A DNA stretch of 48,094 nt from a virus, in the IMG/VR virus record IMGVR_UViG_3300032284_000424, positions 1 to 48,094 of that record, one strand, 5' to 3'. The notes below the pieces were generated by a model that saw only the letters and a program-made list of their open reading frames with translations, was not told where the DNA came from and did no database searches. Position numbers and translations under genes: made by a program. This document shows positions 1-48,094 of the stretch, one piece after another (positions within the stretch are counted from its first letter, which is position 1; every line of letters starts with the position of its first letter).

Positions 1-1
1 C

Positions 2-163
2 CCGGCAGGATTTTGTCTAGCACTGGTTGTAGAGCAAGATCATAAGTTCTATACTGCAGTTGTTATGGGAACTCCTAGCCCAATGTTTAGATTCCAATTG
101 GTTAAAAAACTTCTAAATAAAGATATTCCTTACAACGATTTGCTCGATTCTGACTTGCGTTAA
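2..163 (+). CDS. D-alanyl-D-alanine carboxypeptidase-like (peptidase S11), C-terminal fragment
   Basis: The reading frame is open from the window edge and ends at TAA 161-163, leaving 53 residues. The segment AGFCLALVVEQ followed by YTAVVMGTPSPMFRF and a KKLLN helix matches the end of the S11 (PBP5/DacA-type) catalytic domain, where AGxxLVAsA..., the AVV/MG strand and a RxxxxxKLL helix close the fold. S11 enzymes remove the terminal D-Ala from peptidoglycan pentapeptides. The SxxK, SxN and KTG motifs would lie upstream, outside the window, so activity cannot be judged. No PBP5 C-terminal beta domain or amphipathic membrane anchor follows, so this would be a short soluble form. In a phage it could alter or help degrade host wall; that is inference. 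Confidence 0.6.
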   Translation, partial: PAGFCLALVVEQDHKFYTAVVMGTPSPMFRFQLVKKLLNKDIPYNDLLDSDLR

Positions 164-183
164 TTGGTAAAAGACTATATAAT
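155..183 (+). promoter_or_regulatory. Sigma-70-like promoter giving a leaderless start for the 190 gene
   Basis: TTGCGT (155-160), a 17-base spacer and a perfect TATAAT (178-183). Six bases (184-189) separate the -10 from ATG 190, so the expected +1 is the A of the start codon. No Shine-Dalgarno sequence precedes the gene. The -35 matches only 3 of 6 consensus bases. Confidence 0.5.
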
Positions 184-189
184 AATAGC

Positions 190-540
190 ATGACTACTAA
201 CGCATTTATCTTTAGTTGGGATTGTGAAGGAATTGAAGCAATAATTCCTATCAGCGAATACGAACATGTTGACATGGAGAATACACTTCGTATTCTCAAA
301 GAGCAACAGATCAAGGTTAATCCGCTTGACGGAATTATACAGCGTCTAATTTTTAGAGCTACATATAATCCACAACAACATTACGAGATCTATGCTATAG
401 ACTGTGATGAAAGTTTGGATTACGAGTTTTGGAAAAAGCAGTGGACAGAGTATCCACAAGAAACAGCAGATTTAATTCGTGATCGTGGGCACAAGATTCT
501 AAGCGATCGACGCGATACTAAAAAAGTTTTAATTACATAA
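190..540 (+). CDS. Conserved phage protein of unknown function, 116 aa
   Basis: I do not recognise a characterised family. The protein starts MTTNAFIFSWDCEG, has an acidic middle and ends in a basic tail with an RDRGHKILSDRRD segment. It shows no signal peptide or membrane segment and looks like a soluble cytoplasmic protein. The start is ATG 190: no ribosome binding site is visible, but a -10 hexamer lies exactly 6 nt upstream, consistent with a leaderless mRNA. It is followed after 9 nt by the MazG-like gene, whose own SD (AAGGA) overlaps its stop, so the two are likely co-transcribed. Confidence 0.75.
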   Translation: MTTNAFIFSWDCEGIEAIIPISEYEHVDMENTLRILKEQQIKVNPLDGIIQRLIFRATYNPQQHYEIYAIDCDESLDYEFWKKQWTEYPQETADLIRDRGHKILSDRRDTKKVLIT

Positions 541-549
541 GGAAAAATA

Positions 550-930
550 ATGACAAATCCATTTCGAGATCAAGAAAAGTTTATGCGTTCCTGTGACCAA
601 GAGGTTGACAAGTACGATGAAAAACAGTACAATATGTACTTAAACTTAATTGAAGAAGAATACAACGATGAGCTTAAAGCGGCGTTGGCTAGCGGAGATC
701 GAGTTGAACAATTAGACGCCTTAATTGATATTTTGGTTGTGACCATTGGTGCTATCCACAGCGGTGGGTTCGATGCTGAAGGTGCGTGGAAAGAAGTCAT
801 GCGTACAAACTTTGCCAAAATTGACAAAGACACAGGCAAAGTGCGTAAGCGTGAAGATGGAAAGGTATTGAAGCCAATCGGATGGACACCACCGGAGTTG
901 GCTCAATTTGTGAAAGATGTACAGGCTTAA
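550..930 (+). CDS. MazG-like / PRA-PH-like nucleotide pyrophosphohydrolase
   Basis: A 126-residue all-alpha protein. The EEEYNDELKAAL helix followed by DRVEQLDALIDILVV gives the ExxE and ExxxD pattern of metal-binding residues of the MazG/phosphoribosyl-ATP pyrophosphohydrolase superfamily. The tail AWKEVMRTNFAKIDKDTGKV and a KPIGWTPPEL ending are typical of the phage branch. These enzymes hydrolyse (d)NTPs to NMP and pyrophosphate; in phages they are proposed to clean nucleotide pools or blunt (p)ppGpp signalling. The exact substrate cannot be read from sequence. The start has SD AAGGA six bases upstream. The end overlaps the next small gene by 14 nt. Confidence 0.8.
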   Translation: MTNPFRDQEKFMRSCDQEVDKYDEKQYNMYLNLIEEEYNDELKAALASGDRVEQLDALIDILVVTIGAIHSGGFDAEGAWKEVMRTNFAKIDKDTGKVRKREDGKVLKPIGWTPPELAQFVKDVQA

Positions 931-1054
931 ATATTTTATGGGCGGGGGAACATTAGTATCTAAATATTTTGAAACCGTAGGTGAGGCTTTAATATATTCT
1001 GTATACAATATCCCGTTCCAGAGTTTTCATTCAATTGATTTAATCAAGGATTAA
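917..1054 (+). CDS. Small hypothetical protein, 45 aa
   Basis: ATG 917 lies inside the end of the MazG-like gene in another frame and the frame runs to TAA 1052-1054, one base before the next gene's ATG at 1056. The product begins MYRLKYFMGGGTLVSKYF and continues through GEALIYSVYNIPFQSF. It fills what would otherwise be a 125-base gap in a genome with almost no gaps, which is the main argument that it is real. An AAAG stretch before the ATG could serve as a weak SD. No domain is recognised; the glycine-rich turn and aromatic residues suggest a compact or membrane-associated peptide, which is speculation. Confidence 0.5.
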   Translation: MYRLKYFMGGGTLVSKYFETVGEALIYSVYNIPFQSFHSIDLIKD

Positions 1055-1055
1055 A

Positions 1056-1877
1056 ATGCGTAATTATTGGTCATGTTCTAAATTTGCTGACTGGGTTCGC
1101 GGTACTGCTAAACTCAGTGCGGCAACAAGTGAAGAATGGGACGAGTGGCGTACCACTGCCCAAATGCGACATAACTTTCGTTATTGGGTTGCTGAAGAAT
1201 TGCTTGACAACATCCAAGGGTTTTTCCTTTACATACCAGATAGGCTAAATGATGTCCGATATTATATTAATAATCGTTGGGTCTCTCGTAGTCATAGCCT
1301 TACGGCACATGCTCGAGACATCAAACCCGGTCAGTGGCAGGATGTTGGCCACCGCATCCTTCCTTGCTTGTTTAACGAGCTTGTGGATTTTGTTGAAATA
1401 GAACAAGCATGGCATACTTGTATGTGGGATGAAGAAGCTCGTAAGAAATATAATCCGCCATGGTGGCGTAGTGGTTGGCTTCGCTGGCGCACCTGGCGTT
1501 GCCCCGAAGCTGGACTCGATTATTTGGATTGGGCCGCTACTCTTACTAACAAAGATTTTATCAAAGAAGGTGAGAAGGAAGAGCTGACTTACCAAGCAAA
1601 GGCCGCAAAGGAAATCAAAGAGCTTTACCTTTGGTGGACACAAACTTATCGCAATCGCCCCGATCCGTATGAAGTCAGTGGGTGGACTGCCTACTGTGAA
1701 GCGAGTCGAGAAGCCAACGGTGGTAGACTAAGTTTCAGCGGTGACAAAAGTCCCGAACTTAAAAAGACTAGCAAAAAGGCACTTGATAAACTTCATAAGA
1801 TTGAAGCCGCTTATGAAAAAGAAGATGAAGCAATGATGATTCGTTTAATTAAAGTGAGACAAAGTTTATGGACATGA
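1056..1877 (+). CDS. Tryptophan-rich conserved phage protein, 273 aa
   Basis: Unknown function. Tryptophan and arginine content is very high, for example NPPWWRSGWLRWRTWRC near residues 135-150, and an early NYWSCSKFADWVRGTAKL segment. The C-terminal 60 residues are lysine-rich and helical (ELKKTSKKALDKLHKIEAAYEK), probably a coiled coil. There is no signal peptide, and the tryptophans are spread among charged residues rather than forming membrane spans. I believe similar proteins occur in T4-like aquatic phages but cannot verify this here. ATG 1056 follows the preceding stop by one base, and the end overlaps the next gene by 10 nt, indicating an operon. Confidence 0.75.
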   Translation: MRNYWSCSKFADWVRGTAKLSAATSEEWDEWRTTAQMRHNFRYWVAEELLDNIQGFFLYIPDRLNDVRYYINNRWVSRSHSLTAHARDIKPGQWQDVGHRILPCLFNELVDFVEIEQAWHTCMWDEEARKKYNPPWWRSGWLRWRTWRCPEAGLDYLDWAATLTNKDFIKEGEKEELTYQAKAAKEIKELYLWWTQTYRNRPDPYEVSGWTAYCEASREANGGRLSFSGDKSPELKKTSKKALDKLHKIEAAYEKEDEAMMIRLIKVRQSLWT

Positions 1878-2092
1878 ACTCAGTAGATATGGCAAATAAT
1901 TTAATCTTTCGAGCTAAGAACTTATCTGAGTTCACGGTCGAAACAGATGTACCGGAAACATTTATGTTTAATGGAGTAGTTCCATTTGATATGGTTATTT
2001 CAGAAGGAATGATTTCTGCTAAAGTATGGGCGGTGACTTTTGATGAAGCCGCTAAAAAACTTGATAATTACCTTAACTCTTGCTCGGAATAA
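1868..2092 (+). CDS. Hypothetical protein, 74 aa
   Basis: Small soluble protein beginning MDMNSVDMANNLIFRAKNL. A second in-frame ATG at 1874 is possible; 1868 is used because it gives the 10-base overlap typical of this operon. The sequence alternates short beta-like segments (FTVETDVPETFMFNGVVPF, SAKVWAVTF) and ends in a short helix. No family is recognised. It lies between the W-rich protein and a small acidic protein, probably in the same early or middle transcript. Confidence 0.65.
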   Translation: MDMNSVDMANNLIFRAKNLSEFTVETDVPETFMFNGVVPFDMVISEGMISAKVWAVTFDEAAKKLDNYLNSCSE

Positions 2093-2093
2093 T

Positions 2094-2336
2094 ATGACAG
2101 ACAAACCTATTAAAATTGAATTTGCTCCAGGCGCCTTTGATACATTCGACGGTACTCAGGAAGAACTTGACGAACTAGTTGCAGAAATCAAACGGATGTT
2201 TGAAAGTGGAGAAATCATGGAAAAGTCAACGCCTGTTGACTTTGACGCACTAGTTGAGGAAGATCCAGAGTTTGCTATGGCAATTGCTAAACAACTCGGA
2301 TCTGACGAAGACACCGATCACCGTAATTTACAATGA
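2094..2336 (+). CDS. Small acidic protein, 80 aa
   Basis: Starts MTDKPIKIEFAPGAFDTF and continues with a GTQEELDELVAEIKRMF helix. Strongly acidic, with many Asp and Glu in the last 40 residues. The open frame extends upstream of ATG 2094 into the preceding gene, but 2094 directly follows that gene's stop (TAATATG), so this is the sensible start. The helix and acidic surface would suit a protein-binding adaptor or nucleic-acid mimic; no motif proves it. The stop overlaps the next start as ATGA. Confidence 0.65.
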   Translation: MTDKPIKIEFAPGAFDTFDGTQEELDELVAEIKRMFESGEIMEKSTPVDFDALVEEDPEFAMAIAKQLGSDEDTDHRNLQ

Positions 2337-2665
2337 AAGCACAGATACCAGCCGAGGGCATTTTTAAACATAGAGAATGGGGCGACTCCATTATGTATGG
2401 AGTTCCTTGTGAGTGTACTGATCCTACACATCAACACAGTGTTTGGATTGAAGCAGATGAAACAGGTGTTACTGTAACCACATACACTCAACAAAAGACC
2501 AAATGGTGGGAACTTAATCGCTTCAAAATTATTTGGTGTTTGTTGACCAAAGGTTATGTAGAGTACGAAGCTAGCATTATTATGAGTGAACAACAGGCCC
2601 TTAACTATTCTGAAACATTGAAGAAATCAGTTGCTAATGTCAAAAAATTCAAAGATAGCAAGTAG
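2333..2665 (+). CDS. Conserved phage protein with possible Cys/His metal site, 110 aa
   Basis: The N-terminal half contains CECTDPTHQH (about residues 26-35), a clustered CxC...HxH that could bind zinc, followed by beta-rich VWIEADETGVTVTTYT and the TKWWELNRFKIIWCLLTKG segment. The latter is hydrophobic but probably forms an amphipathic helix rather than a membrane span. The C-terminus is a Lys-rich helix. ATG 2333 overlaps the preceding stop as ATGA. Function unknown. It overlaps the next gene by 29 nt. Confidence 0.7.
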   Translation: MKAQIPAEGIFKHREWGDSIMYGVPCECTDPTHQHSVWIEADETGVTVTTYTQQKTKWWELNRFKIIWCLLTKGYVEYEASIIMSEQQALNYSETLKKSVANVKKFKDSK

Positions 2666-3215
2666 TCCTGATCGTTTCACCTTTCAAAAGGAAGGTTACA
2701 TCAAACGCTGTGAGGAAGAAGGTAAACTGCCTAATCCCGCTTATGTTGAAATGTATAAGAAATGGAGAGAGGAAGCCGACGCCAAGGTTGAAGATACCTC
2801 ATGGCAAGAGTACAACCTCGAATACGATCTCCGAAGCACATCTTGGATAGTTGAAAAATGTAAAAACGAAAACTATGCCCAAAACATGTACGCCGCAATT
2901 TGTAATAACCAATTTGCCAAATTTACGCAAACTGGAGATCGTATTGAAACCTATAGAAACCTAAGAGAAGATTATTGGAGTGCCAGCTGGCGTAGTTCGG
3001 GCGGTATTGTAGCTAATCTTCGTGGCGAAGGTGACTACATCGATTGGTACTGCTCGGGGATCGGCAGTCAAGAAGCCGGATACGGACTAAGTGATAAAAA
3101 GCCAAAACTTGATGAAGATAAGCGTACCTATGTACCAGAAGGCGAAATCACTGAAGAAATTAAAGAAGACCTAGCTAAACTAGGATGGGTCGGATTTCCA
3201 TGGAAGGATGAATAA
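2637..3215 (+). CDS. Conserved phage protein, 192 aa, unknown function
   Basis: Begins MSKNSKIASSPDRFTFQKEGY and carries DLRSTSWIVEKCKNENYAQNMYAAICNNQF and WSASWRSSGGIVANLRGEGDYIDWYCSG as separate conserved-looking blocks. These are the kind of ungapped motif that suggests a real enzyme or binding protein, but I cannot tie them to a characterised family. The open frame extends to TTG 2631; ATG 2637 is the natural start. The terminal LGWVGFPWKDE ends with TAA overlapping the next ATG by one base. Soluble, cytoplasmic. Confidence 0.7.
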   Translation: MSKNSKIASSPDRFTFQKEGYIKRCEEEGKLPNPAYVEMYKKWREEADAKVEDTSWQEYNLEYDLRSTSWIVEKCKNENYAQNMYAAICNNQFAKFTQTGDRIETYRNLREDYWSASWRSSGGIVANLRGEGDYIDWYCSGIGSQEAGYGLSDKKPKLDEDKRTYVPEGEITEEIKEDLAKLGWVGFPWKDE

Positions 3216-3787
3216 TGGCAAAATATTTAGAAACAACTGTCTTGGCAGAGTTAGACGAGTATCGTCGTAAAATTTTTGAGCTTAGAGCCGAGGCATACGC
3301 CAAAACTAAAATAGATGTTTTAGACAATGATACTTTAAGTGCTTTAAGCATCTATGAAATTGTCCATCAATATGATCCTTTCTATAATGTTAATTTTTCT
3401 CGGAATGGCGAAGATGGTAAATCAAAGGGAGTTCTTATTGAACAAAAAGCTAGTCGAGTTGAAAAGAAAAAGAAATCTGGCTTATATGCTACCGCTGGAT
3501 TTCAATTTCATGCTATGGGAAATCTTAAATATGATAGATACATCTTTGCAACTAGAGATAGAAGCACATTAAATTTAATTAAGATTTACGATATTAGTAT
3601 TAAAGAAAATATAGAACTTGTACAATCTCATCTATTTTCTGAAAGAGAAAAGTGGTTAGAACGAGGCCGTAAAGATCAAGCAAAAATGAAACGAGATGTA
3701 ATTATTATGCCAGAAGATTTATTAATTAAAAATCTTACGGGCATTAAAAAGAAGACTTTCAATAATTGTGAAGTTATAATTGCGTAA
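3215..3787 (+). CDS. Possible restriction-type endonuclease (PD-(D/E)XK-like), next to a DNA methyltransferase
   Basis: 190 residues. A helical N-terminus is followed by YDPFYNVNFSRNGEDGKSKG and then VLIEQKAS, where E76-Q-K78 would be the (D/E)XK pair on a beta strand and an aspartate in the preceding loop the first metal ligand. After it comes GFQFHAMGNLKYDRYIFATRDR, a helix then strand as expected in the restriction-endonuclease core. A lysine-rich C-terminus follows. The adjacent gene encodes a DNA methyltransferase, so a restriction-modification-like pair is plausible. The gene looks more AT-rich than its neighbours, with many ATT, TTA and AGA codons, which hints at recent acquisition. 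The assignment is inference from motif spacing and neighbourhood; other DNA-binding roles are possible. Confidence 0.4.
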   Translation: MAKYLETTVLAELDEYRRKIFELRAEAYAKTKIDVLDNDTLSALSIYEIVHQYDPFYNVNFSRNGEDGKSKGVLIEQKASRVEKKKKSGLYATAGFQFHAMGNLKYDRYIFATRDRSTLNLIKIYDISIKENIELVQSHLFSEREKWLERGRKDQAKMKRDVIIMPEDLLIKNLTGIKKKTFNNCEVIIA

Positions 3788-3795
3788 TATAAATA
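3788..3795 (+). promoter_or_regulatory. Perfect match to T4 late promoter TATAAATA
   Basis: TATAAATA lies in the 15-base gap before the methyltransferase ATG 3803. A T4-type late start would fall about 6 nt downstream, near 3801-3802, giving an almost leaderless mRNA. In an AT-rich genome a chance match is possible, so this is weak alone; it gains support from other TAAATA sites in intergenic gaps. Confidence 0.35.
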
Positions 3796-3802
3796 CGTGA
3801 AT

Positions 3803-5056
3803 ATGAAAACAGCCCTACTATATACAACACAAGATTTCCTAGCACAGTTCAAACTAGACAAAACCATTTCGTTTGATGACTTTAGTAAAAAGTTATCAGT
3901 ATTAAACGGTAGTGATACTTCTGGTCAGTTTGTAGTTCGTAGCGACCTAGACACATTTGTAGCCCGTGTATCAAAAAAAGATAACCGTTTACAACGACTA
4001 GATCTTTATAAGCGTAAACTGTACAAGATGATTGTACAGGAACCCGAGAAAGCATTAGAAGCATGGTTTGATAGAACTGCTGGCATCAAAGAAGAACTAA
4101 AGTTTTATTTTGAAATTCCAGATGCTGACATTTTAGAAGGCAATACTTTTGCCGGGCGCACTAATTCCAAATACGGACGCATCTGTAAAAACATCAATTT
4201 TGAAAACTTCTACAATACAAAGAAGTTGTACGACAACGATTTTGAATATGTTGTTGGCCTAATGAAAGCCATGTTTGAAGACTACAAACTACGCAACAGT
4301 CTAGTGGGTCCAGCGTTCTTTGATCACATCTGTAAGATCGATGATGACTATGGACAGTTCTGGACAGACTTCATGATGGGGTGTAATCGTGCCAGCATTT
4401 TTAATCCAGCAACCTACAAGGGCATATTAGATAATGTATTCACTGGCGACACATTGTTTGCCCCAGTCATGGGTTGGAATGCCTATCAGTTGGGATTCTA
4501 CAGTAGCAAATTTAAGAACTTTATAGCCACAGATGTAATCCCAGATGTTGTCGACAATGGCTCATTGTTACACGCAGAATGGTTAAAGAACGCAGACACC
4601 AGTTTGTTTGAAATGCCAGAAAAGACTGTGGACCTGTATCTATGCCCCAGTGAACAGTTAGATGCTAGACATGATTTTATTAAAAAGTACAAAGGAAAAG
4701 TAGACGCAGTATTACTAAGTCCTCCGTATTTTGATTTGGAAATATATCCTAGCGAAGATCAAAGTTTTGCCAGCTTTCCAAATTACGATGCTTGGTTAAA
4801 GGGTTATTGGGAAGAAACAGTTAAGCTATGTGTACGGGTAATGAAGCCCGGCGCTAAGTTTGGATTTGTTATCAGTAACTATAGAAACAAGGCAAAAGAA
4901 GAAGTCCAAATTAGTCAGGACATGAGAGATGTAGTACTAAAGCACTTAACTTTGGATAACCAATACAGAGTACAATGGAGTGCTATCGCGGGCTCTAGAC
5001 AGGCCAAAAAGACAGTTGGCGGGAACTTTGAAGACCTTTGGGTTTTTAAGAAATAA
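3803..5056 (+). CDS. SAM-dependent DNA methyltransferase (amino-methylating type)
   Basis: 417 residues from ATG 3803 (GTG 3797 is an alternative; neither has a clear SD). Around residues 220-245 the segment FAPVMGWNAYQLGFYSSKF leads to FIATDV, in the position of the SAM-binding motif I with an acidic strand end. The segment VDAVLLSPPYFDLEIYPSED near residues 303-322 carries SPPYF, a form of catalytic motif IV (D/N/S-PP-Y/F) of N6-adenine and N4-cytosine methyltransferases. The following MKPGAKFGFVISNYR is the expected next strand. The first 200 residues lack motifs and may recognise DNA. It could protect phage DNA from host restriction or pair with the possible nuclease encoded just upstream. 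Confidence 0.75.
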   Translation: MKTALLYTTQDFLAQFKLDKTISFDDFSKKLSVLNGSDTSGQFVVRSDLDTFVARVSKKDNRLQRLDLYKRKLYKMIVQEPEKALEAWFDRTAGIKEELKFYFEIPDADILEGNTFAGRTNSKYGRICKNINFENFYNTKKLYDNDFEYVVGLMKAMFEDYKLRNSLVGPAFFDHICKIDDDYGQFWTDFMMGCNRASIFNPATYKGILDNVFTGDTLFAPVMGWNAYQLGFYSSKFKNFIATDVIPDVVDNGSLLHAEWLKNADTSLFEMPEKTVDLYLCPSEQLDARHDFIKKYKGKVDAVLLSPPYFDLEIYPSEDQSFASFPNYDAWLKGYWEETVKLCVRVMKPGAKFGFVISNYRNKAKEEVQISQDMRDVVLKHLTLDNQYRVQWSAIAGSRQAKKTVGGNFEDLWVFKK

Positions 5057-5073
5057 TTTGGTAAAACCTGTTC

Positions 5074-5102
5074 TTGACATAGTCCCCGTTTGGCTGTATA
5101 AT
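5074..5102 (+). promoter_or_regulatory. Consensus sigma-70 promoter for the 5134 gene
   Basis: TTGACA (5074-5079), 17-base spacer, TATAAT (5097-5102): both hexamers perfect and spacing optimal. Expected +1 near 5109, leaving a leader of about 25 nt that contains SD AAGGAG before ATG 5134. This is the strongest early-type promoter in the window. Confidence 0.85.
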
Positions 5103-5133
5103 TATTACATATTGAAACACTAAGGAGCTCTAA

Positions 5134-6327
5134 ATGGCTACAGCAAAAACATCAAAGCGTATTACAAGCGTTACTATTCGACAAAATGCCAAGAAAGATC
5201 ATAGTCCAAAATGGGACGATGTAGAAAATCTCACAGCCGAACAGTTTGCTAGCAAGTATCGTGCGGCGATGGACTGGTATCGTTTAGAGTGTCCGGACAA
5301 GACACTGAAGCCAAAAGTTATTGATTGGATGGGTCGTGCCGGTTACGACAAGTCAACTATTCAAGCATTTAAAAAGACCAAAGACAGTCGTTGTTCTTCA
5401 ACTGTAGGTGCTATTGCCGCTAACCTAATTAAAGGTATGCCAGCACAGAGATCAGATTTTAATCAAGGCCGTAATACAGAAACATGGTTGCGTGAGCAGA
5501 TTGCCAAAGTCATTAACGAAGGCAAAGACGACATTGACGACAGCGCAGAAGTTGTTGTTAAGGTTGAAAAGCCCGTTGTCTATGTTCCTACTATTCAAGA
5601 TCGTCTGCGTGAAGCCGCAGGTGATATGAGCGAAGAATTGGATATTGCTATCGACAGCTGGATTACTGATCCAGATGCGTTTGATCCAAAGGCATTTAAA
5701 ATTGTTAATTTGCTTAAAGGTAAGGGTGCCAAAGCCGCTCACGCTCGTTTGATTAAACAGTATTTTAATCGTGGTCACGAAGAATTGCTAGAGCTTGCTA
5801 GCGGACAAGCAGACGATCAGTTGCGTGAAGGTTACAGTCATGTAGCTCGTAAGAATGTTAAGAAATTAATTGAGTTCTACGAAAGCATTGCCACTGCCTG
5901 CGAACAGATTGCCGCAGAACAAAAAGTTCTTAAGAAGCCTCGTGCTAAGAAAATTAAGCCGGCAGAGGACTTGGTTAAGAAAATGAAGTTCATGTTGAGT
6001 GATACAAAGTTAGGTATTACTTCAGTGCCACCTGCTAGCATCATTGGTGCTCAGGCCGCTGTAGTCTACAATACTAAGACTCGCAAGATTGGTATCTATG
6101 GTGCTAAAACTTCAGCAGGTCTTACTGTTAAAGGTACTAGCATTACTGACTTTACAGAAAAGAGTTTCCAGAAAACCCTGCGTAAGCCACTTGAACAGTT
6201 GAAAGAGTTTAAGGAACAAAATACACAGCGTCGAGCTGAAACTTGGTTTACTAACATTAAGACTACTAGTGTAGCACTTAATGGTCGTGTAAATGAAGAC
6301 ATTGTAATTTTGAAAGTGTTTAAATGA
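5134..6327 (+). CDS. Conserved phage protein expressed from a strong early promoter, 397 aa
   Basis: Not a family I can name. The first 115 residues are basic and helical (KYRAAMDWYRLECPDKTLKP, STVGAIAANLIKG); a middle helical region (about 145-270) follows, then a KKPRAKKIKPAEDLVKKMKF linker and a C-terminal segment SVPPASIIGAQAAVVYNTKT continuing into RKIGIYGA, which looks like a beta domain. High lysine and arginine content suggests nucleic-acid binding. It is the first gene after a perfect sigma-70 promoter, with SD AAGGAG seven bases upstream, so it is probably made early and abundantly. It heads an operon with the oxygenase gene, whose ATG overlaps its TGA. Confidence 0.75.
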   Translation: MATAKTSKRITSVTIRQNAKKDHSPKWDDVENLTAEQFASKYRAAMDWYRLECPDKTLKPKVIDWMGRAGYDKSTIQAFKKTKDSRCSSTVGAIAANLIKGMPAQRSDFNQGRNTETWLREQIAKVINEGKDDIDDSAEVVVKVEKPVVYVPTIQDRLREAAGDMSEELDIAIDSWITDPDAFDPKAFKIVNLLKGKGAKAAHARLIKQYFNRGHEELLELASGQADDQLREGYSHVARKNVKKLIEFYESIATACEQIAAEQKVLKKPRAKKIKPAEDLVKKMKFMLSDTKLGITSVPPASIIGAQAAVVYNTKTRKIGIYGAKTSAGLTVKGTSITDFTEKSFQKTLRKPLEQLKEFKEQNTQRRAETWFTNIKTTSVALNGRVNEDIVILKVFK

Positions 6328-6890
6328 AGCATTATGTAATCGATGACGGAGTGCCAGAATCTGTAATGCGTCAGCTTTATGTTGACTCAAAAGATTTCAA
6401 ATGGACTTACAATCGAAGTACATACGCAGAAAACACTAATCATATTATGAATCATACTGTATATGATGTAGGACAACTAGTTTGCCCCATCATTGCTAAA
6501 GATCATAAAGATGAAAAATACTTTGAAGAAAAGTTACAACCTATAGTAGACGCTGTACAACCTTTTATCAAACCTATTGTTAAAATAGATAGAGCTAAGT
6601 TTAATCTACTTTGGAGATCAACAGAATCCAATGGTAGGTGGAACATGCCGCATTTTGATACACATGATACAACCAATCGACGAGAGAACAAGTGGTCGTT
6701 GATTTATTATGTGAATCAAGCAGACGGCGACACAGTATTCTTTTACCCGCATGAAACTGTACGGGTAGAAGCCAAGCGCGGACGCATTGTGTTATTTCCT
6801 GCTAACCTAAAACACGCAGGCAGTAACCCTAAAGATGCTTTTGAAAGAATTGTAGTAAACATTGTCATGGAGACCCAATATGAAATGTAA
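6324..6890 (+). CDS. 2-oxoglutarate/Fe(II)-dependent oxygenase (prolyl 4-hydroxylase-like)
   Basis: 188 residues with the double-stranded beta-helix signature: H110-F-D112 in MPHFDTHD as the iron HxD pair, WSLIYYVNQADGDTVFF as the core strands, distal His164 in FPANLKHAG, and Arg175 in ERIVVNIVME as the likely 2-oxoglutarate carboxylate ligand. The reaction couples decarboxylation of 2-oxoglutarate to hydroxylation of a substrate. The target (protein, nucleic acid or metabolite) cannot be told from sequence. Aquatic T4-like phages often carry several such enzymes. The start overlaps the preceding TGA (ATGA). Confidence 0.82.
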   Translation: MKHYVIDDGVPESVMRQLYVDSKDFKWTYNRSTYAENTNHIMNHTVYDVGQLVCPIIAKDHKDEKYFEEKLQPIVDAVQPFIKPIVKIDRAKFNLLWRSTESNGRWNMPHFDTHDTTNRRENKWSLIYYVNQADGDTVFFYPHETVRVEAKRGRIVLFPANLKHAGSNPKDAFERIVVNIVMETQYEM

Positions 6891-7032
6891 TACTTGTAAT
6901 AAAGAATACAGTACATCCTGTGATTATAAACAAGGTCGCTGTCCACATCATCCTAGTTTGGTCGACCAGGTGTTAGCCGACCCTTACAAATCTAGAATTT
7001 ATAATTTAATCAACTGGTTTAAAAGAAAATGA
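6880..7032 (+). CDS. Small zinc-ribbon-like protein, 50 aa
   Basis: ATG 6880 lies within the last codons of the oxygenase gene and TGA 7030-7032 overlaps the next ATG 7029. The product starts MKCNTCNKEYSTSCDYKQGR and continues CPHHPSLVDQV. CxxC (Cys3, Cys6), Cys14, and CPHH (from Cys21) could form one zinc site. The second half is a basic amphipathic helix ending in NWFKRK. Tight overlaps on both sides and the cysteine pattern support a real gene. Role unknown; a nucleic-acid or protein adaptor is plausible. Confidence 0.65.
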   Translation: MKCNTCNKEYSTSCDYKQGRCPHHPSLVDQVLADPYKSRIYNLINWFKRK

Positions 7033-7253
7033 CATCTGACAACAAATTACAAGAACTCTATGAACTATACCTAGGAGTAACTGATGGTATGGTTGGACAG
7101 TATGGAGCAATGGAAGTAGCCGGAGTTATGACTGCTATTGCTCTAAGTATCTATCGTTCTGGACTGACAGAAGAAGAATATAACAACATGATTGACGCTA
7201 TCAGTGCTAATCGCAAACAAGTTAAAACATTTGAAAAACCAGTATTACAATGA
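7029..7253 (+). CDS. Hypothetical helical protein, 74 aa
   Basis: Starts MTSDNKLQELYELYLGVTDG and contains an apolar helix AMEVAGVMTAIALSIYRSGL that is moderately hydrophobic but contains Glu and Arg, so a buried helix is more likely than a membrane span. The C-terminus is a charged helix. Starts within ATGA of the zinc-ribbon gene and stops within ATGA of the next. Function unknown. Confidence 0.65.
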   Translation: MTSDNKLQELYELYLGVTDGMVGQYGAMEVAGVMTAIALSIYRSGLTEEEYNNMIDAISANRKQVKTFEKPVLQ

Positions 7254-7504
7254 CATTACCCGACGAACGATACCGTGCCGTAATACAAACTGAAAAATTT
7301 CTTAGAGAAATACTTCAGACTGCTAGGGTGCCAAAATCTATCAAAGATGGTGCCAGGGCTTGCCTGCGCCATTATCCTAGTGAATGGGACATGAAGCAGG
7401 TTGCAAGTGAGGTGCCAGATATCTTTCAAGAACGCATGGAACCATTATATAGGATGATTGTAAAATATGAAAACGATCTCAAAGACCAAACTGATCCTAA
7501 TTAG
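7250..7504 (+). CDS. BPSL0761-like small protein, 84 aa
   Basis: The start MTLPDERYRAVIQTEKFLRE followed by RVPKSIKDGARACLRHYPSE matches the layout of a small bacterial family annotated as BPSL0761-like (PDERxRAVxxTxxFLxxL ... VPxxxRxxAxxLLRHYPS). The family has no established biochemical role. It occurs widely in Proteobacteria, so the copy here may have come from a host. Its end overlaps the following small membrane-protein gene by 38 nt. Confidence 0.65.
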   Translation: MTLPDERYRAVIQTEKFLREILQTARVPKSIKDGARACLRHYPSEWDMKQVASEVPDIFQERMEPLYRMIVKYENDLKDQTDPN

Positions 7505-7658
7505 TATAGCAACTATAATTTCTTTTGTTTTGGCAATCAAATATATTCCTCAACAACGAGAAATAGTGTATAATTGCAGTATAGCAGAAATTAGTCCGGA
7601 CTTTCCAATCAAAGCCCGAGAACAATGTAGAAAACTTAATGCGGAAAGAATTAAATGA
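7467..7658 (+). CDS. Small single-span membrane or exported protein, 63 aa
   Basis: Residues 8-24 (KLILISIATIISFVLAI) form an N-terminal hydrophobic helix after a basic MKTISKTK start, giving an inner-membrane anchor or signal peptide. The remainder has two cysteines (in YNCSIAEI and REQCRKLN) that could form a disulfide in the periplasm. Starts inside the upstream gene and ends in ATGA with the downstream gene. Role unknown; superinfection exclusion is one common role of such small phage membrane proteins, but nothing here proves it. Confidence 0.6.
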   Translation: MKTISKTKLILISIATIISFVLAIKYIPQQREIVYNCSIAEISPDFPIKAREQCRKLNAERIK

Positions 7659-8074
7659 AAATCGGTCTTAGTTACAGCCGCTGTGTGCGGGATATTGTCG
7701 ACGGAGTAATAGATATCGAGGATGTCCTTATTATTATTTCTCGTACGGATTTTGATCCGCATGACGATGAGCAGTGGTCAGGCATTTGGTCAGGCTACCA
7801 CGGTTACAGCCCTTGGAGTAATCCAGAATGGGCTAACTATGCCGATGAGGATGAAGACCGTTTTCGTAGTGTAAGTATCGAACTGTGGGAGACAGGTAAA
7901 CTCCACCAGCCTCGTAAGTTTGGAGTACATCCTATCCGCCGTCCTGAAATTTGGCTAGAAACAGTTTTGCCAAGTAGTGAACTTGAAAATAATCAAGCCG
8001 CTAAGAAAGCCTGGGATAACTTCCAAACTATTGCTGGTTTAACTAATGTTAAACTTGACAAAGAGTACAAATAA
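7655..8074 (+). CDS. Conserved phage protein, 139 aa, unknown function
   Basis: Begins MKIGLSYSRCVRDIVDGVID and continues EDVLIIISRTDFDP with a helix-strand layout, then a Trp/Gly-rich acidic stretch (WSGIWSGYHGYSPWS) and EIWLETVLPS. I believe similar proteins are widespread in T4-like aquatic phages without a known role. Soluble. SD GGAAAG sits before ATG 7655, which also forms ATGA with the upstream stop. Confidence 0.72.
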   Translation: MKIGLSYSRCVRDIVDGVIDIEDVLIIISRTDFDPHDDEQWSGIWSGYHGYSPWSNPEWANYADEDEDRFRSVSIELWETGKLHQPRKFGVHPIRRPEIWLETVLPSSELENNQAAKKAWDNFQTIAGLTNVKLDKEYK

Positions 8075-8238
8075 TGGATCGTGATTCTCGTAATCAAATA
8101 CTAGCAGAACTACAGCTAGAGGCATGGAAACACTCTATTAAGGGTCAACAGCTATTGTCTCGGATTAGAGATTTAGAAACAATGTTCAAGGCACAGGATG
8201 CCAAGGAAGATAAGGAACACAATGAAACAAGAACTTGA
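8074..8238 (+). CDS. Small coiled-coil protein, 54 aa
   Basis: ATG 8074 overlaps the preceding TAA (TAATG) and the frame ends at TGA 8236-8238, inside the next gene. The product MDRDSRNQILAELQLEAWKH then continues with QQLLSRIRDLETMFKAQ, a heptad-like leucine pattern over most of its length, and a charged tail. It fills the 148-base interval between two certain genes. No family recognised. Confidence 0.55.
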   Translation: MDRDSRNQILAELQLEAWKHSIKGQQLLSRIRDLETMFKAQDAKEDKEHNETRT

Positions 8239-8818
8239 CAAATTGCTTTGCGAGAAGTATCCTCTTATGATGGTTAACCGACACAAGGATATGAAAGAAA
8301 CTTGTATGTGTTGGGGATTCGAATGTGGCGATGGCTGGTTCAATCTATTGGATCAGCTTATGGGCAATATTCAACATCATATTGATTGGAAACTAAAGCA
8401 ACAGCAATGGGCTATTGATTACAACCAAATGGCCGCAGAGGCAAAAGCCGGAAACTTTGATCTTTTTGAAAAGGCAAACGAGAGCATTACTGATCAGGCC
8501 TACAAAGAAAAGCGTCTTGCTGAAATCATTGCCGGAGACTTTAGAGAAGTACCTAAGCCTATTACACAGGTGACACTGGATCAGGTCAAGGAAAAGTTTG
8601 GTACTCTACGTTTTTACTATCAAGGCGGCGATGACTATATCAGTGGCATGGTTTCTATGGCAGAAAGTATGAGTGGTGTTATCTGCGAATCGTGTGGTAA
8701 TCCGGGTGAACAGACTAGGGGCGGCTGGATCAAAACTATTTGCGAACCGTGTAAAACAGAGCGCGAAGAACGACAAGCAAGGGAATACGCAGAGTACAAT
8801 GCGAGAAATAACACCTGA
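8222..8818 (+). CDS. Conserved protein with C-terminal zinc ribbon, 198 aa
   Basis: Start chosen at ATG 8222 because AAGGA lies about 7 bases upstream; an in-frame ATG at 8198 would add 8 residues. The N-terminus has CMCWGFECGDGWFNLLDQL after RHKDMKET. The middle is helical. The C-terminal half reads TLDQVKEKFGTLRFYYQGGD, then a helix, then VICESCGNPG and ICEPCK, two CxxC knuckles forming a zinc ribbon. I recall this domain order as recurrent in phages and prophages, with no known activity. It overlaps the following oxygenase gene by 20 nt. Confidence 0.72.
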   Translation: MKQELDKLLCEKYPLMMVNRHKDMKETCMCWGFECGDGWFNLLDQLMGNIQHHIDWKLKQQQWAIDYNQMAAEAKAGNFDLFEKANESITDQAYKEKRLAEIIAGDFREVPKPITQVTLDQVKEKFGTLRFYYQGGDDYISGMVSMAESMSGVICESCGNPGEQTRGGWIKTICEPCKTEREERQAREYAEYNARNNT

Positions 8819-9398
8819 ACGCCTAGGAGTTCCGTTAATGTTTGAAGGGGAGTACGAGTTTGATCGTAGTTCCCTGATTCCTCAATTAGAAACATTAACT
8901 GATAGCCCTAAGTTTGGCAATTACGGAAATATGCTGGAACTAGGCAATGCTGGCAGTACAGCCTACGACTATGTTAATCAACCGCATCTACTGATGCCAG
9001 AGTTTACCAAATGGGCATTAGATAGAGCTAGTGAAATTTTTAACTTGTGGAGAATGCAGACCACAAAGGCTTATGTTGTTCGCAGTTGGGTAAACAGACA
9101 TCGTCGGGGCGGATGGACCAATTTCCACACACACCCAAATACTGACCTAGTAATTTCCGCATATATTCAAGTTCCTAAAAATGGAGGTAATCTGCTTATA
9201 ATCGATCCTTTAGAGAATCATTGGTTTGGTATGCCGACTACTAGAAATATATCAGAACAAACAGGTAAGCCCTATCCTACTATGAATGATAAGGTTTATT
9301 TCTTTGCTCCGTTTATTCGTCATGCCACTGAAGCTAGCAATAGTGACCGTGATAGATGGGTAATGAGTATGAACATTAATTGTGAGAGGTTGTTTTGA
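8799..9398 (+). CDS. 2OG-Fe(II) oxygenase-like protein, first of a tandem pair
   Basis: 199 residues from ATG 8799; the open frame extends upstream but alignment with the next gene supports this start, since both begin M-x-x-I-x-P followed by GVPLMF. The motif WTNFHTHPNTDLVISAYIQV holds H110, H112 and D116; the distal part FAPFIRHATEASNSDRDRW holds His175 and an Arg. This matches the branch of 2OG-Fe oxygenases with HxHxxxD-type cores seen in cyanophages (2OG-FeII_Oxy_5-like). It is clearly paralogous to the 9395 gene, sharing IQVPKNGG and DPLExHWF. Substrate unknown. Confidence 0.75.
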   Translation: MREITPERLGVPLMFEGEYEFDRSSLIPQLETLTDSPKFGNYGNMLELGNAGSTAYDYVNQPHLLMPEFTKWALDRASEIFNLWRMQTTKAYVVRSWVNRHRRGGWTNFHTHPNTDLVISAYIQVPKNGGNLLIIDPLENHWFGMPTTRNISEQTGKPYPTMNDKVYFFAPFIRHATEASNSDRDRWVMSMNINCERLF

Positions 9399-9997
9399 AG
9401 GACATTAAACCGGTACAGGTCGGAGTGCCTCTAATGTTTAGAGGAAGCTTCGAATTTGACAAGGATACAATTATTGCTAAGTTTAATGACATAGCAAGTC
9501 GAAGTAAGAACTTTGACAAGTACGGGTACGGGGACTTTGAGGGCGATGTAGGTAGTAGTGCTAACAATAGCGATCATCAACCGCATACATGGCCTGAGCT
9601 ACAGCCCTATTATGATTGGATGCTAGAGCGTTCTAAAGAAATCTTTAAACTATGGGAAATGGAAAATGATCCTTATATTGATCGCAGTTGGATTAATCGA
9701 TATGGTAAAGGGGGAGTCCTTAATCAACATAGACACGCAAATACAGATTTAATCGCAGTATCTTATATTCAGGTTCCTAAAAATGGAGGGGATTTGATTA
9801 TAGTAGACCCGCTAGAATATCACTGGTTTAGAATGCCGTCTAACAACAATTTACAAATGTATTTTGGACAAACTGTTCCGGTTGCTACTAACGATGTAAT
9901 ATTCTTTGCTGGATTTTTAAGACATTCTGTAGAGCCAAATCAATCAGATTATTATCGCTGGATTATCAGCACAAACATTAGAACTAAAGGAAATTGA
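9395..9997 (+). CDS. 2OG-Fe(II) oxygenase-like protein, second of a tandem pair
   Basis: 200 residues starting at TTG 9395, which overlaps the preceding TGA (TTGA) and has GAGAGG upstream; the start is supported by alignment to the neighbour. Metal-site candidates are H112, H114 and D118 in NQHRHANTD and His177 in FLRHSVEP, with an Arg in YYRWIIS. The paralogues share about 20 blocks in the same order, so they came from a tandem duplication, but DNA identity is low, so it is old. Retention of both suggests different substrates. Confidence 0.75.
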
Positions 9998-9998
9998 A

Positions 9999-10622
9999 AT
10001 GAGTTTAATCCCAATGGTCGTAGAAAAGACATCTTCAGGTGAACGAGCCTACGACATTTATAGCCGACTGTTAAAAGAGCGTATCATTATGCTCAATGGG
10101 CCAGTAGAAGACAATATGGCCAATGTAATTGTTGCTCAGTTGCTATTCTTGGAATCAGAGGATTCTGGTAAAGACATTAGCTTGTTTATCAACAGTCCGG
10201 GTGGGGCAGTTACAGCAGGGCTAGCTATCTACGATACAATGCAGTTTATCAAACCAGATGTTGCTACCTATGTTATGGGGCAGGCTTGTTCAATGGGTAG
10301 TTTCCTAGCACAAGCAGGTACCGCAGGTAAGCGATTTGTATTGCCCGAAGCTCGTACAATGATTCATCGTGTTAGCTCGGGCACACGGGGTACAAGCGGT
10401 AGCGTTCATGTTCAAGACCTACAGTTTGAGGACGCAAAACGCAGTTTCGAAGAATCAAAACGAGTTAACGAGCGACTAACTCAACTGTATGTTAAACACA
10501 ATACCGCAGGCAAGAGCTACGATGAGTTGTTTGAAACTATGAAATTTGACACATTTTTAAGTGCTCAAGAAGCCGTAGACTACGGTTTAGCTGATAAAAT
10601 TGTAGATAAACGACCCGATTAA
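9999..10622 (+). CDS. clpP: ClpP-family serine protease
   Basis: 207 residues, the usual ClpP length. Catalytic Ser98 lies in [10 protein letters not shown], His123 in ARTMIHRV and Asp184 in [11 protein letters not shown]; the SPGG turn of the oxyanion region is present ([12 protein letters not shown]). The distance from His to Asp is 61 residues against 49 in E. coli ClpP, so the handle region carries about 12 extra residues around [15 protein letters not shown]. ClpP forms a tetradecameric chamber fed by ClpX or ClpA; a phage copy may work with host ATPases or cleave virion proteins. SD AAGGA precedes ATG 9999. It is the last gene of the rightward block before the hairpin at 10631. Confidence 0.92.
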
Positions 10623-10630
10623 GTCTATAT

Positions 10631-10683
10631 CATGGTTGTGCTAAATACTGATATTAGCATCTATTTAGGACAACACAACCATG
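10631..10683 (+). promoter_or_regulatory. Long hairpin enclosing a late-promoter-like motif and the start codon of the 10681 gene
   Basis: Arms 10631-10640 and 10674-10683 are perfect 10-base inverted repeats; inside them 10641-10647 (CTAAATA) pairs with 10662-10668 (TATTTAG). This gives 17 pairs with a 5-base bulge and a 14-base loop. The 3' arm contains AGGA and the ATG (10681-10683). The TAAATA core (10642-10647) would start transcripts near 10653, excluding the 5' arm. No U tract follows, so a terminator is unlikely. The layout predicts silent read-through RNA and translatable late RNA. Confidence 0.65.
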
Positions 10684-11769
10684 GTAAAAACCTTCGAGCA
10701 ATCAACAACACTACAAGATCTTAATCTTCAGCCAGGGGATCTAAGCGGTGATCTAATCAACGGCGGCACGATTACTAATTTTGCCAGTACTGGTATTAGT
10801 GACCTAGCAACAGAGACTACCTTAACAGTTGAAGATGGTAAAATAACTGTTGATCAAGTTTCAGCAGATATATTATCTGTAAACACAATTAAAGGCGATC
10901 AAATTGTTATCCGTGGCGATATTAAGGTATACGGTATCGTCGACGCCGGATTTGTACGCACTACAGAAGTTATTACAAATCAAAGATACGAAAAACAATA
11001 CTTAGAATTTGCTCAAGATAATGAGCAAGGTACTAATGTAGGTACAGGTTTGTTATGGCCAAGTAGTGGTTATAATAAACAATTAGTATATAGAAATAAT
11101 CCAGATCGTTTCTTCCTAAGCGAAAGCGTTGACCTTGCTCCAGGCCGCGAATTTACCATTAATGGTACATCAGTTTTAACATCTGGAAACTTAGGTGCTG
11201 GAGTTGTAGACAGTAATTTACAAACACTTGGTAACCTAAAAGACCTAACAGTAATTGGCAATGTTAACATCGGTGACATGGTTCATTACGATGCTCAACA
11301 AGGTAAGTTTGCCATTGGTAACGCAGAACCAACACATTTGTTCTCTGTGTATGATTTTGAAAGCGATACAGACTTTTATATCGACGGTGATAAGAATGGT
11401 CGTGCTAGAGCAGGTACATTTAATAACCGCCCAGTTGATATTATTACAGATGACCAAGTCCGTATTAGTATCGAAGACCAAGGTGATATTACACTAGGTA
11501 AAGAAGGTCGTGACACAGCAGTAACTCGTGTATATGGTAAATTGTCCGTAGGTATTAAGAACCCACAAGAACAATTTGAAGTTGCGGGCAACATGAGAAT
11601 TGGTGGTAAACTGTTTGCTCAAGGCGATCAAGCACCGACAGAAGGTCACTACTATCAAGGTGATATTATTTGGAATACAAACCCAAGAGCTAATGCTTAC
11701 ATTGGTTGGGTATGTACTCAAAGCGGATTCCCAGGTACATGGAATTCGTTTGGACAAATCTTCGGATAA
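10681..11769 (+). CDS. Tail-fibre / virion appendage-like protein, 362 aa
   Basis: Beta-rich, low in Cys and Lys, with short repeated strands such as GDIKVYGIVDAGFVRTTEV, LKDLTVIGNVNIGD and VYGKLSVGIKNPQEQFEVAG. The last matches the phage-appendage pattern in which a beta-helical stem precedes GNMRIGGKL. The C-terminus (YYQGDIIWNTNPRANAYIGW, then VCTQSGFPGTWNSFG) resembles a small receptor-binding tip found on glycosyl-hydrolase-like and fibre proteins. It belongs functionally with the fibre block at 14850-39624 but lies about 3 kb upstream among metabolic genes. That placement fits the special late-expression hairpin over its start. Confidence 0.7.
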   Translation: MVKTFEQSTTLQDLNLQPGDLSGDLINGGTITNFASTGISDLATETTLTVEDGKITVDQVSADILSVNTIKGDQIVIRGDIKVYGIVDAGFVRTTEVITNQRYEKQYLEFAQDNEQGTNVGTGLLWPSSGYNKQLVYRNNPDRFFLSESVDLAPGREFTINGTSVLTSGNLGAGVVDSNLQTLGNLKDLTVIGNVNIGDMVHYDAQQGKFAIGNAEPTHLFSVYDFESDTDFYIDGDKNGRARAGTFNNRPVDIITDDQVRISIEDQGDITLGKEGRDTAVTRVYGKLSVGIKNPQEQFEVAGNMRIGGKLFAQGDQAPTEGHYYQGDIIWNTNPRANAYIGWVCTQSGFPGTWNSFGQIFG

Positions 11770-11790
11770 AACACCGACAGTATTTCCATC

Positions 11791-11822
11791 GCTCCCACAG
11801 TAAATAAATTACTTATGGGAGC
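11791..11822 (+). promoter_or_regulatory. Hairpin with late-promoter-like TAAATA inside and SD in its 3' arm
   Basis: GCTCCCA (11791-11797) pairs with TGGGAGC (11816-11822), and inside it AGTAA (11799-11803) pairs with TTACT (11809-11813), leaving a 5-base loop. TAAATA is at 11801-11806. The SD GGGAG (11817-11821) of the 11829 gene is fully paired. A transcript begun near 11812 would lose the 5' arm and expose the SD. Same architecture as at 10631-10683. Confidence 0.6.
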
Positions 11823-11828
11823 AACATT

Positions 11829-12161
11829 ATGGATAAAAAAATAAATCACCACCTTAGGCATCTTAAGGCATTTAATGATCAAAGGAGAGCTTGGTTAGTA
11901 TTGAGCTTTTTCGTCACGGCAACTATTTTAAAAATTGTATTTGATTGGAAGTCACTCAAATCCGCACATATCATTTGGATGTTTTTAACTTTAGGATTTA
12001 CTGTTTCTGTAGTTTGGTGGTATTGGACTATGCGTCTAATCCGTCAACTTATAGATCACAGAAAAGACGAGTCCGAAATACTATATGACATAGTACAGGC
12101 TATCCGCGATATTCAAACTGAAGTAAAAAATTTACCAAAGGATATTGACAAAGATAAGTAA
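11829..12161 (+). CDS. Two-span membrane protein, 110 aa
   Basis: Residues about 20-37 (RRAWLVLSFFVTATILKIVF) and 48-70 (HIIWMFLTLGFTVSVVWWYW) are hydrophobic helices with a short KSLKS loop between them. A basic N-terminus and the charged C-terminal coiled coil (SEILYDIVQAIRDIQTEVKN) both probably face the cytoplasm. It resembles a holin or membrane anchor in size, but the lysis genes are 34 kb away, so that name is not justified. SD GGGAG is 7 bases from ATG 11829 and locked in the hairpin above. Confidence 0.7.
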   Translation: MDKKINHHLRHLKAFNDQRRAWLVLSFFVTATILKIVFDWKSLKSAHIIWMFLTLGFTVSVVWWYWTMRLIRQLIDHRKDESEILYDIVQAIRDIQTEVKNLPKDIDKDK

Positions 12162-12172
12162 TAGTATATAAT
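12145..12172 (+). promoter_or_regulatory. Consensus sigma-70 promoter for the QueD-like gene
   Basis: TTGACA (12145-12150), 16-base spacer, TATAAT (12167-12172). It lies across the end of the upstream membrane-protein gene. Expected +1 near 12179, giving a leader of roughly 80 nt before ATG 12261, unusually long for this window. The leader begins with AGCGG (12181-12185), which can pair with CCGCT (12205-12209), and ends with SD AAGGAG. Confidence 0.75.
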
Positions 12173-12260
12173 TATTATATAGCGGTCTTACACGATCATT
12201 CACCCCGCTTTATAAATTCTGCACGTCGTCAAACTTGCTACCTTATAAAGGAGACTAGAG

Positions 12261-12788
12261 ATGGCAAAATTTTACTCAACAAAAACTTACGGAAACGACC
12301 GCGGCTTATCATGCTGTTTTAGACAATGGCGTGCCACACATAGCCACTGCTCGCTACTACATGGATACTCAATCGGTATCAAATTAATCTTTGAATGTGA
12401 TACACTAGACGAAAAGAACTGGGGCATGGACTTTGGTGGACTAAAAGAATTCAAAGCATGGGCAGATTGGATGTTTGATCATACCACTGTAATCGCCGAA
12501 GACGATCCATTACTAGATAGATTCAAAGCTATGGCCGGTTGGAGTTCAAACCCAGACAACGATGGTAATCCAGAACTTGTACAAGTAGAACCATATCGTA
12601 GATTGGGTGTATGTGATCTACGCATTGTACCCGGAGTAGGATGCGAACTGTTTGCCAAGATGTGCTATGAAAAAATGGATTGGCTATTAACGAACGGTGC
12701 CCATCGTTATCCACTAAATCCTAGTGTTCGTATCAAAAGTGTAGAGGTATTTGAACATGCTGGTAACTCGGCTACATACGAAGGTTAA
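12261..12788 (+). CDS. queD: 6-pyruvoyl/6-carboxy-tetrahydropterin synthase family protein (QueD-like)
   Basis: 175 residues, longer than E. coli QueD (about 120). The T-fold signature is present: THSHCSLLHGYS with Cys30 as the catalytic thiol and His27, His29 and His34 as zinc-site candidates, followed by IKLIFECD, WGMDFGGLKEFK and FDHTTVIAEDDP. The classical HGH motif reads HGY (Tyr36), a variant I have seen in related long proteins. QueD converts 7,8-dihydroneopterin triphosphate to 6-carboxytetrahydropterin on the route to preQ0/queuosine; PTPS enzymes make biopterin precursors. In phages, preQ0-type pathways can modify genomic guanine, but no other pathway gene is in this window. A strong own promoter suggests early expression. 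Confidence 0.75.
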   Translation: MAKFYSTKTYGNDRGLSCCFRQWRATHSHCSLLHGYSIGIKLIFECDTLDEKNWGMDFGGLKEFKAWADWMFDHTTVIAEDDPLLDRFKAMAGWSSNPDNDGNPELVQVEPYRRLGVCDLRIVPGVGCELFAKMCYEKMDWLLTNGAHRYPLNPSVRIKSVEVFEHAGNSATYEG

Positions 12789-12942
12789 ACAATTTTGGCG
12801 CCTTTGGGCCAAAGCTCTAGGCGAAAAATCAGGCAATACGGACAAAGAAGCTGACCGTATTGCTTGCGTTCGTACCTTAATTGTGTTAATATATATTGTT
12901 ACAAACTTTTTCATAATCGCAGGCGTTTGGAGGCATTGGTAA
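12757..12942 (+). CDS. Small membrane protein with C-terminal span, 61 aa
   Basis: ATG 12757 is inside the end of the QueD-like gene; a TTG two codons earlier is a less likely start. The N-terminal part is basic and aromatic (KVKQFWRLWAKALGEKSG), then an acidic turn, then a transmembrane helix (LIVLIYIVTNFFIIAGVW) ending in RHW. It is immediately followed, one base after its stop, by the AbrB-like gene. Small membrane protein plus DNA-binding antitoxin-like protein resembles a toxin-antitoxin pair, but an ordinary host-membrane protein is equally possible. Confidence 0.6.
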   Translation: MLVTRLHTKVKQFWRLWAKALGEKSGNTDKEADRIACVRTLIVLIYIVTNFFIIAGVWRHW

Positions 12943-12943
12943 T

Positions 12944-13111
12944 ATGGTTACAGTTGTACTAGAAGAAGCAGATGATGGTAGTGGCGATTTGGTCATGCCA
13001 ATTCCACAGGATATGCTAGACACCCTTGGATGGAAAGAGGGTGATACATTAACATGGACTGTTAAAACAAACGGATCAATAATTCTATCTAAGAAAGCTA
13101 ACGATGATTAA
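12944..13111 (+). CDS. AbrB/MazE-type swapped-hairpin DNA-binding protein, 55 aa
   Basis: ATG 12944 to TAA 13109-13111, overlapping uvdE by 8 nt. The sequence LVMPIPQDMLDTLGWKEGDT followed by LTWTV and SIILSKK is the SpoVT/AbrB fold: strand, PIPxxML helix, GWxxGD turn, two closing strands. Such domains dimerise and bind DNA as transition regulators or as antitoxins (MazE, PrlF). The acidic first 16 residues are unusual for a DNA binder. Likely targets are nearby promoters or its own operon; this is not shown by the sequence. Confidence 0.65.
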   Translation: MVTVVLEEADDGSGDLVMPIPQDMLDTLGWKEGDTLTWTVKTNGSIILSKKANDD

Positions 13112-14126
13112 ACGAATTGGTTTTGCGTGTAAATGGATTGATCACGCAGGACAGGTAGACGGAATTAAATCAACAGATGACTGTAAACGATATAATACTG
13201 GCACAACTACAGTAGCTTGGTTAAATAGACAATCAAGAGATGTCGCGGAGCAAAAGTTATGGGACCTAATGGCAGGCAATATCGAGGCAACTCGATTATT
13301 GATAGAGCGTGTCGGGCAACTTGACCCTGCTCTTCGCATGGTTAGGATTAGCTCTGACATCCTGCCTGTTTATACTCACGATGCTTTTGCTGATTATTGG
13401 CGCCAACCTGCTGTTATTTCATACGCCGAAACCCACTTTAAGAGAGTGGGCGATGTTGCTCGTGATCGCAATGTTCGGTTATCTATGCACCCTGGGCAGT
13501 TTACGGTGTTGGCAAGTGATAACCCAGGAATTGTCGACCGGTCGATTGCCGAATTTGAGTACCACACAGACATGGCCCGCTGGATGGGGTACGGAAGAAA
13601 CTTCCAAGACTTCAAGATCAACGTTCATATCTCCGGCAAACAAGGACCAGACGGCATTAGAAAAGCCTACAAAAGACTAAGTCCAGAGGCCCGTAATTGT
13701 ATTACAATCGAAAACGAAGAAAACTCATGGGGAATAAATGACTGTTTATCTATTAGCGATATCGTTCCTATTGTGCTCGATATACACCATCATTGGATTC
13801 GCGAAGGGGAATATATCCTTCCAACAGACGATCGTGTTAGGCGTGTCGTTGATAGTTGGCGTGGTGTGCGCCCTACTTGTCATTACTCAGTTAGTCGTGA
13901 AGATTATCTTGTGGAGCATGACAAATCTACCGCACCTGTTCATGCCCAACTCCTTCTAGACGGCTACAAAAAGCAAAAGCTCAGAGCACATTCAGACTTT
14001 TACTGGAATACAGCATCGAATGAATGGGCTCTGAGCTTTTTAGACACCCACGATATTATGTGCGAGTCTAAGGGCAAAAATCTAGCCAGCGTTGAACTGG
14101 CCAAACAAGCTAAACTTATTTCTTAG
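13104..14126 (+). CDS. uvsE: UV damage endonuclease UvdE (UvsE)
   Basis: 340 residues, full family length. The TIM-barrel signature residues are present: RIGFACKW at the start, VRISSD, RLSMHPGQFTVLAS, INVHISGKQG, CITIENEENSW and a VLDIHHHW metal-binding run. UvdE nicks DNA 5' to cyclobutane dimers, 6-4 photoproducts and abasic sites using several divalent metal ions, giving an alternative to nucleotide excision repair. For a sunlit-water phage this fits protection or repair of its own DNA on entry. It is translationally coupled to the AbrB-like gene by an 8-base overlap and converges with the leftward 14116 gene, sharing 11 bases at the 3' ends. Confidence 0.92.
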   Translation: MIKRIGFACKWIDHAGQVDGIKSTDDCKRYNTGTTTVAWLNRQSRDVAEQKLWDLMAGNIEATRLLIERVGQLDPALRMVRISSDILPVYTHDAFADYWRQPAVISYAETHFKRVGDVARDRNVRLSMHPGQFTVLASDNPGIVDRSIAEFEYHTDMARWMGYGRNFQDFKINVHISGKQGPDGIRKAYKRLSPEARNCITIENEENSWGINDCLSISDIVPIVLDIHHHWIREGEYILPTDDRVRRVVDSWRGVRPTCHYSVSREDYLVEHDKSTAPVHAQLLLDGYKKQKLRAHSDFYWNTASNEWALSFLDTHDIMCESKGKNLASVELAKQAKLIS

Positions 14127-14460
14127 ATTTAGCTGGAGCTTTTGCCTTTGCTGGAGCTTTCGCTTTAGCAGGGGCTTTTGCCTTTGGAGTTTTAACAGCA
14201 GGTTTCTTAGCCGCTGGTTTTTTCTCAGCTTTTGGAGTACGAGGTTTACGAGGAGCCTTTGCTACAGTAGCTTCAGCACCTTCCAAATCTAACGCAACAG
14301 CAACAGCAACCGGATTTGCTGTCGGTTGTTCGACTGGAGGTTCAACCTTTTCTTCTACTTTGTACGGTGCTTGTTCAACAACTTCGGCAACTTTTGATTT
14401 TCTGCTAAAGAATACTAAACCAACAACTAATACAAAAATAATTGCAATAATAATTTCCAT
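14116..14460 (-). CDS. Membrane-anchored basic Lys/Ala/Pro-rich protein, 114 aa
   Basis: Residues 2-18 (EIIIAIIFVLVVGLVFF) form an N-terminal membrane anchor followed by SRKSK. An acidic/Pro linker (KVEEKVEPPVEQP) leads to a C-terminal 45 residues resembling histone H1 tails, with KPAAKKPAVK and tandem KAPAKA units. If the tail faces the cytoplasm it could hold DNA or RNA at the membrane; if periplasmic it could bind anionic wall or LPS. Topology is uncertain; positive residues after the span favour a cytoplasmic tail. SD AAGGAA is before ATG 14460 and a GTAAATA late-type motif lies 28 bases upstream. Confidence 0.65.
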   Translation of the reverse strand: MEIIIAIIFVLVVGLVFFSRKSKVAEVVEQAPYKVEEKVEPPVEQPTANPVAVAVALDLEGAEATVAKAPRKPRTPKAEKKPAAKKPAVKTPKAKAPAKAKAPAKAKAPAKSKK

Positions 14461-14487
14461 GATGGATTCCTTTTTAAAAAGTACACT

Positions 14488-14494
14488 TATTTAC
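14488..14494 (-). promoter_or_regulatory. Late-promoter-like GTAAATA for the leftward 14460 gene
   Basis: On the minus strand GTAAATAA overlaps the stop of the upstream leftward gene. Expected start near 14482, leaving a leader of about 22 nt with SD AAGGAA before ATG 14460. Similar to the 11801 and 14813 sites. Confidence 0.4.
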
Positions 14495-14778
14495 ATTTTA
14501 CTAATATCGAGGTCGCTATTTACTGAGCGATTCCATACGGTCTTGCGTTCAGTTCCCTTTCTTTGAGCAAATCGTTTAACATCGCAATCTGGGCATACAT
14601 GAAAATAACTGTTTCCTGCCCGCTTTGGATCCACTGATCCTTTATATCGTTTAAACACTTCATTACAGTTATCGCAACGAAACACTAGCACAGTTTTCTT
14701 ACGAAAGTAAGAATGTTCCTTGCCTAGTTTGCTTTCTCTTACATATTCAGTCTTAATAACTTCTTGTTTTAAGTACAT
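14491..14778 (-). CDS. Zinc-ribbon protein, 95 aa
   Basis: FRCDNCNEVFKRYKGSVDPK and later FHVCPDCD give two CxxC knuckles about 24 residues apart, a four-cysteine zinc site, surrounded by Lys and Arg. The C-terminal RFAQRKGTERKTVWNRSVNS is basic. It is probably a nucleic-acid-binding protein; it recalls the zinc domains near HNH or homing nucleases but no HNH histidine pair is present. There is no clear SD; a GTAAATA motif ends 4 bases before ATG 14778. Confidence 0.65.
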   Translation of the reverse strand: MYLKQEVIKTEYVRESKLGKEHSYFRKKTVLVFRCDNCNEVFKRYKGSVDPKRAGNSYFHVCPDCDVKRFAQRKGTERKTVWNRSVNSDLDISKM

Positions 14779-14782
14779 TGGG

Positions 14783-14789
14783 TATTTAC
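14783..14789 (-). promoter_or_regulatory. Late-promoter-like GTAAATA before the leftward 14778 gene
   Basis: Minus-strand GTAAATA with its last A at 14783, only 4 bases from ATG 14778. It forms a 7-base inverted repeat with the plus-strand GTAAATA at 14812-14818, so the two look like divergent promoters. A start about 6 nt downstream would fall at the ATG itself. Confidence 0.35.
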
Positions 14790-14811
14790 ATTAAGATTAT
14801 AAAAATTCTTG

Positions 14812-14818
14812 GTAAATA
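14812..14818 (+). promoter_or_regulatory. Late-promoter-like GTAAATA for the giant fibre gene
   Basis: GTAAATAA 32 bases before ATG 14850, expected start near 14824, with GAGAG (14838-14842) as SD. A weak hairpin, ATTCT (14805-14809) with AGAAT (14841-14845), would partly cover the SD in longer transcripts. Confidence 0.45.
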
Positions 14819-14849
14819 ACTCAAAGCAATATTTTGCGAGAGAATATCC

Positions 14850-17800
14850 ATGGCAAACAAACAAATCATCAACATTGGTAATCAAAGTAACGACGGAACC
14901 GGCGATACAGTACGCGATGCGTTCGCTAAAGTAAACAGTAACTTTGACGATCTCTATAATGTAGCAGGCTTAGGCGATGGTCTACGCTTTATCAAACTTC
15001 GTGAAGCTCCAGCAGTTTTAGAACAAAATACCGTATTAGGTATTAACACTTCTGCTACAAAAATTGTACAGCGTACAGTTGTTGCTAGCACAGGTATTTC
15101 TGTTACTATCACTGATGATAACATTATCATTGCCAACACCGCTACTTCTTTAGCAATTGATCCAAATACAGGTGCTACACCATTAAGTTCTAATCTAGAT
15201 GGTCTTTACAGTCACAAGGGTATTAAATTTGCCGAGCCGTACAACGATTACGATACTGTAACTAAAAAATGGGTTTATGATAACTTCTTAAACCGTAAAG
15301 CAGAATATGTAAGTGACGATGTTCCTCAAGGCACACCTATTCACCTTCCAGAAGGTAGTACACTATTAAACAATGTTATAGCTGTTAATACTGCTACAAA
15401 GGCAGGACATTTAGTTACAAAAGGCTACGCAGATACAAAAATTGCCAGCTCTGGTACATACGCAATTGATCCTGCTACTGGTTCTATAAACACCTCTATG
15501 GGGGTTATGAGCGGACCGTTAGTACTGTTCCGTGACCCAATTACACAAGACGATGTAGATTGGAACGGTAAAATTGCCGCTACAAAATCATATGTTGACA
15601 GTTCTAGTTTTGTTAGTTCAGTTAACTTCTATGTTGCTACTAGCGGTCGTGATAATCGTACAGATATTCCTTCTTACAAAAAGGGCCGTGCGCTAGCCTA
15701 CGCATTTAAAACAATTGGTCAAGCTGCATTAGCCGCAGAGCAAATGCTAGCAGTTAGTCAAATTACAATTGGTGTTTATCAAAAGACAATTACAACTAAT
15801 AACGGTTTAACTGATGTTACTATTATTAGAAATACAGACAGCACACCAGTTCCGGGCGCAACTCGAATTACAGTTAACTGGACTGGAGGAAGCGGAACTG
15901 ATGCCTATAGTGACGGTAGTTTATTCCCAGGATGCTATATCTTAGGTGTTAATAGCGGTGCTATTGGTATTGTTGAAAAGATTGGTTATACTACAAGTCC
16001 AAACGAAGAACACTATGATATTGTTCCAGTTGACTATGCTAAAACTTTAACTAGTGATTTAACAGTTTTACCAGATTCAACTCTTGGACATATAACAACA
16101 GGAACTATTACACTACAATTTAATACACCAAATTTAGTTAACATTCCAAGTTTCTGGAAAGGTTATACATTTACTACCGACGGTGGTGCTGTAGGTACTA
16201 TTGTTGATATCGGGTACCACACTGATATAGTTACTGAAAATGTATACGACCAACTTACAGTTAACTTCTCAAGTCCGTTACCAAACACAAATACCATAGC
16301 CGGAGCAAACTGGCATGTATATAGTGGTTCCTTTGAACTTGGTGAACAACTTCGTTGGGGACAGAGACAAGAAAAAACTCAAATTACTCTACTAGTTGAA
16401 TCTGGCGAGTACGGTGAAAACTATCCTATTAAATTATGTAACAACGTTTCTCTTAAGGGAGATGAATTCCGTCGTTCGATTCCTAAACCAGGTAGGTTTA
16501 TTAACAGTGAAGTTCCTACAATTTCAGTTAGCCCATGGGTTAATACACACTTCCGTAGGGACACACAAGTCGATGGTTTACTAGTTGCGCAAGTTGATAC
16601 ATCTGTAGACTACGCACAAATTAACGAAGTTGTATACGCCACTCCTAATCAAACACAAAATGATTCAGTTACAGGAGTAGTAACATTTACTGTTACAGCT
16701 ACTATTGCTGGTACAGGTCCAGATCTTAGTTACACAGTTGACCCGACTTGGAAAGGCAAAGTATTTGTGGGCCATGGTGGTCAAGGTGAAATCACAGGTG
16801 TATTGAATAATACATTCTTTGTTAACTTGGCAGAGAATAGTTCATTCAACAGAGCACTAACAACTGTGTCTACGCTAACAGGTGGAGCAGGTGGGGGGTG
16901 GCATGTGTATACTCCAGTCAATCACGGATATCATTACCTAAGAAATGCCAAGAATCCTGTTAACTATGTTATCCCTAACCAAGCTGGTAACTATTTGACT
17001 TCAGCTAGACTGTTGACTTTAAACAGAGCTTACATTCAAGCAGAAGTTACAGCATGGATCGATCAACAAATTTCAATAAATTCTGGTAGCAGTAATACTA
17101 ATATTTGGAACAATACTAATTTCTTAAGTTATTACCAAAACGCTACTGCTCGCGCAAAATGTTATCGAGATGTAGGTACGATTGTCGATGCGATTGCCGC
17201 AGACTTAGATGTAGGTAATATTTCAAACTGTCTAACTGTAGCCGATTCTTATTCCAGTGTTGTAAACGTTGAAAATTATGAAAAGGCACAAACAGCCGCA
17301 GCCATTCAACAGATCGGTGTACTAGCACAAAGAATAGTACAGAATATTCCAACCGGTGACGGAACTGCGATTAATTCTTATCAGACTGGTCAACATCAAG
17401 TATTTGATACTTCGGCGTATCAAACTGATATGGCTGTTATTAAACCAACATTAGGTTTTACGATCAATACCAGTACTGTACATTTTAGTGATCCAGGGTA
17501 CGGATACAGATATCCTCCAATCATTACTTTTGTCGGTGGTAACCCATCACGAGTAGCTAAAGCAACAGCTAACATTGATGCCAACGGAGTTCTTACAGGA
17601 TTAACAGTTAGCGATGTAGGATCTGAATACGAAAGTACTCCACAAATTTTAATAACACCAGTATCTGGATCTACACCTGCTACACCTGCGTCAGCTACTG
17701 TTCAGCTATCTTCTACAGGTAATATTAAATCAGTATCTCTAGTACAAGGCGGATTAAACTACTATTCAACTCCAACTGTATCTATTGTTGGAGACGGTAC

Positions 17801-20800
17801 TGGAGCTACATTATCAGTAACTGTAGGTCAAGTTGGTCCTTTCTATAAAGTAACAAGTGCTACTTTAGTTGGAGGCGGTTCTGGATATACTAGAGCTTAT
17901 GTTCAAGTTGGAACACCTAACGGTAGCAGTATCAGCAACAGTTTAACTGCCCTAGGCGGACTTACAACTGGTATCGCAAGCATTGTTGCTGGCAACTCAG
18001 ATTTTAATCCTCCATTATACAATGATGAGATGGATTGTTTCTTGATGAACGATGCAACTATTATTCGTTACATCAGTGCTCAAGGACACGGCGGCTTCAT
18101 GAAGGTACTTGACCCAGAAGGTCAAATTCTTGCCAAGTCTCCTTATACACAAACAGCTTCATCATTTAGCCGTAGTAAAAATAGGCATGTATTTGCCGGA
18201 GGTGTGTTTGTAGACGGATTCACTGGTAACTTACAAATGAACACCGTTGAAACAACTGCCAGAGCAGATGTGGAAACAGGTACGCTAACTCAAATTTTAG
18301 TTAATGGTCTAATTCGTAAGCCACAATGTCCAACATTCTTTGTGAATAATGGTATCCGTTATGAAGTTGACTTTATTAGCGAGTATCAAGATGACGGGTC
18401 AGGTAACGGAACTTATCAATGTTTACTAAACTTAAATCCTGCTAAACCAGGCGGTATATATTCTGCTAGAATTACAGCAAGTGGTTTTAAGACTAGCTCA
18501 AGTGGTTTAACAGTTCCAGTACGTTTTGGTAGCCCAACAGTATCTGGGGGTATTAAAGCTGCCGGTCAAATTACTATCGGACCATCAGGAGCACTATCTG
18601 GAACAAGTGTAGATTTTACTAGCGGAACAAACGGTGTTGGCTATGTGTCTACTGCTGTTAACGTAGTTGTCGGTGGTGCTATAATTGGATTTAACTTAAC
18701 TGATAATGGTAATGTTGATCAATCAAACTACAACATTATTAGTGGTGGTTCTGGATACGCATCAGGATGCGCTATTAACTTCTCACCAAGCAGTACAACT
18801 GCAGCGGCTACAGTTCAGACTGTCGACAGCAACGGTGCTATTACAAGTATCTCATTTAGCAATACAGGTAGTGGTTACGCTGTAGCACCAAGTTACTGGT
18901 TTGGTTCAGGATACAATCAATCTGTTCAAATTATAGCAGGTTACATCGGAACACTTCCTACAACAATTGAATGTATTACTGCTGGTAATCGTTCTATGTT
19001 GGCTAACGACTTTACACAGATGAACGACTTAGGTTATGGTATTTTTGTAACCAACGGCGGCTTCATGGAAAACGTTTCCATGTTTACCTATTACTGCTAT
19101 AGTTCATACTATGCTTTAAATGGTGCGCAGGTTCGTAGTATTACGGGATCTAGCGCATATGGTAACTATGGTTTAATTGCTGAAAATAGTGATCCGTTAG
19201 AAATTCCTATCAATATGACTAACGCTGATGATACTGAACAAATTGTTCAGTTTCAGAACTACAGCGGATATACTAACGTTAAGGGAGCAACTAGTGTTTA
19301 CGCAACATTCCCAGGATTTGTTCCTTACAGTTTAAGTGAAGTTGAAGTAAACCATTATGGTATAAGACAGACTTATACTATTGTTTCTGCTACTAAAATA
19401 ACAGATGTAGGCGCACCTGCTAACTACTATCTATTAAGTTTAAGCACAACCGGCAATTCATGGTACGCTACTATGAACAACGGAGAAGTGTTAAATGGTT
19501 CTTATCGTGTTAAGTATCAACAGAAATTTAACGGATTTAACCCAAGTGTTCTAACTCGTGCTAGTGTCGTTTATGACTATAGCGAAGATCCAGAAACAAT
19601 TTATAAGATTTCTAATACTGCCTATCAAGGTAACGATATTACAATCGTTACAAGTACTGTACCTTATAACTATGTATCAATTCAGCCTTGGGTTGAAAGT
19701 ACATACCGTCAAGGTGTATACGGTGTAACTTATACCGGAGGTACTGGATATACTGCTAATTCTAAAGTTAATATTACTTTCAGAACTCCTACTACAGTTA
19801 CTGCAAATAATGCGTTAAGTGCTAATCAAGATTCATTAGCTACAACATCAAGCGTTATCATTACCAGTGCCAGCGGTCCTATCCATGTAGGTATGACTGC
19901 TACAAGTGCCGATAGTGTTATTAATAACAATATTGTTACATGGGTTAACACAGGTACAGGTAGCCCAACTCGAATTGGATTACAAACTCCAATTAAGGGA
20001 TTAACTGCTAATACTGCTATTACATTCTACGGTAAACCTGCCCTAGCTGTTGCTACCGCTGATTCAACCGGCGTAATTAAATCTGTATCAGTTGTAGACT
20101 CTGGCGTTGGATACACTTCAGATAATAATGGCTCCAATGGACCTTTGGCATCGGCACCAACATTTAGCCCAACAGGTAACCTAGGTATTAACACCGCAAA
20201 AGTTGCCGGCTTACAAAGTGGTACTACTGTTAAGATTAACCAACTTAAAACTCTTGACTCTGCTCGTGTACTAGCAGGACTAGCGTCAAGTGTGCCTTAT
20301 TACTATGTATTTGGTTACGAAGGATTCTTATTCAAGATTACCGCTTATCGTCCACCTGCAGTAACTGGGCAAGCATGGGCAGAAATTGATATTCAAAGAA
20401 TTAACCAGTATGGTGTAAATCAAACTCCAGCAGGATTACCAGTTGAGATGATGGCTGATAACTTGTACGCTGGTATACAGAAAAATCAAAATGCTTATCT
20501 AACACAGCGTATTTCTACACTTCGTGCTACATCACATGACTTAGTTGATGTTGGTACTGGCGGTTATGCTGATAGTAAGATTCCAAATGATTTGTATGGT
20601 CCTCCTAGAAATGCTCCATTCAAAGACATTAATATCGAAGTACGCGAACTTAATAAAGGTCGTGTATTCTTCGTAACAACTGACCAAGACGGTACATTCA
20701 ACGTAGGTTACCTATTAGAAGTTCGTCAGTCAGATGGCACAATCAATTTAAATGCTCCAGTTGCGTTGTCTAACTTACCAAGTATTAAACTACAGAAAGG

Positions 20801-23800
20801 TCAGTTAATTGATAACTTCAGTGCTGATCCATCAATGACCGGTGAGTCTAACAGTACTGTTCCTACAGAGCGTGCCATTGTACAATTTGTTGAAAGACGA
20901 TTAGGTACTGACCGTGCTGGCGTTCCAACTGTTAAGGGATTAATTGGTCCTGGCTACTTAGATCGTGGCGGCGCATTGAACATGAACGGTAAGATCAGCA
21001 TGATGGGAGATGACGGTACTCTTCATCCAATTCAAGGTATGAAGAATCCAGGAACTGATCCTCAAGATGCTGTTACTCGCGGATTTATTGACAGCAGTCG
21101 CGGTGGTGGTACTGTTGCGATCAATGGTACTAACTCAGTATACTTTAACGGCAATAATACCGAAACTCATCCAGAGTGGGGTAAGATGCAAGGTCCATTA
21201 TGGGCTAGTGCTGATCCGGTAGCAGGAGATCCTGCTTTACTGGTTCCAACTAAGCGTTGGGTAGATAGTTATAGACAATTGTCTACACTAAGTGATGTAA
21301 CATTTACATCACCGTCTGATATCGACCTAGTTGGTTTTAGTGCTACTACCCTATCAATCAATACAACAACCGATCGTCCAATTTGGAACGCTACTAGACA
21401 AGTCGTTAACTTATCTAATGATGTTCGATTGCCTAGTAATACTCCTACTAGCAATGGTAGCGGAGTTGGTAGTGATGTAGCATTTACTAGAACTGCTAAC
21501 ACATTAACAATTAAATTAATTGGTAGTGCGGCTGGTAGTCCAAATGAAGGCAACAATCCGATCACAGACTACCATGTAAACAGTGGCGCTCAGATTCGTC
21601 AATATAAACTATTGATGACACGAGCATCAACTACTGCTACAAGTCCAGTCGGTACACAACAACAGATACAAAACTGGTTAGGTCTAAGTGCTTATGATCC
21701 TACAATTTTTGCTGTTGACAAAGGATGGGTAACACTATCTACTTCTACTTCACAATCTAGCGGTATTCCTCTAGAAAAACTAAGACAGATACCTGCTAAC
21801 ACAGATCCTAGCGGATTGAAAGGTGGTATCCTAGGAGCAACTTCTGTTAACGCATCTAATGTTGGTATACTAAGTTCAAGTACTGTTGTAACATATTTAG
21901 AAGCATTAACTAAAGATGGTCGTCAATCTCTAACAGGTAACCTAAACCCATCGTTCGGTTCAGCTGATGCTAGAGGTGTTACTTTAGGTACTTCATCGCT
22001 AAGATGGAAGAGAGTGTATGCCGATACATTTGACGGAACTGCTACTCAGGCAACTGCCTTATTAAGTAGTATGGCTGTTCAAACTTATGTACAGGCAAAT
22101 ACAGCAACAAGCAATGGTACTATTGTACAAAGAGATGCTGTTGGAAATATTAACGGTACATTTGTTGTAGACAACAGTGGATCTATTTTCCCAGAAGCAA
22201 ATGAAAGCTCAGACATTGGACAAAGTGCTAAACGATTTAATAATGTTTATATCAAGACATTAACACCTGGTACTAGTGGTAACGGTAATTTCTTTGGAAC
22301 ATGGGTAATGAGCGCAATTAGTGCCAACCCAGAAATCATTGGACCAGATGACGGTGTTCCTTCAACTGGTGCTAACTTAGGTCGTCCTAAGAGTACCAGT
22401 GGCGGTGGAAGATTGAATAATATCTACACTAGAGCAATTGCAGCAGACGATGCTAGACTATCAGGAATGACTGTTACTAACACAGTTCATATTGGTAGCA
22501 ACATTACTATTACTGGATCTAGTGGAGATATTCAAGCCAATAGTTTAGAATTAGGAACACCATTAGCAATTACACAAGGTGGTACTGGAGCAGGAGATGC
22601 TGGAACAGCATTATTAAACTTGTTACCATCCGCAAGTACAGTTGGTACTGTGTTAACATTTGGCGGAGGATCTAGCTTCTATTGGGGAGCAGGTGGTGGC
22701 GGTAGTGGAAGTGGACCTTCTGGAACACTAATCAACAGTGAACACTATACTTTTACTGCTGACGGAACACACTTAGACTTTACATTCCCAACATATGGTT
22801 ATACATATACTCCAGGAGCCGGACAGCTTCGTGTTTATATTGACGGTGTAAGACAAATAGTTGGAACTGACTTTACAGAAACAGCAGGTGGTGATGGATC
22901 TAGTGTGTACGCTTCGTTTAGAATGTTAAGCACACTAAATGCCGGCGATATCATTTATGCTGAAATTGACGGTTATAAAGACTATGTGTTTACTGCGGCT
23001 AATACAGATTACGCAGTTAGCGGAACTATTCCAGCAGGTGCTAATCCTCCGTATGCTTCAGGACACAATTCAGTACAGGCGGCATTAGATTATATCGAAG
23101 CTGACAAGATGCGTAAGAGTGGTGGAACATTTACAGGTAATGTAACATTGTCCGCCGCAACATTAGCATTAGGAGCAGGTAACGCTACAAGAGCTCCTTT
23201 AAAATTTGCTAGCGGATCTTTATTAACAAGCGCAGTATCAGGTGCTGTAGAATGGGACGGTAGCTATTTGTATGTTACACAAGCTAGTGGACCAACTAGG
23301 GTAACTATTGCTGATCAAACTTGGGTAGGTAGCCAAGGTTACATAGGATTAGGTGCGTTAAGTATAGATTCTCCAGGAACCGCAAGCGGATCCGGTAGCA
23401 TATCATACAACAACTCAACAGGTAAGTTTAAGTATACTCCTCCAGATTTGAGTAGCTATGCTACACAAAGTTATGTAACTAACCAAGGTTACTTAACTTC
23501 GTCAGGAACGATTTCTAATGCTACTACAGCTACAACAGCTAATTCGCTGAATACTAGCAACCAATATCAAGTTGCTAGCTTAGGTATTGGTGAATCAGCT
23601 CCAAGTAATAATAATCTTGCTGTTGCTGGTTCAATTACAGCAGGCGGTGACATTACAGCGTTTTACACTTCAGATATTACATTAAAGACTAAGATTGAAT
23701 CAATTACAGGAGCTTTAAATAAAGTAACATCATTAAGTGGTATAACATTTAACTGGAATGATAAGGCACAAGGAAAAGATCAAGAAAGAAGGGAGGCTGG

Positions 23801-23960
23801 AGTAATTGCTCAACAGATACAAGAAGTTCTTCCAGAAGCAGTAGCAACAAGAGACAATGGTACACTAGCAGTTCGTTACGAACAACTGGTTCCATTATTG
23901 ATCGAAGCTATAAAAGAACTTAAAGCTGAAGTTGATCTATTAAAGAAGGCAGGTGAATAA
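14850..23960 (+). CDS. Giant tail-fibre / adhesin protein with C-terminal S74 autochaperone, 3036 aa
   Basis: Residues 1-40 carry a probable attachment module (IINIGNQSNDGTGDTVRDAF, then KVNSNFDDL) shared with the 24805 gene and, more weakly, 39199. Near residue 261 FYVATSGRDNRTD begins a beta-helix-like segment. From about 870 to 1680 there are repeated GxGY turn units (GGGSGYT, GGSGYAS, NTGSGYA, GGTGYTA). Around 1890-1960 HDLVDVGTGGYADSKIPNDL precedes FFVTTDQDGTFNVGYLLEV. The last 96 residues are a Peptidase_S74 intramolecular chaperone: Ser2941-Asp and Lys2946 in SDITLK form the known self-cleaving Ser/Lys dyad, followed by AGVIAQQIQEVLPEAV. It should trimerise and then release the chaperone. 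This is the largest virion protein here, probably a long tail fibre reaching the host. Confidence 0.85.
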   Translation: MANKQIINIGNQSNDGTGDTVRDAFAKVNSNFDDLYNVAGLGDGLRFIKLREAPAVLEQNTVLGINTSATKIVQRTVVASTGISVTITDDNIIIANTATSLAIDPNTGATPLSSNLDGLYSHKGIKFAEPYNDYDTVTKKWVYDNFLNRKAEYVSDDVPQGTPIHLPEGSTLLNNVIAVNTATKAGHLVTKGYADTKIASSGTYAIDPATGSINTSMGVMSGPLVLFRDPITQDDVDWNGKIAATKSYVDSSSFVSSVNFYVATSGRDNRTDIPSYKKGRALAYAFKTIGQAALAAEQMLAVSQITIGVYQKTITTNNGLTDVTIIRNTDSTPVPGATRITVNWTGGSGTDAYSDGSLFPGCYILGVNSGAIGIVEKIGYTTSPNEEHYDIVPVDYAKTLTSDLTVLPDSTLGHITTGTITLQFNTPNLVNIPSFWKGYTFTTDGGAVGTIVDIGYHTDIVTENVYDQLTVNFSSPLPNTNTIAGANWHVYSGSFELGEQLRWGQRQEKTQITLLVESGEYGENYPIKLCNNVSLKGDEFRRSIPKPGRFINSEVPTISVSPWVNTHFRRDTQVDGLLVAQVDTSVDYAQINEVVYATPNQTQNDSVTGVVTFTVTATIAGTGPDLSYTVDPTWKGKVFVGHGGQGEITGVLNNTFFVNLAENSSFNRALTTVSTLTGGAGGGWHVYTPVNHGYHYLRNAKNPVNYVIPNQAGNYLTSARLLTLNRAYIQAEVTAWIDQQISINSGSSNTNIWNNTNFLSYYQNATARAKCYRDVGTIVDAIAADLDVGNISNCLTVADSYSSVVNVENYEKAQTAAAIQQIGVLAQRIVQNIPTGDGTAINSYQTGQHQVFDTSAYQTDMAVIKPTLGFTINTSTVHFSDPGYGYRYPPIITFVGGNPSRVAKATANIDANGVLTGLTVSDVGSEYESTPQILITPVSGSTPATPASATVQLSSTGNIKSVSLVQGGLNYYSTPTVSIVGDGTGATLSVTVGQVGPFYKVTSATLVGGGSGYTRAYVQVGTPNGSSISNSLTALGGLTTGIASIVAGNSDFNPPLYNDEMDCFLMNDATIIRYISAQGHGGFMKVLDPEGQILAKSPYTQTASSFSRSKNRHVFAGGVFVDGFTGNLQMNTVETTARADVETGTLTQILVNGLIRKPQCPTFFVNNGIRYEVDFISEYQDDGSGNGTYQCLLNLNPAKPGGIYSARITASGFKTSSSGLTVPVRFGSPTVSGGIKAAGQITIGPSGALSGTSVDFTSGTNGVGYVSTAVNVVVGGAIIGFNLTDNGNVDQSNYNIISGGSGYASGCAINFSPSSTTAAATVQTVDSNGAITSISFSNTGSGYAVAPSYWFGSGYNQSVQIIAGYIGTLPTTIECITAGNRSMLANDFTQMNDLGYGIFVTNGGFMENVSMFTYYCYSSYYALNGAQVRSITGSSAYGNYGLIAENSDPLEIPINMTNADDTEQIVQFQNYSGYTNVKGATSVYATFPGFVPYSLSEVEVNHYGIRQTYTIVSATKITDVGAPANYYLLSLSTTGNSWYATMNNGEVLNGSYRVKYQQKFNGFNPSVLTRASVVYDYSEDPETIYKISNTAYQGNDITIVTSTVPYNYVSIQPWVESTYRQGVYGVTYTGGTGYTANSKVNITFRTPTTVTANNALSANQDSLATTSSVIITSASGPIHVGMTATSADSVINNNIVTWVNTGTGSPTRIGLQTPIKGLTANTAITFYGKPALAVATADSTGVIKSVSVVDSGVGYTSDNNGSNGPLASAPTFSPTGNLGINTAKVAGLQSGTTVKINQLKTLDSARVLAGLASSVPYYYVFGYEGFLFKITAYRPPAVTGQAWAEIDIQRINQYGVNQTPAGLPVEMMADNLYAGIQKNQNAYLTQRISTLRATSHDLVDVGTGGYADSKIPNDLYGPPRNAPFKDINIEVRELNKGRVFFVTTDQDGTFNVGYLLEVRQSDGTINLNAPVALSNLPSIKLQKGQLIDNFSADPSMTGESNSTVPTERAIVQFVERRLGTDRAGVPTVKGLIGPGYLDRGGALNMNGKISMMGDDGTLHPIQGMKNPGTDPQDAVTRGFIDSSRGGGTVAINGTNSVYFNGNNTETHPEWGKMQGPLWASADPVAGDPALLVPTKRWVDSYRQLSTLSDVTFTSPSDIDLVGFSATTLSINTTTDRPIWNATRQVVNLSNDVRLPSNTPTSNGSGVGSDVAFTRTANTLTIKLIGSAAGSPNEGNNPITDYHVNSGAQIRQYKLLMTRASTTATSPVGTQQQIQNWLGLSAYDPTIFAVDKGWVTLSTSTSQSSGIPLEKLRQIPANTDPSGLKGGILGATSVNASNVGILSSSTVVTYLEALTKDGRQSLTGNLNPSFGSADARGVTLGTSSLRWKRVYADTFDGTATQATALLSSMAVQTYVQANTATSNGTIVQRDAVGNINGTFVVDNSGSIFPEANESSDIGQSAKRFNNVYIKTLTPGTSGNGNFFGTWVMSAISANPEIIGPDDGVPSTGANLGRPKSTSGGGRLNNIYTRAIAADDARLSGMTVTNTVHIGSNITITGSSGDIQANSLELGTPLAITQGGTGAGDAGTALLNLLPSASTVGTVLTFGGGSSFYWGAGGGGSGSGPSGTLINSEHYTFTADGTHLDFTFPTYGYTYTPGAGQLRVYIDGVRQIVGTDFTETAGGDGSSVYASFRMLSTLNAGDIIYAEIDGYKDYVFTAANTDYAVSGTIPAGANPPYASGHNSVQAALDYIEADKMRKSGGTFTGNVTLSAATLALGAGNATRAPLKFASGSLLTSAVSGAVEWDGSYLYVTQASGPTRVTIADQTWVGSQGYIGLGALSIDSPGTASGSGSISYNNSTGKFKYTPPDLSSYATQSYVTNQGYLTSSGTISNATTATTANSLNTSNQYQVASLGIGESAPSNNNLAVAGSITAGGDITAFYTSDITLKTKIESITGALNKVTSLSGITFNWNDKAQGKDQERREAGVIAQQIQEVLPEAVATRDNGTLAVRYEQLVPLLIEAIKELKAEVDLLKKAGE

Positions 23961-23962
23961 AA

Positions 23963-24805
23963 ATGACTACTAAAATAAAATCTTCAGTTATTGGATATAT
24001 TAGCGGAATGACCGCTAATACTATTACTCTAACTAACGATACTGCTAACACTCCTAACCTAGGAACACTTCAGTTTGGCAACGGCACCGGATTAAAAATA
24101 ACTGCCGGAGATGGCAATTCTTTTTCAATCACAGGCAGCGCAGTGACAGTAACTGATACTACCGAAGCCAGTGCCAATGCTAGTGGAGCATTGATTGTCG
24201 GAGGCGGAGCTTCAATTGCTAAAAAGATCAGAGTTGGCGGAACTGCAATTATTGCCGGGGCTACTAGTATCACTGATACTACTACCGCAACTAACGATTT
24301 TGCTACTGGTGCGTTAGTTGTATCGGGCGGAGCGGCATTTAACAAAGACATAAGAATCAACGGAGACGCCTACGCAACTTATTTTAGAGGAACTGCTACT
24401 GCTGCACAGTATCAGGACGTTGCGGAAAAATATGTACCTGATGCCGATTATGCGCCAGGAACTGTGGTATCATTTGGCGGGAAAAATGAAATTACAATAT
24501 CAATAAATGTTATGGACACAGCAGTGGCTGGAGTTATATCTACAGCTCCTGCTTATATGATGGGTAGCGATATTCCAGAGGGAGTTTATGTTGCGTTGTT
24601 AGGTCGTGTTCCTTGTAAGGTAATTGGTCCAGTTAACCAAGGTGACTTAATGGTAGCTAGTGGGTTTCACGGAATAGCAACAGCATGGAGTAATGTGTCC
24701 GGCGATAGTGCTCCGTTACCAGGAAGTGTAATAGGCAAAGCACTAGAGGCATATGACGATCCGGTTACTCCTGGCGTAATTGAAGTTGTTGTAGGGAGAG
24801 TATAA
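23963..24805 (+). CDS. Tail appendage protein with possible G2-like autoproteolytic C-terminal domain, 280 aa
   Basis: Residues 1-140 are beta-repeat stem with two copies of the appendage motif (ASGALIVGGGASIAKKIRVG and TGALVVSGGAAFNKDIRING). From about residue 150 YQDVAEKYVPDADYAPGTVV opens a globular domain continuing through GVISTAPAYMMGSDI, VYVALLGRVPCKVIG and GDLMVASGFHG. This layout is like the Peptidase_G2 intramolecular-chaperone domain of phage appendages (D-x-A-E followed by a V-x-F/L-GG strand), which trims itself after trimerisation. The family assignment is by eye. It follows the giant gene by 2 bases and overlaps the next gene as TAATG. Confidence 0.65.
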   Translation: MTTKIKSSVIGYISGMTANTITLTNDTANTPNLGTLQFGNGTGLKITAGDGNSFSITGSAVTVTDTTEASANASGALIVGGGASIAKKIRVGGTAIIAGATSITDTTTATNDFATGALVVSGGAAFNKDIRINGDAYATYFRGTATAAQYQDVAEKYVPDADYAPGTVVSFGGKNEITISINVMDTAVAGVISTAPAYMMGSDIPEGVYVALLGRVPCKVIGPVNQGDLMVASGFHGIATAWSNVSGDSAPLPGSVIGKALEAYDDPVTPGVIEVVVGRV

Positions 24806-25434
24806 TGGCTATTACTGTTCAATTTATTAACACAGGGTCTAGCGCAAATGCTGGAAACGGTGATAGCTTAAGAACAGCATTTAATAAAATTAATGCTAAC
24901 TTTGCTGTCCTAAGTACATCGTCCGGATTTGTTTTAACTCCAGCAACCACAAGTGCACTAGGTGGAGTTAAAGCTGGTGTAGGAATTATAATTGCCGATG
25001 ATGGTACTATTAGTTCAACAGGAACTAACGCAGGTAGTACTGTTAGTGTTTTAGATCAAACTAATGCTCCGAGTGTAGATATTGTAAGTTACACAGGAAG
25101 AACTATACTAACAACTGGTACACAAGTGCTATTCAGTTTTGACAAAACAGTTTACAGAAGCGCAACTATAGATGTTAGCGCAACTAACGAAGCCAATCAA
25201 ACTGACGATGTTGCTGCCGGATACGCAGTAACATGGGCAGGTAATCTCGCAACAGTTGTAGGACTAGGACCAATTGCGTTTGGAACAGACGGTACAACTG
25301 GGTCTGCTCAATGGGATCTAACTGCTGATATATCAGGATCAAACATTAATGTAAGAATGAAAAATCCTGTAGGCAATGCCGCAGTTGGTAATCCGATTAC
25401 CTGGCGTGCCAAGGTAAGTTTATTTAGGCTATAA
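24805..25434 (+). CDS. Fibre-associated structural protein with N-terminal attachment module, 209 aa
   Basis: Starts MAITVQFINTGSSANAGNGD and continues SLRTAFNKINANFAVL, the same INxG...GDxxRxAFxKxNxNF module as the giant fibre gene, so both probably dock at the same virion site. It is followed by ALGGVKAGVGIIIADDGTIS, a recurrent phage-fibre linker. The C-terminal 120 residues are a beta-sandwich-like domain (ILTTGTQVLFSFDKTVYRSA, VTWAGNLATVVGLG, ITWRAKVSLFRL) that may bind a surface ligand. Likely a short fibre or collar/baseplate decoration. Confidence 0.7.
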   Translation: MAITVQFINTGSSANAGNGDSLRTAFNKINANFAVLSTSSGFVLTPATTSALGGVKAGVGIIIADDGTISSTGTNAGSTVSVLDQTNAPSVDIVSYTGRTILTTGTQVLFSFDKTVYRSATIDVSATNEANQTDDVAAGYAVTWAGNLATVVGLGPIAFGTDGTTGSAQWDLTADISGSNINVRMKNPVGNAAVGNPITWRAKVSLFRL

Positions 25435-25437
25435 CAC

Positions 25438-28170
25438 ATGACAGCACCAAAATGGTTAACTCCAACTGGTTTCTTAGGAACAGTATCAGAAGAAACTACA
25501 CTTAACTTGCCCATTGAATATGTAGGTCAAGATGTAACCTTTTCTGTAATTACAGGAACATTACCACCTGGACTATTACTGGTCAATTCTACATGGAGTC
25601 CTACTACTCAGTATAATGTTGGAGACAAAGTATTATACGATAATGTAAATTATATTTGTACAGCTACTCACAATTCAAGCATTTCGTTTAACAGTATTAA
25701 CTGGCAAGCTACTACTACAACAAACTCTGTAAATATTTTTGGCAGTCCATTTGCTGTGTCAGATGTAGTACAAAATAATTTTGTTATTCGTGCTAAAAAT
25801 TCAAGCGGAGTCGCTGATAGAACATTTAGTATGAATGTTGAAGGCCCTCGCAGTCCTGTGTGGTTAACACCCGAAGGATTTATTGCTATAGGAACTAGTG
25901 GCGAACAGTATACTGTTAATCAACAGATAGTAGACTATCAATTTACAGCAGATGCTAATGTTACTAACAGCGCAACTAAAGTTCGATTCTATATAGCTGA
26001 CGGAGACGGCACATTGCCTCCCGGACTTACATTAGATGAAGATGGCCGATTATCAGGTTATATTGATGAGATATTAGACACTGATACAGACGAAACTCCT
26101 AGTACAGGTTTTGACTCAGACAGCTATGATAATTTTCCATACGATTTTGTAGACTTAATAAATGGTCAAGTAATTAAACCTAAATTTATTACTAAAACAT
26201 ATCAATTTATTATTACAGCAACAGACGGCTTTGCTACTAACACTAGATTGTTTAAGATCTTATTATTAGATCACAACATGTTTAAAGTTGATACAACATG
26301 GATTAGAGCAGACAGTGATTATTTTGCTAACATTAGTCCGTTGTTTACCCCAACATGGTTAAGTCCTGCTAACTTAGGATCTCGTAGAGCTGACAATTAT
26401 CAAGTAGTCGAATTAAACAAATACGATCCTTTCCCAGATGAAGGACCAGTAGCATTTACATGGGACAATAAAGTCAATCCAGAAATACGCTGTTTGGCAG
26501 ATAGTCGTTTCGACTTTTACGGTAACCAAGTTTATAACATTGGACCTAACCAAACAACAAATAGATCCGGAGATACTGTCATTTGGATTCGAGGAGCAAC
26601 TAGCGCACCCCAAGTAGGACAATATATCTATTTGTCAGATTTTATGACAAATAGCGACACTAAACTATATCAAATTGCTTCTGTAATTCCAACTCCAAGT
26701 GAACCAGACGGATACTATCAATTAACAGTTCAATATGATCCTGTGCGTACTACAGTACCAGTAACTGGCGAAATCGTTACAACATATACCGGCAATCAAT
26801 TACAAACTACATTAACCGACGGACTAACAATGTTCATCGGCAGTTTGAGTGAGCACCCTCCCGGATTCAATCTTAATAACATAAATGGTGACCTATATGG
26901 ACAGTTACCATATATGCCTGCCTACAGCAAGAGCTACAAATTTACAATGCGAGTTACTAAAACTGACTCGTTCTATGGAACAAGTGTATATTCAGATCGC
27001 GTGTTTACAATATCTTTAAAAGGTAATATCGAAAGTCAAATTGCTTGGGATACTAGTCCATTAGTAGGAGCGATTGCTTCTGGTTATCAAAGTGAATTGT
27101 TTATTCAAGCACATCACATAGGTGCCGATATTGGAGTTCAGTACTCATTAATAAACGGTGAATTACCTCCGGGAATGACATTAAACATTGACGGAAGTAT
27201 TGCTGGAAAGATTCCTTATAACAGTTTAACCTACATCGACGGAAATACATTTTATCTAGATAATCATACAACAACAATTGATAGACAGTATCAATTTACT
27301 GCTCAGGCTAAAGACAGTTATAACCTAAGCGCAGTTACTAGAGACTTTTACATTCAAATTAATGATTACGATTTAACACCATATACTAATATGTATGTTC
27401 AACCTTTTATGAATCGTGATCGCCGTATTGACTACAGAAATTTTATTACTAGTGAAACACTATTTGCCAAAGATGACATCTATCGACCATATGATCCTGC
27501 GTTCGGAATTCAGTATCAAATTAAATTGTTAATAGAAGCAGGTATCCAAAAATTAGATTTAGCAGATTATGTAATCAGTTTACAACAATATTTCTATAAT
27601 AAGCGTTTCTATTTTGGTGATGTTAAGTATGTACCAGCAACAGACATCGCTGGCAACACACTTTATGAACTAGTATATGTAGATATTATCGATGCTAGCT
27701 CTTCTGTTAACGGAGTCGCTAAATCTGTAGGAATTACTGTAAATGGTAAAACTGCTACCATATATCCTAATGTTGTAGATAACTGGCGTCTAAGTTTAGA
27801 ATCTACTCCTATTAACGGCGAGCCATTACAAGTTGATGAACTATTGCGTCCTAAGTTCATGAACAGCATACAAAAAGACACAGGAGCCCCATTAGGCTTC
27901 ATTAAAGCTGTACCTATTTGCTACGCACAACCTGGCAAAGGTGCTAGTGTTGTTAGAAAAATACAATTAACAGGGTTTGATTTTAAATTATTAGACTTCG
28001 AAGTTGATAGAATTGTAGTGGAGCAAACACTAGATTCAGATACAGCTAAATATCTCAAGTTCCCAAGAAACAGTCTTGTTGTTCCGCTTCCAGCAGGCGA
28101 AAACGACTTGGCAGGCGCAGATGGCGTATTGTGGAGCTTCGATGACGGAAATATATTAACTGCGGAGTAA
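25438..28170 (+). CDS. Large tail/baseplate protein with repeated Ig-like (He_PIG) domains, 910 aa
   Basis: At least four units end in the LPPGLxL signature of putative Ig-like He_PIG domains: TGTLPPGLLLV (about residue 40), GTLPPGLTLDEDGRLSG (191), HPPGFNLNNINGDLYG (472) and ELPPGMTLNIDGSIAG (576), each following an F-V/T-F-T-A strand. The first domain is interrupted by WSPTTQYNVGDKVLYD, a carbohydrate-binding-module-like insertion. The last 200 residues are different (FMNRDRRIDYRNFITS, LRPKFMNSIQ) and may form the structural anchor. The N-terminal PKWLTPTGFLGTV is repeated at PVWLTPEGFIAIG. Ig-like domains on phage particles commonly aid reversible adsorption. Confidence 0.75.
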   Translation: MTAPKWLTPTGFLGTVSEETTLNLPIEYVGQDVTFSVITGTLPPGLLLVNSTWSPTTQYNVGDKVLYDNVNYICTATHNSSISFNSINWQATTTTNSVNIFGSPFAVSDVVQNNFVIRAKNSSGVADRTFSMNVEGPRSPVWLTPEGFIAIGTSGEQYTVNQQIVDYQFTADANVTNSATKVRFYIADGDGTLPPGLTLDEDGRLSGYIDEILDTDTDETPSTGFDSDSYDNFPYDFVDLINGQVIKPKFITKTYQFIITATDGFATNTRLFKILLLDHNMFKVDTTWIRADSDYFANISPLFTPTWLSPANLGSRRADNYQVVELNKYDPFPDEGPVAFTWDNKVNPEIRCLADSRFDFYGNQVYNIGPNQTTNRSGDTVIWIRGATSAPQVGQYIYLSDFMTNSDTKLYQIASVIPTPSEPDGYYQLTVQYDPVRTTVPVTGEIVTTYTGNQLQTTLTDGLTMFIGSLSEHPPGFNLNNINGDLYGQLPYMPAYSKSYKFTMRVTKTDSFYGTSVYSDRVFTISLKGNIESQIAWDTSPLVGAIASGYQSELFIQAHHIGADIGVQYSLINGELPPGMTLNIDGSIAGKIPYNSLTYIDGNTFYLDNHTTTIDRQYQFTAQAKDSYNLSAVTRDFYIQINDYDLTPYTNMYVQPFMNRDRRIDYRNFITSETLFAKDDIYRPYDPAFGIQYQIKLLIEAGIQKLDLADYVISLQQYFYNKRFYFGDVKYVPATDIAGNTLYELVYVDIIDASSSVNGVAKSVGITVNGKTATIYPNVVDNWRLSLESTPINGEPLQVDELLRPKFMNSIQKDTGAPLGFIKAVPICYAQPGKGASVVRKIQLTGFDFKLLDFEVDRIVVEQTLDSDTAKYLKFPRNSLVVPLPAGENDLAGADGVLWSFDDGNILTAE

Positions 28171-28173
28171 TAG

Positions 28174-31100
28174 ATGAGTACCATTAGTAATTTAGGTTAT
28201 ATTAACAGCGTAACGACAGCGACAATTTTCCCTGCCGTTGATGTGGATATTAACACCGGTATTCCAGGCAAAACTGTAAAGATTACTGCGCAGGATTTAG
28301 GAAACTTTGTTGCTGGAACAATTAGAGTTGGTGCCGTGGGCGCGACTGGTTCACTAGGCGCTACAGGTCCTAAGGGAGCAACTGGTGCCGGAGCAACTGG
28401 TGCTACTGGTGTTCAGGGAACAACTGGAACAACTGGGCCACAAGGTGCTACTGGACCTAAAGGTGCTACTGGACAGCAAGGAAATCTAGGTTCAACTGGT
28501 GCTACCGGTTATGGAGATCAAGGTTCTACAGGTGCTACTGGTTTCCGTGGCGCACCAGGTGCTACTGGATCAACTGGTCCACAAGGATCAACTGGTGCTA
28601 CCGCTCCTCTAGCAACAAGAATTATACCAGGGTCAATGGCTCCCGGAGGTTCTCTATTATATAATCCAACTACTGGCGTAGTAGATACTCCCCAGTATTT
28701 GTATACAACTTCAAGCGTTACATTTAGTGATGTAACGGCTAGTAATACTATTCACGGACCGCAGATTTATGACAACACTCAAAGAGTGCTGACACAAATT
28801 AACATGTCTGTTGCCGGTGACGGCCTATCGTTAAGTACGAGTACATTGTACGGTCCACATGCTAGCTTTACTTTAACTAACAGTGATACACTGAGTATTG
28901 TTACTAACAGAGCCAATGGTAACTATACTAACGCCACAGTACAATTCTTAAATTCACAAGATGCTACAAGTTTAATTAACGCAGGTGTAACTTTTGGAGG
29001 CGGTGTTGGCATTGCCAAAAACGCAAGAATTGGTGGTAGTGCTTATATTGCTGGAGATCTACAGGTAGGCGGATATGACTTAATGTCATTTAATCCAAAT
29101 ACATGGATTGTTTCAACAACTGGTAACGATACAACAGGTGACGGTCGTAGATTACAAAGCGCATTTAAAACTTTAGGATACGCATTATCTCAAGCAAAAA
29201 CAGGAGATACAATTTTAGTAGGTCCAGGTGTATTCTACGAAACATTCCCAATGACCATTTCTACAGGTACAACTGTTTTAGGTAGTGGACTTAGATCTAC
29301 AACTATTAGAGCTACTACAGCAACTAATACACAGTCAGCATTCTTAATGAATGGCGAGTCAATGCTAAGTGATCTAAACATTGGTGGATTCTATAAACCA
29401 GGCTATGCTGTTCAATTTGCTCCAGGTGCTAAAATTACATCTAAGAGCCCGTATGTTGAAAGAATATCTGTAATTACACAAGGTTCTACAACAAGTCCAA
29501 GCGACCCTTACGGATATTCCGCAGGTGATGCTGGTAATGGTATCTATATCGACGGTGCTGTTCTTGACCCAACAAGTTTAGAGCCAGCACTATTATTCAA
29601 CGAAGTAACCTGTATTGTTCCAAACGCAAATGCGTTTTATTTGACCAACGGTGCTCGTGCTGAATTACTAAACGGTTTTTCATATTTTGCTAATACAGCA
29701 GTTACCGCACAAGCAGGCACGGTTGGTCTAGGAGGAGTAGGTAAAACTAAAGTAAGATTAAGTGGTGTTAGCGGAACATTCAATGTAAATGATACTATCA
29801 CTTATAAAGATCCAGTTGGTAATATTCTTGCTCAAGGAACTATTTCTGCTACAACAACAGGCAACTATGTTTATTTAAATGGTCCTGTATATGGATTTGC
29901 TACAGTATTTGATCGTACACCTAAGACTGTATCGTTGTACGGCGGCGCAACTACTAGCACAGCACACGCATGGACAGGTACACAAAGTTTATTCATTGCT
30001 AACACAGCTAGCTACGCTGAAGTATTACATGATACATCTATAGCAATTGGAATTAGCGATTATACTTACGAAGCATGGGTATATCAAACTGTTCAAATTG
30101 GAGTACAATATGTTCTTGTAAAAGGAGCAACCGATAGTACAGCAGTGAGATTATTCTTGAGTGGTGGTATTCCTAATGCTCGACACGGAACATTTACATT
30201 AAATGGATCTGGAGCGATCCCTACTAACACATGGACACATTTAGCATTATCAAAAAATGGAACTACAGTAGCCTTATATGTTAACGGTACGCAAGTAGAT
30301 GCTCGTATTAATGTAACAAGTAATATCAGTAATAACGATCCATTAGATATTGGTGGAGATGGAGTTTACGGGTTAATAGGTTATCTCGACGATGTAAGAG
30401 TTAGTAATGTAGGACGCTATACTGGAGCATCATTTAGTACTCCTACATCAATGTTAGTTAACGATGCCGATACCGTATTGTTATTACACTTCGAAGGTAC
30501 CGCAGTCGTTGACGATTATATATTAGTTCAAAACATTCGTTCTAGCAGTGGTGGTACTGCTACTAAAATTATCTTAGCCGATTATCATCAGTTTGGCGCA
30601 GAGTTGCGCTGTATTGGATCAGCCGCTGTGTTTGGTAACAGAGGTGTTGTAGCCAATGGCACTGGTACTGACCTAAAACTATATGCGTTTAATATGAGCT
30701 TTATTGGCTCAGGTGGAGACTTAACCGATGACGTAAGTTTAGCAATACAGACCAACGAAGTTATTCAAACTAATGGTGGTAAGGTCTATTATCAAACATT
30801 TGATCAAAATGGTGACTTCCGTGTTGGCGATAGTTTTCTAGTTAATGAAAGAACTGGAGCTGTAACATTTGGTGCCGCTAATATTAACCTATCAAGTTTA
30901 CAAAGTTTAACAATTAGTGACGGTGTTAATAACGCCGTTGTCAATCCAACAAGCATTACTGTTGGTGATCTTCAGCTAGCTGGCGGAACACTTTCAACTG
31001 CAGCCGGTACATTAACATTAGATCCATTTGGGCGTTTAACTATTGCTAATGGTAATTTCCAAATTGGCGGACAATTAACAACATACGGCCCGACCTATGT

Positions 31101-32127
31101 TGTTAACACTAGCCCATCAACTGGATTAGGCACAGGCGCACTACAAGTAAGTGGCGGAGCAAGTATTTTATTAAATGCTAATGTTGGAGGACAACTATTT
31201 GTACAAAATTCGACACAGGCAACATCAACAATAACCGGTGCTTTACAAGTTGTAAATGGCGGAGCCGGCATTGGTGGTAACTTGTATGTAGGCGGTGCTA
31301 CAGTATCTGCTACAAACGCTACAGCATATTTTAACAGTATTCAAGGTACTCCAATCGGTACCGTAACAAAAGCCGCGGGTACATTTACTGCTCTAACAGC
31401 CGATACAATTAGTGTAGGTGGGGGCGGGTTAAACGGAGTTAGTGTAGGCAATGTTACTAGCGCATCGGGTAGATTTACTACATTGAGCGCAAACACCGTA
31501 ACATTTATTGGCGGAACAATTGATAATACTACAATTGGCTCCGTAACAAGCTCAACTGGTAGATTTAGTACTCTAACTGTTACAACATTAAATGTAGCAG
31601 GTGGCGGATTAAACAATACAACAATTGGTCTTTCAACACCGGCTGCTGGTAGTTTCACTAACTTAACAGCGCAGACTATCAGCGTAGGTGGTGGTGGGTT
31701 GAACGGTGTCGATATAGGTCTAGTAAGCCCAGCACGTGGTAAATTTGTCGATGTAACCGTAACAACTGCTACAAACAGTACCAGCACAACTACTGGCGGG
31801 TTAGTAGTAACAGGTGGCGTAGGAATTGGACAGGATCTATTTGTAGGCGGTCAAATCTACGGTCCAACAACAGCAACAGTATACATAACAGCAGGCGCAG
31901 GGGCTGGATCAATAAATAGTATATTAGCAAACTATTATACCAAAGCGCAAATAGACGATTTAATTGGATTCTCAACTATTCCAATAGACCAAACATGGTC
32001 AACCGTAATAGACACAATTGATCCTACTATTAGTCAAGATTGGGGTAATATTACAGATGTTCTCGATCCAACTGTATCAGATCAGACAGAAGATTGGGAA
32101 ATAGATGCAGCGCCAGGATCAATGTAA
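28174..32127 (+). CDS. Large adhesin with collagen-like, beta-helix and LamG-like modules, 1317 aa
   Basis: Residues 53-143 are collagen-like Gly-X-Y repeats rich in GAT and GPK/GPQ, with two one-residue slips. From about 311 [18 protein letters not shown] to about 440 is a pectate-lyase-like beta-helix (DUF1565 style). Residues about 600-750 are a laminin-G/concanavalin-like domain: [29 protein letters not shown] and [11 protein letters not shown]. Then [20 protein letters not shown] matches a module in the giant fibre. The last 300 residues are repeats of TGALQVxGGxGI type and GGGLNxxxIG type. Probably a trimeric side fibre that binds surface polysaccharide. The start has GGAG 7 bases upstream. 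Confidence 0.8.
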
Positions 32128-32157
32128 AAATTAACAGGAAAGTAACAGGAGCTTTTA

Positions 32158-34416
32158 ATGTCAGCAAAACAAGTACAATTTAGACGAGGCAGTTCGACAC
32201 AGATTGCCAGCTTCACAGGAGCACTAGCTGAAGTAGTAGTCGATACAACTAACCACCGTCTTGTGGTACAAGACGGATCAACTGCGGGCGGATTTGCCGC
32301 GGCACGACTTAATGAAGTAGTGGCCGCAGGTACAACTGCTACTTCAACAGTACTTGGTACTGTTAAAATTGGTACAAACATACAAGCCGCAGGTGATGGT
32401 ACTATTAACATAGGTACTGCTGGATTTGCTGTAACCGGCGGAACATTAACAGCAGGTGCCGCAACATTTACAGGCGGGCTAGCTCTTAATACTAGCGGTA
32501 CGCTAACAACTGATCAAACAACAGGTGCATTGTTTAACACTAACGCAACTACATTAAACATAGGTGGTGCTGCCACAGCATTAACATTAGGTTCAAGTAG
32601 TGTTGGTACGCTGACAATCAACAACCCTACTATTTCTACTAGTGTTACTAATGGCACATTGGCTCTGTTTAATACAGGGCTAACTGGTACATTAAACCTA
32701 GCGGGTGCGGCTGGTACAATAGCAATCGGTGCTCAGTCAAGTACGCTAACAGTTGGCGGTACACTAGTTGGCACAGCGGCTACACAAAACGTATTCAATA
32801 CCGTAGCAACTACCGTTAACGCATTTGGTGCGGCAAGCACAGCATTAACAGTTGGTAACTCTAGTGGTAACCTAACATTAAACCCCGGCACAATTTTAGG
32901 TAGTCAGGTTGCACAAAACTTATTCAACACAGTAGCAACTACTATTAACTTTGCTGGTGCCGCTACTAGCGTTAACATTGGTGCAGCAACAGGTACAATG
33001 AACCTAAAGAACGCAACAATTGAAAACCCTAACTCAACATTAACACTATTCAACGCAACTCCAACAACTATTAACTTTGGTGGTGCAGCTACTGCGTTAA
33101 GTATAGGTGCCGCGACTGGTACATTAACTGTTGGAAATCCAACCTTGACAATGACCAACGGTACTACATTAAACATGAATGGTGCTAGCCCAAGTATCGT
33201 TACATCTAACGCAGGTACAGCATCATTATTCAATACTAACGCAGTAACCGTTAACATTGCCGGAGGAGCAAGTACAGCAGTTAACATCGGTAACGCAAGT
33301 GGTACAATGACCTTGCGTAGCCCAACAGTGGTAGGTAGCGCAACAACACAAAACTTATACAACACAGTAGCAACTACAATGAACTTTGCCGGTGCGGCAA
33401 CTACTTTATCAATTGGCGCTACAACAGGTGCTACATTTACATTGAACCCAGGTACACTAGTAGGAGCTAATACAACACAAAACGTATTTAATACAGTAGC
33501 AACTACAATTAACTTTGGTGGTGCGGCAACTACTTTATCAATTGGCGCTACAACAGGTGCTACATTTACATTGAACCCAGGTACACTAGTAGGCGCCAAT
33601 ACAACACAAAACGTATTTAATACAGTAGCAACAACTGTTAACGCATTTGGAGCTGCAAGTTCTGGAATTACTCTAGGTAACTCTAGTGGTAATTTAACAT
33701 TAAATCCAGGTACAGTTTTAGGTAGTCAAACAACACAAAACTTATACAACACAGTAGCAACTACAATGAACTTTGCAGGTGCCGCTACTACATTAGCAAT
33801 CGGTGCTGGTGCTAGTACATTAACTGTTGGTAGTACAATTTTAGGTTCTGCTACAACACAAAACGTATTTAATACAGTAGCAACAACTGTTAACGCATTT
33901 GGTGCGGCTACAACACTAAGCATAGGTAATGCTTCGGGTACTACAACAGTTAACGGTAACTTGACAGCAAGTGGTACATTAACTGGCAGTAGTACTGTTA
34001 CTTTAAACCCTGCTAACGCAAGTGTAAGTATTGCTCCAACAGGAACTGGTTCAGCAACAATTAACCCTGCTACGCAAGGTAACATCAATAATATGAATAT
34101 TGGTGCTACTACAGCAGGTTCTGGTAAGTTTACCACTTTACAAGGCGGATACCAAGGTGTTGGTTCAGCAAGTGCGACAATTGGCACAAACACTTTTGTT
34201 GGTGTTAACTATTCAGGTGCGGTATCATTAACATTACCAGCAGTTCAAACAGGTCGTATTATACACATTAAAGATGAAAGCGGTGCGGCTTCAACTAATA
34301 ATATTACAATTACACCAGCTACAGGTACAATCGATGGTGCGTCGAACCTAGTGTTGAACATTTCATACGGATCATATACATTGTATAGCAACGGTTCAAA
34401 CTGGTTTGTAATTTAA
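32158..34416 (+). CDS. Repetitive tail-fibre protein with 43-residue repeats, 752 aa
   Basis: The N-terminus VQFRRGSSTQIASFTGALAE followed by DTTNHRLVVQDGSTAGGF is the common fibre-attachment domain seen at the start of phage tropism and hyaluronidase-like proteins. Residues about 190-600 are degenerate repeats built on TTQNVFNTVATTxNxxGAAT plus LSIGxxxGxxTLNPGT. Two successive units (33391-33519 and 33520-33648) are nearly identical at DNA level with a 129-base period. The C-terminus VNYSGAVSLTLPAVQTG, then IHIKDESGAASTNNITITPA and YTLYSNGSNWFVI, is the typical fibre-tip fold. SD AGGAG precedes ATG 32158. Confidence 0.8.
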   Translation: MSAKQVQFRRGSSTQIASFTGALAEVVVDTTNHRLVVQDGSTAGGFAAARLNEVVAAGTTATSTVLGTVKIGTNIQAAGDGTINIGTAGFAVTGGTLTAGAATFTGGLALNTSGTLTTDQTTGALFNTNATTLNIGGAATALTLGSSSVGTLTINNPTISTSVTNGTLALFNTGLTGTLNLAGAAGTIAIGAQSSTLTVGGTLVGTAATQNVFNTVATTVNAFGAASTALTVGNSSGNLTLNPGTILGSQVAQNLFNTVATTINFAGAATSVNIGAATGTMNLKNATIENPNSTLTLFNATPTTINFGGAATALSIGAATGTLTVGNPTLTMTNGTTLNMNGASPSIVTSNAGTASLFNTNAVTVNIAGGASTAVNIGNASGTMTLRSPTVVGSATTQNLYNTVATTMNFAGAATTLSIGATTGATFTLNPGTLVGANTTQNVFNTVATTINFGGAATTLSIGATTGATFTLNPGTLVGANTTQNVFNTVATTVNAFGAASSGITLGNSSGNLTLNPGTVLGSQTTQNLYNTVATTMNFAGAATTLAIGAGASTLTVGSTILGSATTQNVFNTVATTVNAFGAATTLSIGNASGTTTVNGNLTASGTLTGSSTVTLNPANASVSIAPTGTGSATINPATQGNINNMNIGATTAGSGKFTTLQGGYQGVGSASATIGTNTFVGVNYSGAVSLTLPAVQTGRIIHIKDESGAASTNNITITPATGTIDGASNLVLNISYGSYTLYSNGSNWFVI
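33391..33648 (+). repeat. Tandem 129-base repeat in the 32158 fibre gene
   Basis: Two adjacent units of 129 bases (43 codons) are nearly identical in their first ~110 bases, then diverge. Flanking units match only at protein level, so this pair reflects a recent duplication or gene conversion. Confidence 0.75.
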
Positions 34417-34426
34417 GGAGATTTGA

Positions 34427-35185
34427 ATGTCATACAATCCATACGCACATACTACAGCTACAACAGCACACGTCGGGTTACTAAAATTAAGTACCGGTGT
34501 TAGTGCAGACGGTTCTGGCGGATTAGTTACAACTAGCGTTCCTAACGGAGTAACTACTGGCGGTAGTTACAGTGATCCTAGTTGGATCACTTCATTAAGT
34601 GGTAGTAAACTAAGTGGAACTGTAGTCGCAACCAATGGCGTTGTTACATCAGGTAGTTACAGTGATCCTAGTTGGTTAACAATTAGTAAAACTAAAGTCG
34701 GGTTAAGTGCTGTTGAAAATACAGCATTATCAACTTGGGCAGGATCTAGTAACATAACTACTGTTGGTAGCTTAGGTAGCACACAAATAAGTAGTTTAGG
34801 TATTGGTACTGCAGCTTCCGGTACAACTGGTGAAATCCGTGCTACTAACAACATCACAGGGTATTATACTTCAGATCGTACCCTAAAAGAAAATATTCGT
34901 AACATCGATAATGCTTTAAACAAAGTTAAATCAGTTAATGGTGTTTACTTTGATTGGATTCAAAGTTACATTGATTCTCGAGGCGGTGAAGATGGATATT
35001 TTGTTCGTCGATCAGACACAGGTGTTATTGCTCAAGAAATTGAATCGGTTCTTCCAGAAGTAGTAGGTACTAGAGAAGACGGTACCAAAGCCGTTGCTTA
35101 TGAAAAATTAGCAGGCCTATTAATCGAAGCAATTAAGGAACTAGATCTCAAAATCGAAGAAATCAAAACACACTTGGGGATTTAA
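34427..35185 (+). CDS. Short tail fibre with S74 autochaperone, first of three paralogues, 252 aa
   Basis: The N-terminal module MSYNPYAHTTATTAHVGLLK and SGGLVTTSVPNGVTTGGSYS is shared with the next two fibre genes. One 30-residue unit (SWITSLSGSKLSGTVVATNG) follows, then KTKVGLSAVENTALSTWAG, a common fibre segment. The C-terminal 104 residues are a Peptidase_S74 chaperone with Ser149-Asp and Lys154 in SDRTLK, plus TGVIAQEIESVLPEVV and LAGLLIEAIKELDLK. After self-cleavage the mature protein would be only about 148 residues, a small trimeric fibre. SD AAGGAG precedes ATG 34427. Confidence 0.82.
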   Translation: MSYNPYAHTTATTAHVGLLKLSTGVSADGSGGLVTTSVPNGVTTGGSYSDPSWITSLSGSKLSGTVVATNGVVTSGSYSDPSWLTISKTKVGLSAVENTALSTWAGSSNITTVGSLGSTQISSLGIGTAASGTTGEIRATNNITGYYTSDRTLKENIRNIDNALNKVKSVNGVYFDWIQSYIDSRGGEDGYFVRRSDTGVIAQEIESVLPEVVGTREDGTKAVAYEKLAGLLIEAIKELDLKIEEIKTHLGI

Positions 35186-36844
35186 ATGTCATACAGTCCA
35201 TACGCACATACAACAGCCACAACGGGACACGTTGGACTTGTTAGATTAGGAACAGGTGTTGGCGGACAAAGCGACGGTACCATTGTAACTACTAGTGCTC
35301 CTAATGAAGTTCTTACATCAGGTAGCTATACTGATCCCAGTTGGATCACTTCATTAAGTGGTAGTAAATTAAGTGGTACTGTAGTAGCAACTAATGGCGT
35401 TGTTACATCAGGTAGTTATGCTGATCCTAGTTGGATCACTTCATTAAGTGGTAGTAAACTAAGTGGAACCGTAGTTGCAACCAATGGTGTTGTTACAACA
35501 GGTAACTATGCTGATCCCAGTTGGATTACCAGCATAGCAGGTAGCAAAATTGGAGGTGGGGCTATAATAGTTACTGCCTCAGGAACGCAGTCAGTTTCTG
35601 CTTCTTCTGGGGCATTACAAGTAAATGGCGGTGTAGGCATTAGCGGAAATATGTATGTAGGCGGAACCCTGTTTGCTACTACTGTTACAAGTGTGTCTCA
35701 AACACAGGTCACAGTTACAAGTACATTTACTATTACTAATGTAACACAATCATTTTCAACTAATACGGGAGCTTTGCAAGTTTCTGGTGGCGCAGGTATT
35801 GGTGGAAATATGTATGTAGGGGGATATTTACATGTTCCTTCTATAATAAGAGTGGGAGATTTTGATCAGCTTGTAGAGGGATTTACTAATGAATATTCCC
35901 TAGCTTCAGGAGCATCTTATTCGGGCACTGCAGATACATGGACGCAGAATCAACCATATTTGTGGTCAACACGAGTTACGCAAGGTCAAATGACTCAACT
36001 GAGTGGAAACCTAATAAGAATACAGTATACTAATACCAATGCTAGCAATATAACATGGCAAGATGTATTTAAAATTGATACAAATACCAATGGTACTATG
36101 GCAGGGGGTATGACGATTGGAAAAAGCGGTACTGGCAACATATACCTAGGTGATATGGCTAGGTTGAGTGCTAATACAATAAACACTCAAAGTTATACAT
36201 CTACATCAGTTATTTCCGTTTGGCCGACTTTGGACACAAATGCAGATGGCAAGATTACACCTCTCGATGCGATAAGTCTTTTAAAATTGTTTAGCGGTAT
36301 TTTTTCAGTAACTACAAGCGGATACTATATGCCGCAGGTAATAAATCATTATGCTAATCCGGGCACTGGAATTACTATAATTGAAAATAGCCCTACTCGG
36401 TTGTCTAACAATTTACAAGGTCAAGGCGCAGTAGTCTTAACCTCGGCCGCTCAATCTAGCGGCGTTATAAAGAATTATATAGCAGTAGGAAATGTAATAG
36501 AAACGGGTGCGATAGGTGGAGCAGGAGTGGGAGTGACAATATCGAATGATTCCACTCTAACAGCTGGCACCTATATTACTTCTTCTATTACCTCAACTAG
36601 TATTACTAGTGGAGCTCTAGTGGTTAACGGCGGCGTAGGAATCAGTGGTAGTGTAAACGTCGGCGGCGTAGTCAAAACTGGAGTATACACCGCAACATCC
36701 ATCTTATCAGCATCTGTTGCCGGTGCCGGAGCGCGAGCATTTGTAACTGATTCCTACGCTACAACATTTGGCACCGCCTATGTAGGTGGGAGTACTAATG
36801 CTGTACCAGTTTGGAGCGACGGCCACAGTTGGTTCATTGGATAA
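35186..36844 (+). CDS. Tail fibre with dockerin-like calcium loop, second paralogue, 552 aa
   Basis: Shares the MSYSPYAHTTATTGHVGLVR module, then has three tandem 30-residue units (90-base DNA repeats). Two copies of the appendage motif follow (SGALQVNGGVGISGNMYVGG and [20 protein letters not shown]) and a third near residue 475. At residues 350-361 DTNADGKITPLD is a perfect EF-hand/dockerin-type calcium loop (Asp350, Asn352, Asp354, Asp361) followed by AISLLKLFSG, as in one dockerin half-repeat. The C-terminus TNAVPVWSDGHSWFIG is a standard fibre end. From about 35580 codon choice differs from the preceding repeats (more ATA, CGG and AGA), suggesting an imported central region. Confidence 0.78.
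   Translation: MSYSPYAHTTATTGHVGLVRLGTGVGGQSDGTIVTTSAPNEVLTSGSYTDPSWITSLSGSKLSGTVVATNGVVTSGSYADPSWITSLSGSKLSGTVVATNGVVTTGNYADPSWITSIAGSKIGGGAIIVTASGTQSVSASSGALQVNGGVGISGNMYVGGTLFATTVTSVSQTQVTVTSTFTITNVTQSFSTNTGALQVSGGAGIGGNMYVGGYLHVPSIIRVGDFDQLVEGFTNEYSLASGASYSGTADTWTQNQPYLWSTRVTQGQMTQLSGNLIRIQYTNTNASNITWQDVFKIDTNTNGTMAGGMTIGKSGTGNIYLGDMARLSANTINTQSYTSTSVISVWPTLDTNADGKITPLDAISLLKLFSGIFSVTTSGYYMPQVINHYANPGTGITIIENSPTRLSNNLQGQGAVVLTSAAQSSGVIKNYIAVGNVIETGAIGGAGVGVTISNDSTLTAGTYITSSITSTSITSGALVVNGGVGISGSVNVGGVVKTGVYTATSILSASVAGAGARAFVTDSYATTFGTAYVGGSTNAVPVWSDGHSWFIG
35311..35580 (+). repeat. Three tandem 90-base repeats in the 35186 fibre gene
   Basis: Units beginning at about 35311, 35401 and 35491 have a 90-base period (30 codons: GSYxDPSWITSLSGSKLSGT, then VVATNGVVTS). 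Identity between the first two is very high. A further copy lies in the preceding paralogue at about 34560-34650, which could support recombination between the two genes. Confidence 0.8.
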
Positions 36845-36871
36845 AATTAATAATTTAATTAGGAAATAAAA

Positions 36872-37555
36872 ATGTCATATTCACCATACGCACATACAAC
36901 GGCTACAACAGCGCACGTCGGCTTATTAAAACTTGGCACAGGCGTCAATGCTGATGCTTCAGGTGGGCTAGTTACTACCAGTGTACCTAACGGAGTTACT
37001 ACCGGAGGTAGCTATAGTGATCCAATTTGGTTGACTCTTAGTAAATCAAAAGTTGGATTGAGTAATGTAGAGAATACAGCCTTATCAACTTGGGTCGGTT
37101 CTACAGCTATCACCGCCTTAGGCACCGTTACAACAGGTAGTGCTCCAGCAAGTGATGTGAGCGCATGGGCTAAAGCCGTTTCAAAACCGTCTTACGCTTA
37201 CAGTGAAATTACAAGTGCCCCAAGCTATACTGATTGGACCAGTTGGACTCCGTCGTTTAGTAGCGGACTTGGTACAGGTGGCATTACAAAATCTTTTTAT
37301 TCAAGAATTGGAAACGTTGTACATTTTTATGTTAATCTAACTTCTAATTCTAATAATAGCGGAAGTTTTGCATTGCCTTTTACTTCTGTAGATTGGGCTA
37401 CAGGAAAGTGGGCGTTTAGAACTACCGCTAACACATATCCTCAAGCGGAAGGGTCTTGGATAATAACAGGTGCAGCTTGTTTTTTTGATCAATTGGCAGC
37501 TAGCAGTCTGGCAGCAGGGGACCTATTTATATTCTCAGGAACATTTAGAGTCTAA
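36872..37555 (+). CDS. Tail fibre with receptor-binding tip domain, third paralogue, 227 aa
   Basis: The N-terminal 60 residues repeat the module of the two preceding genes (MSYSPYAHTTATTAHVGLLK) and the next 25 match the first paralogue (SKSKVGLSNVENTALSTWVG). The C-terminal 110 residues differ: TDWTSWTPSFSSGLGTGGIT, FYSRIGNVVHFYVNL and FALPFTSVDWATG form the jelly-roll-like tip common to phage receptor-binding proteins (WTPxF ... YxRIGNxVxF ... LP). It ends GDLFIFSGTFRV. A probable receptor-binding protein. SD AGGAAA precedes ATG 36872. Confidence 0.78.
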   Translation: MSYSPYAHTTATTAHVGLLKLGTGVNADASGGLVTTSVPNGVTTGGSYSDPIWLTLSKSKVGLSNVENTALSTWVGSTAITALGTVTTGSAPASDVSAWAKAVSKPSYAYSEITSAPSYTDWTSWTPSFSSGLGTGGITKSFYSRIGNVVHFYVNLTSNSNNSGSFALPFTSVDWATGKWAFRTTANTYPQAEGSWIITGAACFFDQLAASSLAAGDLFIFSGTFRV

Positions 37556-37558
37556 TAA

Positions 37559-39190
37559 ATGATCGAGCTAAAGCCGTATTATGTTGTCAGTGACAGTCCA
37601 GATCTAAAAGCAGAAATTGTAGCTGACCTACAATCTGCTTCAGGGTCAGACACCATACCTAATCGTGTAGTTGAAATTACAAAACCAATGCCTGGTAGTC
37701 TTCATACGGTCGAAGCAATGCTTACAGATGAAGAAGCGGCTTTACTAAACACAGATGATCGTATTCGTATTGTAGAGCAAGATCCTATTTTATACAAGGG
37801 CATCCGTAAAGGCAGACATGCTTCACGCACTGGAAATTTTAGTAATGACCCTAGAGCTACTCTATCTACCGATAGAAACTACGGGTTAGATCGTAGCACT
37901 ACAAGTACAAATAACTTTACGACTTTATATACATCTACTAATCATACATTTAACTATAATCTAGATGGCACAGGTGTTGACATAATTGTTATGGACACCG
38001 GCGTAGAAGCAAGTCATCCAGAATTTGCTGTTAAGGCAGATGGGACAGGCGGTACTAGAGTTATAAATTACGATTGGACACAACACGGTATTATTACTAG
38101 TGCTCCAACTGGCGGGTTTTTAGGAGACTGCGAAGGTCACGGTAGTAACTGTGCTTCAGTTGCCGCAGGTAACACCAATGGTTGGGCACCCGGTGCCGCA
38201 ATCTACTCATTAAGAATTATCGGAACCGGAGTAACAACTGAACACGACATCACCGACGGAAGAGTATTAGGACTAGTTGATGAAATGGAAGCATGGCAGA
38301 CAATTCTAGCTTTCCATAATAGCAAATCTGTTACAAGTACAGGATACAAAAGACCAACAATAGTAACATGTAGCTACGCTTACAATGACTATTACAAAGC
38401 AGGAAAATTTACTAGTTGTTATTATAGAGGTACTACTCATAGTATTAGTACAACTACTGGCGTAGCGGCAACACAGTATGGAACTATCGGAGCTCCCGAA
38501 GGCGGAGACGGAAGTTTTGGTTATAGATATACAACGGTAGAAGCAGAAATTCAAAGTTGTATAAACGCAGGTATTATTGTTGTTGCCGCCGCTGGCAATA
38601 ACGCACACAAGATTGACACTACATTTTCCGGATCTACTGGAACTGATTACAACAATTATGTTTTAATGACTGACAACCCTGGCGTTCCAAGACCTTATCA
38701 TCAAGGTGCTACCCCCGGATCCTGTCCTAATGTTATCTGTGTAGGCGCATTAGATAATGAATTAACCAGCTATGATGTAAAGGCATATTTTAGTGCCACA
38801 GGACCTAGAGTAGATATTTTTGCTCCAGGCTCATTAATTATGGGAGCATGGTCCAGCAGTTCATATATAACTGCCGCTGTTCAAGATCCTAGAAATACAA
38901 CATATTGGTTAAACAAAATATCAGGAACTAGTCAAGCAACTCCGCAGGTAACAGGAGTAATAGCCTGCTTATTACAAGCTCGCCCATGGATAACTGCTCA
39001 ACAAGTACAGTTCTGGCTTAAAGCGGCTGGACTAAAAGGGTTAATGAACGAAGCTGGGTATGTCGGAAGTTCACTTACTTCGGCATGGACTACAGGAACT
39101 TATACCAATCTAGCAAGTTTACAAGGTGGTGTTAATACTATTTTATTTCAGCCGTTCAGCCTGCCAAACCCGTTAACATTACACGGATAA
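37559..39190 (+). CDS. Subtilisin-family (S8) serine protease in the tail-fibre cluster, 543 aa
   Basis: The full catalytic set is present: Asp146 in DIIVMDTGVE, His194 in CEGHGSNCASVAAG, oxyanion Asn347 in AAAGNNA and Ser458 in SGTSQATPQVTG. About 100 residues precede the catalytic domain; they include LHTVEAMLTDEEAALLN and IRIVEQDP, which look like an I9-type inhibitor prodomain. No signal peptide is seen, so it is made in the host cytoplasm and probably packaged as a virion protein. It sits four bases after a receptor-binding fibre gene and before another structural gene. It might process fibres or open the host surface during adsorption. No SD is evident; the gene is probably translated by coupling. 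Confidence 0.88.
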   Translation: MIELKPYYVVSDSPDLKAEIVADLQSASGSDTIPNRVVEITKPMPGSLHTVEAMLTDEEAALLNTDDRIRIVEQDPILYKGIRKGRHASRTGNFSNDPRATLSTDRNYGLDRSTTSTNNFTTLYTSTNHTFNYNLDGTGVDIIVMDTGVEASHPEFAVKADGTGGTRVINYDWTQHGIITSAPTGGFLGDCEGHGSNCASVAAGNTNGWAPGAAIYSLRIIGTGVTTEHDITDGRVLGLVDEMEAWQTILAFHNSKSVTSTGYKRPTIVTCSYAYNDYYKAGKFTSCYYRGTTHSISTTTGVAATQYGTIGAPEGGDGSFGYRYTTVEAEIQSCINAGIIVVAAAGNNAHKIDTTFSGSTGTDYNNYVLMTDNPGVPRPYHQGATPGSCPNVICVGALDNELTSYDVKAYFSATGPRVDIFAPGSLIMGAWSSSSYITAAVQDPRNTTYWLNKISGTSQATPQVTGVIACLLQARPWITAQQVQFWLKAAGLKGLMNEAGYVGSSLTSAWTTGTYTNLASLQGGVNTILFQPFSLPNPLTLHG

Positions 39191-39193
39191 ATA
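39186..39193 (+). promoter_or_regulatory. Late-promoter-like GATAAATA before the 39199 gene
   Basis: GATAAATA ends 5 bases before ATG 39199. The bases GATAA-ATA-TTATC (39186-39198) form a small dyad just before the start codon. A T4-type start would fall at about the ATG, so the mRNA would be leaderless or the match is fortuitous. Confidence 0.35.
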
Positions 39194-39198
39194 TTATC

Positions 39199-39624
39199 AT
39201 GACAAGTACAGTAACACAATACAGCAGTTTAATAGATGAAACCTTTCCTATAGCAGGACAGGCTAATGATACACAGGGTTTTAGAGATAACTTTGCAGCT
39301 ATTAAAAATGCGTTCACTAGTACTTCAAACGAAATCAACAATCTCCAAATTCAGATTAATACTATCGCAAGTACTAGTTCTATATTTGCCGCTAACATAG
39401 CAAGTACAGTAACTACACAGGTTTGGTCCTCACTTTCAAACATATTATCAACTTCATCTGCTGTGTCATATAGATTAGCCGCTCCTGTTAGTTCAACAGG
39501 TGCCCCTGGCGATCTTAAAGGAATGATATATGCTAACAGCACAACTTTATATGTGTGTTATGAAACATGGGTACAACCAGGAACTGATCATATTTGGACT
39601 AAGATAACTACGACAGACTGGTAA
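39199..39624 (+). CDS. Small fibre- or baseplate-associated structural protein, 141 aa
   Basis: FPIAGQANDTQGFRDNFAAI followed by KNAFTSTSNEINNLQIQIN is a version of the GDxxRxAFxKxNxNF attachment module of the giant fibre gene, leading into a trimeric-coiled-coil-like helix. The C-terminus contains APVSSTGAPGDLKGMIYANS and TLYVCYETWVQPGTDHIWTK, a compact beta tip common in phage structural proteins. It closes the fibre block; its TAA overlaps the next ATG (TAATG). Confidence 0.7.
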   Translation: MTSTVTQYSSLIDETFPIAGQANDTQGFRDNFAAIKNAFTSTSNEINNLQIQINTIASTSSIFAANIASTVTTQVWSSLSNILSTSSAVSYRLAAPVSSTGAPGDLKGMIYANSTTLYVCYETWVQPGTDHIWTKITTTDW

Positions 39625-39866
39625 TGTTTAACCCGCTGACCGAAAATGTTCGGACACTAAAAGACACCGAACTAGAAAATAAAATCCAAGAATTGGGTCG
39701 CAAGTATCATATTGCCGCTCGTACTATGGGTGGCGGAGTTCTAATCCAAATCGCAACTTTGTTAGAAGAATACAAAACCGAACTTAGCCGCCGTCAACTA
39801 GAAAGCATGAAAGAATTAGCCAAAAAGTCTGATAAGAACTTAGAAGGCTTGATCAAGCGCGATTAA
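39624..39866 (+). CDS. Helical protein, 80 aa
   Basis: Short protein with a predicted N-terminal helix (LKDTELENKIQELGRKYHIA), a GGG turn, and two further helices (VLIQIATLLEEYKTELSRRQ; MKELAKKSDKNLEGLIKR). Charge-balanced and soluble. I recall similarly sized proteins at this position in T4-like aquatic phages but know no function. Starts in TAATG overlap with the structural gene before it; its end contains the -35 of the next promoter. Confidence 0.68.
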   Translation: MFNPLTENVRTLKDTELENKIQELGRKYHIAARTMGGGVLIQIATLLEEYKTELSRRQLESMKELAKKSDKNLEGLIKRD

Positions 39867-39877
39867 GGTGCTATAAT
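39849..39877 (+). promoter_or_regulatory. Extended -10 sigma-70 promoter giving a leaderless start at 39884
   Basis: TTGATC (39849-39854), 17-base spacer, TATAAT (39872-39877) preceded by TGC, an extended -10 (TGnTATAAT). Six bases (39878-39883) precede ATG 39884, so the predicted +1 is the first base of the start codon. There is no SD. Confidence 0.7.
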
Positions 39878-39883
39878 GTCAGT

Positions 39884-40402
39884 ATGCGACTGACTAAATT
39901 CAATGAAACTATTGTAAATGAAGAAGATTTAGTCGCGGCTATCTATTCTGGTAAACTTACTGACTTTCCTAGTCTGCTATTAGATGACGCGGATTTGATA
40001 AAGCAATTTAATAGTGCAGTAGTTGAAAATGCTGAACATATTAATAAATTAGAGCTATACAAAGAAAACAAAGAAACCCAGGAAGAATTTGATAAGCGTA
40101 ACCAAAAACAATGGTTTATGCCAGAAGATTATTGTCCAAATTTAATAGAATTTTTATATGGGCAATGTACTACAGACGAACAAACAGATCGAGTTAGTTT
40201 AGAGCTAGAATTGTTTATCCAACATAATATGATGGACCTACTCTTTTATCTTAAATACTTAGTAGACACCATGCGTGAAAATAACATTGTATGGGGTGTG
40301 GGTAGAGGCAGTAGCGTAGCCAGTTATTGCTTGTATTTGATAGGTGTACATAAAGTAGACAGTATTAAATATAAACTCGACATAAAAGAATTCTTAAAAT
40401 AG
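39884..40402 (+). CDS. Truncated DNA polymerase III alpha (DnaE/PolC)-like fragment, 172 aa
   Basis: The C-terminal 36 residues read NNIVWGVGRGSSVASYCLYL, then IGVHKVDSIKYKLDIKEFLK. This matches the nucleotide-binding GRGSS block of C-family replicative polymerases (GxGRGSGAxSLVAYxLGIT followed by DPLxxxLLFERFLN). In full-length enzymes the catalytic PDxDxD aspartates come next, but here the stop follows FLK directly. The N-terminal 115 residues have no recognised motif, though a P-E-x-Y-x-P-x-L block before the palm is DnaE-like. It cannot be a polymerase. It might bind nucleotide, DNA or host replisome partners. The gene has its own strong, apparently leaderless promoter. Confidence 0.65.
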   Translation: MRLTKFNETIVNEEDLVAAIYSGKLTDFPSLLLDDADLIKQFNSAVVENAEHINKLELYKENKETQEEFDKRNQKQWFMPEDYCPNLIEFLYGQCTTDEQTDRVSLELELFIQHNMMDLLFYLKYLVDTMRENNIVWGVGRGSSVASYCLYLIGVHKVDSIKYKLDIKEFLK

Positions 40403-40411
40403 GAGAATAAA

Positions 40412-40642
40412 ATGGCCGGAAGTATTAGAAAAACAATGCAAGGTAAATCAATTGACATGGATCAATTACTTGCTAAAAACGAAACAATGCCAGCTGTAGG
40501 TAACGCTAGATTAAATGCTCGCGGAGACGAACTAGGTCCAGGTGGTAAGATTGTTAAGAAGCGCGAAGAACAAGTTTCTGCGTATTACGAAAATAACCAA
40601 GTAGCACATGATGCCGCTGGTAAAACACAGAAAGGTGAGTAA
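40412..40642 (+). CDS. Small polar phage protein, 76 aa
   Basis: Starts MAGSIRKTMQGKSIDMDQLL and carries AVGNARLNARGDELGPGGKI followed by VKKREEQVSAYYENN. The gly-rich, charged, cysteine-free sequence looks flexible. I recall the NARGDELGPGGKI segment as conserved in T4-like phages of aquatic bacteria; role unknown, possibly a minor virion or assembly protein. Strong SD AGGAG precedes ATG 40412. TAATG overlap with the co-chaperonin gene suggests the pair are translated together. Confidence 0.68.
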   Translation: MAGSIRKTMQGKSIDMDQLLAKNETMPAVGNARLNARGDELGPGGKIVKKREEQVSAYYENNQVAHDAAGKTQKGE

Positions 40643-40992
40643 TGGGACTAAGACCAGCAGTACAAGGAGAACTAAGACCTATTAGAGATAAAATCCTAGT
40701 TTACAATATGAACTTTGGAGAAGAAACTACTAAAGGCGGTCTTATCATTCCAGGAGCAGACGGAAAGGTTGAAGGTATTAAACCTCGTTGGGCACAAGTG
40801 TATGCTGTTGGCCCTGAACAACTTGATGTCAAAGTAGGCGAATGGATTTTAATCGAACACGGGCGTTGGACACGCAAGTTTCTAGTAGAAACTCAAGACG
40901 GAAAGATTCCAGTACATGGGGTAGATAATAATGCTATCCTAATGGCCGCAGATGAAAAGCCAAGTGAAAATTTAAATCACCGTTACAACTAA
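40642..40992 (+). CDS. GroES/gp31-like co-chaperonin, 116 aa
   Basis: LRPIRDKILVYNMNFGEETT, then KGGLIIPGADGKVE, has the Cpn10 layout: an N-terminal strand, then a mobile loop around FGEETTKGGLIIPG that contacts GroEL. Then WAQVYAVGPEQLDVKVGEWI and LIEHGRWTRKF match the GroES core (V.AVGxG ... VKVGDxVLF). At 116 residues it is near T4 gp31 (111) rather than GroES (97). Such phage proteins replace GroES on host GroEL to fold large capsid proteins. It is followed by a hairpin/promoter region at 41000-41037. Confidence 0.85.
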   Translation: MGLRPAVQGELRPIRDKILVYNMNFGEETTKGGLIIPGADGKVEGIKPRWAQVYAVGPEQLDVKVGEWILIEHGRWTRKFLVETQDGKIPVHGVDNNAILMAADEKPSENLNHRYN

Positions 40993-40999
40993 TTGGCGA

Positions 41000-41037
41000 A
41001 ACAGGGCTTGACACAGCCCTGTTCTTCCCTCTATACT
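41000..41037 (+). promoter_or_regulatory. Sigma-70 promoter whose -35 lies in the loop of a perfect dyad; leaderless start at 41044
   Basis: AACAGGGC (41000-41007) and GCCCTGTT (41016-41023) form an 8-base dyad. The 8-base loop (41008-41015) contains a perfect TTGACA (41008-41013). After an 18-base spacer TATACT (41032-41037) ends six bases before ATG 41044, so the mRNA is predicted to be leaderless. The dyad could be an operator over the -35, or a weak terminator for the co-chaperonin gene (the following T run is interrupted). Confidence 0.7.
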
Positions 41038-41043
41038 ATCATA

Positions 41044-41505
41044 ATGATATTCAATAAAATTAAAGAACTAAAAGACAAAGGTTTAAAGATTGGCATTACC
41101 TTTAGTCAGTTTGATATGTTACACGCTGGACATATTGCTATGTTAAGCGAAGCCAAAAATCATTGCGATTATCTTATTGCTGGATTACAAAATAACGCCA
41201 AGTGGGATCGACCAGAAAAGAACGAACCAATTCAAAGTATTGTAGAGCGACAAATTCAACTAAGTGCTACTCGTTTTGTTGATGAGATTGTTGTTTACAA
41301 TACAGAAAAAGATCTGGAAGATATTCTTTTGACTTTGCCCGTAGATGTGCGTATACTTGGAGTTGAGTACAAGGATAAAGAATTTACAGGTAAGCAAATC
41401 TGTAATACTCGGGGAATTGAAATTGTCTATAACGGGCGAGATCATTCATTTAGTTCATCAAGTCTACGAAAAAGAGTAGCAGAAGCAGAAGGAAAAAAGA
41501 AGTAA
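41044..41505 (+). CDS. Cytidylyltransferase-like nucleotidyltransferase, 153 aa
   Basis: ITFSQFDMLHAGHIAMLSEAK has the HxGH nucleotide-binding motif (HAGH) of the nucleotidylyltransferase superfamily, and the C-terminal SFSSSSLRKRV is the second (ISTSxLRxR-type) signature. Family members (glycerol-3-phosphate cytidylyltransferase, RfaE C-domain, pantetheine-phosphate adenylyltransferase) transfer CMP or AMP from the NTP. VVYNTEKDLEDILLTLPVDV and ILGVEYKDKEFTGK favour the GCT/RfaE type, which activates sugars or polyols. The frame is open to TTG 40993, but that start would include the promoter, so ATG 41044 is used. A surface or lipid-modifying role is possible. Confidence 0.8.
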   Translation: MIFNKIKELKDKGLKIGITFSQFDMLHAGHIAMLSEAKNHCDYLIAGLQNNAKWDRPEKNEPIQSIVERQIQLSATRFVDEIVVYNTEKDLEDILLTLPVDVRILGVEYKDKEFTGKQICNTRGIEIVYNGRDHSFSSSSLRKRVAEAEGKKK

Positions 41506-41885
41506 TGGAACAAGGATATGCTGTAGAGGCTGATGTAATTAGCCCAAAAAAGAAAGCAGAAAAGAAACCTAACTTTATTGCCCGTTGGTTTTTTAAGTCA
41601 CTTAAGGTTGCTGCCGAGCAAGAACGAGAGGAAGTTAGTTTGAAAGAAAGAGCAATGGTAAAAGCTATCAGTGCCGGTGAAAGTATAAGCACAGAACCAA
41701 TGCGTTTTAGCATATATCACGCTAGCGGTGGATTTGTTATCGAAACACGCACACCTAATCGTTCTGGTAGAAATACTAATACTATTGGCCCGGAGTCAAA
41801 TACTAAATTACATATCATCCACAAGGATGCGGATCTTGGGCAAGAAATTGCTAAGATCATTACATTGGAAGGCTTGAGAGCATGA
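41505..41885 (+). CDS. Phage protein of unknown function, 126 aa
   Basis: The N-terminal half is basic and helical (SPKKKAEKKPNFIARWFFKS, LKVAAEQEREEVSLKERAMV). The C-terminal half is beta-rich (MRFSIYHASGGFVIETRTPN, then TKLHIIHKDADLGQEIAKII). No catalytic motif is seen. It sits between the nucleotidyltransferase and clamp-loader genes, overlapping each by 1-4 bases (TAATG, ATGA), so it may be a replication accessory. It is not gp62: it is shorter and without recognisable similarity. Confidence 0.68.
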   Translation: MEQGYAVEADVISPKKKAEKKPNFIARWFFKSLKVAAEQEREEVSLKERAMVKAISAGESISTEPMRFSIYHASGGFVIETRTPNRSGRNTNTIGPESNTKLHIIHKDADLGQEIAKIITLEGLRA

Positions 41886-42802
41886 TTGAACTATGGACTG
41901 AGAAGTATCGCCCGACAACTGTCGATGGATATGTGTTTAGGGACGAATCTCAAAAGAAACAGATTAAAGGCTGGATTAAGGAAGGTAGTATTCCTCACTT
42001 GTTACTAAGTGGAAGCCCGGGTATTGGTAAGACAACACTTGCTAAAGTTCTGTTGAACGAGATCGGTATTGAAGAATATGATATCCTCGAAGTTAACGCT
42101 AGTCGTGAAACTGGTATTGATTTTATTCGAGATAAGATCGTTCCATTCATTCAAATGATGCCGTTTGGTCCATTTAAGGTTGTTCTATTAGATGAAGCAG
42201 ATCGACTAAGTCAACACGCACAGGATTCACTAAAAGGTATTATTGAAGAGTATTCTAAATTTGCTCGATTTATCTTAACCTGTAACACTCCTAACAGAGT
42301 TGTTCCAGCACTACACAGTCGTTGTCAACAGATGCACTTTGCGTCAATTGACCAAACTGAATATACCGCCCGTGCCGCAACTATTTTAGTTGAGGAAGGT
42401 ATTGACTTTGATCTAGATACACTTGATCTGTATGTGCGTAGTGTATATCCAGATTTGCGTAAGTGTATTAACCTTCTACAACAAAATTGTGTAGATGGCA
42501 AATTAATTAATCCTAAAGCCGAAGATAGCGGTGTTAGCGATTACAAAATTGAAATGGTTGAGCTATTCAAAGCTAAGAAGATCAAAGAAGCTAGGGCATT
42601 GTTATGCGCTAAAGCTCGTCCAGATGAAATGGAAGGTATCTTTACTTGGATGTATCACAACATTGAATTGTTTGGCGATGATGAAGAAACACAAGATTCT
42701 GCTATTATCATTATCAAGCAAGGTCTTGTTGATAACGCTTTAATTGCTGATCCAGAAATTAACTTGTCAGCAACACTAGCCAAGCTAGCTCGTTTACAAT
42801 AA
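41882..42802 (+). CDS. 44: Clamp loader small subunit (T4 gp44 / RFC-small-like AAA+ ATPase)
   Basis: 306 residues against 319 in T4 gp44. Starts WTEKYRPTTVDGYVF, the RFC-box opening. Walker A GSPGIGKTT (about residues 44-52), Walker B VVLLDEADR, sensor 1 ILTCNTPNRV, the arginine-finger SRC motif in LHSRCQQM and a sensor-2 region in VYPDLRKCINLLQQ are all present. It would assemble with a gp62-like subunit to load the sliding clamp; neither partner is in the window, since the next gene is leftward phoH. The start overlaps the preceding TGA (ATGA). It ends at the 42806-42840 terminator. Confidence 0.9.
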   Translation: MIELWTEKYRPTTVDGYVFRDESQKKQIKGWIKEGSIPHLLLSGSPGIGKTTLAKVLLNEIGIEEYDILEVNASRETGIDFIRDKIVPFIQMMPFGPFKVVLLDEADRLSQHAQDSLKGIIEEYSKFARFILTCNTPNRVVPALHSRCQQMHFASIDQTEYTARAATILVEEGIDFDLDTLDLYVRSVYPDLRKCINLLQQNCVDGKLINPKAEDSGVSDYKIEMVELFKAKKIKEARALLCAKARPDEMEGIFTWMYHNIELFGDDEETQDSAIIIIKQGLVDNALIADPEINLSATLAKLARLQ

Positions 42803-42805
42803 AAT

Positions 42806-42840
42806 AAACCGCATAGAGCAGGTCGGGTTCTATGCGGTTT
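42806..42840. terminator. Bidirectional intrinsic terminator between the clamp loader and phoH
   Basis: AAACCGCATAGA (42806-42817) pairs perfectly with TCTATGCGGTTT (42829-42840): 12 pairs and an 11-base loop. On the minus strand the stem is followed by a T-rich run (TTTATTTTATT), a good terminator for phoH. On the plus strand the run is TTTCGCTT, weaker. The two genes converge here. Confidence 0.85.
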
Positions 42841-42868
42841 CGCTTGACTAAACTAAATTTAAGTAATC

Positions 42869-43618
42869 TTAATCGATATCCTGTTCCTTGTAAATTTTGA
42901 GAACTTCTTTCACTACTGGGTGTCTTTCAACATCTCTTGTCTCAAACCTTGTTATAGCTATCATACGATAATCACCTCCTTGGCCGTATAATGAGCAGAA
43001 TTCTAACAATCCGTTTTCTCTTGGTCGGTCTGCTTGATTCAAGTCTCCAGTAACTACCATACGGCTGTTGTCGCCGATACGGGTTAATAACATTTTCATC
43101 TGTGATGGTGTGGCATTCTGCATTTCATCAGCAATAACAAAAGCGTTCTTAAAAGTACGCCCACGCATATACGCTAACGGTGATATTTCAATCACGCCAT
43201 CCTCTAGCATCTCTTGGATTTCCTTTGGATGGTAATACTCCTCAAAAACATCAAAAATGGGACGAGTCCATGGTTCCATTTTCTGGTTTAAAGTACCAGG
43301 TAGGAATCCGTGTTCTTCATCTACGCTAACAGCTGGCCTGGTTACTATAATTTTACTTATAGAACCTTCTTTAAATAGTTTAATTGCCATCTGAACCGCA
43401 AGCATAGTTTTACCAGTACCGGCAGGACCGATGGCAAATACTATGAATTTCTTGGGGTTTTTAAGCTGTTCCAAGTATGTTTCCTGCGATAAATTACGCG
43501 GAACGATGTTGACTTGTTGCTTTTTACGCAGATATTGATTCATCTGAATCAGATTTGATGGTTGGTCGTTACGACTGTTGTTCATAACAACTCTTTCTTT
43601 ACGTTTTGCTCTAGACAA
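42869..43618 (-). CDS. phoH: PhoH-like P-loop ATPase
   Basis: 249 residues. Walker A GPAGTGKTMLA, Walker B VIADEMQNATPSQMKMLL, then RMVVTGDLNQADRP and FEVRD-like DVERHPVVKEVL match the PhoH/YlaK C-terminal ATPase core. I placed the start at TTG 43618 because a perfect AGGAGG (43625-43630) lies six bases upstream; the frame is open to GTG 43660, and ATG 43585 would lack an SD. PhoH occurs in many marine phages; it is linked to phosphate stress in E. coli, and RNA-related roles are proposed, but its function in phages is unproven. It is the only leftward gene in this half of the window. Confidence 0.88.
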   Translation of the reverse strand: MSRAKRKERVVMNNSRNDQPSNLIQMNQYLRKKQQVNIVPRNLSQETYLEQLKNPKKFIVFAIGPAGTGKTMLAVQMAIKLFKEGSISKIIVTRPAVSVDEEHGFLPGTLNQKMEPWTRPIFDVFEEYYHPKEIQEMLEDGVIEISPLAYMRGRTFKNAFVIADEMQNATPSQMKMLLTRIGDNSRMVVTGDLNQADRPRENGLLEFCSLYGQGGDYRMIAITRFETRDVERHPVVKEVLKIYKEQDID

Positions 43619-43700
43619 ATTATGCCTCCTTTGCGAGCGACCTGCAAAAGTAATTATCACCTATTCTTAAAAACCGTAACTTATAGGTCTTTTTTTAATC

Positions 43701-43734
43701 GCATAAATATTGCTATAACTGAGAGCATTTATGC
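43701..43734 (+). promoter_or_regulatory. Divergent late-type promoter dyad covering the ATG of the 43731 gene
   Basis: GCATAAAT (43701-43708) and ATTTATGC (43727-43734) are perfect inverted repeats 18 bases apart. The left arm plus the next base is CATAAATA, a late-promoter-like element pointing right; the right arm read leftward is CATAAATG, pointing to phoH. ATG 43731 lies in the right arm, so read-through RNA could hide it, while RNA begun near 43715 would not. An extended -10-like TGCTATAAC (43711-43719) lies between. Confidence 0.5.
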
Positions 43735-44300
43735 ACGATATAGTCGACATTATTAAAAACATACAAACGCTAACTGCTAGTGATCATTCATTTAAAATCC
43801 TTAAAGATTTTGAAAGAGTCCTAGACGAGTTGGATATCTATGTATACAAAAATTGGGAAGATGGTGAGTTACTATCAGGACCGGAAGTTACACGCTATGC
43901 TGTAACCTGTTCTTTTATGTGGCCAGAACATCAAATGCCAGATCCAGAAGGTGGCGCTCGCTTGTTAGATTACGGCTGTAAAGTAACCTATGCTAAAGAG
44001 AATCTGCTAGTACCACGCAAAGTACACAAACCTAGCGATTTCCGCCCAGGCACAAAGAAAGGCAAAATTGACGCACATCCTGTTTGGGTAGTGGGTATTA
44101 CAATGCCTAAGAAATTATTACAAGACCTGTTCCAAGGTTATACAGACCAAGAACATCGCAAACTAGCAGACCTGTTGAAACAGGATCAACTAGAAGGCGA
44201 GATCCAAGCAGAAGCAGGCGCAAGTCAAGAAATACCAATGGACCAAGGTGTGTCCGCAACAGGAGGAGGCCCAGATGCGCAAGAACCAGCACCTGTTTGA
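43731..44300 (+). CDS. Conserved T4-like phage protein, 189 aa, unknown function
   Basis: Helical start (MHDIVDIIKNIQTLTASDHS, FKILKDFERVLDELDIYVYK), a central beta region (EVTRYAVTCSFMWPEHQMPD, GARLLDYGCKVTYAKE), then KIDAHPVWVVGITMPKKLLQ, and an acidic, gly/pro-rich, probably disordered tail. The balance of conserved-looking core and flexible tail is typical of virion or assembly proteins. It overlaps the next gene by 26 nt, and the two are probably functionally linked. SD GAGAG is 5 bases before ATG 43731. Confidence 0.72.
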   Translation: MHDIVDIIKNIQTLTASDHSFKILKDFERVLDELDIYVYKNWEDGELLSGPEVTRYAVTCSFMWPEHQMPDPEGGARLLDYGCKVTYAKENLLVPRKVHKPSDFRPGTKKGKIDAHPVWVVGITMPKKLLQDLFQGYTDQEHRKLADLLKQDQLEGEIQAEAGASQEIPMDQGVSATGGGPDAQEPAPV

Positions 44301-45024
44301 AGGACTTAGAGCCAACGATCTTAAGGGCTTTGTATCAGAAGTCTTTACACTTGATCAATATCGTTCTAAGATGGGCGATGATAAAGATGTTATTGTCGTT
44401 GGATTTAAAGTTAGTGATAAAGCACCTGCGGCTGACCTAATGGAATTTATTGAAAAAGGTTATCCGTATGTTCTCGACGCAGACATTAGTTCTGGTGAAG
44501 AAAGTGATGGCAAGTATCAAGTGTTTGTAGAATTTGAAAGAACTAAAAAGTTTCCAGGTCAACTTAAAGATCTATTAGGCGGTGTAAGTCGACTAACAGA
44601 CAATTATGATTGGCGTTTCCGTTACTACAAAGATATGAAAGGTTATAAGTTCACTGAAGAAAACATTACAGAAAATGTTCCTTTAGATCAAGAACAGTAT
44701 GACAATCGTATGCTTGAAATTAAAAATGGTGTAGTGGCAGAGTTTTTTGATCAAGGCGCAGTAAGTGTTGCCTTAGACGATGACGATACCATTATTGCGT
44801 CAAAGCCTTATTCGGGTCCTATTGCTATGGAACTACTAGCATTAGGTGACTACGAAGAAGTTAAAGATAGTTTGCCAGGTGGTTTACAGCTAGATGAGTC
44901 TAGTCAAAGTCAAGTGGCATTTTTAGAAAAGTATTTAGGTAACTACGAGATTAATAAAATTAACGGCAAGTTCCTAATTAGAAATGGTAACAGAGGAATG
45001 ATCGTCAGAAAGGAAAGGTGGTAA
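44275..45024 (+). CDS. Conserved T4-like phage protein, 249 aa, unknown function
   Basis: ATG 44275 is preceded by a perfect AGGAGG (44261-44266); an upstream GTG at 44248 is therefore unlikely. The product begins MRKNQHLFEGLRANDLKGFV and includes PAADLMEFIEKGYPYVLDAD, DGKYQVFVEFERTKKFPGQL and LLGGVSRLTDNYDWRFRYYK, all looking highly constrained. The C-terminal third (NGKFLIRNGNRGMIVRKERW) is basic. I recall this family as common in aquatic T4-like phages, without an assigned role. No membrane segment. It stands directly before the lysis cassette with one base between genes. Confidence 0.74.
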   Translation: MRKNQHLFEGLRANDLKGFVSEVFTLDQYRSKMGDDKDVIVVGFKVSDKAPAADLMEFIEKGYPYVLDADISSGEESDGKYQVFVEFERTKKFPGQLKDLLGGVSRLTDNYDWRFRYYKDMKGYKFTEENITENVPLDQEQYDNRMLEIKNGVVAEFFDQGAVSVALDDDDTIIASKPYSGPIAMELLALGDYEEVKDSLPGGLQLDESSQSQVAFLEKYLGNYEINKINGKFLIRNGNRGMIVRKERW

Positions 45025-45025
45025 A

Positions 45026-45484
45026 ATGTTTAATTGGATATTAAACATTATATTGGGTAATATTCCATTATGGGTTTGGCCAGCATTGGCCGGAGGATCT
45101 TTCGCAGTTAATTTGTTATCAGGTGTTCTGAGTCACCTACCACAATTCAAACCTTGGCACGCCTTTATCAAACCATTAAGTTGGGTCGGTATTTTAGTAG
45201 GCGTATTCATGTACGGCGGAGCAGGTGTAACCGCTATTCAACAAGAAGCCATTAAAGAAATGCAAGCTAAGGTAGCAGTTGCTGAAGAAAAGAGCAACGG
45301 CGCAAATGCTTTAATTGCTAACAAGGTACAGACAAAAACTAAAGTGATTCACGATGTACAAGTTGTGTACAAAGAAAGAATTAAAGAAGTTACAAAAACA
45401 ATTGATGCCGATTGTAAGTTTGACAAAGAAGCAAGTAAGATTTTAAATGACGCGGCAGCAAATCCGTTAAAGGATAAAAAATGA
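45026..45484 (+). CDS. Probable inner-membrane spanin (Rz-like), 152 aa
   Basis: The first 75 residues contain two hydrophobic segments (WILNIILGNIPLWVWPALAG and PLSWVGILVGVFMYGGAGV). A long charged helical region follows (EAIKEMQAKVAVAEEKSNGA through VYKERIKEVTKTI), a periplasmic coiled coil as in i-spanins. Rz proteins have one N-terminal anchor; the additional span is unusual, so a holin/spanin-like hybrid topology is possible. Its stop overlaps the next gene (ATGA), which encodes a small lipoprotein, the usual i-spanin/o-spanin arrangement. The pair would fuse inner and outer membranes in the last step of lysis. Confidence 0.65.
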   Translation: MFNWILNIILGNIPLWVWPALAGGSFAVNLLSGVLSHLPQFKPWHAFIKPLSWVGILVGVFMYGGAGVTAIQQEAIKEMQAKVAVAEEKSNGANALIANKVQTKTKVIHDVQVVYKERIKEVTKTIDADCKFDKEASKILNDAAANPLKDKK

Positions 45485-45756
45485 AAAGATTAATTCCTTT
45501 AATTTTTATTGCGTTACTAGCAGGTTGTAATGAACAAGCTACTACTAATGTGCGTATGGCTTTTCCTAAAGTACCAGATGACCTAATGGTAGCATGTCCT
45601 GATCTACAAACTGTAGATCCTACTACAGAAAAACTCAGCGATGTTTTAACTGTTGTAACAGCTAATTACGGTCAGTATTACGAATGTAAATTAAAAGTAG
45701 ATAGTTGGATTGAGTGGTATAACACTCAAAAGAATATTAGTGATAATGTCAAATAA
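45481..45756 (+). CDS. Probable outer-membrane spanin lipoprotein (Rz1-like), 91 aa
   Basis: Signal peptide MKRLIPLIFIALLAGC has a lipobox LLAGC, so the mature protein starts at Cys16 with Asn-Glu next and no Asp at +2, consistent with outer-membrane sorting. The rest includes MVACPDLQTVDPTTEKLSDV and NYGQYYECKLKVDSWIEWYN, a two-cysteine layout common in Rz1-like spanins of Gram-negative phages (CPxL ... Y..YxxC ... WY). It starts within the last codons of the i-spanin gene. The outer-membrane lipoprotein also tells us the host is Gram-negative. Confidence 0.75.
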   Translation: MKRLIPLIFIALLAGCNEQATTNVRMAFPKVPDDLMVACPDLQTVDPTTEKLSDVLTVVTANYGQYYECKLKVDSWIEWYNTQKNISDNVK

Positions 45757-45766
45757 GGAGAGCAAT

Positions 45767-45820
45767 ATGACACACGAAGAAGGTTGTCCAATTTGCGGCG
45801 GGAAGCATCCGAAAAATTAA
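45767..45820 (+). CDS. 17-residue microprotein MTHEEGCPICGGKHPKN
   Basis: ATG 45767 has a strong SD, AAGGAG (45755-45760), 6 bases upstream, and runs to TAA 45818-45820; the next gene's ATG follows after one base. The peptide holds CPxCGGxH, a single zinc-knuckle-like turn. Location inside the lysis operon and the quality of the SD argue for translation; the small size argues for caution. It could be a regulator of lysis timing, a remnant of a larger zinc-ribbon gene, or a leader that couples translation to the next gene. Confidence 0.5.
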   Translation: MTHEEGCPICGGKHPKN

Positions 45821-45821
45821 A

Positions 45822-46223
45822 ATGAAAAAGTTAATCTTATTGTTGTTTCCAATACTAACAAGCTGTGCCGCAGTTGATGCTGTGCTAATGACTAAATTCG
45901 ATCCTAACGAATATTTGTTGATAACAGAAATCAAAGTCGATGCTAAACATTATGCCGCAGAATGTACAAATCCATTGTTAGCCCAAACAGACGCAGTAGC
46001 AATGGCACGAAAGACAGAGTTGTTTTCTGCTTACAGTGAAAAATTACCGCACAACGGCGATGGGGCAAAGGCCGCAGTAGCATTAAATGAAATAGCGCAA
46101 GGGTTAGTTACGCAGTATAACACTAGCGAAAAAGTAAGTCCATTTTTCTGTAAGCTAAAATTCGAGGGTATCGAACATAGCGCCGATGTAATACAACATG
46201 TTTTAGGGAATAGACCAAGATGA
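45822..46223 (+). CDS. Lipoprotein of the lysis cassette, 133 aa
   Basis: MKKLILLLFPILTSC is a signal peptide with lipobox (LTSC), giving mature Cys15. The mature part contains KHYAAECTNPLLAQTDAVAM, a helical region with AAVALNEIAQGLVTQYN, and FFCKLKFEGIEHSADVIQHV; Cys residues at the start and end of the domain may form a disulfide. Its position between the spanins and endolysin suggests a second envelope lipoprotein for lysis or for blocking superinfection. I recall no characterised relative. Confidence 0.65.
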   Translation: MKKLILLLFPILTSCAAVDAVLMTKFDPNEYLLITEIKVDAKHYAAECTNPLLAQTDAVAMARKTELFSAYSEKLPHNGDGAKAAVALNEIAQGLVTQYNTSEKVSPFFCKLKFEGIEHSADVIQHVLGNRPR

Positions 46224-46477
46224 CATTAGATGAAATTAATCACCAACTAGCGGCAATTGCTAATTCTGGCGATCCTACATTTGCGGGCGCCGCCCAATAT
46301 GTAGCACAAGCAACAGCGGCCGCACAAGCAGGGCAGTTAAGCCCACAAGAATTAGCTGAAACTGTCAAAGATGTACAACGACAATTGTCAATTATCGAGG
46401 ATATGAGCCAGCTGCAATTCAAAGAAACATTAAATACATGCATAAACGGCTTGATAATGATAGCCGGCGCTGTATAA
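46220..46477 (+). CDS. Alanine-rich helical protein, 85 aa
   Basis: All-helical: LDEINHQLAAIANSGDPTFA, GAAQYVAQATAAAQAGQLSP, then PQELAETVKDVQRQLSIIED. It ends with a slightly apolar helix, TLNTCINGLIMIAGAV. Predicted soluble with a C-terminal hydrophobic tip that could touch the membrane. It overlaps the lipoprotein gene by 4 bases. A weak helix-bundle resemblance to small structural phage proteins is all that can be said. Confidence 0.65.
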   Translation: MTLDEINHQLAAIANSGDPTFAGAAQYVAQATAAAQAGQLSPQELAETVKDVQRQLSIIEDMSQLQFKETLNTCINGLIMIAGAV

Positions 46478-46487
46478 GGAAAATATT

Positions 46488-46940
46488 ATGAGCTGGTTTA
46501 CAAATTTTGAAAAACATATCGCAGGCAAGTTACATCAAGCATTTACTAATGCTAAAGATCTTGCTGAACACGCAGGTGACGAAGTAAAAGCCGCAGAGGC
46601 CGCACTTGAAGCCGCAAAACAAAAAGCCGCAAATTTATCTAAGGCTGCACACGAGGCCGCGTTAGCCGCAGTTGCTAAGGCACAAGAAGAAACAGCACGA
46701 CTATTAGAAGAAGCCAAAGCCGCAGAAGAAAAAGCATCTTTTCATGCTAAACAAATTGTAGAACCAGTTGCTCCTGTATTTGATCTTCCTCCAGTAGTTG
46801 AAGCTCCAGTAGTTGAAGCTCCAGTAGTTGAAGCTCCAGTAGTTGATACTCCAGCTCCAGTAGTTGAAGCTCCAGTAGTTGATACTGCTACTACTTCTAC
46901 AGATACAACTGTTGAGGCTACACAACCAACACAAGGATAA
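46488..46940 (+). CDS. Coiled-coil protein with PVVEA repeat tail, 150 aa
   Basis: Residues about 18-90 form a long alanine-rich heptad helix (KAAEAALEAAKQKAANLSKA, AHEAALAAVAKAQEETARLL). Residues about 95-150 are a Pro/Val/Glu-rich extended tail built of PVVEA and PVVDT units, coded by 15-base DNA repeats. N-terminal MSWFTNFEKHIAGKLHQAF is amphipathic and may touch membrane. The rod-plus-extended-tail design suggests a periplasm- or wall-spanning spacer, but there is no signal peptide, so it may instead be a virion or cytoplasmic scaffold protein. SD AAGGA precedes ATG 46488. Confidence 0.65.
   Translation: MSWFTNFEKHIAGKLHQAFTNAKDLAEHAGDEVKAAEAALEAAKQKAANLSKAAHEAALAAVAKAQEETARLLEEAKAAEEKASFHAKQIVEPVAPVFDLPPVVEAPVVEAPVVEAPVVDTPAPVVEAPVVDTATTSTDTTVEATQPTQG
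46791..46886 (+). repeat. Tandem 15-base repeats (PVVEA / PVVDT units)
   Basis: The unit CCAGTAGTTGAAGCT recurs with few changes about six times in 96 bases, once interrupted by CCAGCT. Near-perfect identity means copy number can change easily by replication slippage, altering tail length without a frameshift. Confidence 0.85.
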
Positions 46941-46942
46941 AC

Positions 46943-47557
46943 ATGGATAATTTTACACAAGACCAACTAGCGCAGATGATCCCAGGAAACCCATATGTGG
47001 AACACTGGTATCACGCATTTGATCAACTGTTCCCTGATTATAATATCAACACCCCACAACGCATTGCCGCTTTCGTAGCTCAATGCGCTCATGAGTCAGC
47101 AAATTTTACAATTCTACAAGAGAATTTAAATTACCGTGCTGCAACATTATCTAAGGTATGGCCTAGATTGTTTCCGCCTGATGTAGCGGCACAATACGCA
47201 GGTCAACCAGAACGCATTGCCAATAGAGCATACGCAAATCGTATGGGCAATGGTGACGAAGCAAGTGGCGATGGATACAAATATTGCGGCCGTGGATTGA
47301 TTCAATTAACCGGTCATGATAACTATCAATCATTTGCCGATAGTTTACAAATGAGCATCGACGATGTTCCTGCGTATCTAGCAACTTTTGAAGGTGCCGC
47401 ACAATCAGCTTGCTGGTTTTGGGAAACTAACAATTTAAATAATGTTGCTGACCGAGGTGACATCTTAACATTAACTAAAAAAATTAACGGTGGTACATTA
47501 GGTTTAGAAGACCGTACCAAACACTACAATCACAACCTACAAGTTTTAGGTTGTTAA
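46943..47557 (+). CDS. GH19 chitinase-like endolysin, 204 aa
   Basis: RIAAFVAQCAHESANFTILQ holds the catalytic Glu (AHES) of the glycoside hydrolase 19 fold; FTILQENLNYRAATLSKVWP and GDGYKYCGRGLIQLTGHDNY are the other signature blocks. Phage GH19 enzymes act as muramidase-type endolysins on peptidoglycan. No signal peptide or SAR domain is present, so release must depend on a holin, which is encoded next. It shows no cell-wall-binding domain, as usual for Gram-negative phages. Follows the coiled-coil gene by 2 bases. Confidence 0.88.
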   Translation: MDNFTQDQLAQMIPGNPYVEHWYHAFDQLFPDYNINTPQRIAAFVAQCAHESANFTILQENLNYRAATLSKVWPRLFPPDVAAQYAGQPERIANRAYANRMGNGDEASGDGYKYCGRGLIQLTGHDNYQSFADSLQMSIDDVPAYLATFEGAAQSACWFWETNNLNNVADRGDILTLTKKINGGTLGLEDRTKHYNHNLQVLGC

Positions 47558-47578
47558 CAAACACTTTGGAGCGATCAT

Positions 47579-48094
47579 ATGGCGAAAGAAAAAAGCGATT
47601 GGATGCAAACACTATGGCGTCCTATGATGGGTTGGATGTATATGCTAATCTGTCTTTTAGACATGGCTGTGTTCCCAGTACTATGGGCACTATGGCAAGG
47701 TCTTAACCATGTACCGATTACACAATGGAATCCGTTAACACTTCAAGGCGCTGGACTATTCCACATTGCCATGGGTGCTGTTCTAGGTATTAGTGCGTTC
47801 GGTCGTACACAAGAAAAATTAGCAGGCACAGCCGCTAACCCAACTGCTACAGAACAAATTTCTGTAAACTCAACTAGCATGAGCGGTGTTCCAGCAGGTG
47901 GAATGGGTGGCGGAGGCTTTGGCGGCAATAGCGGTGGCTTCGGTGGTAACTCCGGTGGCTTCGGTGGCAATACAGGCGGATTTGGAGGACAACAAAGTGG
48001 CGGATTTGGGGGTTCATCAATGGGCGGCGGCTCAACATTTGGCGCACCTGCGGCAGGAGGATTCGGTTCCCCCAGCGGTGGTTTTGGTTCAACA
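47579..48094 (+). CDS. Probable holin with long Gly/Phe-rich C-terminal extension (cut by window end)
   Basis: 172 residues before the window edge, still open. Residues 5-22 (KSDWMQTLWRPMMGWMYM) lead into a membrane span LICLLDMAVFPVLWALWQG; a second follows, LTLQGAGLFHIAMGAVLGIS. This matches small two/three-span phage holins with a WRPxMGW start. From about residue 105 the protein becomes repeats of GGFGGNSGGFGGN and similar, at least 65 residues, not expected in a holin. SD TGGAG is 8 bases before ATG 47579. It would set lysis timing by opening the membrane for the endolysin encoded just upstream. Confidence 0.75.
   Translation, partial: MAKEKSDWMQTLWRPMMGWMYMLICLLDMAVFPVLWALWQGLNHVPITQWNPLTLQGAGLFHIAMGAVLGISAFGRTQEKLAGTAANPTATEQISVNSTSMSGVPAGGMGGGGFGGNSGGFGGNSGGFGGNTGGFGGQQSGGFGGSSMGGGSTFGAPAAGGFGSPSGGFGST

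Follow-up and report, generated by a model that had tools for sequence, protein, structure and literature searches.

The leader of a fibre-like gene in a 48,094-nucleotide stretch of viral DNA (hereafter the window) folds into a hairpin that carries a late-promoter core in its 5' arm and the start codon in its 3' arm. We read this leader, with a probability of about 0.85, as a timing switch of the type found at the T4 genes e and soc, the textbook cases of the late-promoter hairpin. The kind of switch is known; what is new is a conserved, covarying set of such leaders in uncultured T4-like jumbo phages. To the known switch our analysis adds support from pairing that relatives keep, another copy before the following gene, its non-universality among late leaders and the alternative solutions of distant orthologues. 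The features concerned are listed in Table 1.

Table 1. Features of the window that bear on the leader hairpin
Feature	Position	Strand	Basis or remark
Perfect sigma-70 promoter TTGACA-N17-TATAAT	5074..5102	+	probable early promoter; its unit would run through clpP and enter the fibre gene
clpP-like protease gene, directly upstream	9999..10622	+	Pfam PF00574, E 1.6e-66
5' arm of hairpin	10629..10647	+	predicted only in read-through RNA; folding, pairing kept in L001
Late-promoter core CTAAATA, -12 to -6	10641..10647	+	sequence; Aeh1 consensus (PMC1524935); core in all close orthologues
Predicted late transcription start (+1)	10653..10653	+	T4 late-promoter geometry (PMC1524935)
3' arm of hairpin	10662..10685 (10662-10668 and 10674-10685, bulge 10669-10673)	+	sequence, folding; contains part of SD and start codon
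Fibre-like gene, 362 aa	10681..11769	+	partial PHROG matches; orthologues align from first residue
Second hairpin of the same design, stem GCTCCCA/TGGGAGC	11791..11822	+	GTAAATA 11800-11806 in inner part, SD GGGAG in 3' arm
Small gene behind second hairpin, 110 aa, possible membrane protein	11829..12161	+	ORF
Second perfect sigma-70 promoter, ahead of QueD gene	12145..12172	+	QueD by PHROG

The leader hairpin and its late-promoter core

Sequence and folding agree on an outer stem of ten pairs (10631-10640, CATGGTTGTG, with 10674-10683, CACAACCATG) and an inner stem of seven (10641-10647, CTAAATA, with 10662-10668, TATTTAG). Between the two segments of the 3' arm lies a 5-nt bulge, GACAA, and the pairs U10630-G10684 and A10629-U10685 can extend the stem to 19. 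The 17-pair stem described in a first-pass annotation of this DNA was thus recovered with 17-19 pairs, together with the TAAATA core that it had placed in the 5' arm (10642-10647). Its statement that the complete ATG and part of the Shine-Dalgarno sequence (SD) are paired also held: all three positions of the ATG (10681-10683) and half of the SD AGGA (10667-10670) lie in the hairpin. It is a weak SD at a long distance (10 nt) from the ATG. Folding of the leader, which the annotation had proposed as a check, gave a minimum free energy of -21.3 kcal/mol for 10627-10690 (RNAfold, z -5.1), and with wider flanks (10600-10720) z was -3.7; at both lengths 0 of 200 dinucleotide shuffles were as good. 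Rfam returned nothing relevant, its single match being at chance level, elsewhere and on the minus strand.

T4 late promoters carry TATAAATA at -13 to -6, and the late core of phage Aeh1 is CTAAATA, beginning at -12 (PMC1524935). With CTAAATA at 10641-10647, this published geometry predicts a late 5' end near 10653. RNA starting there is less structured than its own shuffles (-1.6 kcal/mol), and the mean unpaired probability of positions -14 to +3 rises from 0.30 in the long RNA to 0.80 in the RNA from 10653. By the same calculation, truncation took T4 e from about -15 to -2.8 or -0.5 kcal/mol and T4 soc from about -11 to -3.4 or 0.0 kcal/mol, depending on which of the two TAAATA sites was used. 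Large relatives encode a gp55-like late sigma factor: its family (phrog_234, taken from T4 gp55) was matched in 6 of 13 relative records (E 1e-25 to 1e-27). The window, a 48-kb fragment, gave no such match. A search for the sliding clamp returned nothing, not even in the controls.

We consider it quite unlikely that TAAATA is no promoter and that the hairpin controls translation or RNA processing otherwise, as the site of a phage RNA-binding protein, an RNase site or a thermometer. On the + strand of the window the motif does occur at 20 sites, many of them within genes, and the start at 10653 is itself a prediction, but in all close and most distant orthologues the core is kept while its surroundings change, and in other genes the distance from core to ATG peaks sharply. 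The gp55 of the large relatives argues in the same direction, and no conserved loop sequence or structure was seen besides the promoter core.

Genomic context and proposed mechanism

The start codon of the fibre-like gene is correct, as the orthologue alignment begins at MVKTF. The name 'fibre', given in the first-pass annotation, finds support in partial PHROG matches of the protein to tail-fibre and virion proteins, whereas a Pfam search gave no match; a virion role is probable.

Exactly two perfect sigma-70 promoters occur in the window, versus 0.05 expected. RNA from the one at 5074-5102 would cross two 2OG-oxygenase genes and clpP before reaching the fibre gene, and the terminator scan gave no convincing + strand terminator between 5102 and 10681, the end of clpP included. 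Given the perfect sites at 5074-5102 and 12145-12172, the fibre gene and gene 11829 lie between two probable early promoters. Promoter sequence, with this lack of a convincing terminator, is thus what backs the earlier placing of the fibre gene among early genes. Several relatives likewise have same-strand perfect sigma-70 promoters 2-5 kb upstream.

As a separate observation, the records G001, G002, G003 and G006 (behind loci L002, L009, L011 and L048) hold up to 29 perfect sigma-70 promoters per record, versus 0-2 matches of the reversed pattern. Several of the promoters in these large relatives carry a GGTAAAACC-like spacer, for example TTGACAAACTGGTAAAACCACTATATAAT.

In the mechanism that we propose, early RNA from the promoter at 5074-5102 would read through clpP into the fibre gene. 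The read-through leader would fold and take up the AUG and part of its SD in the hairpin, and little protein would be made early. Late in infection, gp55-directed polymerase would initiate at the CTAAATA promoter in the 5' arm; the resulting RNA, beginning near 10653 without the 5' arm, would stay open and be translated.

Pairing is kept through sequence change in close relatives

Scans of viral contigs for relatives yielded more than 100 loci. Searched as a DNA pattern, the core of the hairpin in the window matched the contig of L001 alone. No isolate with the window's leader is at hand, since a nucleotide search of named phages gave clpP only and a protein search partial matches only. Nine positions of the 59-nt leader separate the window from L001, the nearest relative (85% amino acid identity); five of them are in the stem, and 18 of 18 tested pairs are kept. 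The stem changes are G-C to A-U (a double change), C-G to U-G, A-U to G-U and U-G to C-G. When substitutions of the same kind were placed at random, with at least five in the stem, about 0.25% of trials kept all pairs. The leader alignment that the annotation had suggested as a search for compensatory stem changes therefore yielded both compensatory and wobble changes, and the uncompensated loss of pairing that it had named as a refutation was absent in L001.

In the other close orthologues (48-59% amino acid identity) the letters of the arms are mostly different, but the layout of the hairpin is the same. Ten close leaders were folded: in every one the hairpin carries TAAATA, either within its 5' arm or in its apical loop, and the fold outranks 99 or more of 100 shuffles (z -2.7 to -7.1). 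In one type (L005, L006, L007, L047 and L055) the promoter lies in the loop of a GC-rich inner stem and an outer stem covers the SD. In another (L002, L008, L010, L011 and L054) the outer arm ends at or just before the ATG, and an inner TAGTAG/CTACTA stem overlaps the promoter; L009 and L046 have a shorter version of the hairpin. For L005 and L006, pairing of the arm with the start region alone was no better than in shuffles (7/100 and 14/100), because only the SD side is covered. Double-substituted pairs occur inside both of these other leader types, for example GTAATCC/GGATTAC versus GTAGTCC/GGACTAC. Few sequences in the two leader-type alignments vary, which limits the power of shuffle tests on them: by the number of paired cells, the outer stem of the L002/L010 type alone exceeded every shuffle, and counts of double changes reached significance in no case. 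L056 and L094 were rejected as full cases, their outer arms being just partly paired.

In L002 (2154-3026), L008 and L011 the leader is enclosed by the 3' end of an ORF upstream, presumably, from its sequence, a D-Ala-D-Ala carboxypeptidase gene. In L010 that leader recurs as a recognisable copy (about 2926-3003) directly behind clpP, which would fit retention of the leader for a function of its own. The 18 of 18 pairs kept in L001 and the same layout with other arms elsewhere suggest that pairing is kept by selection across relatives.

These comparisons also bear on the reading that the inverted repeat works as DNA, as a palindromic operator or a cruciform at the late promoter, with the RNA fold as a by-product. 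The 5' arm does overlap the promoter, the minus strand has a mirror copy of CTAAATA (10667-10661), and T4 I-TevI provides a precedent by binding an operator that overlaps the late promoter of its own gene (PMC2988022). We nevertheless rate this reading as very unlikely, as the changes C-G to U-G and A-U to G-U between the window and L001 keep RNA pairing and break DNA symmetry, the arms are wholly different between leader types, unlike a protein site, and L005-type leaders have TAAATA in the loop and no second promoter copy. It is highly improbable that the hairpin folds by chance or simply terminates the clpP unit: it does follow the clpP stop codon directly, and AT-rich DNA often forms hairpins, but the shuffles and the pairing kept in relatives speak against chance, and against a terminator speak the lack of a T run 3' of the stem (the next letters are GTAAAAACC) and its absence from the list of the terminator scan.

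Comparison with known switches

The T4 hairpin switch has so far been described for a few genes of T-even phages and Aeh1. In T4 e the hairpin blocks translation of early read-through RNA, reportedly about 100-fold, while late RNA without the 5' part is translated (PMC3014915). The proposed switch of the window would share both properties; e differs in having two late promoters and in guarding against early lysis, whereas the window gene is fibre-like. T4 soc combines a virion gene in an early/middle region with a late core in or by the 5' arm and a fully paired ATG that opens on truncation (PMC2988022); the leader here, of a probable virion gene among putative early genes, resembles it in the place of the core, the pairing of the ATG and the predicted opening. 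The two leaders have no sequence relation, the stem of the window is longer and stronger (-22.8 versus about -11 kcal/mol), and its core is CTAAATA where soc has TATAAATA. The CTAAATA core is common to the window and Aeh1, the phage of the mobE system (PMC1524935). I-TevI, segB and Aeh1 mobE each have a late promoter and a hairpin that sequesters the ribosome-binding site (RBS) for a gene inside an earlier unit (PMC2988022). Those are homing endonuclease genes, whereas the window has a fibre-like gene and a gene for a small, possibly membrane protein.

The first-pass reading as an e/soc-type switch is thus supported from several sides: relatives keep the pairing, truncation frees the start region as in e and soc, the CTAAATA core is a published one, large relatives encode gp55, and a sigma-70 promoter lies upstream. 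In the fibre-like gene of many uncultured jumbo phages the arms vary while pairing and core are kept, and this gives the mechanism comparative support.

A second hairpin at the next gene

Gene 11829 is a second instance of the fibre-gene hairpin design. Its hairpin folds with -17.4 kcal/mol (z -4.8, 0 of 200 shuffles as good) and is kept in the L001 orthologue (z -2.9) and, judged by eye, in L008 with changed letters. The protein had only a sub-threshold Pfam match (PF24838, E 0.003). At 43702-43738 (GCATAAAT/ATTTATGC) a late-promoter core pairs with the ATG region of a virion-protein gene; the fold of this hairpin at 43731 is not significant (z -1.4). At 14850 and 40412 no hairpin covers the start.

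Distant orthologues and predicted leaderless starts

Some distant orthologues have a stem as well. In L013 and L017, 13-15 pairs cover the ATG with ATAAATA in the 5' arm (z -7.7 and -3.9); L080 has a 13-pair stem and L103 one of roughly 10 pairs. Others (L003, L022, L024 and L025) have a terminator-like hairpin followed by ATAAATA, with the ATG 7 nt on and no sequestering hairpin, and by eye the terminator-then-promoter layout is also that of L062, L096, L097, L099 and L119. Many further distant loci, for example L066, L069 and L105, read TAAATA-N5-ATG. A core 5 nt before the ATG puts the predicted +1 on the A of the AUG, so leaderless late mRNAs are predicted. About 1.4-1.5 kb ahead of many of these distant genes, and on their strand, stands a sigma-70 promoter that is perfect or has one mismatch.

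The pattern GATAAATA-N{2-12}-ATG gave 30 matches in eight relatives, with a spacing of 5 in 19 of them; among plus-strand GATAAATA loci whose ATG opens an ORF of at least 60 aa, 8 of 14 have this spacing. Over all loci, a set dominated by one gene family, the spacing between core and ATG peaks at 5 and 7.

The orthologues behind probable early genes form a natural experiment: some use a hairpin, others a terminator or a start predicted to be leaderless. Tentatively, and at slightly less than even odds, we suggest that the position of the late promoter is selected so that translation depends on late initiation. Hairpin, terminator before promoter and leaderless 5-nt start (with read-through RNA that lacks an SD) would then be different solutions, within this group of uncultured T4-like jumbo phages, for a single fibre gene that lies behind early genes. 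A rule that every late leader has a hairpin did not hold: among 46 non-redundant [AC]TAAATA leaders, a few of them with mis-chosen starts (L002, L011), significant pairing of arm and RBS was seen in 17%, versus 4.5% in controls, and is therefore enriched, not general. The arrangements described here offer a sequence rule by which late genes that lie within early regions can be recognised in metagenomic phages.

Two further sites in the window have a core close to a start codon. At 39186-39201 (GATAAATATTATC ATG) a late-promoter core stands exactly 5 nt before the ATG. At 3788-3805, ahead of a gene whose protein has a weak DNA-methylase match, TATAAATAC lies immediately 5' of GTGAATATG; the listed GTG start at 3797 is probably wrong, and with ATG 3803 as the alternative start the late leader would be 2 nt long.
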